Shown: in pieces, positions 1 to 64,000 of the stretch
Layout of the letters: each line of letters begins with the position of its first letter
How positions within the stretch are numbered: the stretch's first letter is position 1
Assembly: GCF_016031625.1 (NCBI RefSeq)
Contig: NZ_JACCHP010000020.1
Span: 186,001 to 250,000, forward strand
DNA length: 64,000 nucleotides
Reading direction: 5' to 3'
Origin: Bradyrhizobium agreste
GTDB lineage: Bacteria > Pseudomonadota > Alphaproteobacteria > Rhizobiales > Xanthobacteraceae
Translations under genes and position numbers: made by a program
The notes under the pieces: generated by a model
Databases searched by the model: none
What the model was told of the DNA's origin: nothing
What the model saw: only the letters and a program-made list of their open reading frames with translations

Positions 1-152
1 CGTGCGCGCAGATCGGCGGCGTCAGGCTCCAGCGCGGCGACATCGCGGCCGGCGAGCCCCACGTCGTATCCCGCTCTGGCAAAGGCGCGCGCCGCGGCGC
101 GGCCGATGTCGGATGAGCCGCCCAGCACCAGTACAGACTTGCGCGACGTCAC
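1..152 (-). CDS. Short-chain dehydrogenase, DprE2-like (partial, N-terminus only)
   Basis: Only the first 50 or so codons are inside the window; the gene runs off the left edge. The GTG start (positions 150-152) gives V/M-T-S-R-K-S-V-L-V-L followed by GGSSDIGRA, the glycine-rich NAD(P)-binding turn of short-chain dehydrogenases, and a later GRD motif. It starts 3 bp after the stop of the DprE1-like oxidase upstream, so the two are almost certainly cotranscribed. In actinobacteria DprE1 and DprE2 together epimerise decaprenylphosphoryl-ribose to the arabinose form: the oxidase makes the 2-keto sugar and the SDR reduces it. The pairing is what suggests DprE2; the fragment itself only proves an SDR. 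Confidence 0.75.
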   Translation of the reverse strand, partial: MTSRKSVLVLGGSSDIGRAAARAFARAGYDVGLAGRDVAALEPDAADLRA

Positions 153-155
153 GGC

Positions 156-1481
156 CTAGACCTCATCAAACAGACGTTGTGAAAGCTTGGAGCGGATTCT
201 GCCGGCAGGATCGAGCGATTTGCGGATCGCGTTGAAGCGCGACAGCGCGGGATAGCCGGCTTCGAGCGTCTCCCGCGACTGGCGCGCATCCTTGGCGAGA
301 TAGAGCCGGCCCCCGGCCGCGACAACGAGACGGTCGATCTCGTCGAGAAAATTCAGGATGTCGCCGCGCACGGGGAAATCCAGCGCCAGCGTGTAGCCGG
401 GCAACGGAAACGACAGGATGCCCTCGCCTTGGCCGAGCTTCTTCAGCACCGCGAGGAAGGAGGCGTCGCCGCGCCGCGCGACGCGATCGAGGATCTCGCC
501 GAGCACGTCGCGTGCGCGGTTCTCAGGGATCACGCATTGATGCTGCAGGAAGCCGCGCTTGCCGTAGATGCGATTCCAGTCGGCAATGCTGTCGAGCGGA
601 AAGAAATAGGGATAGAGCGAGACCACATGGCTGCCGCCGGCGCGGCGCGCACCCATGCGGTAATAAAGCTCGTTGAAGGCACGGATGCTAAGGCGGTTCA
701 GCGTCATCGCGGGCAAATCGATCGGCACGCCGAGACCGGGAGCCTTGCCGGCGGGAAATACGGCGGCGCCGGCAGGGAGCTCGTCCTTGCCGGCGTGCTC
801 GCCGAGATAGATCAGCGAGCGGCCGAGATCCTTGCCGCGTGCGGCGCAATCGATCCACGCCACCGAATAGGTCGCGGCATCGCCTGCATCGAGCGCGCGC
901 ATCGCGGCATCAAGATCCGATGCCGAGATCACGCGCTCGCGAATCCACCCCGTTTCGACCTTGCGCAACCGCAAGGTCGCTTCGAGGATGATTCCGGTCA
1001 GGCCCATGCCGCCGATGGTTGCAAAGAACGCATCGGAGTTCTGCTCGCGCGAGGCTTCGATCACCTCGCCCGAGCCCGTGCGCAGCAGGATGGCGTCGAC
1101 ATAGCGGCCGAAGCCGCCTTCGCAATGATGGTTCTTGCCGTGGACGTCGGCGGCGATGGCGCCGCCGATCGACACGAAACGCGTGCCGGGCAGCACGAAG
1201 GGCAAGAAGCCGCGCGGGCCGAAGGTCTCGATCAGATCCGAGAGCAGCACGCCGGCCTCGAGGCGGATGCTGCCGGTCACGGGATCGAACCACCTGATGC
1301 GGTCGAAGCCCGTCATCGTCACCGTCCTGACGGCCCCGATTGCGGCATCGCCATAGGCGCGACCATTGCCGCGCGCGACGGTGCCGGAGACGACGGCGTC
1401 CGCGACCGCCGCGAACGCGCGCGGGCGCAGCATCTCGGTATCGACGACCGGGAAGCGCCCCCAACCGCTGACGAGGGTCAT
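156..1481 (-). CDS. FAD-dependent oxidase, DprE1-like (decaprenylphosphoryl-ribose 2-oxidase family)
   Basis: A 441-residue FAD-binding PCMH/VAO-type oxidoreductase that closely follows the DprE1 pattern: GWGR at 6-9, the FAD-binding RGNGRAYGDA at 37-46, PGTRFVSIGG at 98-107 followed by a HGKNHH turn, GGMGLTG at 157-163, and the C-terminal YLAKDAR at 394-400 carrying the lysine that is catalytic in mycobacterial DprE1. Known DprE1 oxidises the 2'-hydroxyl of polyprenyl-phosphoryl-ribose. The active-site cysteine targeted by benzothiazinones in mycobacteria lines up with Ala366 here (PGYTLALDF). The SDR partner follows 3 bp downstream, and uppP, which recycles polyprenyl phosphate, lies next to it on the same strand. 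The substrate in this organism is an inference. Confidence 0.85.
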   Translation of the reverse strand: MTLVSGWGRFPVVDTEMLRPRAFAAVADAVVSGTVARGNGRAYGDAAIGAVRTVTMTGFDRIRWFDPVTGSIRLEAGVLLSDLIETFGPRGFLPFVLPGTRFVSIGGAIAADVHGKNHHCEGGFGRYVDAILLRTGSGEVIEASREQNSDAFFATIGGMGLTGIILEATLRLRKVETGWIRERVISASDLDAAMRALDAGDAATYSVAWIDCAARGKDLGRSLIYLGEHAGKDELPAGAAVFPAGKAPGLGVPIDLPAMTLNRLSIRAFNELYYRMGARRAGGSHVVSLYPYFFPLDSIADWNRIYGKRGFLQHQCVIPENRARDVLGEILDRVARRGDASFLAVLKKLGQGEGILSFPLPGYTLALDFPVRGDILNFLDEIDRLVVAAGGRLYLAKDARQSRETLEAGYPALSRFNAIRKSLDPAGRIRSKLSQRLFDEV

Positions 1482-1589
1482 GGCTCAGCTCCTGCGCCGG
1501 GCGCGCCGCCCTGCATTGCGAAACTGAGTACCGATCAAAAGCTTACATTGCGTTGAAAGCGCGGTTGGCGCGGAGCCCGGATCCCAAGC

Positions 1590-2396
1590 CTACCGTCCCA
1601 GCGCCAGTGCGATCAGGCCGAGCGTGCCGACGATGACGCGCCACCAGGCGAACAGCACGAAGCCGTGCCGGGTGACGTAGGTCAGGAACGTTTTCACCAC
1701 GATGACCGCGGTGATGAACGACACCACGAAGCCGATCCCGACGATGTTGATATGGTCCATCGTCATCTCGGCGCGGCTCTTGTAGAAATCGTAGGCGAAC
1801 GCACCGATCATGGTGGGAATCGCCAGGAAGAACGAAAACTCCGCCGCCGCGCGCTTGTCGGCGCCGAGCAGCATGGCGGCCACGATGCTGGCGCCGGACC
1901 GCGACACGCCCGGGATCATCGCCACGCATTGCGCGATGCCGATATAGAGATACATCAGCAGCGGAAATTTGGTGGCCTCAAACTCGCGCGGCTTGAGCTC
2001 GAGCTTATCGACCCAGAGCAGGATGGCGCCGCCAACGATCAGCGTGAAACAGACCACCCACGGATTGAACAGCATGAGCTTGATGTATTTGCCGGCGACG
2101 AGGCCGACGATGACAGCCGGCAGGAACGCCACCAGCACGCCGATCACGAAGCGGCGCGCATAGGCATCGCCCGTGAACAGGCCGATCGCGACGTCCCACA
2201 ACTTCCGGAAATACAGCCCCACGATCGCGAGGATCGCGCCCAGCTGGATCAGAACCGTAAACGAATCCCAGAACGTCCCTTCGCCGAGATGAAAGAAGCG
2301 CTCCGCGAGCAGGAGGTGGCCGGTCGAGGATACGGGAAGGAACTCGGTCACACCCTCGATGATGCCGAGGAGCACTGCCCGTATTGCGTCTGACAT
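1590..2396 (-). CDS. uppP: Undecaprenyl-diphosphatase UppP (BacA)
   Basis: A 268-residue polytopic membrane protein of normal family length. It dephosphorylates undecaprenyl diphosphate to the monophosphate carrier used for peptidoglycan and other surface glycans, acting at the periplasmic face of the inner membrane. Both family signatures are present: the acidic E-x3-E pair (E14 and E18) followed by PVSSTGH at 21-27, and the second motif PGVSRSGAS at 162-170, which supplies the serine and arginine of the active site. It reads in the same direction as the downstream DprE1/DprE2-like pair about 110 bp away, so a shared polyprenyl-phosphate theme is plausible but not proven. Divergent from the GST gene over a 169-bp gap. 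Confidence 0.95.
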   Translation of the reverse strand: MSDAIRAVLLGIIEGVTEFLPVSSTGHLLLAERFFHLGEGTFWDSFTVLIQLGAILAIVGLYFRKLWDVAIGLFTGDAYARRFVIGVLVAFLPAVIVGLVAGKYIKLMLFNPWVVCFTLIVGGAILLWVDKLELKPREFEATKFPLLMYLYIGIAQCVAMIPGVSRSGASIVAAMLLGADKRAAAEFSFFLAIPTMIGAFAYDFYKSRAEMTMDHINIVGIGFVVSFITAVIVVKTFLTYVTRHGFVLFAWWRVIVGTLGLIALALGR

Positions 2397-2565
2397 ATTT
2401 ACGGTCCATTTCGGCTGGAAAAGCGGGGCTCTTCTCGCCTATTCCCCCCAATGCTGCAATCGCAAAATGCGGCATCACGCTCTTGCTTCGCGGTTTTGAG
2501 GGACTAGTGTGGCGCCGCACAAACATTGATGGATTCTTAAGCACCATCAAATAGTCAAAGGCTTC

Positions 2566-3258
2566 ATGTTTACGCTGTTTCATCATCCGTTCTGCCCGCA
2601 TTCGCGCTTCATCCGCCTGATCGTGGGCGAATACGGGCTCGACCTGAAGCTGATCGAAGAGCGCAGCTGGGAGCGGCGCGAGGCGTTTCTGCTGCTCAAT
2701 GCGGCCGGCACCACGCCTGTGCTGGTGGACGGGGAACAGCCGCCGATCCCGGGCGCGGCCATCATCGCCGAATATGTCGATGAGGCCTATGGCGCAGGGA
2801 TGGGCGTCAAGCGCCTGATGCCGGAGACGACCTTCGAGCGCGTCGAGGTGCGCCGGCTGATGGCCTGGTTCAACGAAAAGTTCTTCGAGGAGGTCTCGCA
2901 TCCGCTCGTCACCGAGCGCATCTACAAGCGCTTCATGAGCGAGGAGAACGGCGGCGGGCCGCCTTCGGCCGACGTGATGCGCGCAGCGAAGGCCAACGTG
3001 CGCTATCATCTGGCCTATATCGGCTGGCTGGCGCAGACCCGCAATTTCCTCGCCGGCGACCGGCTCACCTACGCGGATCTCGCCGCCGCGGCGCATCTTT
3101 CGGCGATCGACTATCTGGGCGACGTGCCATGGAGCGAGGACGACGCAGCAAAGGCGTGGTACGCGCGGGTGAAATCCCGCCCGTCGTTCCGTCCGCTGCT
3201 GAGCGAATGGCTGGCCGGCGTGCCGGCGTCGCGGACCTATGTGGACCTGGATTTCTGA
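2566..3258 (+). CDS. Glutathione S-transferase family protein
   Basis: A 230-residue soluble protein with an N-terminal thioredoxin fold (residues 1-80, FCPHSR at 9-14 where the catalytic Ser/Cys of GSTs sits, and the cis-proline motif TTPVLVDG near residues 50-60) and an all-helical C-terminal domain from about 90 to 215 ([20 protein letters not shown], the usual GST helix containing an Asp). It would conjugate or reduce electrophilic substrates with glutathione in the cytosol; the substrate cannot be told. The queG gene overlaps its 3' end by about 50 bp in another frame, so the two are likely one transcript, an arrangement often seen in rhizobia. Confidence 0.9.
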
Positions 3259-4382
3259 GCCTTGATCCGACTGAGCTGAAGGCGGCGCTGGCGCGCGAAG
3301 CGCACGCGCTCGGCTTCGACTGCATCGGCGTTACCGCGCCGGGCACGATCGATGCAGCCGGAAAGCACTTCCTCGAATTCATCGCCTCGGGCGGCCATGG
3401 CGACATGGATTGGCTCGCCAACCAGCCGGAACGGCGCGTCGATCCGCGCGGGCTGTGGGCCGACGTGCGCAGCGTGATCATGCTCGGCGTCAATTACGGT
3501 CCCGACTCCGATCCGCTCGCGGTCCTGAAGCAGCGCGCGCGCGCGGCGATCTCGGTCTATGCGCAGGGCGACGACTATCACGACCTGATCAAGAAGCGGC
3601 TGAAGGCGCTGGCGCGCTGGCTGGTCGCGACCGCGCCAAGCGAGGTGAAAGTGTTCGTCGACACCGCGGCGGTGATGGAGAAGCCGCTGGCGCAGGCCGC
3701 GCATCTCGGCTGGCAGGGCAAGCACACCAACCTCGTCTCGCGCGAGTTCGGCTCATGGCTGTTTCTCGGTGCGATCTACACCACGCTCGATCTGCCGCGC
3801 GACGCTGCCGAGATCGACCATTGCGGCTCGTGCCGCGCCTGTCTCGACATCTGCCCAACCGCGGCGTTCCCTGCGCCCTACAAGCTCGATGCGCGGCGCT
3901 GCATCTCGTATCTGACCATCGAGAACAAGGGCCCGATCCCGCGCGAGTTTCGCAAGGCTATCGGCAATCGCATCTATGGCTGCGACGATTGCCTTGCCGC
4001 GTGCCCGTGGAACAAGTTTGCGCAAGAGGGGCGCGAGGCCAAGCTCGCCGCGCGCGATGAATTACGTGCGCCCTCGCTCGCCGAGCTGGCGCGGCTCGAC
4101 GATGCCGCGTTTCGGGCGCTGTTCACGAAGTCGCCGGTCAAGCGCATCGGCCGCGACCGGTTCTTGCGCAACGTGCTGATTGCGATCGGCAATTCCGGTG
4201 ATGTTTCGCTGGCTGAGGAGGCGCGGCGGCTGCTCGATGACACGAGCCCGCTGGTGCGTGGGGCGGCGGTGTGGGCGCTGGCGCAGTTGCTGGAGCGGGA
4301 CGAGTTTGAGGCGATGAAGTCTGCTGCTGCGAGCAGCGAGCACCATGAGAATGTACGCGAGGAGTGGCGGGCCGCATCCTAG
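3207..4382 (+). CDS. queG: Epoxyqueuosine reductase QueG
   Basis: Cobalamin-dependent iron-sulfur enzyme that performs the last step of queuosine biosynthesis in tRNA, reducing epoxyqueuosine to queuosine. The two 4Fe-4S cluster motifs are intact: C206-x2-C209-x2-C212-x3-C216-P and C259-x2-C262-x3-C266-P (numbering from the ATG at 3207). N-terminal conserved [10 protein letters not shown] and later [14 protein letters not shown] are also present, and the C-terminus carries a HEAT-like repeat ([15 protein letters not shown]), typical of the long QueG form. The start is uncertain: the frame is open further upstream inside the GST gene, and homology only begins near [11 protein letters not shown] (about 3261), so the annotated overlap of about 50 bp with GST is a best guess. 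Confidence 0.93.
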
Positions 4383-4390
4383 TCCACCGC

Positions 4391-4561
4391 TGTCATGCCC
4401 CGGCTTGCCGCCTTCGCCAAGGCTTCGGCGGCCGAGCACCCTTGTGGCCCCGGCGTAGCCTTGGCGGAGCCGGGACCGGGGCATCCAGTACGCCGCGGCT
4501 TCTCGACTCAATCACTGCCGTATCGGCGTACTGGATCGCCCGATTAAGTCGGGCGATGACA
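4391..4561. repeat. Dispersed intergenic palindromic repeat (family with TGTCATGCCCCGG / GGGCGATGACA ends)
   Basis: The 230-bp gap after queG is nearly all repeat. It begins with TGTCATGCCCCGGCTTG, contains nested inverted segments (two versions of GGCATCCAGTACGCCG-like and CGTACTGGATCGCCCG), and ends CGGGCGATGACA. Such imperfect hairpins that start and end with GTCAT/ATGAC are abundant between Bradyrhizobium genes. No coding potential is seen; it may act as a transcription terminator for queG because of its hairpins. Confidence 0.65.
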
Positions 4562-4614
4562 CCTGTGTTGTGGCTGGCGCCTCACTACCCTTGATTTCCC
4601 CGTGCATTCCCGCA

Positions 4615-4811
4615 ATCTCGCGCGCATGACAAACATGCCTTTCTTCACCCGCGACGGCGATACATTCCATCCGACGGAAGCCGCCAACGGTCCATGGAAT
4701 CCGAAATCGCTGCACGGGCGCGTCATCATCGGCCTGCTCGGCTTTGCCGGCACCGCGACGGTGGCCGCGCTGGCGCAGCGCAAGCCGATGGTGAATCCGT
4801 CGAAACGGTAG
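4615..4811 (+). pseudogene. Thioesterase-superfamily remnant (N-terminal stump)
   Basis: A short reading frame begins at an internal ATG (near 4627 or, counting an in-frame upstream codon, 4615) and encodes MPFFTRDGDTFHPTEAANG then PWNPKSLHGRVIIGLLGF. This resembles the first 40 residues of TesB-like acyl-CoA thioesterases annotated in Bradyrhizobium (about 260 residues when intact). After GLLGF the similarity ends and only 23 unrelated residues follow before a stop. It faces another truncated gene on the opposite strand, and both lost their 3' ends at about the same place. I therefore read it as the stump left by a deletion, not a functional enzyme. Recognition is from memory of the family, not from an alignment. 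Confidence 0.5.
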
Positions 4812-4814
4812 TTG

Positions 4815-5144
4815 ACGGCTGCCACTCCTCAGCGTCATGATCGCAACGCCCTCGAACATCGCGCGGGCGCCGCCCGCTTCCGGCAAGGTCGATTTGTAGC
4901 TGAAGGTGTAGCGCACATAGAGCGTGGTGCCGTCGGTGACGGGGTCATGCATGTCCCAGCGGAAATCGGTCGCCGTGCGATAGAACCAGTCGTCGATCAT
5001 CGCGGCGATCTTCGTGCGGCCGGCGAAGGTGCCGTAGAAGACGTCGTGATAGACGCCGTCCTCGGTGAACAGCTCGGCGAAGGCTTTGCCGTTGCGCTGC
5101 TCGACGGCGTCGCAGAAGGCGCGCAGCATGGCGGTGGTGGTCAT
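4815..5144 (-). pseudogene. SnoaL/NTF2-like protein, 3'-truncated
   Basis: From the ATG at 5142-5144 (preceded by a GAGAGG ribosome-binding site) the frame encodes about 105 residues of a typical NTF2-like/SnoaL fold: LRAFCDAVEQRNGKAFAELF, YHDVFYGTFAGRTKIAAMI, DDWFYRTATDFRWDMHDPV, then FEGVAIMTLRSG. Family members continue for another 30 or so residues with a G-K-I-x-x-Y-R-E-x-x segment; here the frame departs into an arginine-rich unrelated tail that continues open to 4512. The break at about 4825 lies opposite the break in the convergent thioesterase stump. Function of the intact family is ketosteroid-isomerase-like; this copy is probably dead. Confidence 0.55.
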
Positions 5145-5168
5145 TGGCGTTGCCTCTCAGTTATTGCG

Positions 5169-5360
5169 CCCTCTCCCCTTGTGGGAGAGGGCGGCTCCGC
5201 TCGTTGACGCGCATTCATTTGGGTGAGGGGTTGCTTCCGCGAGTCGGGCTCGTGGAGAGAACCCCTCATCCGGCGCCATAGCCGAAGCTACGCTTCGGCG
5301 TTCTCAAGAACGGCGGGCCCGAAGGCCGCCTATGCCACCTTCTCCCACAAGGGGAGAAGG
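5169..5360. repeat. Dispersed CTCTCCC/GGGAGAGG palindromic repeat
   Basis: The gap between the SnoaL-like stump and the hydrolase is filled by a composite repeat: CCCTCTCCCCTTGTGGGAGAG, then GGGTGAGGGGTTGC..., a middle hairpin AAGCTACGCTTCGGC, and a closing CCTTCTCCCACAAGGGGAGAAGG. Related blocks are found at 7029, 9871, 9987, 10407, 31919 and 37489. It has no coding signal. Confidence 0.75.
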
Positions 5361-5374
5361 AAGAGAAAAGCATC

Positions 5375-6163
5375 TCACCCGATCTCCGCCACCGCGGCAA
5401 GAATGCGCGCGATGTCTTGCGGGCGTGAGAGGCGGTGATCGCCATCCTGGATCATGGTCAGCACGACGTCGTCGGCCGGCAGGCGATGGGTCAGCGCAAA
5501 CGCGTGCTGCCAGGGCACATCGGGATCTTTCGCGCCTTGCAGGATGCGGACGGGGCAGCCGAGATCGATGGCGCTGCCGAGCACGAGGTGCTTGCGTCCC
5601 TCCTCAATCAGGTTCCGCGTGATCGGATAGGGTGTGCCGTCGCCGTACTCCGAGGGGCGCAGCCAAAAGCCCTTGGTCTCGATCTCCTTCCTCACCGCGG
5701 GCGAAAAATTCTTCCACATCAGCTCTTCGGTGAAATCGGGCGCCGGCGCGATCAGCACGAGCCCTGCGAGCGACGCCTTGCCGGCACGCTTCTTGATCTC
5801 GCGCGCGAGCAGCAGCGCCATCCACCCGCCCATGGACGAGCCGATCAGGATTTGCGGGCCATCGCAGAAGCGCTCGAACACCGCAACACTATCCTCGAGC
5901 CAGCTGCCGATGGTCCCATTGGCGAAATCACCGCTGGATTCGCCGTGGCCGGAATAGTCGAACCGGACGATGGCGCGGCCTCGCTCGTGGGCCCAGGCAT
6001 CCAGCGCCACGGCCTTGCCGCCCTGCATGTCCGACTTGAATCCGCCCAGCCAGACCAGGCCGGGATCTTTTCCGTGACGGCGGCGCACCGCGATCCTGCG
6101 TGCGGACGGCCCCTCACCCACATCGATGAACTCGAGCGCGGCATCGGGAATTGCATCGGTCAT
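5375..6163 (-). CDS. Alpha/beta hydrolase
   Basis: A 262-residue single-domain alpha/beta hydrolase. The nucleophile elbow is GSSMGG at 108-113 (Ser110), an oxyanion-region FDYSGHGESSG lies at 68-78, and the acid and base of the triad are probably Asp in KDPDVPW (about 213-219) and His243 in DGDHRLS. The fold and motifs are close to the ABHD10/palmitoyl-thioesterase-like serine hydrolases, which would make it a cytosolic esterase or thioesterase; the substrate is not readable from sequence. It is divergent from infC, separated by 251 bp that carry the infC leader. Confidence 0.88.
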   Translation of the reverse strand: MTDAIPDAALEFIDVGEGPSARRIAVRRRHGKDPGLVWLGGFKSDMQGGKAVALDAWAHERGRAIVRFDYSGHGESSGDFANGTIGSWLEDSVAVFERFCDGPQILIGSSMGGWMALLLAREIKKRAGKASLAGLVLIAPAPDFTEELMWKNFSPAVRKEIETKGFWLRPSEYGDGTPYPITRNLIEEGRKHLVLGSAIDLGCPVRILQGAKDPDVPWQHAFALTHRLPADDVVLTMIQDGDHRLSRPQDIARILAAVAEIG

Positions 6164-6400
6164 GGAACGTTTACTCTGGCTGTGCGGTTTGAGCTGTCCG
6201 GACCTGTTCCGAAAGCACGACCGGCATCGCTATTGGTCCGTTGGGACGCTTGCGGAACAGAGGCAAGGTGTCTATGTCGATCGGCGTGCCGAGGGCCGTG
6301 ACCAAAATGCCTCGCATTTGAGGGTTTTTCGCGCCTCGTCCCAGCGACTTGCTTGCCGGCAAACGCATCTTCCTTCAAGATAGCCGCTTCCTTCACAACT

Positions 6401-6417
6401 TTGGAGAACCACCCATT
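6401..6417 (+). promoter_or_regulatory. infC ribosome-binding site with AUU initiation codon
   Basis: TTGGAG followed by AACCACCC and ATT. IF-3 discriminates against non-canonical start codons, so an AUU start on its own mRNA gives negative feedback (established for E. coli infC). The spacing here is optimal for ATT and no alternative canonical start is properly placed. Confidence 0.85.
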
Positions 6418-6954
6418 CGCCGTCCTAATAAAGCTCCGCCCGCTGCCAGCAAAGACGGGCCACGCATCAATGATGATATCCGCAATGCGCAGATCCAGCT
6501 GATCGACCAGACCGGTGAGAACAAAGGTACCGTCGAGACCGTCGTCGCCATCCGCATGGCGCAGGAAGTCGGAATGGATCTGGTCGAGATTTCGCCGAAT
6601 ACCAGCCCTCCCGTCTGCAAGATCATGGACTACGGGAAGTACAAGTATTCCGCCCAGAAGAAAGCCGCGGAAGCCCGCAAGCGGCAGAAGACCGTCGAGA
6701 TCAAGGAGATCAAGCTCCGTCCGATGATCGACGACCACGATTACGACGTGAAGATGCGCGCGATGCAGCGGTTCTTCGAGGAGGGCGACAAGGTCAAGAT
6801 CACGCTGCGCTATCGCGGCCGCGAAATGGCGCACCAGGAGATCGGCACCAAGCTGCTCGACAAGATCAAGACCGACGTCGCCGAGCTCGCCAAGGTCGAG
6901 CAGGACGCGCGGTTCGAAGGTCGCCAAGTGGTGATGGTGCTGGCGCCGCGCTGA
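6415..6954 (+). CDS. infC: Translation initiation factor IF-3, AUU start codon
   Basis: Encodes a 179-residue IF-3 that binds the 30S subunit, prevents 50S joining and proofreads the start codon. Characteristic segments are [33 protein letters not shown] and the C-terminal [14 protein letters not shown]. No ATG or GTG lies at the expected N-terminus; instead ATT at 6415-6417 is preceded by the ribosome-binding site TTGGAG (6401-6406) with 8 nt spacing, and gives [10 protein letters not shown], the usual alphaproteobacterial IF-3 N-terminus. An AUU start is the classic IF-3 autoregulatory device of Escherichia coli. The frame stays open upstream to an ATG at 6349, but that would add 22 atypical residues. 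A strong terminator follows. Confidence 0.95.
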
Positions 6955-6982
6955 CGCGCCACGCTTTGGGACTTGAGAATTC

Positions 6983-7023
6983 AACGGCCCGCCCGGATCT
7001 CCGGCGGGCCGTTTTGTTTTTTG
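6983..7023 (+). terminator. Rho-independent terminator of infC
   Basis: An 11-bp perfect stem AACGGCCCGCC (6983-6993) / GGCGGGCCGTT (7003-7013) with a 9-nt loop, followed by a T-rich run (TTTTGTTTTTTG). It lies 29 bp after the infC stop and is the clearest intrinsic terminator in the window. It shows that infC is transcribed apart from rpmI-rplT here. Confidence 0.9.
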
Positions 7024-7028
7024 TCGAG

Positions 7029-7190
7029 GTGCAGCCGCGGGCGCCGCTGCACCCTCGCCCGCTTGCGGGGCGCTTGCGGGAGAGGGTGGCGCGAAGCGCC
7101 GGGTGAGGGCTCTCTCCTCTGGGAGACTATCCCGTTGCGGAGACAGCCCACTCCCCAGCCCTCCCCCGCAGGCGGGGGAGGGAGCGCACC
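7029..7190. repeat. Dispersed CTCTCCC/GGGAGAGG palindromic repeat
   Basis: Starts with the hairpin GTGCAGCCGCGGGCGCCGCTGCAC, continues with CCTCGCCCGCTTGCGGGGCG, GGGTGAGGGCTCTC, and ends CCTCCCCCGCAGGCGGGGGAGG. Same family as the copies flanking the DUF559 gene at 10 kb. No coding signal. Confidence 0.75.
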
Positions 7191-7203
7191 GGCGTCGTGA
7201 CAA

Positions 7204-7608
7204 CTACGCCCGCGTCGCCACCCAGGTGCCGCTGCACGGGTCGCCGGAAATGATGCCCCTCCACGACCCGGCGCCGGTCACCCCGGCGAGCCGGCCGCCG
7301 CCACTGGCGTGGGAGGCGCCGACCGAGACCTGGACGGCGACAGCGCCGGAGCGGTTGACCCGGCCCGAGACCCGGCCGCCGCCAGCGGAGGAGACGCGGC
7401 TGCCTGTCACGGTGAAGGGAACGCTGTAGCCCGAGCCGCAATTGCCGCGGGTGGTGGCGAAAGTGACGTTCCAGATGCCATCATAGCCGCCGGCGCGGGC
7501 GTCGGCCGCCTGCGGCAGCGCAGCCGCGGCGAGCACGGCGAACAGCGCCAGGCGGCGCGGATGGGCGAAATCGGCCAGTGAAGCCGGAAATTGCTGGAAA
7601 TGGGCCAT
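7204..7608 (-). CDS. Small secreted protein of unknown function
   Basis: A 134-residue protein with a Sec-type signal: a basic/polar start, then LALFAVLAAAALPQAADARA (about residues 20-39) with a likely cleavage after ADA. The mature part (about 95 residues) is Gly/Ser/Thr/Val-rich with GGYDGIWNVTF, a CGSGYSVPFTV segment, a GGGRVSGRVNRSG segment and a C-terminal GDPCSGTWVATRA. The two cysteines could form a disulfide. It looks like a small periplasmic beta-rich protein of a kind common in Bradyrhizobium; I cannot name its function. It lies between infC and rpmI on the opposite strand. Confidence 0.75.
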   Translation of the reverse strand: MAHFQQFPASLADFAHPRRLALFAVLAAAALPQAADARAGGYDGIWNVTFATTRGNCGSGYSVPFTVTGSRVSSAGGGRVSGRVNRSGAVAVQVSVGASHASGGGRLAGVTGAGSWRGIISGDPCSGTWVATRA

Positions 7609-7882
7609 TTTGGACCTGCTTCAGACGAGAAAGGCTTGGATATGAGGTGGCAGCCTCCAATGGTCGGCGAGCCGGTTGCGGCGGTTCATCGTTGCCAATT
7701 GGCCTGTCCTCTGTCATAAGCCCAGCCTTCATCGCCCGGCTGATTTACGGGCTGCCGTGGCGATGTCTCGTGCGGGTTTCGCGCTCGTTCGCAAAACCTG
7801 AGCACAATCAACGCTCTAACGAGCAATTTTGACGGTCCAGCCGCCTTCGCGGGCGGATCTCTGTGGCCATGAGGAGAGCCAA

Positions 7883-8083
7883 ATGCCCAAGCTGAAGACC
7901 AAATCGGGCGCTAAAAAGCGCTTCAAGGTGACTGCCACCGGCAAAGTGATGCACGCCCAGCGCGGCAAGCGTCACGGCATGATCAAGCGGACGAAGAAGC
8001 AGATCCGTCAGCTGCGCGGCACCCGCGTGCTGTTCAAGACCGACGGCGACAACGTCAAGAAGTACTTCTTGCCGAACGCCTGA
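7883..8083 (+). CDS. rpmI: 50S ribosomal protein L35
   Basis: A 66-residue basic protein of the large ribosomal subunit: [20 protein letters not shown] at the N-terminus, then [18 protein letters not shown] and a C-terminal KKYFLPNA. The start at 7883 is preceded by GAGGAGAG and gives the standard N-terminus, although the frame is open to 7829. It is followed after 79 bp by rplT, the conserved rpmI-rplT operon. In many bacteria L20 or IF-3 level controls this operon; here infC is separate, with its own terminator and an unrelated gene in between. Confidence 0.97.
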
Positions 8084-8162
8084 TCGCGTCCACGATCATT
8101 GCCATCCCTGCCGCGTCCGCGCGGCAATCCGATAACCAAAGTCATCTCTGAAGGATTTCGTC

Positions 8163-8522
8163 ATGGCTCGCGTTAAACGCGGTGTGACCGCCCACGCCAA
8201 GCACAAGAAAGTCTACAAGGCCGCCAAGGGTTTCTACGGCCGCCGCAAGAACACTATCCGCGCCGCCAAGCCGGCCGTGGAGAAGGCCCAGCAATACGCC
8301 TTCCGCGACCGCAAGCGTCGCAAGCGCACCTTCCGCGCGCTCTGGATCCAGCGCCTCAACGCGGCCGTCCGTCCGTTTGGCCTGACCTACAGCCGATTTA
8401 TCGACGGCTTGGCCAAGTCGGGCATCACCGTGGACCGCAAGGTGCTGTCGGATCTCGCGATCCGCGAGCCCGCCGCGTTCCAGGCGATCGCCGAGAAGGC
8501 CAAAGCCGCACTGGCGGCGTAA
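8163..8522 (+). CDS. rplT: 50S ribosomal protein L20
   Basis: A 119-residue highly basic RNA-binding protein needed early in 50S assembly: [33 protein letters not shown], then the conserved [20 protein letters not shown] and a C-terminal [17 protein letters not shown]. Full length for the family. A GAAGGATTTC ribosome-binding region precedes the ATG. Second gene of the rpmI-rplT operon; pheS lies 220 bp downstream on the same strand after a repeat-like stretch, so pheS may or may not be cotranscribed. Confidence 0.97.
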
Positions 8523-8625
8523 AAGCTGCTCCACTGCGCGACTTGCGCAGCATCGAGCTTGTGATGGCCCGGGCAGAGGGCGCGTGTCGCGCTTTCATCG
8601 CCCCGGCCGTCATCTCTCGCGCAAG

Positions 8626-8700
8626 CACACTTCTCCGACGTGGATGCCCGGCGAATCTAACGCGAAGACGCGCTTCGCGCTTTTGGGCCGGGCGTGACGG
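8626..8700. repeat. Intergenic hairpin repeat (GGATGCCCGGC ... GGGCCGGGCGTGACG)
   Basis: Between rplT and pheS, GTGGATGCCCGGCGA is followed by AACGCGAAGACGCGCTTCGCG and GGGCCGGGCGTGACG. The inner GCGAAGACGCGCTTCGC hairpin and the outer GCCCGGC/GCCGGGC arms are a familiar Bradyrhizobium intergenic repeat layout. The assignment rests on one copy in this window. Confidence 0.45.
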
Positions 8701-8742
8701 GCTAGGATCATCGGCTCAGCATCCTGGCCAAAAGGGATTGCC

Positions 8743-9825
8743 ATGACCGATCTTGCCCAGCTCCAAACCCAGATCATCGCCGACATCGCCGCGGCTGCCG
8801 ACGAGGCTGCGCTCGAAGCCGTTCGTGTTGCAGCCCTCGGCAAGAAGGGCTCGATCTCGGCGCTGCTCGCCACGCTAGGCAAGATGTCGCCGGACGAGCG
8901 CAAGACGCAAGGCGCGGCGATCAACCAGGCCAAGGACGAAGTCAGCCAGGCGCTTGCGGCGCGGCGCGACGTGCTGAAGTCGGCGGCGCTCGATGCGCGG
9001 CTCGCATCCGAGACCGTCGACGTCACGCTGCCGCTGCGCGATGCGCCGGCGGAAGCCGGCCGCATCCATCCGCTGAGCCAGGTCTGGGACGAGCTCACCA
9101 CCATCTTCGCCGACATGGGATTCTCGGTGGCCGAAGGCCCCGACATCGAGACCGACGATTACAACTTCACCAAACTGAACTTCCCCGAGGGCCATCCCGC
9201 GCGCGAGATGCACGACACGTTCTTCTTCCATCCGAAGCAGGACGGCTCGCGCATGCTGCTGCGAACCCACACCTCGCCGGTGCAGGTGCGCACCATGCTG
9301 AGCCAGAAACCGCCGATCCGCGTGATCTGCCCGGGCCGCACCTACCGCATCGATTCGGACGCGACCCACACGCCGCAATTCCACCAGGTCGAGGGCCTCG
9401 TCATCGACAAGAGCTCGCATCTCGGCCACCTCAAATGGATCCTGCACGAGTTCTGCAAGGCGTTCTTCGAGGTCGACCACATCAACATGCGCTTCCGCCC
9501 GTCGTTCTTTCCGTTCACGGAGCCGTCGCTGGAAGTCGACATCCAGTGCCGCCGCGACAAGGGCGAGATCCGCTTCGGCGAGGGCGAGGATTGGCTCGAG
9601 ATTCTCGGCTGCGGCATGGTGCATCCCAACGTGCTGCGCGCCTGCGGCATCGATCCCGACGAGTACCAGGGCTTCGCCTGGGGCATGGGCATCGACCGCA
9701 TCGCCATGCTGAAATACGGCATCGCCGATCTGCGCCAGCTGTTCGACAGCGACGTCCGCTGGCTGTCTCACTACGGCTTCAAGCCGCTGGAGGTGCCGAC
9801 GCTGGCGGGGGGATTGAGCACGTGA
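8743..9825 (+). CDS. pheS: Phenylalanine--tRNA ligase alpha subunit
   Basis: A 360-residue class II aminoacyl-tRNA synthetase catalytic subunit that charges tRNA-Phe as an alpha2-beta2 enzyme. The N-terminal about 85 residues form the coiled-coil tRNA-binding arm; the catalytic core carries [20 protein letters not shown], the motif-2 region [16 protein letters not shown] and motif 3 in [17 protein letters not shown], whose arginine binds ATP. Full length. pheT, its partner, is normally next to it, but a DUF559 gene with flanking repeats separates them here by 664 bp. Confidence 0.97.
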
Positions 9826-9870
9826 GGGCGGCACTCGACTTGGAGTCTGCCAAGACTCTCTCCGTTCCCT

Positions 9871-9922
9871 CCGCGGAGACACCCCTCTCCCTGCCCCTCC
9901 CCCGCAAGCGGGGGAGGGGATG
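9871..9922. repeat. Dispersed palindromic repeat, outer left copy upstream of the DUF559 gene
   Basis: Contains GCGGAGACACCCCTCTCCC and CCCTCCCCCGCAAGCGGGGGA. Orientation matches the right-hand copy at 10407-10460 and is opposite to the copy at 9987-10039, so the left side of the DUF559 gene has two head-to-head copies about 65 bp apart. Confidence 0.8.
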
Positions 9923-9986
9923 GAAAGAGCGTGTGTGGGGCGGCTATCTCATGGATACGTATTCTCTGTCCGCCCGACAGGTCGGA

Positions 9987-10039
9987 CTCCCTCCCCCGCT
10001 TGCGGGGGAGGGGTGGGGAGAGGGTTTCTCCGCGATGGG
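9987..10039 (+). repeat. Left inverted repeat of the DUF559 unit
   Basis: A 53-bp sequence starting CTCCCTCCCCCGCTTGCGGG and ending TTTCTCCGCGATGGG. Its reverse complement is nearly identical to 10407-10460, with about 4 mismatches and one 1-bp gap over some 53 bp. The ATG of the DUF559 gene (10035) lies inside this arm. Confidence 0.85.
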
Positions 10040-10493
10040 GCTGCCAATGGTCGATCCCAAGCATCCGGCCTGGAAAATATCCGACAAGCTGCGCGCCAAT
10101 GCGCGCGCGCTCAGACGCGACTCGACCGATGCGGAGCGAATCCTCTGGTCGGAGCTGCGCGCTGGGCGGTTGAACGGCGCGAGTTTCCGCCGCCAAGTGC
10201 CGATCGAGAACTACATCGCCGATTTCATCTGCCACGCGGCCAAGCTCGTCATCGAGCTCGATGGCGGCCAGCACTTCTCGGACGAAGGCGAGCGCGCGGA
10301 TACACGCCGCTCGACCGTGCTCGAGGCGAAGGGCTTCAAGGTGCTCCGCTTCAGCAATCTCGATGTCATGACAAACCGTTCCGGTGTTCTTGAAACAATA
10401 ATCACTGCCATTGCGGAGAGAACCCTCTCCCCAGCCCTCCCCCGCAAGCGGGGGAGGGAGCAGACCGTCTCCGTGGAGAAGAAGCAGCCATGA
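10035..10493 (+). CDS. DUF559 endonuclease-fold protein, inserted between pheS and pheT
   Basis: A 152-residue protein whose core is a typical DUF559 domain (PD-(D/E)XK/Vsr-like nuclease fold): [20 protein letters not shown], then [20 protein letters not shown], the acidic catalytic strand [11 protein letters not shown], and [15 protein letters not shown]. The D of ADF, the E and D of IELDGGQ and the following Q are the usual metal-site positions. The start codon lies in one copy of the dispersed palindrome and the last 25 or so residues ([13 protein letters not shown]...) are translated from a second, inverted copy. The stop overlaps the pheT ATG by 4 bp. It may be an autonomous mobile nuclease or a repair nuclease; no function has been shown by this sequence. 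Confidence 0.85.
10407..10460 (-). repeat. Right inverted repeat of the DUF559 unit
   Basis: Begins GCCATTGCGGAGAGAACCC and ends CGCAAGCGGGGGAGGGAG. Inverted relative to 9987-10039. It is translated as the tail of the DUF559 protein and ends 30 bp before the pheT start, so pheT's ribosome-binding site GTGGAGAAG lies just outside it. Confidence 0.85.
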
Positions 10494-12898
10494 AATTTAC
10501 CCTCTCCTGGCTGAAGGATCATCTCGAGACCGACGAGCCGCTGGACAAGCTTGTCGACAAGCTCACCATGATCGGACTCGAGGTCGAGAACATCGAGGAC
10601 AAGGCGAAGGCGCTGAAGCCGTTCACCATCGCAAAGGTGATCTCGGCCGAGCAGCATCCGAATGCGGATCGCCTGCGCGTCTGCATGGTCGACACCGGCG
10701 ACGGCGGTGCGCCGGTGCAGGTGGTGTGCGGGGCGCCGAATGCGCGCGCCGGGCTCGTCAGCGTGTTCTCCCCGCCCGGCACCTACATTCCTGGCAAGGA
10801 CATCACGCTTGGAATCGGCACCATCCGCGGCGTCGAGAGCCGCGGCATGCTGTGCTCGGCGGCCGAGCTGCAGATCTCCAACGACCATGACGGCATCATG
10901 GAATTGCCGGCGGACGCGCCCATTGGCGCTGCCTATGCCGAATGGGCCGGGCTCGGCGATCCCGTGATCGAGATCAATTTGACGCCGAACCGGCAGGACT
11001 GCACCGGCGTGCACGGCATCGCGCGCGATCTCGCCGCCGCCGATATGGGCAAGTTCAAGGACCCGACCATCAAGCCGATCAAGGGCGAATTCCCCTGCCC
11101 CGTAAAGGTCACGGTCGAGGACGCCACGCTCTGCCCGGGTTTTGCGCTCCGCCTCGTGCGCGGCGTCAAGAACGGACCGTCGCCGGAATGGCTGCAGAAG
11201 CGGCTGACCGCGATCGGCCTGCGTCCGATCAACGCGCTGGTCGACATCACCAACTTCATGACCTACGACCGCGCGCGCCCGCTGCACGTGTTCGACGCCA
11301 GGAAGGTGAAGGGCAATCTCGTCGTGCGCCGCGCCCGCGAGGGCGAGACCCTGCTGGCGCTCGACGGCCGCACCTACAATCTCGATCCCGCCATTTGCGT
11401 GATCGCGGACGAGCACGGCGTCGAATCACTCGCCGGCATCATGGGCGGCGAGGCCTCGGGCTGCGACGAGAACACGACTGACGTGCTGATCGAATCGGCG
11501 CTGTGGAACGAGATCAACATCGCCCAGACCGGCCGCAAGCTCGGCATCAATTCGGACGCACGCTACCGCTTCGAGCGCGGCGTCGATCCGGCCTTCATGG
11601 TGCCCGGCGTCGAACTCGCGACCAAGCTGGTGATGGAGATGTGCGGCGGCACGCCGTCCGAAACGTTCGTGGTCGGCAAGTCCTTCGCCGACGACCGCGT
11701 GATCGACTTCCCGGTCACGGAAGTGAAGCGCCTCTCCGGCATCGACGTGCCGCAGGTCGAGATGAAGCGCATCCTGACCCATCTCGGTTTCATGATGGCA
11801 GGCCCCGGCCCGGTGGTGAAGGTCGCGGTGCCGTCGTGGCGCACCGACGTGCACGGCAAGGCCGACATCGTCGAGGAGATCGTCCGCATCTTCGGCGTCG
11901 ACAAGGTGCCGATGACGCCGTTCGAGCGCGGCGACGAGCCGCGCAAGCCGGTGCTGACGCCGCTGCAGCTGCGCACCCGCCGCGCGCGGCGCGCGCTTGC
12001 GAGTCGCGGCATGGTCGAAGCCGTGACCTGGTCGTTCATCGCCAGGCCGGCAGCCGAATTGTTCGGCGGCGGACAGCGCGAGTTAGAGGTGGCCAACCCG
12101 ATCGCGTCCGATCTCTCCGACATGCGCCCGACCCTGCTCGCCGGCCTGATCGCAGCCGCGCAGGCCAATGCCGATCGCGGCTTCGGCGATGTCGCGCTGT
12201 TCGAGGTCGGCCAGGTGTTCAAGGGCGATCGCCCGCAGGACCAGTTCATGGCGGCGAGCGGCGTGCGCCGCGGCCTTGCGTCGTCCGAAGGGCTCGGACG
12301 GCACTGGACGGGCTCGGCGCAGGCCGACGTATTCGACGCCAAGGCCGATGCGCTGGCGGTGCTGGCGGCGGCCGGCGCGCCGATGCAGGCGCTGCAGATC
12401 GTGGCGGGTGGTCCCGGCTGGCTGCATCCGGGCCGCTCCGGCACGATCCAAATCGGGCCGCAGAACGTGCTCGGCACTTTCGGCGAAGTGCACCCCAGAG
12501 CGCTCGAGGCGCTCGGCGCCGACGGGCCGCTTGTCGTGTTCGAGGTGATCCTCGACCGCATTCCCGAGGCGAAGAAGAAGCCGACGCGCGCCAAGCCCTT
12601 GATCGAGCTCTCGGCGTTCCAGCCGGTGTCGCGTGACTTCGCTTTCATCGTCGATCGCGCCGTCAAGGCCGGCGACATCGTCCGCGCGGCGCAAGGCGTC
12701 GACAAGAAGCTGATCACCGGCGTCAATGTCTTCGACGTTTACGAGGGCAAGGGCATCGATGAGGCTAAGAAGTCGATCGCGATCGCGGTCACGCTTCAGC
12801 CGCGCGAGAAAACCCTGACCGATCAGGAGATCGAAGCTGTCGGTGCCAAGATCGTCGCCGAGGTCACCAAGAAGACCGGCGGCACTCTTCGCGGATGA
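10490..12898 (+). CDS. pheT: Phenylalanine--tRNA ligase beta subunit
   Basis: An 802-residue bacterial-type Phe[21 protein letters not shown], an EMAP-like tRNA-binding domain (about residues 40-150), the B3/B4 editing domain (about 210-390, with [17 protein letters not shown]), the B5 domain (about 400-480), the catalytic-like core and the C-terminal ferredoxin-fold anticodon-binding domain ([20 protein letters not shown] onward). It completes the alpha2-beta2 enzyme with pheS. Its ATG overlaps the stop of the DUF559 gene by 4 bp, so translational coupling to that gene is expected. The last codons overlap the TauE-like gene by 4 bp. Confidence 0.97.
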
Positions 12899-13665
12899 CG
12901 CTGGCGGATTTCCTTCCGGAGGACGTCAGCCTCACGATTGCGGCGGCGCTCTGCGCCGTCGCTTTCGTTTCGGGCACCGCGCGCGGCTTCTCCGGCTTCG
13001 GCGCGGCGCTGATCTTCATGCCGCTGGCGAGCAGCATCGCGGGGCCGCGGCTCGTTGCCGCCGTGCTGCTCGTCATCGATTTCGTTGCGGCCGCGCCGCT
13101 GCTGCCCGATGCCTGGCGAAAGGCCGACCGCGAGGCCACCGCGGTGATCGTGCTAGGCGCGCTGATCGGCGTCCCCGCCGGCACCTATTTCCTCAGCGTG
13201 CTCGAACCCGTCACCACGCGCTGGATCATCTCCGTTTTCGTGGCCGCGCTGTTGCTGCTGCTGTTGTCGGGCTGGCGCTATCGCGGCAAGGACCACGCCT
13301 GGCTCTCGGTCGGTATCGGCGGCCTCTCCGGCTTCTGCAGCGGACTGGCGCAGACCGGCGGGCCGCCGATCGTCGGCTACTGGCTGGGACGCCCGATCGC
13401 GCCGGTCGTCGCGCGCGCCAACATCGTGCTGTTCTTCGGCGCCTCGGATTTCTTCTCCATGATCAGCTATGCGAGCACGGGCCTGATCAGCCGCGACTCG
13501 CTGCTGCTGTCGCTCATCGTCGGCCCGGTCTATGCGGCTGGGGTTGCGTTCGGCAGCTCATTGTTCGGCCGCGCCAGCGAGAAGGTGTTTCGCGGTATCT
13601 GCTATGCGCTGATTGCGTTGGCGGTGGTTTTTGGGCTGCCGGCATTGGATGGCGTGCTGCGCTGA
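12895..13665 (+). CDS. TauE/SafE family sulfite/anion exporter-like membrane protein
   Basis: A 256-residue polytopic protein, about eight hydrophobic segments arranged as two four-helix halves, with the family turns [18 protein letters not shown] (about 23-40) and its repeat [21 protein letters not shown] (about 143-163). TauE/SafE proteins export sulfite, sulfoacetate or other organic anions across the inner membrane; the substrate is not evident. It overlaps the pheT stop (GATGACG, 4 bp), so it is cotranscribed and perhaps translationally coupled, though there is no obvious functional link. Confidence 0.88.
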
Positions 13666-13674
13666 CAATCTCCG

Positions 13675-13832
13675 CTGTCGTCCCGGGGCGCGCGTAGCGC
13701 GAGCCCGGGACCCATAACCCCAGGGAGTGGTTATGGGTCGAGCTGGTAACTCCAAGTCTTCGCCAAATCACGCCCTGTGGGTATGGATCCCGGATCTGCG
13801 CTCCGCTTCGCTGCGCTTGTCCGGGACGACAG
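13675..13832. repeat. Dispersed palindromic repeat with CTGTCGTCCCGG / CCGGGACGACAG ends
   Basis: About 158 bp between the convergent TauE-like and amine-oxidase genes. The outer arms CTGTCGTCCCGG and CCGGGACGACAG are perfect inverts; inside are CGCGTAGCGCGAGC, an inverted pair around ACCCATAACCCC / GGTTATGGGT, and GGATCCCGGATC. Non-coding; it may serve both convergent genes as a terminator. Confidence 0.75.
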
Positions 13833-13858
13833 TGGAGTTTGTCGCTGCTTGGCTGCCG

Positions 13859-15247
13859 CTACTGCGACCTTACCCGCCGCTTCTTCGTCGACTGCGTCGG
13901 CACGTCGGCCGGTTCGTCCTTGAGCGCGCCGATTTTGCGCAGGGCGGCGTCCGCGGCGCGTTCGCCGCTCTCCCAGGCGCCGTCGACGGTGCCCCAGAGC
14001 GTCTCGTGCGTGGCTTCGCCGGCGAGGAACACATTGCCGACCGGCTCGGCCAGGATCTTCCGCGAGAGCTGGCCGCCGGGCGAGGCTGCCGACATCGCGC
14101 CCATGACATAGGGCGAGGCGTTCCAGCGCGTGGCGCTGGTCTTTTGCACCACGGCAGCGGCCTCACTGCCGAACAGCTTTGTGATCCATTCCTTGGCGAA
14201 AGCCACCATGGCCTTCTCGCCCTGCTCGGCGAGATCGCGGCCAAACGAGCCGCCGACGTCGATCGAGCACAGCGAGGAGCCGCCGATATTGGCGAACATC
14301 AGCGCCGTTCGGGTCGAATTGCTCTGCTCGATCAGGATGTCGTCGCGCGAGAGGCCGAGCGGATTGCCCGGCAGCTGCAGCACGATACGATCGTAGCTGC
14401 CGAGGCTGAGCTTCGATGCCGCATCCAGGGTCCGCTTGGGAATGTCGGGTGCGAACTTGATCGCGCCCGAAGTCAGCACGTTTGTCGAGACCGTGACGAT
14501 GGCGGCGCGCGCGGCGATCTTGCCGGCTTGCGTCTCGACGCTGACGTCGCGGTTGCTCCAGGCGATGCGGCTCGCCGGCGTCGCCAGCGCCACCGGCGCC
14601 TGTTCGGCGAGCCTGGCGATCAGCGTGCCCAAACCCTGCCGGCAGGCGATCGCCGCGTTGCGATCCTGCGCGCGCCCCTTGTCGATCGCGGACAGCTCCT
14701 TCAGGTCCTTGCCGGCGAAGCTGGCTCCCAGCATGAACTCGGCCGCGCCGGCCCAGTCGCCGAGATCCTTCGGCAGCACCGATGCGCAGGAGGTGTCGAG
14801 CTTGCCCCGCGCGGCCTCGTCGATGGCGCGGTTGGCGCGCACCAGGGCGGCCAGGAACTGCTCGGTCTCGCCCGCGCGCGCGTTGCGGCGGCCGATGCGC
14901 ATCTTCTGGCCCGAGGGCGCCGGCAGCACGTCGAGCCCGGCATTGCGCGCCAGCCGGATCATCGGGTTGGTGTCGGGATTGTGCATCCAGCGCGCGCCAC
15001 GGTCGAACGGCGTGTCGAAGGTCGTGCTGTCGGTGATGCAGCGGCCGCCGACTTGCGAGGCCGCTTCCACCACGATGACCTTGCGGCCGGTTGCCATGAT
15101 ACGCCGCGCCGCGGCAATTCCCGCCGCCCCCGCACCGATCACGACGATGTCGGCCTCGCGCGGCAGGGGCGCGGCGGATGCGCGCAGCACCGGCATCGCC
15201 GCAAGGGCCGCCGACGCCGAAAGAAAGCCGCGGCGCGTGATTGTCAT
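13859..15247 (-). CDS. Tat-exported flavin monoamine oxidase family protein
   Basis: A 462-residue FAD-dependent amine oxidase. The chosen start gives a twin-arginine signal, MTITRRGFLSASAALAAMPV, followed by APLPREADIVVIGAG and the Rossmann motif GAGAAG (38-43) with EAASQVGGR at 61-69, where the FAD ribose binds. The C-terminus carries the FAD-closing segment VFLAGEATHETLWGTVDGAW. These enzymes oxidise primary amines or amino acids to aldehydes or imines with peroxide release, and the Tat signal places it in the periplasm already folded with FAD. The frame is open 30 codons further upstream, but that would bury the Tat signal. Convergent with the TauE-like gene; substrate unknown. Confidence 0.88.
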   Translation of the reverse strand: MTITRRGFLSASAALAAMPVLRASAAPLPREADIVVIGAGAAGIAAARRIMATGRKVIVVEAASQVGGRCITDSTTFDTPFDRGARWMHNPDTNPMIRLARNAGLDVLPAPSGQKMRIGRRNARAGETEQFLAALVRANRAIDEAARGKLDTSCASVLPKDLGDWAGAAEFMLGASFAGKDLKELSAIDKGRAQDRNAAIACRQGLGTLIARLAEQAPVALATPASRIAWSNRDVSVETQAGKIAARAAIVTVSTNVLTSGAIKFAPDIPKRTLDAASKLSLGSYDRIVLQLPGNPLGLSRDDILIEQSNSTRTALMFANIGGSSLCSIDVGGSFGRDLAEQGEKAMVAFAKEWITKLFGSEAAAVVQKTSATRWNASPYVMGAMSAASPGGQLSRKILAEPVGNVFLAGEATHETLWGTVDGAWESGERAADAALRKIGALKDEPADVPTQSTKKRRVRSQ

Positions 15248-15437
15248 CTCATGGTTTCCGGGGACTTGCGGCGCACGTGAACAGCCCGCGAACCTTGCCG
15301 TATCCGATGTTGCGCAGCAACCAGCATAGTGAATCAATCATGGTTGATCTCACAGAGCAATGAACCGAATTGCAACACGTTTCGACCATGATAGAGAAGG
15401 GAAAAAGACGGCCGGAAAAGGCCGTGGGGGGTTCGAC

Positions 15438-16403
15438 ATGGGGACGGTCCTGGATTCTGTCGGCAAGCTGATTGCCGCGTACCTCTCGAAGGAGGTGCCG
15501 GGCTATGAGCCGTTCACGCCGAGCGACCCCGAGCATCTGCGCGGCGTCATCGAACCCGGCGACGTGCTGCTGGTCGAGGGCAACAACCGCATCTCCGGCA
15601 TCATCAAATACCTGACGCAGTCGACCTGGTCGCATGCCGCGCTCTATGTCGGCCCGATCGAGGGGGCCGAGGAGCCGAGCGGCGAGCCGCACGTTCTCAT
15701 CGAGGCCAATATCGGTGAAGGCGTCACCTCGGCGCCGCTGTCGAAATATTTCCCCTATCACACCCGCCTCTGCCGTCCGGTCGGGCTGTCCTATGAGGAC
15801 CGCCATACGGTCTGCCGCTATGCGATCAACCGCATCGGCTTCGGCTACGACACCAAGAACATCGTCGACCTCATGCGCTACCTGTTCCCGCTGCCGATAC
15901 CGCAGCGCTGGCGCCGGCGCATGATCGCGATCGGCTCGGGTGACCCGACCAAGATCATCTGCTCGGCCCTGATCGCGCAGGCCTTCGACGCCGTGCGCTA
16001 CCCGATCCTGCCGAAGATCACCAAGGCCGGCAGCCGCGCCGCCCGGCGCGAAATCCTGCACATCCGCGATTCCTCGCTCTACATGCCCCGCGACTTCGAC
16101 ATCTCGCCCTATTTCGAAGTCGTCAAACCCACCATCGTGCACGGGTTCGACTACACCGCCCTGCACTGGGCCGACAAGCAGAAGCCGCTCGAGGAGGTGG
16201 CGGGCACGTTCAGTGTGTTTCCAGAAACGCTCAGTGCGCCGCCGCTCGTTCCTGAGGCGATTGACGAAGAGACGCCGGCTGAAGTTCCGGCTGAAGAAGT
16301 GAGTGCGCAGCCTGCGCAAATCAGCGCGGCTTTCTCCGCGCATTTCGTGCAGTTGAGCGAGCTCGCGATCTACCGCGCGCGGGCGCGGGAGATGGCAGCG
16401 TAA
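15438..16403 (+). CDS. YiiX/YebB-like NlpC/P60-fold protein (predicted cysteine peptidase/amidase)
   Basis: About 321 residues from the ATG at 15438. The central domain resembles the circularly permuted NlpC/P60 (papain-like) families: an acidic GDVLLVEGNNRISG (41-54), the histidine motif WSHAALYVG (His66), a conserved LIEANIGEG, and the cysteine motif KIICSALIAQAF (Cys175). Members are lipid- or peptidoglycan-linked hydrolases in other bacteria, but this one has no signal peptide. The C-terminal 70 residues are acidic and Pro/Glu-rich. The frame is open to another ATG at 15360; a G-rich stretch (GGGGGG) precedes 15438. Function is inferred from the fold only. Confidence 0.75.
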   Translation: MGTVLDSVGKLIAAYLSKEVPGYEPFTPSDPEHLRGVIEPGDVLLVEGNNRISGIIKYLTQSTWSHAALYVGPIEGAEEPSGEPHVLIEANIGEGVTSAPLSKYFPYHTRLCRPVGLSYEDRHTVCRYAINRIGFGYDTKNIVDLMRYLFPLPIPQRWRRRMIAIGSGDPTKIICSALIAQAFDAVRYPILPKITKAGSRAARREILHIRDSSLYMPRDFDISPYFEVVKPTIVHGFDYTALHWADKQKPLEEVAGTFSVFPETLSAPPLVPEAIDEETPAEVPAEEVSAQPAQISAAFSAHFVQLSELAIYRARAREMAA

Positions 16404-16436
16404 CCACCCGCCCCTCTTGTCGGGAGAGAGGGCGCG

Positions 16437-16712
16437 TTACCGCTCCGCTCGTCCGATCACCGCCATCAGCTCCGCGATCTTGGCGCGCTGGTCGGCCTTG
16501 TCGCCGCTCGCGATGGCGTGCTCGACGCAATGGGCGACGTGATCCTTCAGAATCTCTTCCTCGACCCGGCGCAGCGCGGCACGCACCGCCGCGATCTGCG
16601 TCACGATGTCGATGCAGTAGCGGTCTTCCTCTACCATTTTCGAGAGGCCACGAACCTGGCCCTCGATCCGGCCGAGACGCTTTCCGACGGATGCCTTGAT
16701 GTCCTTGCGCAT
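16437..16712 (-). CDS. csoR: CsoR/FrmR-family copper-sensing repressor
   Basis: A 91-residue all-alpha repressor. The Cu(I)-binding triad of CsoR is present with exact spacing: Cys33, His58 and Cys62 (25 then 4 residues, as in the Mycobacterium protein). The N-terminal [20 protein letters not shown] is the DNA-contact helix region of this family. The gene is divergent from a copper-type P1B ATPase, and the 57-bp space between the two starts holds a TATACCC/GGGTATA palindrome. In the apo form CsoR binds such operators and copper releases it. FrmR (formaldehyde) and RcnR (nickel) differ at the metal ligands, and the neighbour supports copper. Confidence 0.88.
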
Positions 16713-16720
16713 GGGGTCTA

Positions 16721-16739
16721 TATACCCCTACCGGGTATA
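16721..16739. promoter_or_regulatory. CsoR operator palindrome
   Basis: TATACCC CTACC GGGTATA, 7-bp perfect arms with a 5-bp spacer, lying between the divergent csoR and copper ATPase starts (9 bp from the csoR start codon, 31 bp from the ATPase start). CsoR-type sites are GC-rich palindromes with TACCC/GGGTA arms, so both genes are probably repressed from this site. Confidence 0.8.
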
Positions 16740-16769
16740 GGTTTCAAGACCGGGCGCAAGAGCCGGAAC

Positions 16770-19229
16770 ATGGCAATGAACAACAACGAGCACGAGCATC
16801 GGCACAGCACGCAAACGCCTTCCGGGTGCGGCTGTTCCACGAAAGCCGCAGCGGCGGCGGCCAAGCCCGAGGCTTCCTCGTGCTGCGGCGGTCATGCCGG
16901 CCACGACCATCATCACGGCCATGATCATGGCGACGCCGCAACCAAGGTCAAAGATCCCGTCTGCGGCATGAGTGTCGACCCCGCGACCTCGAAGCATCGC
17001 TTCGAACATCATGGCGAGACCTTCCATTTCTGCTCGGCCGGCTGCCGCACCAAGTTCGCCGCCGATCCCGGCAAATATCTTGCCAAGGACAAGGCGCCCG
17101 AACCGGAGATGCCCGCGGGCACGATCTACACCTGTCCGATGCACCCGCAGATCCGCCAGGTCGGTCCGGGCACGTGCCCGATCTGCGGCATGGCGCTGGA
17201 GCCTGAGGTCGCGAGCCTGGAGACCGGTCCCAATCCCGAGCTCGCCGACATGACGCGGCGGTTCTGGATCGGCGCCGTGCTGTCGCTGCCGCCGATCGCG
17301 CTGGAGATGGGCGGCCATCTCGCAGGCCCCCACAGCTGGATCGATCCGACCCTGTCGAACTGGATCCAGCTCGTCTTCGCAACGCCCGTGGTGCTGTGGG
17401 CCGGCTGGCCGTTCTTCGTCCGCGGCTGGCAATCGCTGCTGACGCGCAATCTCAACATGTTCACGCTGATCGCGATGGGCACGGGCGTTGCCTATGTCTA
17501 CAGCGTGCTCGGCACGGTCACGCCGCAGATCTTCCCCGCCACGTTCCGCGGCCATGAAGGGGCGGTCGCGGTCTATTTCGAGGCGGCCGCCGTCATCACC
17601 GTGCTGGTGCTGCTCGGCCAGGTGCTGGAGCTGCGCGCCCGAGATGCGACCTCGGGCGCGATCAAGGCGCTGCTACAGCTCGCGCCGAAGACCGCGCGCC
17701 GCGTCGATGCCGATGGCAGCGAGCACGAGGTCGAGATCGACACGCTCCACGCCGGCGATCGCTTGCGCGTCCGCCCCGGCGAGAAGGTGCCGGTCGACGG
17801 CATCATCCTCGAAGGCCGCTCGTCGCTCGATGAATCGCTGGTGACGGGCGAATCCATGCCGGTCACCAAGGAAACCGGCGCAAAGGTCATCGCCGGCACG
17901 CTGAACCAGTCCGGCAGCTTCATCATGCGCGCCGACAAGGTCGGGCGCGAGACGATGCTGTCGCAGATCGTGCAGATGGTCGCGGATGCGCAGCGTTCGC
18001 GTGCGCCGATCCAGCGCCTGGCCGACCAGGTCGCCGGCTGGTTCGTACCCGCCGTGATCGTCGTCGCCATCGCCGCCTTCGCCGCCTGGGCCTGGTTCGG
18101 ACCGGAACCCCGGCTCGCCTTCGGCCTGGTCGCGGCAGTCAGCGTGCTGATCATCGCCTGCCCCTGTGCGCTGGGCCTGGCGACCCCGATGTCGATCATG
18201 GTCGGCGTCGGCCGCGGCGCGCAGGGCGGCGTCCTGATCAAGAACGCCGAGGCGCTGGAGCGGATGGAGAAGATCGACACGCTGGTGGTCGACAAGACCG
18301 GCACGCTGACCGAAGGCAAGCCCAAGGTTGTCGATATAGTGCCGGCGTCCGGCTTTGCGGAGGACGACGTCCTCCGGCTGGCAGCCACCGTCGAGCGCGC
18401 CAGCGAGCATCCGCTGGCCGACGCCATCGTGCGCGCGGCCAAGGAGAAGCAGCTCAGCCTCGGCCAGGTCGAGCAGTTCGATTCGCCGACGGGCAAGGGC
18501 GCGACCGGCAAGGTCGACGGCAAGATTATCGTGCTCGGCAACGCCAGATACCTGTCGTCGATCGGCATCGACACCCAATCGCTCGACACTGAGGCCGAAC
18601 GGCTGCGCGGCGACGGCGCCACTGTGATCAACATGGCTGTCGACGGCCGGCTCGCCGGCCTGTTCGCGATCGCCGATCCGGTCAAGGCCTCGACGCCGGA
18701 GGCGCTGAAGGCGCTCGCGGCGGAGGGCATCAAGGTGATCATGTTGACCGGCGACAACCGCACCACGGCGAAAGCGGTGGCGCGCCGGCTCGGCATCGCC
18801 GATGTCGAGGCCGAGGTGCTGCCGGATCAGAAGAGCGCGGTGGTGACCAAGCTGCAAAATGCCGGCCGCAGCGTCGCCATGGCTGGTGACGGCGCCAACG
18901 ATGCGCCCGCGCTGGCGGCTGCCGAGGTCGGCATTGCCATGGGCACCGGCACCGACGTGGCGATGGAGAGCGCCGGCGTGACGCTGCTCAAGGGCGACCT
19001 CGTCGGCATCGTCCGCGCGCGAAGACTGTCGCAGGCGACGATGAGCAACATCCGGCAGAACCTGTTCTTCGCCTTCATCTACAACGCCGCCGGGATTCCG
19101 ATCGCCGCCGGCATCCTCTATCCGGCGTTCGGTCTGTTGCTCTCCCCGATCATCGCCGCGGCGGCGATGGCGCTGTCCTCGGTCAGCGTCGTCGGCAACG
19201 CGCTGCGGTTGCGCGCGACGCGGCTGTGA
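16770..19229 (+). CDS. copA: Copper-translocating P1B-type ATPase with YHS and heavy-metal-binding domains
   Basis: An 819-residue inner-membrane pump. In order: a His/Cys-rich tail ([27 protein letters not shown], residues 7-53), a YHS domain ([10 protein letters not shown] at 61-70 with CSAGC at 88-92), a short heavy-metal-binding domain ([10 protein letters not shown] at 121-130, [10 protein letters not shown]), transmembrane helices, the CPC metal site (464-466), the phosphorylation motif DKTGTLT (Asp508) and [10 protein letters not shown] near 700. CPC marks Cu(I)/Ag(I) export. It is divergent from csoR with a shared operator. The start at 16770 is chosen just after the operator; a second ATG follows at 16776. 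The name copA is by family and context. Confidence 0.92.
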
Positions 19230-19286
19230 GCGTCGCAAGATCCGTGTAAAACAGCTCCGTTCGGCGATATGCGCGGAGAGGACCTG

Positions 19287-19733
19287 ATGCAGCGGATCAC
19301 CATCACGATCGAGGACGATCTCCTGGCGGAGATCGATGCGGCGGCCGAAGCGCGCGGCTACCAGAACCGCTCCGAGATCATCCGCGATCTCGCCCGCGCC
19401 GGCCTGCAGCAGAGCGCCGAGGACACGGCGCAAACCGGCCAATGCGTCGCCGGCCTTGTCTACGTCTATGATCACGCGGCGCGCGATCTGTCGAAACGGC
19501 TGGTGCAGGAATTCCACGGCCACCACGACCTCGCGCTGGCGACGCTGCATGTCCATCTCGACCACAACAATTGCATGGAGATGACGGCGCTACGCGGCGC
19601 GGCCTCCGAGGTCAGGCATTTCGCCGACCACATCATCGCAGAACGCGGCGTGCGCTACGGCCGCGTGGTGATGATCCCGACCGGCGACGGCAAGCCGGCG
19701 AAAGCGCGCAAGCACGGGCACCGGCACGACTAG
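19287..19733 (+). CDS. nikR: Nickel-responsive transcriptional regulator NikR
   Basis: A 148-residue protein with an N-terminal ribbon-helix-helix DNA-binding domain (MQRITITIEDDLLAEIDAAA, then GYQNRSEIIRDLARAGL) and a C-terminal ACT-like nickel-binding domain. The square-planar nickel ligands correspond to His77, His88, His90 and Cys96, matching the E. coli H76/H87/H89/C95 set. It should repress nickel uptake genes when nickel is sufficient. No nickel transporter, urease or hydrogenase gene lies in this window, so its target is elsewhere; it sits 57 bp after the copper ATPase on the same strand. The frame is open six codons upstream to an ATG at 19269. Confidence 0.93.
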   Translation: MQRITITIEDDLLAEIDAAAEARGYQNRSEIIRDLARAGLQQSAEDTAQTGQCVAGLVYVYDHAARDLSKRLVQEFHGHHDLALATLHVHLDHNNCMEMTALRGAASEVRHFADHIIAERGVRYGRVVMIPTGDGKPAKARKHGHRHD

Positions 19734-19759
19734 GCTACTCCAGAAGAGAGTAGCGCTCT

Positions 19760-19921
19760 TACCCTCCCCTGGAGGGGGAGGGTCGATCGCGCGCAGCGCG
19801 AGCGGGGTGGGGTGATCTCTCAACACGGGCAGTGCACCCGTGGAGAGACCGTCACCCCACCCCGTCACGCAATCTCGCTACGCTCGATCGCGTGCCGACC
19901 CTCCCCCTCCAGGGGAGGGTA
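19760..19921. repeat. About 160-bp palindromic element, copy 1 (TACCCTCCCCTGGAGG ends)
   Basis: The ends TACCCTCCCCTGGAGGGGGA and its reverse complement are inverted repeats, followed inward by CGGGGTGGGGTGA / TCACCCCACCCCG and a core GATCTCTCAACACGGGCAGT. A second copy is at 24691-24875. The outer arms run parallel in the two copies, but the core is inverted. It fills the gap between nikR and the EI24 gene. Non-coding. Confidence 0.85.
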
Positions 19922-20019
19922 AGCAAGAAATCGCGGCATCTTCGCAGCGGCCAGCCGCCCTTGCCGAAGCCGCAATGGGTGTCTACCTCTCGCGCAGTGT
20001 CTACCTCAGAGGGTCTTCC

Positions 20020-20760
20020 ATGCTGGATGCCGCCATCAAGGCGCTGTCGCAAATGATCTCGCCGCCGATGCGCTCGATCCTGTGGCGGTCGATCGGGCTC
20101 GCGCTGGTGCTGATCACCGTGCTGGCGATCGGCTTGCAGCGGCTGCTCAGCTGGTTTGCGACCTCCGGCGAGGTGTGGCTGGAAGGCCTGCTCGGGCCGA
20201 GCTGGCATTCCTCGCTCGAGGTTCTCTCCTGGATCGTCTCGATCGCGGCCGGCCTGGGTGTGGTGTTCGGCGGCATCTTCCTGATGCCTGCGATCACCTC
20301 GCTGGTGGCGAGCCTGTTCGTCGATGACGTCGCCGAGATCGTCGAGCGCGAGCATTATCCCGCCGAGCGGCCGGGCGTCGCGCTGCCGTTCAGCCAGGCA
20401 ATGCTCGAGGGCATAAAGACCGCGCTCTTGACCATCCTGGTCTATCTCGCCGCTCTGCCGCTGGTGCTGTTCGCCGGCGCCGGTTTCCTGATCTTCTTCC
20501 TCGCCGCCGCGTGGCTACTCGGCCGCGAATATTTCGAGCTCGCCGCGATGCGCTTCCGCCCGCCGGAGGACGCCAAGGCGATGCGGCGCGACAATGCCGC
20601 GACCATCTTCACCGCCGGCCTGTTCATCGCCGCCTTCGTCTCGATCCCGATCGTCAATCTGGCGACGCCGATCTTCGGCATGGCCTTCATGGTCCACATG
20701 CACAAGCGCCTGACGGGCCCGCGGCCCGGGCTGATCGAGCCGGCGCGGCAGGTGCGGTGA
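20020..20760 (+). CDS. EI24/CysZ-like membrane protein
   Basis: A 246-residue protein with four to five hydrophobic segments: SILWRSIGLALVLITVLAIG, a segment around SLEVLSWIVSIAAGLGVVFG, IKTALLTILVYLAALPLVL with FAGAGFLIFFLAAAWLLG, and TIFTAGLFIAAFVSIPIVN. The LLGREYFELAAMR motif and the overall layout fit the EI24/CysZ family (Pfam EI24), some of which transport sulfate; many alphaproteobacterial members are annotated only as sulfate-transporter-family proteins. No sulfate-assimilation gene is nearby, so transport of sulfate is not supported here. The start at 20020 gives MLDAAIKALSQMISPPMRSI; earlier in-frame codons run through the repeat. Confidence 0.8.
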   Translation: MLDAAIKALSQMISPPMRSILWRSIGLALVLITVLAIGLQRLLSWFATSGEVWLEGLLGPSWHSSLEVLSWIVSIAAGLGVVFGGIFLMPAITSLVASLFVDDVAEIVEREHYPAERPGVALPFSQAMLEGIKTALLTILVYLAALPLVLFAGAGFLIFFLAAAWLLGREYFELAAMRFRPPEDAKAMRRDNAATIFTAGLFIAAFVSIPIVNLATPIFGMAFMVHMHKRLTGPRPGLIEPARQVR

Positions 20761-20777
20761 CGGCGCCCGGCGCTGTC

Positions 20778-21530
20778 TCAAACCGTCTTCTCCGGCCACC
20801 GACAGAGGTCGTTGATCAGGCAGACTTCGCAGCGCGGCTTGCGGGCGAGGCACGTATAACGGCCGTGCAGGATCAGCCAATGATGCGCGTGCAGCATGAA
20901 CTCGGCCGGGATCACCTTTTCGAGGCCGAGCTCGACCTCGAGCGGCGTCTTGCCGGGCGCTAGGCCAGTGCGGTTGCCGACGCGGAAGACATGGGTGTCG
21001 ACCGCCATCGTGTGCTCGCCGAAAGCCATGTTGAGCACGACGTTGGCGGTCTTGCGACCAGCTCCGGGCAGCGACTCGATCTCCGCGCGCGTGCGCGGCA
21101 CCTCGCCGCCGAATTCACTGAGCAGCTTTTTCGACAGCGCGATCACGTTCCTGGCCTTGGTGCGGTAGAGGCCGATCGTCTTGATGTAGTCGCGCAAGCG
21201 CTCCTCGCCGAGATCGAGCATCTTTTGCGGGGTGTCGGCAACCTCGAACAGCGCGCGTGTCGCCTTGTTGACGCCGGCATCGGTCGCCTGCGCCGACAGC
21301 ACCACGGCGACCAGAAGCGTGAACGGATTGATGTGCTCGAGCTCGCCCTTCGGCTCCGGATTGGCCTTGCGGAAACGGCTGAAGACCTCGTGGATCTCGG
21401 CCGGCGTCCACGGTTTTGCGGCCTTGAGTGATTTCTTCGCGGGCGCTTTCGGCTTGGTCGCGACCGGCTTTGCCTTTTTCTTCGGAACTATCGCTTTGCG
21501 CGGGACCGGCTTGCGGGTGATTTTCGCCAT
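20778..21530 (-). CDS. nth: Endonuclease III
   Basis: A 250-residue DNA glycosylase/AP lyase for oxidised pyrimidines. The helix-hairpin-helix catalytic motif LPGAGRKTANVV holds Lys160, and Asp178 lies in VDTHVFRVGNR. The 4Fe-4S ligands Cys227, Cys234, Cys237 and Cys243 have the expected C-x6-C-x2-C-x5-C spacing. The core begins near residue 41; the first 40 residues form a Lys/Pro/Ala-rich extension (KKKAKPVATKPKAPAKKSLK) that may add nonspecific DNA affinity. The start MAKITRK is preferred over an ATG 12 codons upstream. Divergent from the DUF2244 gene with only 22 bp between the start codons, so promoters overlap the neighbour's coding ends. Confidence 0.95.
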   Translation of the reverse strand: MAKITRKPVPRKAIVPKKKAKPVATKPKAPAKKSLKAAKPWTPAEIHEVFSRFRKANPEPKGELEHINPFTLLVAVVLSAQATDAGVNKATRALFEVADTPQKMLDLGEERLRDYIKTIGLYRTKARNVIALSKKLLSEFGGEVPRTRAEIESLPGAGRKTANVVLNMAFGEHTMAVDTHVFRVGNRTGLAPGKTPLEVELGLEKVIPAEFMLHAHHWLILHGRYTCLARKPRCEVCLINDLCRWPEKTV

Positions 21531-21552
21531 GATCGGGATATACTGATGGACG

Positions 21553-22086
21553 ATGAGCACAGGCAACGAAATTGCGCGAGCGCGATCTGAATGCGAGGAC
21601 GAGCCTCAGATCTTCTCCGCGCTGCTGACGCCGCACCGCTCGCTGAACCGCACCGGCTTTCTCGCCGTGATGCTGTTCCTGAGCGCCGTCAGCTTCGTCA
21701 CGGGCCTCGCTTTCCTGATGATGGGCGCCTGGCCGGTGCTCGGCTTCTTCGGTCTCGACGTGCTCGTGATCTGGTGGGCCTTCAAGGTCAATTTTCGCGC
21801 GGCACTGGCCAGCGAGGAGATCGTGGTGACGCTGTCGGAATTGCGGGTGCGACGCGTCAGCCATCGTGGCCAGGTTGCCGAATGGACCTTCAATCCGCTC
21901 TGGGTCCGGCTCGACCAGGAGGTCGATGAGGAATACGGCATCGAGCACCTCTATCTGATCTCCCGCGGCCGCCGCCTGCTCATCGGAGGGTTTCTCGGGC
22001 CGGAAGAAAAAGCTAGCTTTTACAATGCCTTGGTTGTGGCTCTGAACGCCGCGCGGCGTGGCCCGACTTATAATCCGGTGACCTGA
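21553..22086 (+). CDS. DUF2244 membrane protein
   Basis: A 177-residue protein of the DUF2244 family. An N-terminal soluble part (FSALLTPHRSLNRTGFLAVM, with the family's PHRSL signature) precedes a double hydrophobic hairpin at about 36-78 (LFLSAVSFVTGLAFLMMGAW then PVLGFFGLDVLVIWWAFKVN). The C-terminal half (about 85-170) is predicted beta-rich (VVTLSELRVRRVSHRG, WTFNPLWVRLDQE, GRRLLIGGFLGPEEKASF) and cytosolic. The family is widespread in alphaproteobacteria, function unknown. It is divergent from nth and followed by the Ada-like gene after 54 bp; this nth-DUF2244-ada order is a recurrent neighbourhood. Confidence 0.85.
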   Translation: MSTGNEIARARSECEDEPQIFSALLTPHRSLNRTGFLAVMLFLSAVSFVTGLAFLMMGAWPVLGFFGLDVLVIWWAFKVNFRAALASEEIVVTLSELRVRRVSHRGQVAEWTFNPLWVRLDQEVDEEYGIEHLYLISRGRRLLIGGFLGPEEKASFYNALVVALNAARRGPTYNPVT

Positions 22087-22140
22087 GCACAGTCGGAAAT
22101 CGGGTGGTTTCGCGCCGCCCCCTCCCCTACATTTCCGGTC

Positions 22141-23037
22141 ATGATGACCCTTGCGATACATGACCAGCGCCTGGCCAGACCGGGCACCCAGAACGCCGCG
22201 TTGCGCGACTATGATTCGGTGCGGCGGGCGATCGCCTTCATCTCGGCGAACTGGCGCGCGCAGCCGACCATCGAGGCGATGGCGGATGCGGCCGGGGTGA
22301 CGCCGGATGAGCTGCACCATCTGTTCCGCCGCTGGGCCTCGATCACGCCGAAGGCTTTCATGCAGGCGCTCACCCTCGACCACGCCAAGAACCTGCTGAG
22401 GGATTCCGCCAGCATCCTCGACGCGGCACTGGACTCCGGCCTGTCCGGGCCGGGCCGGCTGCACGATCTCTTCGTCACCCATGAAGCGATGTCACCGGGC
22501 GAATGGAAGAACGGCGGCGCGGGGCTCACCCTGCGCTACGGCTTCCATCCCTCGCCGTTCGGCACCGCGATCGTGATCGCCACCGACCGCGGCCTGTCGG
22601 GCCTCGCCTTCGCCGATCACGGCGAGGAGAAGATCGCGCTCGCCGACATGACGCGACGCTGGCCGAACGCCACCTATGTGGAAGATCACGACGGCACCGC
22701 GCCGCTCGCAGCGCGCATCTTCGATCCAAAGCTATGGCGGCCGGATCAGCCGCTGCGCGTGGTTTTGATCGGCACCGATTTCGAGGTGCGGGTGTGGGAG
22801 ACGCTGTTGAAGATTCCGATGGGCCGCGCGGTGTCCTATTCCGACATCGCCTGCAACATCAACAATCCGAAGGCTTCGCGCGCCGTCGGCGCGGCCGTCG
22901 GCAAGAACCCGGTCTCGTTCGTCGTGCCCTGCCACCGCGCGCTCGGCAAGAGCGGCACGCTCACCGGCTATCATTGGGGCATCACCCGCAAGCAGGCGAT
23001 GCTGGGCTGGGAGGCGGGTCAGCTGGGGCTGCAGTAG
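22141..23037 (+). CDS. Ada-like protein: AraC-type domain fused to O6-methylguanine-DNA methyltransferase
   Basis: A 298-residue fusion. The N-terminal part (about 25-130) is an AraC-type helix-turn-helix pair (PTIEAMADAAGVTPDELHHL ... RRWASITPKAFMQALTLD ... LDSGLSGPGRLHDLF). The C-terminal part (about 140-290) is a methylated-DNA-protein-cysteine methyltransferase with the acceptor in VVPCHRALG (Cys264) and the preceding RAVGAAVGKNPVSF. It repairs alkylated guanine in a suicide reaction. Compared with E. coli Ada, the N-terminal zinc-binding methylphosphotriester domain with its second acceptor cysteine is absent, so it cannot sense methylation in the usual Ada way. Next to DUF2244 and nth, another repair gene. 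Confidence 0.93.
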   Translation: MMTLAIHDQRLARPGTQNAALRDYDSVRRAIAFISANWRAQPTIEAMADAAGVTPDELHHLFRRWASITPKAFMQALTLDHAKNLLRDSASILDAALDSGLSGPGRLHDLFVTHEAMSPGEWKNGGAGLTLRYGFHPSPFGTAIVIATDRGLSGLAFADHGEEKIALADMTRRWPNATYVEDHDGTAPLAARIFDPKLWRPDQPLRVVLIGTDFEVRVWETLLKIPMGRAVSYSDIACNINNPKASRAVGAAVGKNPVSFVVPCHRALGKSGTLTGYHWGITRKQAMLGWEAGQLGLQ

Positions 23038-23043
23038 GTTTCG

Positions 23044-23142
23044 TACGGTGGGCTAAGGCGCGCTCTTCGCGCGCTGTGCCCACCGTCGTCCCGCAGTCGC
23101 AGGCCTTGGTGGACACGCTTCGCTTTGCCCACCCTACGAGAC
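23044..23142. repeat. Dispersed intergenic repeat (GGTGGGC ... GCCCACC)
   Basis: TACGGTGGGCTAAGGCGCGC, then CTTCGCGCGCTGTGCCCACCGTCG, then TTGGTGGACACGCTTCGC and TTTGCCCACCCTACG. The GGTGGGC/GCCCACC arms with a GCTTCGC centre are a common Bradyrhizobium intergenic repeat. It sits between the convergent Ada-like and gpmA genes. Confidence 0.65.
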
Positions 23143-23146
23143 CGTA

Positions 23147-23773
23147 CTACCCCGCCAGATCCAGCTTCGAGGCCACCGTCGAATCCGCGTTGAGGCGGTA
23201 GATGATCGGCACGCCGGTGGCGAGCTCGCGCTTCAAGATGCCTTCGGGCGAGAGCTTTTCCAGCACCATGATCAGCGCGCGCAGCGAGTTGCCGTGGGCG
23301 GCAACCAGCGTGCGCTTGCCGTTGAGCACGCCGGGCAGAATCTCCTGCACGTAGTATGGCAACGCGCGCGCGAGCGTGTCCTTCAGGCTTTCGCCGCCCG
23401 GCGGCGACACGTCGTAGGAGCGGCGCCAGACATGCACTTGGTCCTCGCCCCATTTCTTGCGGGCGTCGTCCTTGTTGAGGCCGGAGAGATCGCCGTAGTC
23501 GCGCTCGTTCAGCGCGAGGTTCTTCGAAGTCGGCAGACCCTCCTGGCCGAGCTCGGCGAGGATGAGATCGAGCGTGTGCTGCGCGCGCGTCAGCACCGAG
23601 GTGAAGGCGACGTCGAACACCAGGCCCTGTGCCTTCAGCTTGCGGCCGGCTTCCTTGGCTTCCTTCACGCCGAGCTCGGTGAGGTCGGGGTCCTTCCAGC
23701 CCGTGAACAGGTTCTTCAGATTCCATTCGCTCTGGCCGTGGCGCACGAGCACGAGAAGACGTTCGCTCATCAA
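23147..23773 (-). CDS. gpmA: 2,3-bisphosphoglycerate-dependent phosphoglycerate mutase
   Basis: A 208-residue histidine-phosphatase-superfamily enzyme that interconverts 3- and 2-phosphoglycerate in glycolysis/gluconeogenesis. The phosphorylated His12 is in [12 protein letters not shown], Glu90 is in [16 protein letters not shown] and the second active-site His160 is in [11 protein letters not shown]. The length is shorter than the E. coli enzyme (about 250) because the C-terminal tail is reduced, as is usual for alphaproteobacterial GpmA. It lies 21 bp downstream of dapB on the minus strand, so the two are probably cotranscribed. Confidence 0.94.
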
Positions 23774-23794
23774 CTGCTTTCCGTGTTGTTCAGT

Positions 23795-24610
23795 TCAGAT
23801 GTCGGATAGGCCGAGCACGTCGGCCATGGAGTAATGCCCCGGCGGCTTGCCGTGCGCCCACAGCGCCGCCTTCAGCGCACCATGAGCGAACAGCATGCGG
23901 TCCTCGGCCTGATGCGACAGCGTCAGGCGCTCGAACGGGCCGAGGAAGGTCACGCTGTGATCGCCGGCCACGGTGCCGCCGCGCAAGGAGGCGAAACCGA
24001 TATTGCCCGGCCGGCGCGCGCCGGTGATGCCGTCACGGCCACGCTCGGAATGGTCATCGAGGGTGACGCCGCGGCCGCTGGCTGCGGCCTGGCCCAGCAT
24101 CAGCGCCGTGCCCGAGGGCGCATCGACCTTCATGCGGTGATGGGTCTCGACGATCTCGATATCGAAACTCTGGTCGAGCGCCTTGGCAACGCGCTTGACC
24201 ACGGCGGCGAGCAGATTGACGCCGAGACTCATATTGCCCGACTGCACCACGACGGCGCGGTTGGTGACGCTCTTGATCACGGCATTGTCCGAGCCGGACA
24301 AGCCGGTCGTGCCGATGACGTGCACGAGGCCGCGCTGGGCGGCGATCGCGACATTGGCGATGGTCGCCGCCGGCACCGTGAAATCGAGGATGCCGTCGGC
24401 ATCCTTCGACATCGCCCAGAGATCGGCGGAGAGCGTGATGCCATTGGCGGGCAGGCCGGCGAGCACGCCGGCATCCTTGCCGAGCAGCTCCGAGCCTGGC
24501 GCCTCCAGCGCGCCCGCCAGCACCGCGCCATCGCTTTCGGCAATCGCCCGCACCAGCGCCCGGCCCATCCGGCCGCCGGCTCCCGCAACAATCAACCGCA
24601 TGTCGGACAT
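23795..24610 (-). CDS. dapB: 4-hydroxy-tetrahydrodipicolinate reductase
   Basis: A 271-residue NAD(P)H-dependent reductase of the diaminopimelate/lysine pathway. The dinucleotide-binding turn GAGGRMG (10-16) opens the protein, and the DapB signature follows as [20 protein letters not shown] with the catalytic His pair and Lys. Normal length. The gene starts 80 bp from the element at 24691 and is followed by gpmA. Supplies meso-DAP for peptidoglycan and lysine. Confidence 0.96.
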
Positions 24611-24690
24611 GGTGTGATCCTCTTCGGGGCCGTTGTAGCGGGGAGAGGCAGTTCCGGCAACCGACGGGGATCAGGAGCAGCGACGCCTCT

Positions 24691-24875
24691 TACCCTCCCC
24701 TGGAGGGGTCCTGGAGGGGGAGGGTCGCTGAGCATGCAGCGAAGCGGAATGCGCAGCGGGGTGGGGTGACGGTCTCTCCGAAACGAACAGTGCCCGTGTG
24801 GAGAGATCACCCCACCCCGCCACGCAATCTCGCTTTGCTCGATTCCGTGCCGACCCTCCCCGTCCAGGGGAGGGT
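24691..24875. repeat. About 160-185-bp palindromic element, copy 2
   Basis: Same family as 19760-19921. The ends are TACCCTCCCCTGGAGGGG and CGTCCAGGGGAGGGT; both copies keep CACGCAATCTCGCT in the right arm, so they face the same way. Copy 2 carries a small tandem duplication in the left arm (GGAGGGGTCCTGGAGGGG) and its core (GACGGTCTCTCCG ... GTGTGGAGAGATC) is inverted relative to copy 1. Non-coding, between dapB and the DUF1330 gene. Confidence 0.85.
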
Positions 24876-24890
24876 GAGAGAGATCGCGTC

Positions 24891-25202
24891 TCAACTGTCC
24901 TGCGGCTGCGGGCCGTCGTAGCCTTCGATGATGATGAGGTCGGCGATCGAGTGCGGCTGGCGCACCTTGATGTTGGCCTGGTATTCCGGCGAATTGTAGC
25001 AGGCGAGCGCGGTCTCGTAGTCCGGGAATTCGATCACGACATTGCGGTTGCGGCTGGCGCCTTCGACGGTGGTGAACTTGCCGGCGCGGACGACGAAACG
25101 GCCGCCCCATTTCTTGAAGATCGGCCCGTTGGCAATCGCGTAGGGCTTGTAGCCCTCGTCATTGCTGACGTCGACACGCCCGATCCAGTAGCCCTTCGCC
25201 AT
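24891..25202 (-). CDS. DUF1330 domain-containing protein
   Basis: A 103-residue single-domain protein of the DUF1330 family (ferredoxin-like dimeric alpha/beta-barrel fold): KGYWIGRVDVSNDEGYKPYA at the N-terminus, GGRFVVRAGKFTTVEGASRN, NVVIEFPDYETALACYNSPE and YQANIKVRQPHSIADLIIIE. Some members bind small aromatic or lipid-like ligands; the biochemical role is not established. It lies 24 bp downstream of pyrF on the same strand, so it is probably part of the pyrF-led transcript. Confidence 0.85.
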   Translation of the reverse strand: MAKGYWIGRVDVSNDEGYKPYAIANGPIFKKWGGRFVVRAGKFTTVEGASRNRNVVIEFPDYETALACYNSPEYQANIKVRQPHSIADLIIIEGYDGPQPQDS

Positions 25203-25226
25203 TGTTGTTCTCCCTCGTGTTGGTGG

Positions 25227-25937
25227 TTAGCCGAGCGCTTGCGCGATCTCGGCGTGGATGGTGTCCGCGACGGCCTTGGGATCGGCGGCTTCCACAACCG
25301 GACGCCCGACGACCAGATAATCCGCCCCCGCCGCGATCGCACGGCCCGGGGTCATGATGCGCTTCTGGTCGCCGCTGGCAGCGCCCGCCGGACGAATACC
25401 GGGGGTGACGAGGCTCATCTGGTGGCCGACGATCTTGCGCAAGGCCCCGACCTCCTCAGGCGAGGACACGAGGCCGTCGACACCGAGCACCTGCGCCTGC
25501 TGCGCACGCGCCTCGACCAGCTCCGACACGCTGAGCCGATAGCCCGCCGCATGCAAATCGTCGTCGTTGTAGGACGTCAGCACCGTGACGGCGAGGATCT
25601 TCAGGCTGGCGCTGCCGCGGCCTTCGACGGCGCCCTTCATGGTCTGCGGATAGGCGTGCACGGTGACGAAGGTCGCGCCCAGCTTGGCGACGCTCTCCAC
25701 GCCACGCGTCACGGTATTGCCGATGTCGTGCATCTTGAGATCGGCGAACACCTTCTTGCCCTTGTCGGCGAGCTTGCCGATCAGCGGCAGGCCGCCGGCA
25801 TAAGCGAGCTGATAGCCGATCTTGTAGAACGTGACGCTGTCGCCGAGCTTCGCGATCATCGCCTCCGCGGCATCAACGCTCGGCAGATCGAGCGCTACGA
25901 TCAGGCGGTCCTTCGGGGCGATCTCGGCTGGCGTCAT
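25227..25937 (-). CDS. pyrF: Orotidine 5'-phosphate decarboxylase
   Basis: A 236-residue TIM-barrel enzyme that makes UMP from OMP. The catalytic D-K-x-x-D array is in [28 protein letters not shown] at the N-terminus and TPGIRPAG plus [14 protein letters not shown] at the C-terminus bind the phosphate. Full length. It is 6 bp from the upstream FMN-reductase gene, so the cluster FMN reductase-pyrF-DUF1330 reads as one operon. Confidence 0.96.
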
Positions 25938-25943
25938 GTCACC

Positions 25944-26522
25944 TCACATCATGCGTTGGGAAACGTCGATCAAATGCGCCACCAGCTCCTTCAGCGCGGC
26001 GATATCGCCTTCGTTCTTCAGCCTGTCTCGATCGTCATAGGCCTGGTCGGCAAAGGCGAGCGTGAGCTGGCTGGCAATCACGTTGGCGTGGCACGCGGAG
26101 AGGATCAACCGCAGGGCCTGCAGCGCGCGGGCGGCACCTAACCGGCTCTGGGACGCGCCGGCAAGCGCGAAGATCCGGCTGCGGAACACCTCGCCGCGCG
26201 CCTCGTGCAGCTCGTGCACCCGGCTGACCCAGTCGATCGCGTTCTTCAGGAGCGGCGGCACCGAGGCGTTGTATTCGGGCGAGACGATGAGAACGCCATG
26301 ATGCGCGCCGATCATGCGCTTCAGATTGATCGCGTTCTTGGGCACGCCGGACTTGGCCTGGAGATCGCCGTCATAGATCGGCAGCGGAAAATCGGCGAGC
26401 GAGATGCGGGTGACGTCGACGCCGGCCTGAAGGAATTCGTAGGCCGCCACCGCGGCCAGCTTCGCATTATGCGAGCCGGTGCGCAGCGAGCCGGGAATGA
26501 TCAGGATCTTGGGTGCGGGCAT
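25944..26522 (-). CDS. NAD(P)H-dependent FMN reductase family protein
   Basis: A 192-residue flavodoxin-fold oxidoreductase. The FMN phosphate loop is IPGSLRTGSHNAKLA near residues 8-22, and the flavin-contact SPEYNASVPPLLKNAIDWVS lies at about 77-96, as in ArsH/YieF/chromate-reductase-like proteins. Likely a cytosolic quinone or flavin reductase active in redox stress; the substrate is not clear. The start MPAPKILIIPG is preferred over an ATG nine codons upstream. It precedes pyrF by 6 bp. Confidence 0.87.
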   Translation of the reverse strand: MPAPKILIIPGSLRTGSHNAKLAAVAAYEFLQAGVDVTRISLADFPLPIYDGDLQAKSGVPKNAINLKRMIGAHHGVLIVSPEYNASVPPLLKNAIDWVSRVHELHEARGEVFRSRIFALAGASQSRLGAARALQALRLILSACHANVIASQLTLAFADQAYDDRDRLKNEGDIAALKELVAHLIDVSQRMM

Positions 26523-26576
26523 CCACTTCCCTGCGTTCGGCGAAACCAACCGCCGCGCAAAGAGGAGCCGGCGGAA

Positions 26577-27176
26577 TTAATGCTTGCGATACACCCAGAC
26601 GCGGGCCGGCGGAAGGTTCATCCAGATCCGTTCCGAGGCCTCTGTGGACACGCCGGGCAGCGATTTCGGGATCGGCGGCACCACCGCATAGGTGAACTGG
26701 ATGAAGGGCGCACCGGGCGCGAGCGCGGTGAAGGCATCGCGAACCAGCCGCAGCCGCGTCAGCATCGGCTTGGTGACGAGCGGCAGGCCGGAGACGACCG
26801 CGCTTGCCGGTGCGCTCAAGACGTTCCAGAGCGTGTCGCGCAGGCGGTAGGCATCGCCCTGCACCACCTTGGCTTGCGGGTAGCGGTCGCGCAGCAGCGC
26901 GCAGAAGCCGGGATTGTATTCGACGAGAACGAGACGCTTCTGATCGACTCCGCGCTCGATCAGCGCAGACGTGATGGCGCCGGTGCCGGGTCCGAGTTCG
27001 ACCACCGGTGCGTCGGAATCGGGATCGACATAATGCGCCATGGTCCGAGCCAGCAGCTTGCCGGACGGCATCACCGCGCCCATGTGCAGCGGCTTTTCGA
27101 TCCACGACCTGAGAAAGCGCACCTCGTCGTCGAGACGAGGCTTCTTCAACGCACGCGCGGACGATGGCAATGGCAT
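26577..27176 (-). CDS. SAM-dependent methyltransferase, phospholipid N-methyltransferase (PmtA)-like
   Basis: A 199-residue class I methyltransferase of the size and layout of rhizobial PmtA. N-terminal DEVRFLRSWIEKPLHMGAVM precedes the SAM-binding motif I VVELGPGTGAITSAL (about 58-72) and acidic LVLVEYNPGFCALL (about 82-95); the mid segment VVSGLPLVTK replaces the usual N/D-P-P-Y loop, as in PmtA. PmtA methylates phosphatidylethanolamine towards phosphatidylcholine, an important membrane lipid for plant symbionts. Bradyrhizobium carries several Pmt enzymes, so this could also be a partial-methylation paralogue. It is on its own transcript or leads the FMN-reductase group 54 bp downstream. 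Confidence 0.82.
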   Translation of the reverse strand: MPLPSSARALKKPRLDDEVRFLRSWIEKPLHMGAVMPSGKLLARTMAHYVDPDSDAPVVELGPGTGAITSALIERGVDQKRLVLVEYNPGFCALLRDRYPQAKVVQGDAYRLRDTLWNVLSAPASAVVSGLPLVTKPMLTRLRLVRDAFTALAPGAPFIQFTYAVVPPIPKSLPGVSTEASERIWMNLPPARVWVYRKH

Positions 27177-27264
27177 GTCGGGACCGGACGGAACCGCGGG
27201 ACCGCGGCGTGTCAGAAAATGGTCATAAAGACGTATAGGCCTGAGGCGGTACGGTCAAGACGAG

Positions 27265-28401
27265 TCAATTCGCCCGATTGCCGAAGAAATCCTTGACCTT
27301 GGCGAAGAAACCCTCGGCTTCCGGCTGGGTGTTGCCGGAGGAGAGCTTTTCGAACTCGGCCAGCAATTCCTGCTGCTTCTTGGTCAGGTTCTGCGGGGTC
27401 TCGACCACGACCTGAACATACATGTCGCCCATCTGGCGCGATCGCAGCACCGGCATACCCTTTGATGCAATGCGGAACCGGCGGCCCGACTGGGTGCCGG
27501 CGGGCACCTTCACCTTGGTCTTGCCCTTGTCGATGGTCGGCACCTCGAATTCGCCGCCGAGCGCGGCGGTCACCATCGAGATCGGCACGCGGCAATGCAG
27601 GTCGGCGCCGTCGCGCTGGAAGAACTGATGCTGGGCCAGCGAGAGGAAGATGTAGAGATCGCCGGGCGGTCCACCGCGGACGCCAGCCTCGCCCTCGCCG
27701 GCGAGCCTGATCCGTGTGCCGTCCTCGACACCTTGCGGAATGTTGACCGAGAGCGTCCGCTCCCTGGTGACCCGCCCTTGTCCCGAGCAGGACGGGCAGG
27801 CGTCCTCGATCATCTGGCCGCGGCCCTGACAGCCCGGGCAGGTCCGCTCCAGCGTGAAGAAGCCCTGCGACTGCCGCACGCGGCCGGCGCCGCCGCAGGT
27901 CGAGCAGGTCTTCGGCTTGGTGCCGGCCTTGGCACCGATCCCTGAGCAGGCCTCGCAGGTGACCGAGACCGGAATCTCGATCTGCGCGGTCTTGCCGCCA
28001 AAGGCTTCCTCGAGCGTGATTTCCATGTTGTAGCGCAGGTCGGCGCCGCGCTCGCGGCCGCCGCGGCCGCGCTGTCCGGCCATGCCGAACAGATCCTCGA
28101 AGATGTCGGAGAAAGAGGAGGCGAAGCCCGCACCGAAACCGGCGCCGCCGCCGAAGCCACCGCCCTGCTCGAACGCGGCGTGGCCGTAACGATCATAGGC
28201 GGCGCGCTTGTCCTTGTCCTTCAGGACCTCGTACGCCTCGTTGATTTCCTTGAACTTGACTTCGCTGGTCTCATCCCCGGGATTGCGGTCGGGATGGAAT
28301 TTCATTGCCAGCTTGCGGAACGACGATTTCAGCTTGGATTCGTCGGCGTCGCGGTCGACTTCGAGGGTCTCGTAATAGCAGCGCTTGGTGGACGTGGACA
28401 T
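27265..28401 (-). CDS. dnaJ: Chaperone protein DnaJ
   Basis: A 378-residue type I J-protein, DnaK's cochaperone. In order: the J domain with HPD in KFHPDRNPG (about 36-44), the Gly/Phe-rich linker ([15 protein letters not shown]), the zinc-binding domain with four CxxCxGxG-type repeats ([36 protein letters not shown]), and the C-terminal substrate-binding beta domains. Complete. It lies 261 bp after dnaK, with a hairpin in the gap, so it may be read from dnaK or from its own promoter. Confidence 0.97.
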
Positions 28402-28587
28402 GATGAGCTCGGTCTATCCAATCGCGATTCAAGTTGGCGCGGAACAACGCTGACATGTGGCGATATAGGCGCCCTTCGACCTTGCGGCAGAGGGCAGCCT
28501 CGCAGCGTTGAGAATAACGGCTGGGAATTGATCGATCGTAACGGGGCCGACTTTAAAAGACTCCTGGCCCGTCCGTCCCGACACGAC

Positions 28588-28612
28588 GGCCTCCCCCGCG
28601 AGGGAGGAGGCC
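28588..28612. repeat. Hairpin in the dnaK-dnaJ intergenic region
   Basis: GGCCTCCCCCGCGAGGGAGGAGGCC, a stem of about 10 bp in a 261-bp gap between dnaK and dnaJ. It has no T-run, so it is not a classic terminator; it could lower read-through or stabilise the dnaK transcript's 3' end. Otherwise the gap holds no gene. A CCTATAT hexamer-like sequence on the minus strand at 28463-28469 resembles the dnaK -10, but no matching -35 is visible. Confidence 0.5.
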
Positions 28613-28662
28613 GGTAGCGTGTGTGGGGTCCAAGCCGTCCGCATCGTTCACCCTCTCGGGGC

Positions 28663-30564
<1,902 letters not shown>

Positions 30565-30668
30565 GGTCCTGATATCCTTCTTTTTGCGGCAGGTTGGCTG
30601 GGCCCAGAAGGCACCCGACCGAAACCCCCTAAGATCAAACATCCGCGATATTGCGATGATTGAGGCTC

Positions 30669-30697
30669 ATATAGGAGGGGGGGAGGGGCCCGCAAGG
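30669..30697 (-). promoter_or_regulatory. Sigma-32 (RpoH)-like heat-shock promoter of dnaK
   Basis: On the minus strand CTTGCG (30691-30696) and CCTATAT (30669-30675) are 15 bp apart, about 105 bp upstream of the dnaK start. Alphaproteobacterial RpoH promoters have CTTG-type -35 and C-Y-T-A-T-N-T-type -10 elements with about this spacing. The -10 match is strong, the -35 match is partial (CTTGCG against CTTGAA). Confidence 0.6.
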
Positions 30698-30957
30698 ACC
30701 GAAGCTACGTTTCTGTCGCTAAAACATCGGGTTTTGGAAGATGATATCCGGGCTCAACCGCCCTTGCCGGTGAGGAATTATTAACGGGTCCGGGCTTCGG
30801 CAAGCCCCCGCACCCGCGAGCCCGTCCGCCCTGTTGCGGCGGGGCCAAACCGGCTAAAAGGCGGACCAACCGCACAGCCGCCGCAGCTGCTTCGCGCGAC
30901 AAAGCGGCCCGGTGGCCGACCATCGAACGGCCTCAATGTGAACCAATCAGAGTGGCC
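30698..30957. other. dnaK upstream region, no gene
   Basis: About 260 bp between the dnaK promoter and the secreted-protein gene. It contains a GC-rich stretch and a possible start region for the plus-strand gene, but no RNA gene, clear operator or coding frame of its own. CCGGTGAGGAATTATTAACGG is the only AT-rich block. Confidence 0.5.
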
Positions 30958-31899
30958 ATGATGCTGATCCGCCCCCTCGCCGCGCTCGCCCTCCTCGCCG
31001 CCTCCGCGCTTCCGGCCTTCGCCGCCGACGTCGTTTTCCCACCTGGCTTGCGTCTCGGCATGGTGCCGCTGATCGGCCTCAGCACGGCCAAGACCTTTCC
31101 GGGCTTCGAGAGCGAGGACGGCAGCGTCAAGGTGCTGGTCACCGAGCTGCCGCCGGCCGCTTATGGCGAGGTCGTGAGCGCCTTCAATTCCAATCCCGGC
31201 GGGACGGGCGGCGTCAAGCAGGACAAGGTCGAGACCCCCGCCGGTCTTGCCTATTTCACCACCGAAAGCGGCAAGGCCGGCGATACCCCGGTGAAGCGCT
31301 ATTCGATGATCGTGCCCGGCGCCGGCTTCTCCGGCTATGTCGCGGTGCAGATCCCGGAGAATGCGACCAAGATCTACACGGACGAGGCGGTGCGACAGAT
31401 GTTCGCGAGCGCCACCACCCGCAGGCAGGTCTCGGCCGAAGAGCAGATCGCGCTGCTGCCATTCAAGATCACCGATCTCGCCGACTTCAAGGACATCCGA
31501 ACGCTGGCACCGGGCTCGAGCATCATCCTGGCCGACGGCAACGAGAGCGCCGGCTACGAAACGAGGCCGTTCATGATCCTCGGGCTGATCGGCGCCAGCC
31601 CGCAAGCCGCCGACGACCGCGCCCGCTTCGCCCAGGAGGCGGCGCTCCAGATTCCCGGCGTGCGCGAGCCGCGCATCACCATGTCCGAGCCGATCCGCAT
31701 CAACGGCCAACAAGGCTTCGAGACCCGGATCGACGGCGTCAGCGGCAAGGACAAGGTCCCCGTGACGGTGGTGCAGTGGATCCGCTTCTCGACGGGCGGC
31801 GCATCATTGCGCATCATCGCCAGCGCCCCGCGCGACCAATGGCAAGCCGCCTTCACCCGCTTCCGCGCCGTGCGCGACGGGATTCAGCCGAAGGGCTAG
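30958..31899 (+). CDS. Secreted protein of unknown function
   Basis: About 313 residues with a clear Sec signal peptide (MMLIRPLAALALLAASALPA then FAAD, cleavage probably after AFA). The mature protein is about 290 residues with no cysteine, and includes LRLGMVPLIGLSTAKTFPGF, PAGLAYFTTESGKAGDTPVK, IYTDEAVRQMFASATTRRQV and a C-terminal VPVTVVQWIRFSTGGASLRI then RDQWQAAFTRFRAVRDGI. It looks like a soluble two-lobed periplasmic protein. Similar proteins are annotated as hypothetical in Bradyrhizobium; I do not recognise a function. A GTG six bases upstream (30952) and the ATG at 30961 are alternative starts. Confidence 0.75.
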   Translation: MMLIRPLAALALLAASALPAFAADVVFPPGLRLGMVPLIGLSTAKTFPGFESEDGSVKVLVTELPPAAYGEVVSAFNSNPGGTGGVKQDKVETPAGLAYFTTESGKAGDTPVKRYSMIVPGAGFSGYVAVQIPENATKIYTDEAVRQMFASATTRRQVSAEEQIALLPFKITDLADFKDIRTLAPGSSIILADGNESAGYETRPFMILGLIGASPQAADDRARFAQEAALQIPGVREPRITMSEPIRINGQQGFETRIDGVSGKDKVPVTVVQWIRFSTGGASLRIIASAPRDQWQAAFTRFRAVRDGIQPKG

Positions 31900-31918
31900 C
31901 TGCATCTCCGAACGAGAT

Positions 31919-32056
31919 GCGCTCCCTCCCCGCTTGCGGGGGAGGGCTGGGGAGAGGGTGTCTCCGCAGAGGGGCTCCCCCAGAGGAGAGAACCCCTCAC
32001 CCGTCGCACTTCGCGCGCCGACCTCTCCCGCAAGCAAGCGGGAGAGGTGCACCGAG
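31919..32056. repeat. Dispersed CTCTCCC/GGGAGAGG palindromic repeat
   Basis: GCTCCCTCCCCGCTTGCGGG, GGGCTGGGGAGAGGGTGTCTC, then AGAGAACCCCTCACC and a closing CTCTCCCGCAAGCAAGCGGGAG. The first part has the same sequence as the left arm of the DUF559 unit but without a nuclease gene. It separates the secreted protein from the nicotinamidase gene. Confidence 0.8.
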
Positions 32057-32170
32057 CCCGCGGCTCGAGCCCAACCCTGCAGCAAACCCGGCTGCATTTT
32101 CGGGCTTCTGTTCGTACACGAACGGAACTAGGCTTCCCTCCCGTTGGATCACCTTCAGGGGAGGCGTGCA

Positions 32171-32893
32171 ATGCTGGATCGGCGACAAGTCTTGGCAATG
32201 CTTGGAACGACGGCGCTGGCGACGCTGGCGCCAACCGCGCTGTTCGCGGCCGCATCGATCAAGCCGGACGAAGCGTCCGCGCTGCTCGTGATCGACGTGC
32301 AGAACTGCTTCCTGCCCGGCGGCAGCCTCGCGGTGAAGGAAGGCGAGCAGGTGGTGCCGGTCATCAACAGGATCGCCAAAGCGTTTTCGAACGTGGTGAT
32401 GACGCAGGACTGGCACACGCCGGGCCACATCTCGTTCGCGTCCGTGCACTCCGGCAAGAAGCCGTTCGAGACGATCGACCTGCCCTACGGCAAGCAGGTG
32501 CTGTGGCCGGACCATTGCGTGCAGGGCACCGACGGCGCGGCGCTGTCGAAGGACCTGTCGATCCCGCATGCCGAGCTCATCATCCGCAAGGGTTTTCACA
32601 AAGACGTCGACAGCTATTCGGCCTTCCTCGAAGCCGACGGCAAGACCTCGACCGGGCTCGCCGGCTACCTGAGGGGCCGCAAGATCAAGCGCGTCTTCGT
32701 CGCGGGTCTCGCGACGGACTTCTGCGTCGCCTGGACCGCGCTCGATGCGCGCAAGGCCAGCTTCGAGGTCTATGTGGTGGAAGACGCCTGCCGCGGCATC
32801 GACACGCAGGGCTCGCTCGCCAAGGCCTGGGCCGACATGGCCAAAGCGGGCGTGAAGCGGATTCAGTCTGCGGAGATCGCGGTGAGCGCGTAA
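32171..32893 (+). CDS. pncA: Nicotinamidase/pyrazinamidase-family isochorismatase-fold protein with Tat signal
   Basis: A 240-residue protein. The first about 28 residues are a twin-arginine signal (MLDRRQVLAMLGTTALATLA), and the rest is a PncA-type amidase: catalytic Asp42 in VIDVQNCF, the metal-binding D80-W-H82-TPGH86 motif, Lys140 in IRKGF and the nucleophile Cys185 in LATDFCVAW. Known PncA hydrolyses nicotinamide to nicotinate for NAD salvage and is normally cytosolic. If the signal is real this one is exported folded with its metal to the periplasm, where it could deamidate environmental nicotinamide. The ATG at 32171 follows GGGGAGGCGTGC; an upstream in-frame ATG at 32144 is less likely. 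Convergent with grpE. Confidence 0.85.
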   Translation: MLDRRQVLAMLGTTALATLAPTALFAAASIKPDEASALLVIDVQNCFLPGGSLAVKEGEQVVPVINRIAKAFSNVVMTQDWHTPGHISFASVHSGKKPFETIDLPYGKQVLWPDHCVQGTDGAALSKDLSIPHAELIIRKGFHKDVDSYSAFLEADGKTSTGLAGYLRGRKIKRVFVAGLATDFCVAWTALDARKASFEVYVVEDACRGIDTQGSLAKAWADMAKAGVKRIQSAEIAVSA

Positions 32894-32904
32894 GTGCCAA
32901 TCAG

Positions 32905-32983
32905 TCATTCCGGGGCGGCTCGCAGAGCCGAACCCGGAATCTCGAGATTCCGGGTTCGATGCTACGCATCGCCCCGGAATGAC
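32905..32983. repeat. Dispersed palindromic repeat (TCATTCCGGGG / CCCCGGAATGA ends)
   Basis: A nearly perfect 79-bp hairpin: TCATTCCGGGGCGGCTCGCA, ACCCGGAATCTCGAGATTCCGGG at the centre and CGCATCGCCCCGGAATGA at the end. It lies exactly between the convergent pncA-like and grpE genes, so a role as a bidirectional terminator is likely. Confidence 0.8.
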
Positions 32984-32991
32984 CTCAAAGC

Positions 32992-33612
32992 TCAGTTCGG
33001 CGCGCCGCTAGCCTCATTATTGTTGTTCGCCGCGGGCGCAGCCTTCGCGCCGCCCTTGGCGACGCCGACCAGCGCCGGGCGCAACACGCGCTCGCCGATA
33101 GTGTAGCCGGCCTGCACGACCTGCACCACGGTGCCCGACGGCACCGACGCATCGGGCACTTCGAACATCGCCTGGTGGAAGTTCGGATCGAACTTCTGGC
33201 CCTGGGGATCGAGCTTCTTCACGCCGTGCTTTTCGAGCGCGTTGAGCAGCGAGCGTTCGGTGAGCTCGACGCCCTCGATCAGCGAGATCAAGCCAGGATC
33301 GGCCGCGGCCCGCGCGTCGGCCGGAACGGCGTCGAGTGCACGCTGGAGATTGTCGGCGATTTCGAGCACGTCGCGGGCAAAGCCGGTGATGCCGTAGAGG
33401 CGGGCGTCGGCGACTTCCTTGGCGGTGCGCTTGCGCAGATTCTCCATCTCGGCCAGCGTCCGCAACATGCGGTCGCGCGCCTCGGCGGCTTCCTTCTGCA
33501 GGGTCTCGAGCGAGCCGGGCTCGGGTTCGTCGGGCATGATGTAGGGTTTCGACACCACGGGCTCACCGGTCGCTGCAGTCGTGTCTTCGGGTTGCCGGTC
33601 TTGCTCGGTCAT
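32992..33612 (-). CDS. grpE: Nucleotide exchange factor GrpE
   Basis: A 206-residue GrpE. The N-terminal acidic region and long alpha-helical coiled coil ([40 protein letters not shown]) are followed by the beta-rich head with [14 protein letters not shown] and the signature [29 protein letters not shown]. It drives ADP release from DnaK. It lies 94 bp downstream of hrcA, so hrcA-grpE is an operon, apart from dnaKJ 2.4 kb away. Confidence 0.96.
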
Positions 33613-33706
33613 CGGCTCTGATCTCGAACTGGTTTCAGGGATGTTGGCCCGGATATCGTGCTTAAGCCCGCGAAAATCAAGCGCCCGTGATCGGCGGAAA
33701 GGCCGG

Positions 33707-34795
33707 TCAGCCCCCCAAGAGGCGGCTGACGATGCGGGCGGCGTAGTCCACGGTCGGGATCACGCGGGCATAATTCAGCCGCGTCGGGCCGATCACGCCG
33801 AGAACGCCGACGATGTGGCCGGCGGCATCCCGATAGGGCGAGATGATGGTGGACGACCCCGACAGCGAGAACAGCTTGTTCTCACTGCCGATGAAGATGC
33901 GCACGCCTTCGGCGGTCTCGGCCCGGCCGAGCAGATCGATCACGCCGCGCTTGGTCTCGAGGTCGTCGAACAACAGGCGCACCCGCTCCAGATCCTCCAG
34001 CGCGTGCAGATCCTCGAGCAGATTGGCATGGCCGCGGACGATCAGCTGGCGGTCCTCGCTCTCGCCGCCGGACCAGCTGGCGATGCCGGCCGAGATCACT
34101 TTCTGTGTCAGTTGATCGAGCTCGGCACGGGCCTCGCCGAGCGCGGTTTCGAGCTCGAGCCGCGCCTCGGCGAGCGTGCGGCCACGGATCCGTGCATTGA
34201 GGAAATTGCCGGCCTCCGTCAGCGCTGAAGAGGGAACTCCGGGCGGCAGCGTCAACACGCGGTTTTCGACCTGGCCGTCCTCGCCGACCAGGATCACCAG
34301 CGCTTTTTCCGGTTCCAGGCGGACGAATTCGATGTGCTTCAGCCGCGCATTGGATTTCGGCGTCAGCACCACGGCGGCGGCCCGGGTCAGGCCGGAGAGC
34401 CGCATCAAGGCCTGGTCCAGCGCCGCCTCGACCGACTGCGCCTCGCCGACGGAGGAGAGCTGGCTCTGGATCGACTGCCGCTCGGCCTCGTTGAGGTCGC
34501 CGACCTGCATCAGGGCATCGACGAAGAAGCGCAGGCCCAGTTCCGTCGGCAGCCGCCCGGCGGAGGTGTGCGGGGCATAGATCAGGCCGAGCTGTTCCAG
34601 ATCGGCCATGACGTTGCGGACCGAGGCCGGCGACAGCGGCATGGCGATCAGGCGGGAAATGTTGCGCGAGCCGACCGGCTCACCGGTCGCGAGATAGCTT
34701 TCGACAATTTGACGAAAGATGTCGCGGGAACGCTCGTTGAGCTGGGCAAGGCCTGCGCGCGGCGCGATCAGATGGATCGGATCGTGATGGGCCAC
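33707..34795 (-). CDS. hrcA: Heat-inducible transcription repressor HrcA
   Basis: A 362-residue repressor with an N-terminal winged helix ([40 protein letters not shown] then [20 protein letters not shown]), a GAF-like middle and a C-terminal dimerisation region (GRDxA-like [20 protein letters not shown] then [16 protein letters not shown]). HrcA binds CIRCE elements to repress groE- and sometimes dnaK-type operons. No CIRCE (TTAGCACTC-N9-GAGTGCTAA) is visible in this window, so its targets, most likely groESL, are elsewhere. GTG start at 34793-34795, preceded by GAGAGGAG. Divergent from rph. Confidence 0.96.
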
Positions 34796-34963
34796 AGACG
34801 GTAACTCCTCTCAGATGCTTATAATTTGTCCATCCGGGCCGCTTCTGACAAGCGCGGCGTTTGCGGCCTTGCGATCAGGGCGTGAATAAGCCCTTGCCGC
34901 CCACCCCCGCCCCACCTACAAGCACCGCGAGCAGCCTTTTCCCGTGAGTTTTGGAGATTTCCC

Positions 34964-35677
34964 ATGCGGCCAAGCCGCCGTGCGCCCGACGAATTGCGCC
35001 CCGTGACGCTGGAGCGCGGCGTGGTCAAATATGCGGAGGGCTCCTGCCTGGTGAAATTCGGCGACACCCATGTGCTGGTCACCGCCACGCTGGAGGACCG
35101 CCTGCCGCCGTGGCTGAAGGGTCAAGGCCGCGGCTGGGTCACCGCCGAATACGGCATGCTGCCGCGCGCGACCTCCGAACGCACCCGCCGCGAGGCCTCC
35201 GCCGGCAAGCAGAGCGGCCGTACCGTCGAGATCCAGCGCCTGATCGGCCGCTCCCTTCGCACCATCGTCGATCTCGAAGCGCTCGGTGAGCGCCAGATCA
35301 CGGTCGATTGCGACGTGCTCCAGGCTGACGGCGGCACCCGCACGGCCTCGATCACCGGCGCCTGGGTCGCGCTCGCCGATTGCATCAACTGGATGAAGGC
35401 GCGCAACATGGTGAAGGCCAACGTGCTGCGCGACAACGTCGCCGCGATCTCCTGCGGCATCTTCAACGGCACCCCGGTGCTCGATCTCGACTATGCCGAG
35501 GATTCGGAGGCCGAGACCGACGCCAATTTCGTCATGACGGGCGACGGCCGTATCATCGAGGTGCAGGGCACCGCGGAGCGCGAGCCGTTCACGCAGGACG
35601 AGTTCCTGAAGCTGATCGCCCTGGCGCAAAAAGGCATTGCGCGCCTGGTGGACTTGCAGAAACTGGCCGTGGCGTAG
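34964..35677 (+). CDS. rph: Ribonuclease PH
   Basis: A 237-residue phosphorolytic 3'-exoribonuclease that trims tRNA 3' ends: [40 protein letters not shown], the conserved [20 protein letters not shown], and C-terminal [20 protein letters not shown]. Full length, and the C-terminal catalytic Asp residues are present. It starts 168 bp from the divergent hrcA and is followed after 11 bp by rdgB, the standard alphaproteobacterial hrcA/rph-rdgB-hemW order. Confidence 0.97.
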
Positions 35678-35688
35678 TCAATAGGCCC

Positions 35689-36324
35689 ATGCACCGTCGA
35701 ATCACCGACAGGCTCGTCATCGCCACCCACAATCCCGGCAAGCTCGCCGAGATGCGGGAGCTGCTTGCGCCGTACGGCATCGAGGCGGTGTCGGCCGGTG
35801 AGCTCGGCCTGGGCGAACCCGAAGAGACCGGCAACGATTTCCGCAGCAATGCCGCGATCAAGGCGATCGCGGCGGCGCGGGCAACCAAGCTCCCGTCCTT
35901 CGCCGATGATTCCGGCATCGTGGTCGAGGCGCTCAACGGCGCGCCCGGCATTTTGTCCGCGCGCTGGGCCGGGCCAAACAAGGACTTCGCAGCGGCGATG
36001 GCGCAGATCGAGCGGCTGCTGCAGGAGCGCGGCGCCACCACGCCGGACAAGCGCAGGGCCCACTTCGTCTCCGCGCTCTGCGTGGCCTGGCCCGACGATC
36101 ATCGCGAGGAGGTCGAGGCGCGCGTCGACGGCACGCTGATCTGGCCGCCGCGCGGCACTGCCGGCTTTGGCTACGACCCAATGTTCCTGCCGGACGGGCA
36201 CACGCGCACATTCGGCGAGATGACCAGCATCGAGAAGCACGGCCTGCCGCCGCTCGGCCTCGGCCTGTCGCACCGCGCCCGCGCTTTTCGGAAACTGGCG
36301 GAGATCTGCCTTGAGCCGCGCTAA
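35689..36324 (+). CDS. rdgB: XTP/dITP diphosphatase (RdgB/HAM1)
   Basis: A 211-residue house-cleaning nucleotide pyrophosphatase that removes dITP, dXTP and XTP. Family motifs: [16 protein letters not shown] (about 12-27), [18 protein letters not shown] with the catalytic Asp (about 67-84), and [12 protein letters not shown] (about 163-174). The start [15 protein letters not shown] lies 11 bp after the rph stop. Overlaps hemW by 14 bp. Complete. Confidence 0.96.
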
Positions 36325-37468
36325 CAAGGATGCGTTTGGCGTCTATGTGCACTGGCCGTTCTGCCTGTCGAAGTGCCCGTATTGCGACTTCAACAGCCAT
36401 GTCCGCCACGCCGCGATCGACGAGGCGCGCTTTGCTTCGGCTTTCGCGCGCGAGATCGCAACGACTGCCGAGCGCGTGCCGGGTCGCGAAGTCACCTCGA
36501 TCTTCCTCGGCGGCGGCACGCCCTCGCTAATGCAGCCTGCGACCGTCGGCGCGGTGTTAGATGCGATCGGCAAGCACTGGACCGTCGCTGATGACGTCGA
36601 GGTGACGCTGGAAGCAAACCCGACCAGCGTCGAGGCCACGCGCTTTGCCGGCTATCGCATCGCCGGCGTCAACCGCGTCTCGCTCGGCGTGCAGGCGCTC
36701 GACGATGCCTCGCTGAAGGCGCTCGGCCGCATGCACAGCGCGCGCGAAGCGCTCGATGCCGTCGCCATCGCGCGCCGCGCGTTCGAGCGCTATTCGTTCG
36801 ACCTGATCTACGCCCGCCCCGACCAGACGCCGGCGATGTGGGCGGGCGAGCTACGGCACGCCATCGACGAAGCGGCCGAGCATCTGTCGCTCTATCAATT
36901 GACGATCGAGGAAGGCACGCCGTTCTTCGGCCTGCACCAGGCCGGCAAGCTGAAGACGCCGGACGAAGCGCTCGCACGCGCGCTCTACGACGTCACGCAG
37001 GAGACCTGCGACAAGCTCGGGCTACCCGCCTACGAGATCTCCAATCACGCGCGGCGCGGCGCCGAGTGCCGGCACAATCTGGTGTATTGGCGCGGCGAGG
37101 AATATGCCGGCATCGGGCCCGGCGCACATGGTCGCCTCGACATTGACGGGATCAGGCACGCCACCGCCACCGAGAAGCGTCCCGAGGCCTGGCTGATGCG
37201 GGTCGAGACCAACGGCGACGGAATCGTCAGCGACGAGCTCCTCAACAGCGAGGAGCGCGCCGACGAATTCCTGCTGATGGGTTTGCGTCTCACTGAGGGC
37301 ATCGATCCCGAGCGCTACAAGGCCCTCGCCGGCCGCCCGCTCGACCCCCGCCGCATCGCGCTCTTGCGCGAGGAAGGCGCGATCACGGTCGACGCGACGG
37401 GACGGCTGCGCGTCACCAGCAGCGGATTTCCAGTGCTGGACGCGGTGGTTGCGGATCTGGCGGCGTAG
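36311..37468 (+). CDS. hemW: Radical SAM family heme chaperone HemW
   Basis: A 385-residue HemN-like protein. The radical SAM cluster motif is C18-x3-C22-x2-C25 ([12 protein letters not shown]), with [11 protein letters not shown] and LEANPTSVE following. The diagnostic HNxxYW sequence of HemW is present ([20 protein letters not shown]), which separates it from true coproporphyrinogen oxidase HemN; it is therefore expected to bind and deliver heme. The start is a TTG at 36311 that overlaps the rdgB 3' end by 14 bp; no ATG or GTG is well placed. Last gene of rph-rdgB-hemW. Confidence 0.93.
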
Positions 37469-37488
37469 TCTTAGCCAAACTGGCTGTG

Positions 37489-37553
37489 CGCTCCCTCGCC
37501 CGCTTGCGGGAGGAGGGTTGGGGAGAGGGTGTCTCCGCAAGCGAGAGAGGTGA
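37489..37553. repeat. Dispersed palindromic repeat, short copy
   Basis: GCGCTCCCTCGCCCGCTTGC, GGGAGGAGGGTTGGGGAGAGGG, TGTCTCCGCAAGCGAGAGAGG. A degenerate copy of the family at 9987 and 31919, between the convergent hemW and YraM-like lipoprotein genes. Confidence 0.65.
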
Positions 37554-37558
37554 ACCAG

Positions 37559-38791
37559 CTACGCCCCAAAGCTCTTCGGCGAGCCCGCCACCGCGACGCC
37601 GCCGCCTTGCGTCACCTTCATCACCGCAAGGCCGCGCTGATTCGTGCCGTCCGCACGGAAGCGGAACAGGCCGTCGATGCCGGCAAAGCCGGATGGATTG
37701 GTGAGCACGTCGGAGGAGAAGCGCTGGCCGCCTTGCGTGCGCGCCAGCGCGGCGACGAGCGCGACCGCGTCATAGGCGAGCGTTGCGGTGCGGATCGGCT
37801 CCGCGCCGTACTTCGTGCGGTAGCGGCCCGAGAACGCGCGAAAACCGGCCGGGTCGGGCGCGGCGTAAAGGCCGCCCTGCAGCGCGGCGCTGGCATAGAC
37901 GCGCGGATTGTCCCACAGGCCGGTGCCGAGCAGCTGGATGTTGCGCAGGTTCGCGCCCGCGGCCGTCATCGCATCCGCCACTGAGACGACGGCATCGCCA
38001 TCATCGGCAATAAACAGCGCATCGGCGCCGCCGAGCTGCTGCGCCACGGTGCGCGCCGGCGTGGCGCGATCGGCGCCGTATTTCTCGAACGCGACGATGC
38101 GCCCGCCCCGCCGCGGCACTGCCGCCTTCACGGCAGCCTCGACGACATTGCCATAGGCGTTGTCGGGCACCAGCACGGCAACGGAGCGCTTTCCGATCCC
38201 GGCGGAATATTCGACGATGCGGTTGACGTCGGACTCCGGCAGGAACGAGAGCAGATAGACGCCGCGTCCGGCGATGCTGGAATCGGTCGAGAACGCGATC
38301 ACCGGGATGCCGCGCGCGCGTGCGGCCTGCGCCACCGCCGGAACCGATTGCGCGAACAGCGGCCCCAGAATGATCTCGGCGCCCTCGTCGACCGCCTGCT
38401 GCGCGCCGGCCTGCGCGCCTTGCGGGCTGCCATTGTCGTCCTTGATCAGGAGCTGGATGTTCGGGTTCTGGAACTCGGCCAGCGCCATCTCGGCGGCGTT
38501 GCGCATCGATTGCGCAGCGAGCCCGGCATTGCCGGCAGCCGAGAGCGGCAGGATCAGACCGACCTTCACGCCGCCGGTGCCGGCGGTGGTCGCCTGCTGC
38601 TGCGGGCCGGCCGGCTGGGCCGGCGGTGCGGAGCTCGAGAACGGGTTGGAGAACTGGCTGAGACTTTGCTGCACGCCCGCGCAGGCCGACAGCACGGGCG
38701 CACCGAGCAACAGGCCGAGCGCAGTCCGCCGGGTCGCCCCATGCGATCGGGGACCCGGAAGGTGAGACTTTGGATGACGCGGGCCGACCAT
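37559..38791 (-). CDS. YraM/LpoA-like penicillin-binding-protein-activator family lipoprotein (periplasmic-binding fold)
   Basis: A 410-residue protein with an N-terminal lipoprotein signal ending VLSAC (Cys37), preceded by RRTALGLLLGAP; the two arginines also make a Tat route possible. After a Pro/Gln/Ala-rich linker the rest (about 70-400) is a type-I periplasmic-binding (Leu/Ile/Val-binding) fold: VKVGLILPLSAAGNAGLAAQ, IQLLIKDDNGSPQGAQ, AEIILGPLFAQSVPAVAQAA. It lies back to back with rsmI (yraL) and near yraN, the same neighbourhood as E. coli yraL-yraM(lpoA)-yraN, which supports a cell-wall synthase activator role; that role is not proven for alphaproteobacteria. Divergent from rsmI. Confidence 0.85.
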   Translation of the reverse strand: MVGPRHPKSHLPGPRSHGATRRTALGLLLGAPVLSACAGVQQSLSQFSNPFSSSAPPAQPAGPQQQATTAGTGGVKVGLILPLSAAGNAGLAAQSMRNAAEMALAEFQNPNIQLLIKDDNGSPQGAQAGAQQAVDEGAEIILGPLFAQSVPAVAQAARARGIPVIAFSTDSSIAGRGVYLLSFLPESDVNRIVEYSAGIGKRSVAVLVPDNAYGNVVEAAVKAAVPRRGGRIVAFEKYGADRATPARTVAQQLGGADALFIADDGDAVVSVADAMTAAGANLRNIQLLGTGLWDNPRVYASAALQGGLYAAPDPAGFRAFSGRYRTKYGAEPIRTATLAYDAVALVAALARTQGGQRFSSDVLTNPSGFAGIDGLFRFRADGTNQRGLAVMKVTQGGGVAVAGSPKSFGA

Positions 38792-39131
38792 GGCAGCTTC
38801 TCTTCTGACCCGCCGTTCGCCGGCCGATCACGACATTGCTTCCGCGACACAGGCCGCGAATTCAGGATAGTGTCGGCAAATAGTTAACCAAAACAAAAGG
38901 ATAACAACCGCTTAACGCGGCCGCCATCCCGTCCCGGCAGCTCTTCGCCGTCACTCATTCACTCATCAAGGCGGCGTTTCCGTCGCGAATATGGCGCGAG
39001 GGCCCTCACTCCCTCCCGACGTGATCTTCCACCGATCACATTCCCGTCCGTTCCTCGCCCCTCACCTCGGCACGATCTTTTTCGGCGAGCTGGTTCCCAG
39101 CCCCGCGGATCGTGCCTAAGTTGACTTCATT
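38792..39131. other. Divergent intergenic region, no gene
   Basis: 340 bp between the YraM-like gene and rsmI. It contains AT-richer blocks (AGTTAACCAAAACAAAAGG, TTGACTTCATTATG just before rsmI) and a small inverted repeat GTGATC TTCCACC GATCAC near 39020-39038. No RNA gene or coding frame is convincing. The promoters of both divergent genes must be here. Confidence 0.5.
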
Positions 39132-40082
39132 ATGCGCGCAAAGCCGGCCCCGATAAATACGCCTGAAGCTCAAGATGCCGCCTCGCGCGGTTTCTCCATC
39201 GATGCCCATCGGGTCGCGGCGCCGAAGGCCGCGCCGGGCCTCCATCTGGTCGCGACCCCGATCGGCAATCTCGGCGACATCACCCTGCGGGCGCTACAGA
39301 CGCTCGCCGGCGTCGACGTCATCGCCTGCGAGGACACCCGCATCACCCGCCGCCTGACCGAGCGCTATGCGATCACGGCGCAGCTCAAGCCATATCACGA
39401 GCACAATGCGGAGGCCGCGCGTCCAAAAATCCTCGAAGCCCTCGGACAGGGCGGCTCGGTCGCGCTGGTGTCGGACGCCGGCACGCCGCTGATCTCCGAT
39501 CCCGGCTTCAAGCTGGTGCGCGAGGTCTGCGCCGCTGGCCACGCGGTGTATGCGCTGCCCGGCCCGTCCTCGGTGCTGGCCGCGCTGTCGGTCGCCGCGC
39601 TGCCGACCGACCGTTTCTTCCTCGAAGGCTTCTTGCCTGCGAAATCCGCCGCACGCCGCGCGCGTCTGGCCGAGCTCGCGCGCATCGACGCCACGCTGGT
39701 GATGTTCGAGTCCGGAAATCGGATGCAGGCCACCCTGACCGATCTCGCCGAGATCATGGGTGAGCGAGACGCCGCGGTCTGCCGCGAGCTGACGAAGCTG
39801 CACGAGGAGGTCAGACGCGCGCCCCTCGCCGAGCTTGCGCGACAAGCGGACGCGCCCGAGACGCGCGGAGAGTTCGTGCTGGTGATCGGTCCGCCCACGG
39901 CCGACGCCGAGGTTCTGACATCGGACGCGCTCGACGGTCTGTTGCGCAAGCAGCTTGCCGCGCACAGCGTCAAGGATGCCGTGGCGCATGCGGTTGCATT
40001 GTCGGGCCGGCCGCGCCGCGAGGTCTATGCCCGCGCGCTCGAGCTCGCAAAAGAATCGCGGGGCAGCGATGGCGAAGACTGA
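39132..40082 (+). CDS. rsmI: 16S rRNA 2'-O-methyltransferase RsmI
   Basis: A 316-residue tetrapyrrole-methylase-fold enzyme that methylates C1402 of 16S rRNA. Conserved [67 protein letters not shown] and [17 protein letters not shown] roughly 35-residue N-terminal extension precedes the core. Standard family length otherwise. Overlaps yraN by 14 bp, so the two are translationally coupled; gshB follows 10 bp later. Confidence 0.96.
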
Positions 40083-40470
40083 GACTCCTGCGGAACCAAA
40101 AGTCGCATCGCCGGAGCGCGTCGCGGCGTTCCAGACGGGTATTTCCGCGGAGACCCGCGCCGCCGCCTACCTCATGGCCAAGGGCTACCGCATTCTCGCC
40201 AAACGTTATCGCACGCCGCATGGCGAGATCGACATCGTGGCGCGGCGCCGCAACCTGATCGCCTTCGTCGAGGTCAAGGCCCGCGCCACGCTGGACGACG
40301 CCGCTTTCGCCGTGACGGCCCGCCAGCAGCAGCGCATCATCGACGCCGCGCAAGGCTGGCTCGCAGCGCATCCCGAGCATGCCGAATTCGAATTGCGATT
40401 CGACGCCATGCTGATTGCGCCGCGCTCGCTTCCGCGCCATGTGTTGGCGGCATTCGACGCCTCGACCTGA
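40069..40470 (+). CDS. yraN: YraN family protein (UPF0102, endonuclease-like fold)
   Basis: A 133-residue protein of UPF0102. The nuclease-fold core reads [40 protein letters not shown] then [20 protein letters not shown], with E-D-E-K positions matching a PD-(D/E)XK active site. The family's cellular role is still unclear. The start at 40069 overlaps the rsmI stop by 14 bp in another frame, and gshB begins 10 bp after its stop, giving the operon rsmI-yraN-gshB. Confidence 0.92.
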
Positions 40471-40480
40471 AAGGCAGCCC

Positions 40481-41425
40481 ATGAAACTGAACGTCGCCGT
40501 CCAGATGGATCCCATCGCCCGCATCAACATCAAGGGCGATTCCACCTTCGCGCTGCTCTTGGAGGCGCAGAAGCGCGGCCATGGCCTGTCCTATTACACG
40601 CCCGACAAGCTCTCGATGGTCGGCGAGGAACTGGTCGCGCCGGTTCAGCTCCTGACCGTGCGCGACGAGCCCGGCGACCATTTCACCCTCGGCGAGCCCA
40701 AGCGCGAGGCGCTGAACGGCTTCGACGTGGTGCTGCTGCGCCAGGATCCGCCGTTCGACCTCGCCTACATCACCTCGACGCATTTCCTGGAGCGCATCCA
40801 TCCGAAGACGCTGGTCGTCAACGATCCCGCCTCGGTGCGCAACGCGCCGGAAAAGCTGTTCGTGATGAATTTTCCGCAGCTGATGCCGCCGACGCTGATC
40901 TCGCGCGACCTCGACGAGATCAACGCGTTCCGCGACAAGCACGGCGCCGTCGTCATGAAGCCGCTGCACGGCCACGGCGGCGCGGCGGTGTTCCGCGTGA
41001 TGCCGCAGGACATGAATTTCGGCTCGCTGTTCGACATGTTCTCGGTGACGTTCAGGGAGCCCTGGGTGATCCAGCAATTCATCCCCGAGGTGAAGCACGG
41101 CGACAAGCGCATCATCCTGGTCGACGGCGAGTTCGCCGGGGCGGTGAACCGCGTGCCGGCCGCCGACGACCTCCGCTCCAACATGGTGCGCGGCGGCGCG
41201 GCGCAGGAGACCGAGCTCACACCGCGCGAGCGCGAGATCTGCGCCACAGTTGGACCTGCGCTGCGCGAGCGCGGCCTGTTGTTCGTCGGCATCGACGTCA
41301 TCAACGGCAACCTCACCGAGATCAACGTGACGTCGCCGACCGGCATCCGCGCCATCGCGCGGCTCGGCGGCCCCGATGTCGCGGCGAAGATCTGGGACGT
41401 GATCGAAGCGAAGCGGAAGAAGTAG
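40481..41425 (+). CDS. gshB: Glutathione synthetase
   Basis: A 314-residue ATP-grasp enzyme that joins gamma-glutamylcysteine and glycine. [20 protein letters not shown] at the N-terminus, [50 protein letters not shown] and the C-terminal [13 protein letters not shown] are all standard GshB. Full length. Third gene of rsmI-yraN-gshB. Downstream lies a palindromic repeat at 41435-41522 and then the cpa pilus genes. Confidence 0.97.
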
Positions 41426-41434
41426 AGCTCTGCG

Positions 41435-41522
41435 CGTAGCCCGGATGGAGCGTTAGCGAAATCCGGGACGCTCATCACTCGCACCGGCCCCGGATTACGC
41501 TTTGCTCCATCCGGGCTACGGA
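41435..41522. repeat. Dispersed palindromic repeat (CGTAGCCCGGATGGAGCG / GCTCCATCCGGGCTACG)
   Basis: An 88-bp element with long perfect arms CGTAGCCCGGATGGAGCG and GCTCCATCCGGGCTACG and inner AATCCGGGACG / CCCCGGATTACGC. One of the most common repeat types of Bradyrhizobium and relatives. It follows gshB and could terminate its transcript. Confidence 0.85.
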
Positions 41523-41786
41523 CGACGCTCGCGGCCACCTGGCGCGCTAACGACGTATTCACCATGACGCCCGCGCGCGTCGTGCGAACGCGCGTGCCCG
41601 CCTACGTGAAACTACGGGGCCGCCAGCCGGCCCAATAACGCTGCGTTCACCATCTGCCGAAAACCAGCATCGCGGCCGGCGATCGCGTTCGGGCTCGCAA
41701 CACCCCTTATACTTTTGCTCCCTACTCATCGAGGCGGGGGAACACGCCAGGTGCGGTTCGAGTGCCCCGCGTAAGAGTAGAAGCGT
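41523..41786. other. Leader region of the cpa operon, no gene
   Basis: 264 bp between the gshB-side repeat and cpaB. It contains CGCGCGTCGTGCGAACGCGCG, an imperfect inverted repeat near 41575-41595, and an AT-richer CACCCCTTATACTTTTGCTCC about 85 bp before cpaB that could be the promoter region. No TTAA-N7-TTAA CtrA site is visible. No coding frame is convincing. Confidence 0.45.
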
Positions 41787-42608
41787 ATGAATACCGCACG
41801 CATTGTCGTTCTCGTCATCGCTCTCGGCGCCGGCGGCGTCGCCGCGTATCTGGCGAGCGGCTACCAGAATCCGCCCGCGCCCGTCCTGTCCGTCGCCGAG
41901 AAGCTGCCGACGGTCGAGGTGCTCATCGCCAAGAACGACATCCAGCTCGGCCAGGCCGTCAAGCCCGAGGACCTGCAATGGCAGGCCTGGCCCGCGGCCA
42001 CCGCCAGCAGCGCCTTCATCCGCCGCGACAGCAGGCCCCAGGCACCGACCCAGATCGCGGGCTCGATCGCGCGCGTGCCGTTGATGCAGGGCGAACCGAT
42101 CCGCGAGCAGAAGCTGGTCAAGGCCGAAGGCTCCGGCTTCATGGCCGCGATCCTGCCGTCCGGGATGCGCGCGGTCTCCACCGAGATTTCGGCCGAGACC
42201 GGCGCCGGCGGCTTCATCCTGCCGAATGACCGCGTCGACATCGTCCTGACCCGCCGGCTGAAGAATCCGGACGGCGGCAACAGCAACGGCCCGACCGGCG
42301 GCAACGACCTCATCCTGTCCGAGGTCATTCTCACCAACATCCGCGTGCTCGCGATCGACCAGGCCCCGAAGGAAAAGGAAGGCCAGAACGCGGTCGTCGG
42401 CAAGACCGTCACGCTCGAGCTCCGGCCCGACCAGATCGCCACGCTTTCGGCCGCACGCCAGGGCGGCACTCTGACACTCGCGCTGCGCAGCATCGTCGAT
42501 GCCAACGCAGCCGACGGCACGCCCGAGGACCAGGCGATCAAGCGCCCGGGCGGCGTGAACGTGATCCGTTACGGCGTCCAGGCATGGCAACTGACGTCAC
42601 AGAAGTGA
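41787..42608 (+). CDS. cpaB: Flp pilus assembly protein CpaB (RcpC)
   Basis: A 273-residue protein with one N-terminal membrane anchor/signal (ARIVVLVIALGAGGVAAYLA, about residues 4-23) and a SAF/antifreeze-like domain (about 45-120: VEVLIAKNDIQLGQAVKPED, QWQAWPA, GSIARVPLMQGEPI). CpaB sits in the periplasm and helps build or gate the outer-membrane secretin of the tight-adherence (Tad) pilus. First gene of cpaB-cpaC-cpaD-cpaE; cpaC begins 10 bp downstream. No pilin, prepilin peptidase, cpaF or tadBC gene is in the window. Confidence 0.93.
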   Translation: MNTARIVVLVIALGAGGVAAYLASGYQNPPAPVLSVAEKLPTVEVLIAKNDIQLGQAVKPEDLQWQAWPAATASSAFIRRDSRPQAPTQIAGSIARVPLMQGEPIREQKLVKAEGSGFMAAILPSGMRAVSTEISAETGAGGFILPNDRVDIVLTRRLKNPDGGNSNGPTGGNDLILSEVILTNIRVLAIDQAPKEKEGQNAVVGKTVTLELRPDQIATLSAARQGGTLTLALRSIVDANAADGTPEDQAIKRPGGVNVIRYGVQAWQLTSQK

Positions 42609-42618
42609 TGGGGACAGC

Positions 42619-44133
42619 ATGAACTACCGGGGTGATCGGACGGGCCTGCGCATTCGGGGGAAGCGCGTGCGCTCGTTCCTGACGGGGACGATGTTGATGC
42701 TGGGGCTGCTGGCACCGAGCGTCCTCAGTGCTGCGGAGGCGCCGGTCGGCGACCAGGCGCCGATGCAGGCGTCGGATCTCAGCGTGTCGCCGGTTGCGAC
42801 GATCGCACCGGCGCGGACGCGTTTTCTGTCGCTCGGCATCGGCAAGTCCGTCGTCATCGACCTGCCGCGCGAGGTCAAGGACGTGCTGGTGGCCGATCCC
42901 AAGATCGCCAATGCGGTGATCCGCTCGGCCCAGCGCGCCTATATTATCGGCGGCCAGGTCGGCCAGACCAACGTCGTGTTCTTCGCCGCCGACGGCCAGC
43001 AGGTCGCCTCCTATGACATCGCGGTGAAGCGCGACCTCAACGGCATGCGTGCAGCGCTGCGCCAGTCGCTGCCGGGCGTGCAGATCGAAGGCGTCGGCGA
43101 CAGCGTGATGCTGACCGGCTCGGTGTCGAGCCCGGTCGAGGCCCAGCAGGCCGGCGACGTCGCCGCAAAGCTGGTCGGCGGCTCGGACAAGGTCGTCAAC
43201 AACATCGTCGTGCGCGGCCGCGACCAGGTCATGCTCAAGGTCGTGGTCGGCGAGGTCCGCCGCGACATCGTCAAGCAGCTCGGCGTCGATCTCAGCGCCA
43301 GCCTGAACGCCGGCACCGCCGTGGTGAATTTCAACAATTCCAATCCGTTCTCGGTCTCCGGCGGGCCGATCGTCGGCAGCAATGGGCTCGGCGTCACCGG
43401 CTTCGCCAAGGGCGTCGCCACCGTCAATGCCACGATGCGGGCGATGGAGAGCGCCGGTGTCATGCGCACGCTGGCCGAGCCGAGCCTGACCGCGATCTCG
43501 GGCGAATCCGCCACTTTCGTTGCCGGCGGTGAATTCCCGATTCCCGGCGGCTATGCCTGCGATCCGGTCACTCACGTCTGCACCACCCAGGTCACCTACA
43601 AGAAGTTCGGCATCTCCCTGAACTTCACCCCGGTCGTGCTCAGCGAAGGCCGCATCAGCCTGCGCGTGATGACCGAGGTCTCTGAACTGTCGAACACCAA
43701 CTCGATCACGTTGACGCAGGCCGCGTCCGGGAACTCGACCAACTCGATCACCATTCCTTCGATCCAGACCCGCCGCGCCGAAACGACCCTGGAAATTCCC
43801 TCGGGCGGCTCGATGGCGATGGCCGGCCTGATCCAGCAGCAGACCAAGCAGGCGATCAACGGACTGCCTGGTGTCGACCAGGTGCCGATCATCGGCGCGC
43901 TGTTCCGCAGCCAGGACTTCGTCAACAACGAGACCGAGCTGATGGTGATCGTGACGCCCTATGTGGTGCGCGCGGTCGCCCAGAAAGAATTGTCGCGGCC
44001 CGATGACGGCTTCGCGCCGGCCTCGGACGCGCAGAGAGCGCTGCTCGGCCGGGTCAACCGCCTCTACGGCATCGCGAGCCGTGTCGATCCGATCGCCGGC
44101 ACGCCGGGCGATTTCGGCTTCATCATCGACTGA
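42619..44133 (+). CDS. cpaC: Tad pilus secretin CpaC (RcpA)
   Basis: A 504-residue outer-membrane secretin. A signal peptide (FLTGTMLMLGLLAPSVLSAA, about residues 16-35) precedes a pilus-N domain (SLGIGKSVVIDLPREVKDVL, then VADPKIANAVIRSAQRAYII) and a BON-like region. The secretin core reads MLKVVVGEVRRDIVKQLGVD, AEPSLTAISGESATFVAGGE, LNFTPVVLSEGRISLRVMTE and the C-terminal ELMVIVTPYVVR. It forms the multimeric pore through which the Flp pilus is extruded. Follows cpaB by 10 bp; cpaD follows after 51 bp. Complete. Confidence 0.95.
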   Translation: MNYRGDRTGLRIRGKRVRSFLTGTMLMLGLLAPSVLSAAEAPVGDQAPMQASDLSVSPVATIAPARTRFLSLGIGKSVVIDLPREVKDVLVADPKIANAVIRSAQRAYIIGGQVGQTNVVFFAADGQQVASYDIAVKRDLNGMRAALRQSLPGVQIEGVGDSVMLTGSVSSPVEAQQAGDVAAKLVGGSDKVVNNIVVRGRDQVMLKVVVGEVRRDIVKQLGVDLSASLNAGTAVVNFNNSNPFSVSGGPIVGSNGLGVTGFAKGVATVNATMRAMESAGVMRTLAEPSLTAISGESATFVAGGEFPIPGGYACDPVTHVCTTQVTYKKFGISLNFTPVVLSEGRISLRVMTEVSELSNTNSITLTQAASGNSTNSITIPSIQTRRAETTLEIPSGGSMAMAGLIQQQTKQAINGLPGVDQVPIIGALFRSQDFVNNETELMVIVTPYVVRAVAQKELSRPDDGFAPASDAQRALLGRVNRLYGIASRVDPIAGTPGDFGFIID

Positions 44134-44184
44134 GACGAACGGTTTGCGGACCGGGCAAGACACGGGGCAAGAGGGGACCAGGCG

Positions 44185-44775
44185 ATGACGACATTATCGG
44201 CCGATCGACGTCGCAGCTTGAGAATCGCGCTGGCACTGACGGGCCTCTCCGTCGTGCTCGGCGCCTGCAACACCACCGAGATCGTCACCCAGACGGTGCC
44301 GACCGACTATCGCCAGCGCCATCCGATCGCGGTGCAGGAAGGCAGGAAGTCGATCGTGATCTTTGTCGGCAAGAGCAGAGGCGGCCTCTCGGCTGCGCAG
44401 CATGCGGACGTCGCCGGCATCGCGCGGGACTGGGTGCGCGAAGGCACCGGTTCGGTCGTCGTCGACGTGCCCGTCGACACTGCCAATGCGCGCGCGGTCG
44501 CCGGCCCCTGCGGGTTGTGGCCGGAGGACGTCGGCCCTTCGATCCTCGATCCCGGCTACACCGAGAACCGGCCCTATTTCAACCTGGGCTGCGCCAGCCA
44601 GCGCAATTTTGCCGCGATGATCGATAACCCGGCCGACCTCGAGCAACCGCGCGCCGAGACGCCCGCCTATACCGCACGACGCGACATCGCGTTCGAGCGC
44701 TATCGCAAGGGCACGACGACGGCGACCACCTATCCCGAATCCGACAAGGCCAAACTCAGCGACACCGGCAGATGA
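44185..44775 (+). CDS. cpaD: Tad pilus lipoprotein CpaD
   Basis: A 196-residue lipoprotein. Signal peptide RRSLRIALALTGLSVVLGAC with the lipobox cysteine at residue 29, followed by TEIVTQTVPTDYRQRHPIAV, then a conserved SIVIFVGKSRGGLSAAQHAD region and NLGCASQRNFAAMIDNPADL, the CpaD signature. It helps localise the CpaC secretin in the outer membrane. Overlaps cpaE by 4 bp (ATGA). Confidence 0.92.
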   Translation: MTTLSADRRRSLRIALALTGLSVVLGACNTTEIVTQTVPTDYRQRHPIAVQEGRKSIVIFVGKSRGGLSAAQHADVAGIARDWVREGTGSVVVDVPVDTANARAVAGPCGLWPEDVGPSILDPGYTENRPYFNLGCASQRNFAAMIDNPADLEQPRAETPAYTARRDIAFERYRKGTTTATTYPESDKAKLSDTGR

Positions 44776-46061
44776 CAGCCATCCACGACGAAGACGCGGG
44801 CGATCCGCAGCATCCCGAGGAACACATCGCACCGGTTCCTCGCATTTCGGTGCAAGCCTTCTGCGAGACCGAGCAGACGCTCAAGGCGGTGACCGCGGCC
44901 GGCCAGGACCGCCGGCTCGCCAAGGCCCACCTCACCGCCAAGGACGGCGGCCTCGCAGCGGCAATCGAAGCCTATGAATCGATGCCGACGCCGAACGTGA
45001 TCGTCATCGAGTCCGACGGCACGCGCGACATCCTCGAGGGGCTCGACGACCTCGCCGGCGTCTGCGATCCCGGCACCCGCGTGGTCGTGATCGGCAGCCC
45101 CAACGACACCGCGCCCTATCGCGAGCTGGTGCGCCGCGGTGTCAACGATTACGTGGTCGGACCGGTCGACACCCTCGACGTGGTCCGCTCGATCTGCAGC
45201 CTGTTCTCGGCCTCCGAGGCCATCATCACCGGCCGCGTCATCGCCGTGGTCGGCGCCAAGGGCGGCGTCGGCGCGTCCACCGTCGCGCATAATCTGGCCT
45301 GGACCATCGCCCGCGACCTTTCGCTCGATTCCGTCGTGATCGATCTCGACCTCGCCTTCGGCACCGCGGGCCTCGACTACAATCAGGATCCGGTGCAGGG
45401 CATCGCCAACGCGGTGCTGTCGCAGGACCGGCCGGACACGGCGCTGATGGAGCGCCTGCTCGCCAAATGCACCGAGCGCCTCAGCCTCCTGGCGGCGCCC
45501 GCCACGCTCGACCGCGTCTACGATTTCGGTGCCGAAGCTTTTGATGCGGTGTTCGACACGCTGCGCATGACGACGCCGTGCATCGTGCTCGACGTCCCCC
45601 ATCAATGGTCCGGCTGGACCCGGCGCGCGCTGGTGAACGCCGACGACATCGTGATCGTGGCGGAGCCCGATCTCGCCAACCTGCGCAACACCAAGAACAT
45701 GCTGAGCGTGCTGAAGGCGGCGCGACCGAACGACCGGCCGCCGCTGTACTGCATCAACCAGGTCGGCATGCCCAAGCGCGCGGAGATCGAGGTCAAGGCC
45801 TTCGCCAAGACCATGGAGAGCCAGCCGATCGCGGTGATCCCGTTCGATTCGAAACTGTTCTCGACCGCGGCCAATAACGGCCAGATGATCGCGGAAGTCT
45901 CGAAGAACCACCGCACCACCCTTCTGTTCCAGAACATGGCGAACCGCCTCGCCGGCCGCGGCGAGGTGAAGAAGCCGAGACGCTCGCTGCTCGAGCCGCT
46001 TTTGAAGAAGCTGAAGGGCAAGTCGGGACGCAGCTCGGCCCCGCATCGCAAGGCGTCGTAA
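44772..46061 (+). CDS. cpaE: Tad pilus assembly ATPase CpaE
   Basis: A 429-residue protein with an N-terminal receiver-like domain (about 45-145; NVIVIESDGTRDILEGLDDL, DPGTRVVVIGSPNDTAPYRE) and a C-terminal MinD/ParA-type ATPase (about 155-400) with the deviant Walker A GAKGGVGAST, the VIDLDLAFGTAG switch and VLDVPHQWS. CpaE localises the pilus machinery, often at a pole. It ends the cpaB-E block; cpaF, which usually follows, is not here. A mobile-looking element lies next downstream. Confidence 0.94.
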   Translation: MTAIHDEDAGDPQHPEEHIAPVPRISVQAFCETEQTLKAVTAAGQDRRLAKAHLTAKDGGLAAAIEAYESMPTPNVIVIESDGTRDILEGLDDLAGVCDPGTRVVVIGSPNDTAPYRELVRRGVNDYVVGPVDTLDVVRSICSLFSASEAIITGRVIAVVGAKGGVGASTVAHNLAWTIARDLSLDSVVIDLDLAFGTAGLDYNQDPVQGIANAVLSQDRPDTALMERLLAKCTERLSLLAAPATLDRVYDFGAEAFDAVFDTLRMTTPCIVLDVPHQWSGWTRRALVNADDIVIVAEPDLANLRNTKNMLSVLKAARPNDRPPLYCINQVGMPKRAEIEVKAFAKTMESQPIAVIPFDSKLFSTAANNGQMIAEVSKNHRTTLLFQNMANRLAGRGEVKKPRRSLLEPLLKKLKGKSGRSSAPHRKAS

Positions 46062-46081
46062 GGGCCACAGTGGTGCTTCCT

Positions 46082-46238
46082 CCGTTCCCTCCCCCCTTGT
46101 GGGGGAGGGGCAGGGAGGGGGGTGCCACACGGGGACTCTTTCCGTCGCGCACCACCCGGCGCATCGTCAACACAACCAGTACCTTTTCCTGGGCTACCCC
46201 CCTCCCTAGCCCTCCCCCACAAGGGGGGAGGGAACGCA
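46082..46238 (+). repeat. About 157-bp non-coding element, copy 1 (CCGTTCCCTCCCCCC ends)
   Basis: Begins CCGTTCCCTCCCCCCTTGTG and ends CACAAGGGGGGAGGGAACGC, so the ends are inverted repeats. The inside reads GTGCCACACGGGGACTCTTTC and later CTTTTCCTGGGCTACCCCCCT. A second copy in opposite orientation is at 61575-61732. It has no open frame of its own and looks like a MITE-sized element. It separates cpaE from the TadD-like gene. Confidence 0.85.
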
Positions 46239-46260
46239 CCTCCATCGGTGCACGAACGGG

Positions 46261-47058
46261 CTACTTCTCGGCGCGCTGCTGCTGCTTCTTCGCCAGCAGC
46301 TGCCTCAGCGCCGTGACCTTGGCCGCGGCCTGGTCCGGCGGCAAGTCTGCCTTCACGAGGATTTCCGCCTCGGCCTCGCGGCCCTGCAATCCCAGCACGA
46401 GCGCGAGGTTGGCGCGCACCCGCGCATCGTTCTGATTGCGCTGATAAGCGCGGCCGAGCACCTGTTCCGCCTTCGACAGATTGTTTTGCAGCATGTAGGA
46501 CAGGCCGAGATTGGACAGCACGGTCGGCTCGTTCGGCACGATCTTCAACGCCGCGGCGTAATATTGCTGGGCTTCCTCGTTGCGGCCGAGCTGATCGAGC
46601 ACCGCGCCCTGCGCCGACAGGATGCGCCAATCGGGATCCTCAGGCGAATGCGCGCGGCCGAGGACGTCGAAGGCCTGCTGGAAATTGCCGTTGTCGGCGA
46701 GCGCGCGGCCATAGCCGGCGAGCAACGCCTTGTTGCCGGGACGGGCGAGCACGGCCTGCTCCAGCACCGCGACTGCCTGCGCGCGCTGGCCGCTGCCACG
46801 CAGCGCCTTGCCGTATTCGAGAGCGATAGCGGGATCGCCGGGCTTGGCGCGGTAACGCTCGCGAAGTGCGTCCATCTCCGGCCTGGCGTCGGCCTTGCTG
46901 TCAGTCTTGCCGTCGGTCTTGGCGACGGAGTCCTGCTTGCCGCCGAGCGCACCGGTGACGTCGATGCCGGCGGTCTGACAGCCGCCGAGGGCGAGGATCA
47001 GGACGGCGGAACACAGATAGCCCGCCGGGGGAAAGGCGAGGAACGAACGCTTGGACAT
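46261..47058 (-). CDS. TadD-like tetratricopeptide lipoprotein
   Basis: A 265-residue protein with a lipoprotein signal (GYLCSAVLILALGGC, lipobox Cys27) followed by an acidic/Lys-rich linker and four to five TPR repeats (about 65-245: YRAKPGDPAIALEYGKALRG, AVLARPGNKALLAGYGRALA, AAALKIVPNEPTVLSNLGLS, RAYQRNQNDARVRANLALVL). TadD-type TPR lipoproteins belong to Tad pilus gene sets, where they help secretin assembly, and here it is convergent with cpaE. A 9-9-9 inverted repeat lies directly upstream of its ATG. An ATG six codons further upstream falls inside that repeat. Confidence 0.85.
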   Translation of the reverse strand: MSKRSFLAFPPAGYLCSAVLILALGGCQTAGIDVTGALGGKQDSVAKTDGKTDSKADARPEMDALRERYRAKPGDPAIALEYGKALRGSGQRAQAVAVLEQAVLARPGNKALLAGYGRALADNGNFQQAFDVLGRAHSPEDPDWRILSAQGAVLDQLGRNEEAQQYYAAALKIVPNEPTVLSNLGLSYMLQNNLSKAEQVLGRAYQRNQNDARVRANLALVLGLQGREAEAEILVKADLPPDQAAAKVTALRQLLAKKQQQRAEK

Positions 47059-47059
47059 A

Positions 47060-47086
47060 CTCTGATCACTCGGCAACTGATCAGAG
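47060..47086. promoter_or_regulatory. Inverted repeat abutting the tadD-like start
   Basis: CTCTGATCA (47060-47068), a 9-nt spacer and TGATCAGAG (47078-47086), perfect arms, ending 1 bp before the start codon at 47056-47058. It could be an operator for a dimeric regulator or an mRNA hairpin that hides the ribosome-binding site. Confidence 0.55.
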
Positions 47087-47138
47087 ATGCTTACCGATTA
47101 ACGCTAAAGTCCCGTTAAGGACGCGAACCCTTCGCGTC

Positions 47139-47384
47139 TCAATCGACGAACTCGGCACCGAATTCGCAGCCGATGCGCCAGCGCAGGCGGCATTGGCGCG
47201 AATAATCCGGCGCGAAGATGATGGTGAATTGCGGCGGCACTTCCAAGAATTCCGCCACCACCTTCACGCCGCCATCCGAAATATCCGTGATCGTGCAATC
47301 CCGCGGCAGCGAGCCCGCGCCAAAATGGATCTTTGCGAGCCGGCTGCACACCCGACGTTCGCTTCTCCGGCGATTTACAAGCAT
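47139..47384 (-). CDS. PilZ domain protein (putative c-di-GMP receptor)
   Basis: An 81-residue single PilZ domain. The RxxxR part is NRRRSERR (about 4-11) and the D/NxSxxG part is ITDISDGGVKVV (about 32-43), both needed for cyclic-di-GMP binding, followed by the beta barrel (FTIIFAPDYSRQCRLRWRIG). The protein would switch an activity in response to c-di-GMP; next to the Tad pilus genes a role in surface attachment is reasonable but unproven. Minus strand, 80 bp upstream of the TadD-like gene. Confidence 0.88.
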   Translation of the reverse strand: MLVNRRRSERRVCSRLAKIHFGAGSLPRDCTITDISDGGVKVVAEFLEVPPQFTIIFAPDYSRQCRLRWRIGCEFGAEFVD

Positions 47385-47534
47385 TTGAACTGTTCACCCG
47401 TTAGACCACGGCCCATCCCGCAGGCCCAGGAATAGCGGACATTCGTTGGAATGTGCTGAGGAGAGCCGGTGGCATTCGAGACGTAGTCTCCGCGTCGCGT
47501 TTACGGCCGGTTAAGATTTGACCGGGCGCCAAGG

Positions 47535-47730
47535 GACCGTTCCCGTACTATTCTTGCGAAACTGGGGGTAGTGCCTGTCTTGAGGCACCACCGAAGCCGG
47601 CCGCGCTCTGCCGCCCTAATTGCGGGACAGGGTTCGGCATGGTTCAGCGGGTTTCCACCGTCGCCTTTTGAATAGATCGAGGCCCGCGGTCGACGTGCAG
47701 GTGCAGGTCGCGCCCGGCCTGCCGGCCTTC
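47535..47730 (+). pseudogene. Decayed duplicate of the comM promoter and 5' end
   Basis: Collinear with 49567-49730, which spans the upstream region and the first codons of comM: CGTTCCCGTA-C/T-T-A/G-TTCTTGCGAAA, CCGGCCGCGCTCTGC, GGTTCGGCATGGTTCAGCGGG, and GTGCAGGTGCAGGTCGCGCC are shared. The copy has a 35-bp insertion after GCGAAA and a frame that stops after MVQRVSTVAF (TGA at 47669-47671), then further small indels. It forms a direct repeat with comM 2.0 kb away and bounds a small island between them. Confidence 0.9.
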
Positions 47731-47942
47731 CCAAAGGCTGGCTGTCAATGACAACTATATCACCACGGGTCCCCTATCGGTCACCGGACCCTATTTTGAT
47801 CGACTTCGCGCCCGGGCCTTCCAGTTCCTTGCCTTGAAGGGCCAGCCGCCGCCGACGTTTCAGCAGCCGGTCATCTCAATGCTTGAGCGTCTTGGAATTG
47901 CAACCCTGCTCGTTATCTTGCCTGCTAGGGGTAGGGAACGTG
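47731..47942 (+). other. Island left segment with coding-like remnant
   Basis: About 210 bp after the comM remnant. The frame reading DNYITTGPLSVTGPYFDRL then RARAFQFLALKGQPPPTFQQ looks coding but lacks a good start and does not match a family I know. It runs into the leader of the membrane-protein gene. GGGGTAGGG near 47928-47937 is the latter's ribosome-binding site. Confidence 0.35.
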
Positions 47943-48755
47943 ATGCAACAAGTCCTCAAGATCCTCGGCTTCTGGCCGCCATTGGTGTACGCCTTCGCGG
48001 TATTCTCATTGTTTTGGCTGCTGGACCGTAACGCCGCGCCTCGCGCTCGCAAGGCAATTTCCGGCTGGTTTGCGGGCCCTCACTACAACCAGCAAGACGT
48101 GGCCGCTGCCGTCCTATATGTCTTCGATAAGTTCTACACCGCGCCTCTTTTCGGCTGGCGGGCCGTGTTTCGATCAGCTGGCGTCTCAACTGTCGTCACT
48201 GTGATCGTAGCCTACCAAGTGTTTCCTATGAGCTTCGCGCTGATTCGGCATTCACCCGAAGCCATCGGGTTCTCAGCGGTGTGGCAGCTGCTGCAGAACA
48301 TTCTCGCCGATTACTTGTCGCTGTTCTTGGTTAGGCGCTGGCTCATTCTCGGTGGACTTCGTCCCCTGCTCGCGCTGACCACTGCACCTGTGCTCGGGAT
48401 AGCCATCGTCGCGATTTGCTACGATCTTACGGATGTAGCCCGATTTTCTATCTCCACCCGAACCTTCGAGTGGCATTATTTCTTGGACGATATTCACGAG
48501 TGGCGCCAATACATCCGGAACGGGACCTTCAGATGGGCCTTCTTGGTGCCGGCGCTGCTCGTGCATCTTTGGTTGCCGCTCTTCGCCCTGGGTGTCGCTT
48601 TCGCCAAAGCGATCAATTCTCTACGTGCGGCCGGCGTCCTCGCGCAGTGGTTCTTCAAGCAGGGAGAGTTTCATCCGCTGCGCTCCATCGGGTACGTGGC
48701 TGGAGCTGCGACATTTCTGATTACTGCCCTGGGGATGCTGATCCGCGGCACCTGA
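47943..48755 (+). CDS. Island membrane protein of unknown function
   Basis: A 270-residue protein with about five to six hydrophobic segments (FWPPLVYAFAVFSLFWLLD, VSTVVTVIVAYQVFPMSFAL, LTTAPVLGIAIVAICYDLTD, FRWAFLVPALLVHLWLPLFA, LGVAFAKAINSLRA and SIGYVAGAATFLITALGMLI). Soluble loops contain WFAGPHYNQQDVAAAVLYVF and FEWHYFLDDIHEWRQYI. No family recognised. Base composition is clearly lower in GC than the flanking genes, and codon use differs (many T/A third positions), which suggests recent transfer. The start ATG at 47943 follows GGGGTAGGG; a codon 20 triplets upstream is less likely. Confidence 0.75.
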   Translation: MQQVLKILGFWPPLVYAFAVFSLFWLLDRNAAPRARKAISGWFAGPHYNQQDVAAAVLYVFDKFYTAPLFGWRAVFRSAGVSTVVTVIVAYQVFPMSFALIRHSPEAIGFSAVWQLLQNILADYLSLFLVRRWLILGGLRPLLALTTAPVLGIAIVAICYDLTDVARFSISTRTFEWHYFLDDIHEWRQYIRNGTFRWAFLVPALLVHLWLPLFALGVAFAKAINSLRAAGVLAQWFFKQGEFHPLRSIGYVAGAATFLITALGMLIRGT

Positions 48756-49111
48756 AACGGCCGCCGTCATTCCATGGCGGAATCAACGCTATTTGGGATC
48801 GGTGGCTGCGGCGGAGGCGGCAACTCGGCGCGCACGCCCGAAGAGCCAGTTATCCCACTTATACCCCACATGTAGGGGTGATCACGGATACCAGCGACTA
48901 ATACTTGACGGAATCGGACGAAGCCCTCAACCTGTGGGAACCTGAACGAATGAAGCCGCCAAACCCGGCAAGGTTCAACGGCTTCGGTAGTTCTTGTCCG
49001 CTACTCAACCCGCGAGACAGGTCAAGCGGGACATTGGTCGTTACGCAACTCCGATAGAATCGGAGATACAGCCGGTGGTCAAGCCTGTCTCGCAAGACAC
49101 AGGTGATAATT
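48756..49111. other. Island intergenic region, no convincing gene
   Basis: 356 bp between the two island genes. It holds a small palindrome ACCCCACATGTAGGGGT near 48862-48878, and a further inverted pair GAAGCCG / CGGCTTC flanking CCAAACCCGGCAAGGTTCAA (about 48950-48986). No RNA gene could be assigned and no frame looks coding. Confidence 0.4.
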
Positions 49112-49417
49112 ATGAACATCACGGTCAAAACTCAGACCGCTCAGATCAGCTGCATCAACAAGAGCGACCGTTACAATCCGCACGAGCGCATCACGCATGT
49201 AGGCGGAAATGCTGGCGGTGGTTGGCGCCTCACCCAGGAGGACGCCATTGTCCTGATTGAGACTAGGCAATGGAAGTTCTGGGTGAAGCCGGCCAATGCC
49301 GACCGGGTCTGGGTTCTCGTTGCCACCAGCCGCTTTGGTAACAAGTATCTGAAGACGACCGCCGATGGAGAGCAGCCGAACAATTTGCTGTCTCTCCCTG
49401 AGTGCCTCAAAGCCTGA
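49112..49417 (+). CDS. DUF3892 domain protein
   Basis: A 101-residue single-domain protein. The DUF3892 pattern is plain: ISCINKSDRYNPHERITHVG, a GGGWRLTQEDAIVLIETRQW segment, WVLVATSRFGNKYLKTTADG and EQPNNLLSLPEC. The family is scattered through many bacteria, often on accessory DNA, and its function is not known to me. The ATG at 49112 has AGGTG six bases upstream. It is the second island gene; base composition is lower in GC than the core genes around it. Confidence 0.85.
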   Translation: MNITVKTQTAQISCINKSDRYNPHERITHVGGNAGGGWRLTQEDAIVLIETRQWKFWVKPANADRVWVLVATSRFGNKYLKTTADGEQPNNLLSLPECLKA

Positions 49418-49472
49418 GGCGTATCGCGCCGGTCTTGCCTACGTGGTGTGAGGCCGGCGCACCCTTTCCTCC

Positions 49473-49492
49473 AGAGAGAGAGAGAGAGAGAG
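49473..49492. repeat. (AG)10 dinucleotide microsatellite
   Basis: Ten AG units in a row, about 75 bp upstream of the comM-like repeat start and 150 bp upstream of comM's ATG. Such tracts can change length by slippage. It lies at the right edge of the island and outside any coding frame. Confidence 0.9.
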
Positions 49493-49644
49493 GCTCTCCA
49501 CGCATATTGGATCTATTCTTCTCAGCATCGGTCTACGCATGGCGGCCACACGCTGCAATGACGGCAGATCGTTCCCGTATTGTTCTTGCGAAACCGGCCG
49601 CGCTCTGCTACCCCTAATTGCAGCAGAGGGCAGGCTGGTTCGGC

Positions 49645-51183
49645 ATGGTTCAGCGGGTTTCTACCGTCGCCTTTGAGGGGATCGAGGCCCGCGCGGTCGA
49701 CGTGCAGGTGCAGGTCGCGCCTGGCCTGCCGGCCTTTGCCATCGTCGGCCTGCCGGACAAGGCGGTGTCGGAGGCGCGCGAGCGGGTGCGCTCGGCGCTG
49801 ATCGCCTCGGGGCTGGCGCTGCCGGCGCGGCGGATCATCGTCAATCTGGCGCCCGCCGACCTGCCCAAGGAGGGCAGCCATTACGACCTGCCGATCGCGC
49901 TCGGGCTGATGGCGGCGATCGGCGCGATCCCGCCGGATGCGCTCACCGGCTTCACCGTGCTCGGCGAGCTCGGCCTCGACGGCTCGATCGCGCCGGTGGC
50001 CGGCGTCCTTCCCGCCGCGATCGGCGCCAATATGCGCGAGGAAGGGCTGATCTGCCCGGCGTCCTGCGGCTCGGAAGCGGCGTGGGCGAGCCCGGACATC
50101 CAGATCATCGCGGCGAGTTCGCTGATCCAGATCGCCAACCATTTCAAGGGCACGCAGGTGCTGTCGCGGCCCTCGCCAAAGGTGCACGAGGCCGCCGCCT
50201 CGACGCTCGACCTGCGCGACATCAAGGGCCAGGAAAGCGCCAAGCGCGCGCTGGAGATTGCGGCCGCCGGCGGGCATCATCTGCTGATGATTGGCGCGCC
50301 GGGCGCCGGCAAATCCATGCTGGCCGCGCGCCTGCCCTCGATCCTGCCACCGCTGTCGCCCAGCGAGCTGCTGGAAGTCTCGATGATTGCCTCCGTCGCC
50401 GGCGAGATCGAAGGCGGCGCGCTAACGGCGCGGCGCCCGTTCCGCTCGCCGCATCATTCCGCCAGCATGGCCGCGCTCACCGGCGGCGGCGCGCGTGCCA
50501 AGCCCGGCGAGATCTCGCTGGCGCATCAGGGCGTGCTGTTCCTCGACGAATTGCCCGAGTTCGATCCGCGCGTGCTGGATTCGCTGCGCCAGCCGCTGGA
50601 GAACGGCGAGGTCGCGGTGTCGCGCGCCAATCATCGCGTCACCTACCCTGCCCGCTTCATGCTGGTCGCGGCGATGAATCCCTGCCGCTGCGGCAATGCG
50701 TTCGAGCCCGGCTATGCCTGCAAGCGCGGCCGCATCGACCGCTGCACCGGCGATTACCAGGCGCGCATTTCCGGTCCGCTGATGGACCGCATCGATCTGC
50801 GCATCGAGGTGCCGGCGGTGACCGCCGCCGACCTGATCCTGCCGCCGCCGGCGGAAGGATCGGCCGAGGTCGCCGCCCGCGTCGCGGCCGCACGCGACAT
50901 CCAGCTGGCGCGCTATGCGGAGGCAGGCCTGCCCCATGTCCGCACCAATGCCGAAGCACCCGCTTCCGTGCTGGAAGAGATCGCAAAGCCGGACGCGCAA
51001 GGCGCCAAACTGCTGCGCGATGCCGCCGAGACGATGCGCCTGTCGGCACGCGGCTATCACCGCGTGCTGCGGGTGGCGCGGACGTTGGCCGACCTGGACC
51101 ATGCCGACAAGATCGGCCGACTGCACCTCGCCGAAGCCCTGTCCTACCGCGCACTCGCGGAGGATGTGCGGCAGCTGGCCTAA
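49645..51183 (+). CDS. comM: YifB/ComM family Mg-chelatase-like AAA+ ATPase
   Basis: A 512-residue protein: an N-terminal Lon-protease-like domain (STVAFEGIEARAVDVQVQVA, then GLPAFAIVGLPDKAVSEARE), then an AAA+ Mg-chelatase domain with Walker A GAPGAGKSM, Walker B GVLFLDELPEF, sensor AAMNPCRCG, and the C-terminal Mg-chelatase lid. ComM is a hexameric branch-migration helicase that helps integrate DNA during natural transformation in gammaproteobacteria. comM is also a known insertion site of genomic islands in Acinetobacter. Start ATG at 49645 (MVQRVSTVAF), supported by the identical start context in the duplicated fragment at 47639. Complete. Confidence 0.94.
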   Translation: MVQRVSTVAFEGIEARAVDVQVQVAPGLPAFAIVGLPDKAVSEARERVRSALIASGLALPARRIIVNLAPADLPKEGSHYDLPIALGLMAAIGAIPPDALTGFTVLGELGLDGSIAPVAGVLPAAIGANMREEGLICPASCGSEAAWASPDIQIIAASSLIQIANHFKGTQVLSRPSPKVHEAAASTLDLRDIKGQESAKRALEIAAAGGHHLLMIGAPGAGKSMLAARLPSILPPLSPSELLEVSMIASVAGEIEGGALTARRPFRSPHHSASMAALTGGGARAKPGEISLAHQGVLFLDELPEFDPRVLDSLRQPLENGEVAVSRANHRVTYPARFMLVAAMNPCRCGNAFEPGYACKRGRIDRCTGDYQARISGPLMDRIDLRIEVPAVTAADLILPPPAEGSAEVAARVAAARDIQLARYAEAGLPHVRTNAEAPASVLEEIAKPDAQGAKLLRDAAETMRLSARGYHRVLRVARTLADLDHADKIGRLHLAEALSYRALAEDVRQLA

Positions 51184-51294
51184 GCGTGCCCGCGCATCAA
51201 CCCGGCGGTAACGACTTTCCTTTACGCTCTGCAAACCATGAGGCCCGACGCGTTTCGGTTGTGAGTTCCCCACGGGCCCGGCGAGTAGAGCGTC

Positions 51295-51762
51295 ATGTTG
51301 CGTTTCAAGTTCCTGGCCTCGGCCCTTCCCCTATTGGCGGCCGCGGTCTTCGCCCGCGTCGAGATCGGATCGGTATCGCATCCCTGCATCGCGCTGGGCG
51401 ACACATCGGTCGAGCTCACCTCGCTGTTCTGGACCGCCGGCGTGCATGTCGCCTTCACCGACGATCCCGCGCGGGCCACGGTGCGGGTCCAGATCACCGA
51501 GGATGCCGACGCTGCGGATTTCGCCGTGGTCGACGACGGGCTCGGCTCCGAACCGGACTCCTGCCAAGCTAGTCCCTCGACGCGCCTCGTCTCGATCGCC
51601 GCGCAGCCGGTCGACGGCGGCCAGGTGGTCTATCTCTCCAGCGAAGGACCGGCGGATTACCGCATCTATGTGCGCTCGAAGACGTTCTCGCCGCGCGAGG
51701 CGGCGGCGCTGATCGTCGGCGCGCGCGGCGGCCATGGCCGCGTCCAGGCGGCTTCGCTGTAG
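51295..51762 (+). CDS. Small secreted protein of unknown function
   Basis: A 155-residue protein with an N-terminal hydrophobic signal (FKFLASALPLLAAAVFARV). The mature part contains two cysteines (SHPCIALGDTSVELTSLFWT and EPDSCQASPSTRLVSIAAQP) and the segment RIYVRSKTFSPREAAALIVG, ARGGHGRVQAASL at the C-terminus. The family is seen in Bradyrhizobium and Rhodopseudomonas as hypothetical; I do not recognise a function. It lies between comM and the hybrid kinase on the same strand, 140 bp before the latter, so a periplasmic input role is conceivable but speculative. Confidence 0.75.
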   Translation: MLRFKFLASALPLLAAAVFARVEIGSVSHPCIALGDTSVELTSLFWTAGVHVAFTDDPARATVRVQITEDADAADFAVVDDGLGSEPDSCQASPSTRLVSIAAQPVDGGQVVYLSSEGPADYRIYVRSKTFSPREAAALIVGARGGHGRVQAASL

Positions 51763-51902
51763 AGCTCAATTGTTTGAGCGCTCTGCCCCGTTAACACCTC
51801 GTCAACCCTGTTCGGAGGCGGCGCCACAGCCGCAAGCAGTTCGCAAGGTCGGCGGGCCATCGTCGCACGCGGCGGCGGGGTTTCAGGCAAGGGTCGGTTG
51901 CG

Positions 51903-54158
51903 ATGGGTCGGACGTTCCGGATCAAGGTGCGCATGCGTCGCTTCAGGCGGCGACATCCGAGGCTCGCCTTCGCGATCCGCTCCTTCATGATCTTCTCGGC
52001 GACCTTCGGCGGCGCCTATGGTTTCGTCTCCGGCAGCCGGTCCGAGAATTCCGGCTACGATCCCCATACCTTTGCGATCGGCGCCAGCTTCCTGTTCGCA
52101 CTCGCCTGCCTCGGCCTTGCAACGCTGAGCATGCGCCTGCGCTTCGTCAACAAGCGGCTGCGGACGCTCGCCGCCCACAATGAGACGTTGATCGACCGCA
52201 ATTGGGAGCTGAAGGAAGCGGAAGAGCGCGCCCGCAGCCTGTTCGAGCAGCAGGGCGACCTCATCGTGCTGCGCGCTACCGATGGCCGCATCACCTTTGC
52301 CAACGAGGCCTATTGTGCGCTCGCAGGACAGGCGCGCAGCGCGCTGGTCGGCACGCGCTTCGATTTCGACGTGCTGGAGCAGGGCGACAGCGCCCGCGAG
52401 AGCAGCGGCACGCGCATTCACGACCAGAAGATCGCAACGCCGCTCGGCGCGCGCTGGATCGCCTGGCGCGAGGGCTATGTCCGCCGCGATGCTGGCCAGC
52501 CCGCCGAGTTGCAGAGCGTGGGACGCGACGTCACCGACCGCACCGAGACCGAACGCGCATTATCCGACGCGCGCGACCAGGCCGACGCTGCCAATCGCGC
52601 CAAGTCGCGCTTCCTGGCGATGGCCTCGCACGAGATCCGCACGCCATTGAACGGCATCATCGGCATGGGCGGCCTGTTGCTCGACACCCATCTGACACCG
52701 GAGCAGGCGACCTATGCCAGGGCGGTGAAGACCTCGGGCGAAGCCTTGATGGCGCTGATCGAGGAGCTGCTCGATTATTCCAAGATCGAGGCCGGCAAGC
52801 TCGATCTCGATCAACGTCCCTTCGCGCTCTCGACCCTGGTCGAGGAGATCACCGAGCTGCTCGCGCCGCGCGCTCAGGCGAAGACGCTCGAGATCGCCGC
52901 CTATGTCGACGAGCGCCTGCCGCTCGAAGTGGTCGGCGATGCCGCGCGGCTGCGTCAGGTGCTGCTCAATCTCGCCGGCAACGCCATCAAGTTCACGAGC
53001 GACGGCGGCGTGGCACTGATCGTCGAGCCCGGCATCTGGCCGAACGAGATCAGCTTCCTGGTTCGCGACACCGGCATCGGCATCGCAGCCGAGGCCCAGC
53101 AGCGCATCTTCCGCGAATTCGAGCAGGCCGACGAGCGCGTCGCCCGCACCTATGGGGGCACCGGACTTGGCCTCGCCATCAGCGAGCGCATCGTCAAGCG
53201 CATGGGCGGGCGGATCACGCTCACCAGCGAGCCGGGGAAGGGCTCGACCTTCGAGGTCGCGGTGCCGCTTGCGCCGTCGCAAGGCAGCGCGGGGCAAACC
53301 GCATTTCCGAGCCCCGACCTCACCGGCAAGTCAATGCTCCTCGTCGCCGACGGCATCGAAGCCTCGCTCATCGCACGGCGCCTCGAACGCTGGGGCGGCC
53401 AGACCTGCCTGGTTGCAGATGCGGCGGTTGCCGAAGCATTGCTGCCGGAACGCTCCTGGCACGCGGTGCTGATCGATCGGGCGATCGGTCCTGCCGTGGC
53501 CGATCATCTCGGTGAGGCCGCCCGCGCGCACGCCTTGCAGCGCCTCGTGCTGCTGACGTCGAGCTCGCGGCACGAAAAGCTGTCGCCGGCCTTCACCGGC
53601 TTTCTGGTTAAGCCGCTGCGCGCGGCCTCGCTCGCCGCGCGCCTTGCCCTGACGCCGGAGGTCGCCTCGCCCGATCTCGCGCCGGAGCCGCCTGCGAAGT
53701 CCGCCGGCTCCGCGCCGGCGAAAGGCCTGTCGATCCTCGTCGCCGAGGACAACGAGATCAACGCCTTGCTGATGCGCTCGCTGCTGACCAAGCTCGGCCA
53801 CCGCGTCGTCATCGCCGTCCATGGCGAGGCCGCGCTGGAATCCTGGCTCGCCGCCTCATCGGCCGGCACGCCCTACGATCTCGTGCTGATGGACATCCAG
53901 ATGCCGCAGCTCGACGGCATCGAGGCGACAAAGCGCATCCGCGCGCACGAGGCCGCCTTGGGCGGACACTTGGGCAGTCAGCACACGCCGATCCTGGCGC
54001 TGACCGCCAACACGCTGGTGGAGGATCGCTACGCTTGCTTCGAGGCGGGCATGAACGGATTTCTGATCAAGCCGCTCGACCGCGAGAAGCTCGAGGAGGC
54101 GCTGGCGGGCCTCGCCGCGTCCCGGCACCTGACAGTTCCGGATCTCACGGGGACCTGA
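51903..54158 (+). CDS. Hybrid sensor histidine kinase with two receiver domains
   Basis: A 751-residue protein: basic N-terminus, two transmembrane helices (about 24-42 and 57-77) with a short loop, coiled coil (85-115), PAS domain (about 112-215, FANEAYCALAGQARSALVGT), HisKA with phospho-acceptor His243 in ASHEIRTPLNG, HATPase with NLAGNAIKFTSDGG, RDTGIGIA and TYGGTGLGLAISE. Then a receiver near 470-580 and a second receiver near 610-740 with E615/D616, phospho-acceptor Asp664 (LVLMDIQMP) and KPLD. The first receiver keeps an aspartate (LIDRAIGP) and lysine (FLVKPL) but has Ala where one acidic pocket residue belongs (LLVADG). No output domain and no adjacent response regulator, so it probably signals through a distant Hpt. 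Confidence 0.92.
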   Translation: MGRTFRIKVRMRRFRRRHPRLAFAIRSFMIFSATFGGAYGFVSGSRSENSGYDPHTFAIGASFLFALACLGLATLSMRLRFVNKRLRTLAAHNETLIDRNWELKEAEERARSLFEQQGDLIVLRATDGRITFANEAYCALAGQARSALVGTRFDFDVLEQGDSARESSGTRIHDQKIATPLGARWIAWREGYVRRDAGQPAELQSVGRDVTDRTETERALSDARDQADAANRAKSRFLAMASHEIRTPLNGIIGMGGLLLDTHLTPEQATYARAVKTSGEALMALIEELLDYSKIEAGKLDLDQRPFALSTLVEEITELLAPRAQAKTLEIAAYVDERLPLEVVGDAARLRQVLLNLAGNAIKFTSDGGVALIVEPGIWPNEISFLVRDTGIGIAAEAQQRIFREFEQADERVARTYGGTGLGLAISERIVKRMGGRITLTSEPGKGSTFEVAVPLAPSQGSAGQTAFPSPDLTGKSMLLVADGIEASLIARRLERWGGQTCLVADAAVAEALLPERSWHAVLIDRAIGPAVADHLGEAARAHALQRLVLLTSSSRHEKLSPAFTGFLVKPLRAASLAARLALTPEVASPDLAPEPPAKSAGSAPAKGLSILVAEDNEINALLMRSLLTKLGHRVVIAVHGEAALESWLAASSAGTPYDLVLMDIQMPQLDGIEATKRIRAHEAALGGHLGSQHTPILALTANTLVEDRYACFEAGMNGFLIKPLDREKLEEALAGLAASRHLTVPDLTGT

Positions 54159-54235
54159 TCGCGTCCGGCGATCGCAATCGAAATCGCGCGCGTTGCGCGT
54201 CACGATCCTTGAGCAGCAACGCCAGCGCCTCGGGA

Positions 54236-54484
54236 ATGGCAAACCCGACCGGCGCCAATGCCAAGGCCGGGCAGGCCGTGCGCCAGCTCGTCGATGCGCC
54301 GCCGAAGGCCGGCACCAACACGGTCCTGGTCACCCACAAGACCAACATCGCTGATGCCTTCGGCAAGGACGCGGGCGACGTCCAGGAAGGCGAGGCCTTC
54401 GTCTACAAGGCCGGCAGCTCGGGCCCCGCCATCTTTGTGGGCCGCATCAAGATGGCCGATTGGGCCGCCAAAGCCGGCAAGTGA
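54236..54484 (+). pseudogene. Histidine-phosphatase-family C-terminal remnant
   Basis: 82 codons from an ATG at 54236 encode the end of a phosphoglycerate-mutase-like phosphatase: QAVRQLVDAPPKAGTNTVLV, then THKTNIADAFGKDAGDVQEG, with the second active-site histidine in LVTHKTNI. The N-terminal half with the RHG phospho-histidine motif is absent, and the frame upstream runs into the 3' end of the kinase gene and is not homologous. Intact relatives are about 180-200 residues and secreted. Therefore a 5'-truncated gene, possibly still translated but without the catalytic RHG. Confidence 0.65.
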
Positions 54485-54598
54485 CAGGCCGCATCTGATC
54501 CCGCCGCCGGCGCGACGGAGGCGGGGCGAAACTTGCCGCCCAGCCTCCGTCGTGTGCTAGCACGCCGGGCAAGTAGCGACTGGAGGCACGGCAAGCAC

Positions 54599-55717
54599 GT
54601 GAGACCATTGGACAACCGCTCATTCCTCGTCTGGCTTGGCGTGATCTCACTCGCGTTCGGTTGGCTGCTTTGGCCTTTCTCCGGCGCTGTGTTGTGGGCC
54701 ACGCTGCTGGCGATCATCTTCGCGCCGTTCTATCGGCGTTGCCTGGAAACGTTTCCGAAATGGCGCAACCTTGCGGCACTTTTCACTGTCATCGTCGTGG
54801 TCGTCATGGTCCTGATCCCCGTCGGGATCGTGATCGCTTCGCTCATCGAGCAGGGAGGCGAGCTGGTTCAGCGCGTCCAAAGTGGCGAAATCAATCTGGC
54901 GCATCCCCTGCAGCAGCTGAAAGCCGCGCTGCCGGGCTGGGCCGCGTCCATCTCGGATCGCCTGGCTGGCATCGATCTGACGGCCCTGAAAGAACGCCTG
55001 TCGAGCCTGGTGGTCCCGGCCGGACAGCAACTGGCGGGGCACGCGATCAATATCGGCCAGTTGACCGTGGAGTTCGTCGCGAGCCTGCTCGTGATGCTGT
55101 ACCTGCTGTTCTTCTTCCTGCGCGACGGTGACGAACTGAACCTGCGCATCCGCAGCGCGCTGCCGCTGCGTGTGAGCCATACCGCCGAGATCCTGGATGC
55201 GTTCACCCTGGCGGTTCGCGGGACGATCAAGGGCATCATCCTGGTTGCAATGATCCAGGGAGCGCTTGGCGGACTGATCTTCTGGGTGCTCGGACTGACT
55301 GCGCCGCTGCTGGCGGGCGCGCTCATGGCGCTGGTCTCGCTGCTGCCCGTGCTCGGCTCCGCCCTGGTCTGGGTTCCGGTCGCGCTCTATCTGCTCGTGG
55401 CAGGCGCCGTCACGAAGGGGATCATCCTGCTCGCTTTCGGCACCTTCGTGATCGGCCTTGCGGACAATTTTCTTCGCCCGATCCTGGTCGGCCAGTCGAT
55501 CCAGATGCCGAGCTATGTCGTGCTGCTTGCCACCCTGGGCGGCCTTGCGACCTTCGGAGCGAACGGCTTCGTCATCGGCCCGCTCGTCGCTGCGATGTTT
55601 CTGACGACGTGGCACATCTTCGTCGTCTCGAAGTCGCAACAGGGGTCCCGAAATGATCGTCATGCCGGGCCTGGAGCGATCGGCCGACGCAGCATGTCCA
55701 TGCAGGAGAGGCAATAA
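54599..55717 (+). CDS. AI-2E family permease
   Basis: A 372-residue inner-membrane protein from the GTG at 54599 (GGAGG about 12 bp upstream). Seven to eight hydrophobic segments in the usual AI-2E layout: FLVWLGVISLAFGWLLWPFS, VIVVVVMVLIPVGIVIASLI, a soluble amphipathic loop (about 90-155), FVASLLVMLYLLFFFLRDGD, then the signature ALVSLLPVLGSALVWVPVAL and GLADNFLRPILVGQSIQMPS. Members are exporters or antiporters of varied solutes; only some relate to autoinducer-2. The last 25 residues (after VVSKSQ) look unrelated to the family and overlap the antisense zinc-ribbon gene. Confidence 0.88.
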   Translation: MRPLDNRSFLVWLGVISLAFGWLLWPFSGAVLWATLLAIIFAPFYRRCLETFPKWRNLAALFTVIVVVVMVLIPVGIVIASLIEQGGELVQRVQSGEINLAHPLQQLKAALPGWAASISDRLAGIDLTALKERLSSLVVPAGQQLAGHAINIGQLTVEFVASLLVMLYLLFFFLRDGDELNLRIRSALPLRVSHTAEILDAFTLAVRGTIKGIILVAMIQGALGGLIFWVLGLTAPLLAGALMALVSLLPVLGSALVWVPVALYLLVAGAVTKGIILLAFGTFVIGLADNFLRPILVGQSIQMPSYVVLLATLGGLATFGANGFVIGPLVAAMFLTTWHIFVVSKSQQGSRNDRHAGPGAIGRRSMSMQERQ

Positions 55718-55937
55718 AGCGCGGTGCAGACAGCCTGTCGGGCGTCGTCTGGCCTCCCCGGAAGACGGTATTTGCCTGCGCGGCACGCTTGCAATGCGGG
55801 CACACGAAGAGATGCGCGATGACCGGGGTCGGCTCGTCCGTGAGCAGTTCCGAGCGGAACCACCTCATCTCGACGTGACAGTCTGGACATGTCGGCGCTT
55901 CAAGATGCTCTGCAGCGCTTCTGAGACGATCAACCAT
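55572..55937 (-). CDS. Small zinc-ribbon protein
   Basis: A 121-residue protein with an N-terminal four-cysteine zinc ribbon: APTCPDCHVEMRWFRSELL (Cys17, Cys20) and HLFVCPHCKRAAQANTVF (Cys46, Cys49). Short proteins with this C-P-x-C-H-x-E-M pattern recur in Bradyrhizobium as hypotheticals of about 60-70 residues; here the frame continues another 60 or so residues (RRRRCATSSETSQRRAGR) antisense over the end of the AI-2E gene. Either the tail or the AI-2E tail is likely non-native, which suggests a rearrangement at this junction. Function unknown; possibly nucleic-acid binding. Confidence 0.55.
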   Translation of the reverse strand: MVDRLRSAAEHLEAPTCPDCHVEMRWFRSELLTDEPTPVIAHLFVCPHCKRAAQANTVFRGGQTTPDRLSAPRFIASPAWTCCVGRSLQARHDDHFGTPVATSRRRRCATSSETSQRRAGR

Positions 55938-56039
55938 GGCCCCTCACGTTTTCGAAGGCCATATCGGAATACCCTTTGTCGGTCTGCATCAAAAGATACT
56001 CAGCCGGAAAATTGCAATCGGCCCGGCTGTCCGGCGCGC

Positions 56040-56996
56040 TTACAGCCGCCTGAGCGCCACGCTCTCCACCGTGTGGTCGGCGCCCTTCTTGAGGATCAGC
56101 GTCGCGCGGGGGCGGGTCGGCAGGATGTTGTCCTCGAGGTTGGCGAGGTTGGTACGCTCCCAGATCGCGATCGCGGTGGCGGTGGCTTCCTCGTCCGACA
56201 ACAGCGCATAGCGGTTGAAGTAGGATTTCGGATCGGTGAATGCGGTGTCGCGGAGCGCCAGGAAGCGCTTGATGTACCATTGCCGCAGCGCCGCTTCGTC
56301 GGCGTCGATATAGACCGAGAAATCGAAGAAGTCGGAGACCACAGGCACCGCCTTGCCGTCGCGCGGCAGCTTGCCGGTCTGCAGCACGTTGACGCCTTCG
56401 ACGATCAGGATGTCGGGCTGGTCGATCTCGGCCCATTGGTTCGGCACGATGTCGTAGGTCAGATGCGAATAGACCGGCGCGCGGACGTGGCGGCGGCCGG
56501 CCTTGATGTCGGAGAGGAAGCTGAGCAGCAGCGGCAGATCGTAGCTCTCCGGAAAACCCTTCTTCTGCATGATGCCGTGGCGCTCGAGCACCGCGTTGGG
56601 ATAGAGAAAGCCGTCCGTGGTGATCAGCTCGACCTTCGGCCGCGGCGACCAGCGCGCCAGGAGGGCCTGGAGCACGCGTGCGGTGGTGGATTTCCCGACC
56701 GCCACCGAGCCGGCGACGCCGATGATGTAGGGCACCTTGCGATCCCGGATGTTGAGGAACTGGCGCTCGGCGTAATACAGCCGCTGCGTCGCGTCGACGT
56801 AGATCGACAACAGGCGCGACAGCGGCAGATAGATGTCCTCGACCTCCTGCAGGTCGAGGCGGTCGTGCAGCGAGCGCAGCCGGTCGAACTCGCCCGGCTC
56901 CAGCGTCATCGGCGTATCGTCGCGCAGCCGCGCCCATTGCTCGCGCGTATAGACGCGGTAGGGATTGTACTGCTGCTCGGGTGCGCGGATATCCAT
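56040..56996 (-). CDS. coaA: Type I pantothenate kinase
   Basis: A 318-residue P-loop kinase catalysing the first step of coenzyme A synthesis. Walker [18 protein letters not shown] (about residues 92-108), conserved [40 protein letters not shown] and the signature [12 protein letters not shown] are all present. Normal length for CoaA. It lies 31 bp downstream of hisE on the same strand, so it ends the his cluster transcript, a conserved alphaproteobacterial arrangement. Confidence 0.96.
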
Positions 56997-57027
56997 GACG
57001 CCGCCTTTCCGTTGCGATCTATTCGCC

Positions 57028-57351
57028 CTAGCCGCCCTTGCGCGACGCCTTCTCTTCCAACCCTGACATCGAGGTCCGCTTGTCCAGCGCGGCCTCGACC
57101 TCTTCCAGCTTTATGCCGCGGGCCTTGAGCAACACAAGGAAATGATAGAGCAGGTCGGCACTTTCAGCGATCAGATGCGCGCGATCGTTTTCGACTGCAG
57201 CGATTACGGTTTCGACTGCTTCCTCGCCGAACTTCTTGGCGCAATGCTCGGGGCCTTTGTCGAGCAGCTTGCGGGTATACGATGCTTCGCCGCCGGACGC
57301 CGCGCGGGCGTCGATGGTCTCGGCCAGATCATGGATCGTGAAACGCGGCAT
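57028..57351 (-). CDS. hisE: Phosphoribosyl-ATP pyrophosphatase
   Basis: A 107-residue all-helical MazG-like enzyme of histidine biosynthesis. [60 protein letters not shown] and [19 protein letters not shown] show the metal-binding E-x2-E and E-x3-D helices. The start MPRFTIHD is preferred over an ATG 24 codons upstream. It follows hisF by 90 bp. Confidence 0.95.
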
Positions 57352-57441
57352 CGGACTTACTCGAAAAACACGCTTGGCAACAGATTTGGCCACGGCGGCC
57401 ATGCCCATCCGCCAATGTAGCATCGTTGCGAACGGGAGTCG

Positions 57442-58215
57442 TCAGGCATCCAGGCGCATCGGCAGCCCACGCCGCGCCATGTGCTCCTTGGCCTCACGGA
57501 TGGTGAATTCCCCGAAATGGAAGATCGAGGCCGCCAGCACCGCCGTGGCGTGCCCGTCGCGGATACCGTCGACGAGATGGTCGAGATTGCCGACGCCGCC
57601 CGAGGCGATCACGGGAACGGGTACGCTGTCGGCGATCGCGCGGGTCAGCGGAATGTCGAAGCCCTGCCTTGTGCCGTCGCGGTCCATCGAGGTGAGCAGG
57701 ATCTCACCGGCGCCGAGCGAAACCACCTCCTGCGCGTATTCGATCGCATCGATGCCGGTGGAGTTGCGCCCGCCATGGGTGAAGATCTCCCAGCGGTCGC
57801 CGCCCGGACGCTTGACGCGCTTGGCGTCGATCGCGACCACCACGCACTGCTCGCCGAACTTTTCGGCCGCTTCCTTGACGAATTCGCGCCGCGATACCGC
57901 GGCGCTGTTGATCGAGACCTTGTCGGCGCCGGCGCGCAGCAGCGTCTTGATGTCGTTGACCTCGCGCACGCCGCCGCCGACGGTCACGGGCATGAAGCAG
58001 GCTTCCGCCGTGCGCCGGACCACGTCCAGCATGATGCCGCGGTTCTCGTGGGTCGCGGTGATGTCGAGGAAGGTGAGTTCGTCGGCGCCGGCGGCATCAT
58101 AGGCGATGGCGGCTTCGACGGGATCGCCGGCATCCCTGAGATCGACGAAGTTGACGCCCTTGACGACGCGGCCGTCCTTGACGTCGAGGCAGGGGATCAC
58201 GCGCACCTTGAACAT
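57442..58215 (-). CDS. hisF: Imidazole glycerol phosphate synthase subunit HisF
   Basis: A 257-residue TIM-barrel cyclase. [20 protein letters not shown] carries the first catalytic Asp, and the second is in [20 protein letters not shown]; phosphate loops [17 protein letters not shown] and [13 protein letters not shown] are intact. Works with HisH to make IGP and AICAR. Starts 3 bp after the hisA stop. Confidence 0.97.
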
Positions 58216-58218
58216 GGG

Positions 58219-58965
58219 TCAGCTCCTGCGCGCGTCGCGGATCAAGGTGAGGGCGGCGGCGGGATCGAGCCGGCCGTCATAGAGTGCACGGCCGGCGATC
58301 GCGCCGGCGAGCTTTTTCGCCCGCGGCGTCAGCATGGCTTTGACATCTTCGATCGAGGCGAGGCCGCCGGAGGCGATCACCGGGATCGTGATGGCCTCGG
58401 CCAGCGCGATGGTCGCCTCTAAGTTCAGGCCCTTGAGCAGGCCGTCGCGCGCGATGTCGGTGAAGATGATGGCGGCAACGCCGGCATCCTCGAACCGCTT
58501 GGCGATCTCCAGTACTGTGACCTGCGAGGTCTCGGCCCAGCCTTCGACCGCGACCTTGCCGTCACGCGCGTCCAGACCCACAGCGATGCGGCCGGGGAAT
58601 GTCTTCGCAGCGGATTTCACCAGCTCCGGATCGCGCACCGCGGCGGTGCCGATGATGACACGGGTGATGCCCTTGTCGAGCCAGGCTTCGACGGTCGCGA
58701 GATCGCGAATGCCGCCGCCGAGCTGCACCGGAATCTTGATCGTCTTCAGCATCGCCTCGACGGCGTCAGCATTCACCGGCTTGCCGGCGAAGGCACCATC
58801 GAGGTCGACGACGTGAAGATACTCAAAACCCTGCGCGGCAAAGCTCTGCGCCTGCGCGGCCGGATTGAGATTGAACACGGTCGCGCGCGCCATGTCGCCT
58901 TGCTCGAGGCGCACGCACTGGCCGTTCTTGAGGTCGATCGCGGGAAAGAGGATCACGGTTTCCAT
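58219..58965 (-). CDS. hisA: Phosphoribosylformimino-AICAR isomerase HisA
   Basis: A 248-residue TIM barrel related to His[21 protein letters not shown] with the catalytic Asp, [20 protein letters not shown], and [20 protein letters not shown] with the second Asp, then [16 protein letters not shown]. Performs the Amadori isomerisation before HisF/HisH. Its ATG overlaps the hisH 3' end by 13 bp. Confidence 0.97.
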
Positions 58966-59603
58966 CGCAAGAAGTTCGAGATCAGGGCCAAGCCGAAACG
59001 CTGGCTCTTCTCGGGGTGAAACTGCGTGCCGATGGCGGTGTCCTTCGCGACGATCGCGGTGACGGGCCCGCCGTAATCGGCGCGCGCGAGCACGTCCGCC
59101 TCGCTGGCGGGGTTGAGGTGATAGGAGTGCACAAAATAAGCGTGCTGGCCCTTCGGGCCGAGCGGCAGCTTGTCCAGCACCGGATGCTCCCTGAGCACCT
59201 CGAGCGTATTCCAGCCCATGTGCGGGATTTTCAGGTTCTCATCGCGCGGCGTGATCTTCTCGACGTCGCCGCCGATCCAGTTCAGGCCTTCGGTGACGAC
59301 GTGCTCCTTGCCGCGGCTCGCCATCAGCTGCATGCCGACGCAGATGCCGAAGAACGGCCGCGCCTTGACGCGCACCGCTTCGGTGATGGCCTCGACCATG
59401 CCGTTGACGGCATCGAGCCCACGCCGGCAATCGGCGAAGGCACCGACTCCCGGCAGCACCAGACGGTCAGCCTCGTAAGCCTGATCGGGATCGCTGGTGA
59501 CGAAGACTTTTTGCGGCTTCTCGAGACTGCGCGCGGCGCGCTCGAACGCCTTGGCGGCGGAATGCAGATTGCCCGAACCGTAATCGATGATCGCGACGCT
59601 CAT
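58953..59603 (-). CDS. hisH: Imidazole glycerol phosphate synthase glutaminase subunit HisH
   Basis: A 216-residue class I glutamine amidotransferase. The nucleophile cysteine is in [15 protein letters not shown] (about residues 82-96), and the His/Glu of the triad lie in [12 protein letters not shown] near the C-terminus. Supplies ammonia to HisF. Overlaps hisA by 13 bp and the DUF2628 gene by 4 bp, so translation of this block is tightly coupled. Confidence 0.97.
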
Positions 59604-60130
59604 CTTGACCCTCCCGGTTCTGGAAACAATCCAATGATGCCGCCGGCCGGAATCGGCGGCGGATTCGAAAATGGCTGGCCCGGCACGTTCCGGGTCGGCG
59701 GCGGCCCGCCGCGATCAACGGCCCATTGATCGCTGGCGATGCCGTTCTGCTTCTGGCTCCAGCGCTCGAAGAAGCGGCGCTCCGCGGTATCGCTGTCGTC
59801 GGCGACCACGATGTCGAGCTGCCGCCACTTGCCGCGCGACAAGGTCCAGCGGCGCAGGCTCGAGGCCTCCAAGCCCATCAGCAGCGCGATGACGAGGTCG
59901 GCGAAGAAGATCGAGGAGCGCCCGAGCCCGAGGCTCGACAGCCCCGCGTTGAACGCAGCCACGAAGATCAGATAGCCGATCAGCGCCAGCCACAGCCGAT
60001 TCCACAACAGCCAGAACGGACCGAAGATCATCGCCCAGAAATGGAAGCCGTCGCGCACGAACACGATCTTGTCGGTCGCGCGCAGATTTGCTCCGGCGGG
60101 TGAGGGAGCGTGAACTGTGTAGACAGGCAT
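59600..60130 (-). CDS. DUF2628 membrane protein within the his operon
   Basis: A 176-residue protein of the DUF2628 family: [20 protein letters not shown], the hallmark [20 protein letters not shown] followed by [20 protein letters not shown], and a third hydrophobic segment near [20 protein letters not shown]. The C-terminus is Pro/Gly-rich and polar. Function unknown, but the gene's position between hisB and hisH is common in rhizobia. It overlaps hisH by 4 bp; the hisB stop is 63 bp upstream. No link to histidine chemistry is evident. Confidence 0.88.
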
Positions 60131-60193
60131 GGTGATGCCCCGTTCTCGAAATTCAGTGATGCCGCCAGCAGCATTCGCCGCAAGACGGAGATG

Positions 60194-60787
60194 TCAGCCG
60201 CCGAGCGAGCCCTTGGTGGAGGGGATTTCGCCCGCCGCCTTCGGATCGATCGCCACGGCCGTGCGCAGCGCCCGCGCCAGACCCTTGAAGCAGGACTCGG
60301 CGATATGATGGCTGTTATCGCCATATAGGGTCTCGACGTGGAGAGTCACGCCGGCATTGATGGCAAAGGCCTGGAACCACTCGCGCACCAGCTCGGTGTC
60401 GAACTCACCGATCTTGTGCCGGGGGAAGTCGGCCTTGAACACCAGGAACGGGCGGCCCGAGATGTCGATCACCACGCGCGTCAGCGTCTCGTCCATGGGC
60501 ATGTGCACGCCGGCATAGCGGGTGATGCCCGCCATGTTGCCGAGCGCCTGCCTGACCGCCTGGCCAAGCGCGATGCCGGTGTCTTCGGTGGTATGGTGAT
60601 AATCAATGTGCAGGTCGCCCACTGCCTTGACCGTGAGGTCGATGCGGGAATGGCGGGCGAGGAGATCGAGCATATGGTCGAAAAAGCCGATGCCGGTCGC
60701 GATATTGGCCACGCCTGATCCATCGAGGTTCACGGAGACCTCGATGTCGGTTTCCTTGGTCTTGCGCTTGATCGTCGCGGTGCGCAT
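60194..60787 (-). CDS. hisB: Imidazoleglycerol-phosphate dehydratase
   Basis: A 197-residue monofunctional HisB (no phosphatase domain). [40 protein letters not shown], the metal-binding [20 protein letters not shown], and C-terminal [20 protein letters not shown] are all present. First gene of the minus-strand cluster hisB-DUF2628-hisH-hisA-hisF-hisE-coaA; divergent from hslV over 187 bp. Confidence 0.97.
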
Positions 60788-60974
60788 TGAAGGCTTTCGC
60801 TGGGGTTTTGGTCCGAAAACGCCAGTCTCTTAACAGCCAAATGACGCCTTCGCTACTGCGGGAACGGCCGACCGGGGCTCCACTTCTGCCTATGGTGAGC
60901 GAATTCGGCCCGGAACGGCCCGTTGTACCCCCGGTCCTGACCGCCTAAATCAGGCCGGACAACGAGGATCATTC

Positions 60975-61535
60975 ATGCGCGATTCCCAAGGCAGCTCGCC
61001 GGGCTGGCACGGCACCACAATTCTGACGGTCCGCAAGGGCGGCAAGGTGGTGGTCGGCGGCGACGGCCAGGTCTCGATCGGCCAGACCGTCATCAAGTCC
61101 AATGCCAAGAAGGTCCGCAAGCTCGGCAAGGGCGACGTGATCGGCGGCTTCGCCGGCGCCACGGCTGACGCGTTTACGCTGTTCGAGCGGCTCGAATCCA
61201 AGCTCGAGCAATATCCGGGGCAGCTGACCCGAGCGGCGGTGGAGCTCGCCAAGGACTGGCGCACCGACCGCTATTTGCGGCGGCTGGAGGCCATGATGAT
61301 CGTGGCCGACAAGGACGTCTCCCTGGTGCTCACAGGCACCGGCGACGTGCTCGAACCCGAGGCCGGCGTGATGGCGATCGGCTCCGGCGGCAATTACGCG
61401 CTAGCGGCGGCACGGGCCCTGCTCGACACCGACAAGGACGCCGAGACCATCGTCCGCCGCTCCCTCGACATCGCCGCGGACATCTGCGTCTACACCAACC
61501 GGAATGTGACGATCGAGAGCCTGGCGGCGGGGTAA
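60975..61535 (+). CDS. hslV: ATP-dependent protease subunit HslV (ClpQ)
   Basis: A 186-residue proteasome-like peptidase. A 13-residue propeptide is expected to be removed to expose Thr14 in [18 protein letters not shown]. Core motifs [40 protein letters not shown] and [20 protein letters not shown] are complete. HslV forms the double hexamer that degrades unfolded proteins fed by HslU. hslU begins 1.4 kb downstream, separated by a repeat element, a GNAT gene and a DUF2585 gene. No convincing sigma-32 promoter was seen in the 187-bp gap from hisB. Confidence 0.97.
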
Positions 61536-61574
61536 GGCCTTGCTGAGATAAGGTCAGCCGGCGCCCCGACACAG

Positions 61575-61732
61575 ATGCGTTCCCTCCCCCCTTGTGGGGG
61601 AGGGCTAGGGAGGGGGTAGCCCAGCAAAAGGTCTCGGTTGTTGATGATGCACCAAGTGCGGTCGCGCGACGGAAAGAATCCCCGAGTGGCACCCCCCTCC
61701 CTGACCCTTCCCCACAAGGGGGGAGGGAACGG
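61575..61732 (-). repeat. About 157-bp non-coding element, copy 2 (inverted relative to copy 1)
   Basis: Reverse complement of this region matches 46082-46238 from end to end at perhaps 75-80% identity: CCGTTCCCTCCCCCCTTGTG, GTGCCACTCGGGGATTCTTTC, CTTTTGCTGGGCTACCCCCT and CACAAGGGGGGAGGGAACGC. It lies between hslV and the acetyltransferase gene. Confidence 0.85.
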
Positions 61733-61783
61733 AGAGAGCGTTGCTACCGACCGAAATTCGTTCAGCTAGTCACGCCTTGATCT

Positions 61784-62269
61784 ATGACCCCCACCTACAC
61801 CTTCCGCCCGATGAGCACGACCGACCTGCCGCTGATCGGGCGGTGGCTGGGTGAGGCGCATGTGCGGGAGTGGTGGGGCGATCCGGACGTGCAGTTTTCC
61901 CTCGTCAGCGGCGATCTCGACGAGCCGGCGATGGACCAGTTCATCGTGTTGGCCGGCGAGAAGCCCTTCGGCTATCTTCAATGCTACCGCCTGACCGCCT
62001 GGAATACGGGCTTCGGGCCGCAACCGGAGGGCACGCGTGGCATCGACCAGTTCATCGGCGAGGGCGACATGATCGCGCGCGGCCATGGTTCGGCCTTGAT
62101 CCGCCAATTCGTCGACGAATGGTTTCGGCAGGGACTGCCGCGCATGGTCACCGATCCGGACCCGCACAACGCACGCGCGATACGCGCCTACGAGAAGGCA
62201 GGATTCGTCCGCGATCGCATGGTCGAGACGCCTGATGGTCCGGCACTGCTGATGGTGCGCGAACCGTGA
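61784..62269 (+). CDS. GNAT family N-acetyltransferase, AAC(6')-like
   Basis: A 161-residue single GNAT domain. [20 protein letters not shown] at the start, [38 protein letters not shown] (acetyl-CoA-binding loop, the Q/R-x-x-G-x-G/A site) and [20 protein letters not shown] at the end match the subfamily that includes aminoglycoside 6'-acetyltransferases and siderophore acetylases. Whether it acts on aminoglycosides is unknown; chromosomal members in rhizobia are usually uncharacterised. Overlaps the next gene by 4 bp. Confidence 0.88.
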
Positions 62270-62883
62270 CGCTGGTGCAGGCCCGCGAGACCAAGATCGC
62301 CGTCCCGCCGCTCGGCTGGGCCGGCATCGCGCTGTTGCTGCTGGCGCTGCAGGCGGCGATCCTGCTTGCGATGGGGCGCGTGGCGATCTGCACCTGCGGC
62401 ACCATCAAGCTGTGGCACGGCGTGGTGAACAGCTCGGAGAATTCCCAGCAGATCGCCGACTGGTACAGCTTCTCACACGTGCTGCACGGCTTCCTGTTCT
62501 ACGGCCTGACCTGGCTGCTGTTCGCACGGCTGCCGTTCCTGCCTCTCTCCTGGCCCGCACGGCTGATCATCGCGATGCTGATCGAAGGCACGTGGGAGAT
62601 CGTCGAGAATTCGCCGTTCATCATCGAACGCTACCGCGCCGGTACGATCTCGCTGGATTATTACGGCGACAGCATCGTCAATTCGGTCTCGGACAATCTC
62701 GCCATGATCCTGGGGTTCCTGGCCGCACGCGCGCTTCCTGTCACCGCGACCGTGCTGCTTGGGCTCGCCTTGGAAATCATGCTGGCGCTCCACATTCGCG
62801 ACAATCTGACGCTCAATATCCTGATGCTGATCCATCCGGTCGAGGCCGTGAAGCAATGGCAATCCGGCCCGCCGATCATCTGA
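62266..62883 (+). CDS. DUF2585 family (UPF0314) membrane protein
   Basis: A 205-residue protein from a GTG start that overlaps the acetyltransferase stop by 4 bp. Hydrophobic segments at about 18-38 ([20 protein letters not shown]), 66-90, 92-110, 145-165 and 165-180. Conserved family motifs [58 protein letters not shown] and [16 protein letters not shown] are present; the histidine- and glutamate-rich membrane motifs hint at a metal or enzyme site, not proven. Function unknown. Its place just before hslU is conserved in many rhizobia. Confidence 0.88.
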
Positions 62884-62936
62884 CGGCGGAAAAAAGCAGC
62901 TTGTCCCGACCCGCTTCTGACCCTAGCTAAGGTGAC

Positions 62937-64000
<1,064 letters not shown>

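Follow-up and report, generated by a model that had tools for sequence, protein, structure and literature searches.

The REP and REPIN-RAYT systems are the closest described counterpart of the arrangement reported here. In these systems, short palindromes that are dispersed through the genome and bear an unpaired tail often form inverted doublets, and are associated with an HUH Y1 tyrosine transposase, the RAYT, whose gene is bracketed by inverted palindromes of its own family. The RAYTs are long-kept single-copy genes, and GTAG-type palindromes are expected at their loci.

Other palindromes have been described in related bacteria. In PMC3733652, the CGTC-tagged REPs of the Alphaproteobacteria are presented as abundant, often arranged in head-to-head dimers, and without a dedicated transposase, with a tag that is often altered, in some cases to CCTC, and the authors did not decide which enzyme mobilises the palindromic repeats that lack a RAYT, or whether any does. 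Dispersed palindromes of the genus Bradyrhizobium, Br-REP1 and Br-REP2, are described in PMC5082802. On the side of the enzyme, the DUF559 protein VsrA of Caulobacter is functionally tied to the cytosine methylase ScmA, according to PMC12907096. No report of a pairing between DUF559 genes and palindromes was found in the literature searched, which consisted mostly of sources other than subscription journals and preprints.

The locus analyzed here shares the layout of the REP-RAYT loci, with a different enzyme. The window, that is, the whole stretch of 64,000 nucleotides of the Bradyrhizobium agreste genome that was analyzed, contains a DUF559 nuclease gene (10047-10493, plus strand) at the junction of pheS (8743-9825, plus strand) and pheT (10490-12898, plus strand). 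The pheS stop codon lies within a GTGA (9822-9825) that overlaps the pheT start in empty sites, and comparison with these sites delimits a whole insert of 664 bp (9826-10489). The gene is bracketed by two inverted palindromes of one family, referred to here as family A, of which the left copy (9987-10038, plus strand) comprises a stem (9989-10012) and a G-rich tail directed into the gene, while the tail of the right copy (10409-10460, minus strand) is also directed into the gene. The arms are 98% complementary over 40 nt (9987-10026 and 10421-10460) and the match extends to 10038 and 10409, in agreement with the near-identical inverted arms described in an earlier note on this DNA. The same note had correctly placed a third copy further to the left (9873-9918, minus strand), the tail of which is directed away from the nuclease gene, and had recognized the 4-bp overlap with pheT, given that the reading frame ends at 10493 and the pheT ATG lies at 10490. 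Its view that both termini of the gene lie within the arms probably holds for one end only: the right palindrome supplies the C-terminal codons, and the start is more likely to be the ATG at 10047, outside the left arm, than the possible one at 10035, which does lie in that arm, because relatives conserve a methionine at the former position in 18 of the 19 clade-A genes, and at the latter in only 10 of the 19. The family-A stem pattern has seven matches in the window at three mismatches or fewer, against 0.37 expected, including one at 22980 (three mismatches) that was excluded as a palindrome copy. An Rfam scan returned no match at gathering scores, and PADLOC returned weak partial matches only.

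The assignment of the protein to DUF559 (PF04480), already proposed in the earlier note, is supported by a profile search (E 1.9e-38). Across 65 diverse sequences, ten positions do not vary, among them E34, D63, E74, D76, and H80 (numbered from the ATG at 10035), and these conserved acidic and histidine residues are presumably the catalytic residues of the Vsr type. The structure closest to the predicted model (mean pLDDT 86) is 3hrl, an endonuclease-like protein (Z 16.4) that is also matched by sequence (E 4.1e-22), followed by the catalytic domain of the homing endonuclease I-Bth0305I (Z 12.3, rmsd 2.5, 95 positions aligned) and by Vsr (Z 10.7, rmsd 2.2, 100 aligned), although Foldseek alone reached Vsr only at E 0.036. 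The predicted fold is that of a Vsr or homing nuclease, and the protein resembles Vsr and the Vsr-like I-Bth0305I both in the modeled fold and in the type of its presumed catalytic residues. The median dN/dS is between 0.07 and 0.09 within each of clades A, B, C, and E, with dS near saturation. The invariant residues, the low dN/dS, and the nuclease-like model together indicate a nuclease-type protein that is kept by selection.

The inverted palindromes are not peculiar to this locus. Inverted repeats between the two flanks of a gene were scored, with a strong threshold of at least 20 and a lower one of at least 14, and in the genus of the window, where 59 of 60 genomes contain a DUF559 match, 60 regions of complete or well-assembled genomes, nearly all of approximately 20 kb, provided 61 DUF559 loci together with the window, 60 of which could be scored. 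The strong threshold was reached by 50 of these 60 loci and by none of 10,010 mutually overlapping control sites elsewhere in the same regions, and the lower one by 58 of the 60 loci and 124 of the control sites. In the Pseudomonadota, 24 of 56 scored loci (58 new loci in all) reached the strong threshold, in comparison with 2 of 392 control sites, and in a set of named loci, the best 80 of at least 574 candidates, the corresponding values were 45 of 75 and 0 of 807. In the latter set, 76 loci were scored and 46 reached 20, one of which (L352) was removed because its score arose artificially from a stretch of N. Both the Pseudomonadota and the named sets lean toward typical DUF559 genes, because the best-scoring loci were chosen, in the former case from searches by class and phylum, and the flank windows were slightly wider for the named loci and for the Vsr and Y1-transposase controls than for the genus and Pseudomonadota sets. 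The named loci that scored above 20, among the best 80 of at least 574, include, by record title, Rickettsiales and one record each of Nitrospirae, Planctomycetota, and Melainabacteria, while the Bacillota, Dehalococcoidales, and Elusimicrobia records scored below 14. A considerable number of loci lie below the strong threshold, namely 10 of the 60 in the genus, 32 of the 56 in the Pseudomonadota, and 30 of the 75 named loci from the best 80 of at least 574. The enrichment of flanking palindromes that the earlier note had predicted for DUF559 genes is thus present in all three sets, and the control sites (0/10,010 and 0/807) speak against chance or general intergenic repeats as its source.

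The window's own genome, in 75 contigs, has four DUF559 matches. Two of these genes (L002 and L003), which are among the ten genus loci below the strong threshold, were seen by eye to have different palindromes on both sides, their flanks scoring a moderate 16 and 17, and the fourth and weaker match has no flanking palindromes. A weaker class of DUF559 matches, of approximately 60 bits and with an open frame of some 400 codons, is represented by L004/L089 (G000 C18), and no flanking palindromes were seen in the one copy read.

The family of the palindrome follows the clade of the protein. In a tree of 139 DUF559 domains from the window's genus, a recognized palindrome family is found on at least one side of 128, and on neither side of 11, some of which do have a hairpin that the search patterns missed. 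An extra or foreign label was found in only 4 of the 128 (L093, L203, L195, and the window's own gene, where two patterns overlap), and the label of the clade is wholly absent only in L093, although this count is not blind, because the clades were delimited visually, with the palindrome labels displayed on the tree. Out of 278 sides, 206 have a recognized stem, with a tail that is directed into the gene at 189 of these, and solely outward at eight. When the genes are grouped by their flanking DNA, 16 site groups are obtained, seven of which are single loci or nearly so, with two sites for clade B and at most five for clade E, three of the latter being single loci. A T-G mismatch (CCCTCTCCCGC..GCGGGGGAGGG), of the type that Vsr enzymes recognise, is present in the family-A stems of several genomes in the strand reading toward the gene (flanks of L036 and L090, and the right flank of L171).

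The same palindromes are dispersed through the genome without the gene, where they occur largely as inward-facing doublets. In the window, these include a family-C palindrome with a G-rich tail (5169-5230, plus strand), a heterodoublet in which a compound palindrome with a second hairpin is joined to an inverted family-A palindrome (7052-7184), a family-E inverted doublet (19758-19923), an inverted heterodoublet of families A and D (31922-32047), and two family-B inverted doublets (46084-46235 and, with approximate ends, 61579-61730). The places that the earlier note had read as solo copies at 7029 and 31919 are thus each part of an inverted doublet, and the one at 37489 appears to be a truncated family-A palindrome (37491-37553, plus strand). 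In the own genome as a whole, 12 dispersed family-A places, out of 25 family-A places, and eight family-B places were read by eye, and all 20 are inward-facing inverted doublets, the family-B places having been picked as pairs and the family-A places not. Family E has 69 places, 66 of them listed, in which all 26 close pairs are head-to-head, with a spacing of 131-138 bp in 23. The doublets also vary among genomes: none of the 28 comparable relatives, of 29 fetched, has the family-B doublet of 46084 at its orthologous site, and where the window has the 7052 doublet, two of nine relatives show a gap of comparable length, and the others a shorter gap or none. In comparisons of doublet ends with empty sites, the sequences were too diverged for a target duplication to be assigned.

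A second, variable hairpin lies between the stem and the tail, in which pairing is kept while the sequence changes, a pattern of covariation. Out of eight pairs, an average of 7.47 were formed in family E, 7.47 in family D, and 7.09 in family C, in comparison with 4.98, 5.48, and 5.31, respectively, for permuted partners, and in each family none of 2000 permutations reached the observed value; the register of families E and D had been shifted by one base after the stems were viewed, the original register having shown no pairing. The family-E doublet at 19758 is predicted to adopt a four-way fold as single-stranded DNA (-79.1 kcal/mol, z -14), and five single palindromes with their tails have predicted folding z values of between -4.9 and -1.1.

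The abundance of the palindromes is related to the presence of the cognate gene in three of the four families counted. Exact patterns of families A, B, C, and E were counted in the 60 genomes, with three copies subtracted for the flanks of the gene itself. The median number of copies was 17 with the gene and 5 without it in family A (p=0.0052), 12 and 2 in family B (p=0.0012), 13 and 0 in family E (p=1.2e-5), and 11 and 7 in family C, where the difference was not significant (p=0.11), and these p values are too small, because the genomes are related and were treated as independent. All 12 non-cognate pairs of gene and palindrome gave p>=0.062. Genomes with at least 20 copies and no gene also occur among the 60 (seven for family A, four for B, five for C, and four for E), including G059, with 91 family-A copies and an empty pheS-pheT junction, and G049, which has 65 family-B copies without the gene.

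These observations suggest a partnership, hitherto unrecognised, between an enzyme and repeats that it possibly spreads or maintains. It is probable, on balance, that the DUF559 gene and its palindromes constitute a REP-like family with its own nuclease, which would nick the palindrome in such a way that repair copies the doublets. In this mechanism, an enzyme of the Vsr or homing type would recognise the hairpin and tail of its own family when these are extruded or single-stranded, during replication or repair, and would nick them, after which repair or template switching may copy the doublets to new places. The copy that bears the gene would then be the autonomous form, and the doublets the non-autonomous one, as the RAYT genes relate to the REPINs. 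The likeness to the REP-RAYT systems that the earlier note had proposed is supported by the clade-specific palindromes, the cognate copy numbers of three of the four families counted, the gene-less doublets, and the missing Y1 match in the own genome, and extends to an enzyme that is long kept. The differences lie in the enzyme, which is a Vsr-like PD-(D/E)XK protein rather than an HUH Y1 tyrosine transposase, and in the tails, which are G-rich and have no GTAG tag. From these patterns, the nuclease is inferred to move or maintain the palindromes, and its present role may be partly one of maintenance or a host function, because the gene has long been kept at few sites.

The strongest rival, itself rather unlikely, is homing into gene junctions, in which DUF559 would cut an empty junction, such as that of pheS and pheT, and repair would copy the gene in, with the palindromes as carried landing or repair sequences. 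The rank of the homing endonuclease domain and Vsr directly after 3hrl is in line with this account, as is the occupation of few conserved junctions, one of them by two clades: the flanking-DNA grouping places 19 clade-A and eight clade-B genes at pheS-pheT, of which 17 and eight, respectively, are flanked on each side by palindromes of their own. So are the exact empty sites. Of the 30 genomes fetched, 27, including that of the window, gave a resolved pheS-pheT junction, which contains DUF559 in 17 and is exactly empty in six, with the pheS stop overlapping the pheT start, such that the empty variants sought by the earlier note do exist in related genomes. The remaining junctions contain other reading frames (two), a palindrome doublet with no room for a gene (L175), and a short remnant (L179). 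Dispersed palindromes are not known to take part in homing, and this account leaves unexplained the clade-specific palindromes on both sides, the gene-less doublets, and the cognate copy numbers, and has against it that clade B occupies two sites and clade E as many as five, including three single loci.

The insert is bordered by GTGA at its left edge and by (A/G)TGA at its right edge, which is compatible with a 4-bp duplication of GTGA, as is the GTG retained in the gene-less L175 and L179, but such a duplication is not claimed as the footprint of the element, because other reading frames share the junction (L155 and L167) and the insert exceeds the palindromes. In L155 and L167, the junction is occupied by two different reading frames, one of which has no Pfam match, and the site seems to accept different inserts. 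The earlier notion of a single mobile unit is upheld as regards the pairing and the empty sites, and not as regards active jumping of the gene, which, being mostly orthologous at few sites and having a dN/dS of approximately 0.08, is more like a long-kept single-copy gene than a jumping one.

A role in host repair, in which DUF559 would be a Vsr-like enzyme tied to a cytosine methylase, and the palindromes merely regulatory sequences or safe landing places, is less probable still. Such a role is possible for the family, because VsrA acts with the methylase ScmA in Caulobacter (PMC12907096), and the purifying selection and the T-G mismatch of the family-A stem variant would fit it. It does not, on the other hand, predict that the palindrome family follows the protein clade, and the canonical Vsr genes have no such bracketing palindromes, none of 27 reaching a score of either 20 or 14 (three of 30 loci were cut off).

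That another transposase spreads the palindromes, with the DUF559 genes just inserting at palindrome-rich spots, is very unlikely. Insertion sequences are known to target REPs, and Y1 transposases occur in 33 of the 60 genomes of the genus. A search that covered the Y1 family (PF01797), however, returned no hits (E<=0.001) from the own genome, nor from the palindrome-rich G004, G009, G010, and G059, the strongly scoring Y1 loci have different palindromes, mostly of the GTAG type, and neither the clade specificity nor the cognate copy number is accounted for. Among the Y1-transposase loci, 13 of 28 scored at least 20 (two of 30 were cut off), with a GTAG-type palindrome in 11 of the 13. A RAYT as the mobiliser here was rejected, as the own genome has no Y1 match. 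The CGTC-tagged REPs are similar in being abundant palindromes of the Alphaproteobacteria, often in head-to-head dimers, although their stem and tag, as described in PMC3733652, differ by inspection from families A-F, as do the consensus sequences of Br-REP1 and Br-REP2 printed in PMC5082802. The CGTC-tagged REPs are not supported as the partner of the nuclease, with just 10 of 199 DUF559 genes having CGTCATT/AATGACG, the sole CGTC motif looked for, at a distance of 400 bp or less, in varied positions.

The nucleases of this family, known mainly as DUF559, gain a concrete candidate substrate in their own flanking palindrome. If the proposed action on it is correct, REP-like repeats would have two or more partner enzymes that are unrelated to each other, and the family would acquire a role. 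A wider reading, to which a little less than an even chance is given, is that of a second, independent class of bacterial palindrome element found in many phyla, in which REPIN-like doublets would be spread by a Vsr-like PD-(D/E)XK nuclease in place of a Y1 transposase, possibly through the nicking of hairpins or four-way structures that they form, with several pairs of enzyme and palindrome co-existing and co-diverging within one genome.

Some further loci are of interest in themselves. Some genomes of the genus contain the DUF559 system alongside Y1-transposase genes that have GTAG-type palindromes (L372-L401). At L183 (G041), two DUF559 genes lie 525 bp apart, with family-F palindromes at both. 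L084 and L085 (G011 C16) have an identical DUF559 domain sequence and are oriented oppositely on a single contig, with some 590 kb between them, which may reflect a real duplication or an assembly artefact. Three loci with records titled Deltaproteobacteria, Mariprofundaceae, and Nitrospirae (L304, L306, and L362, with scores of 14, 20, and 18, respectively) have a CCCCCTTT..AAAGGGGG-like flanking palindrome with an A-G-rich tail, in which the layout is the same and the sequence different.
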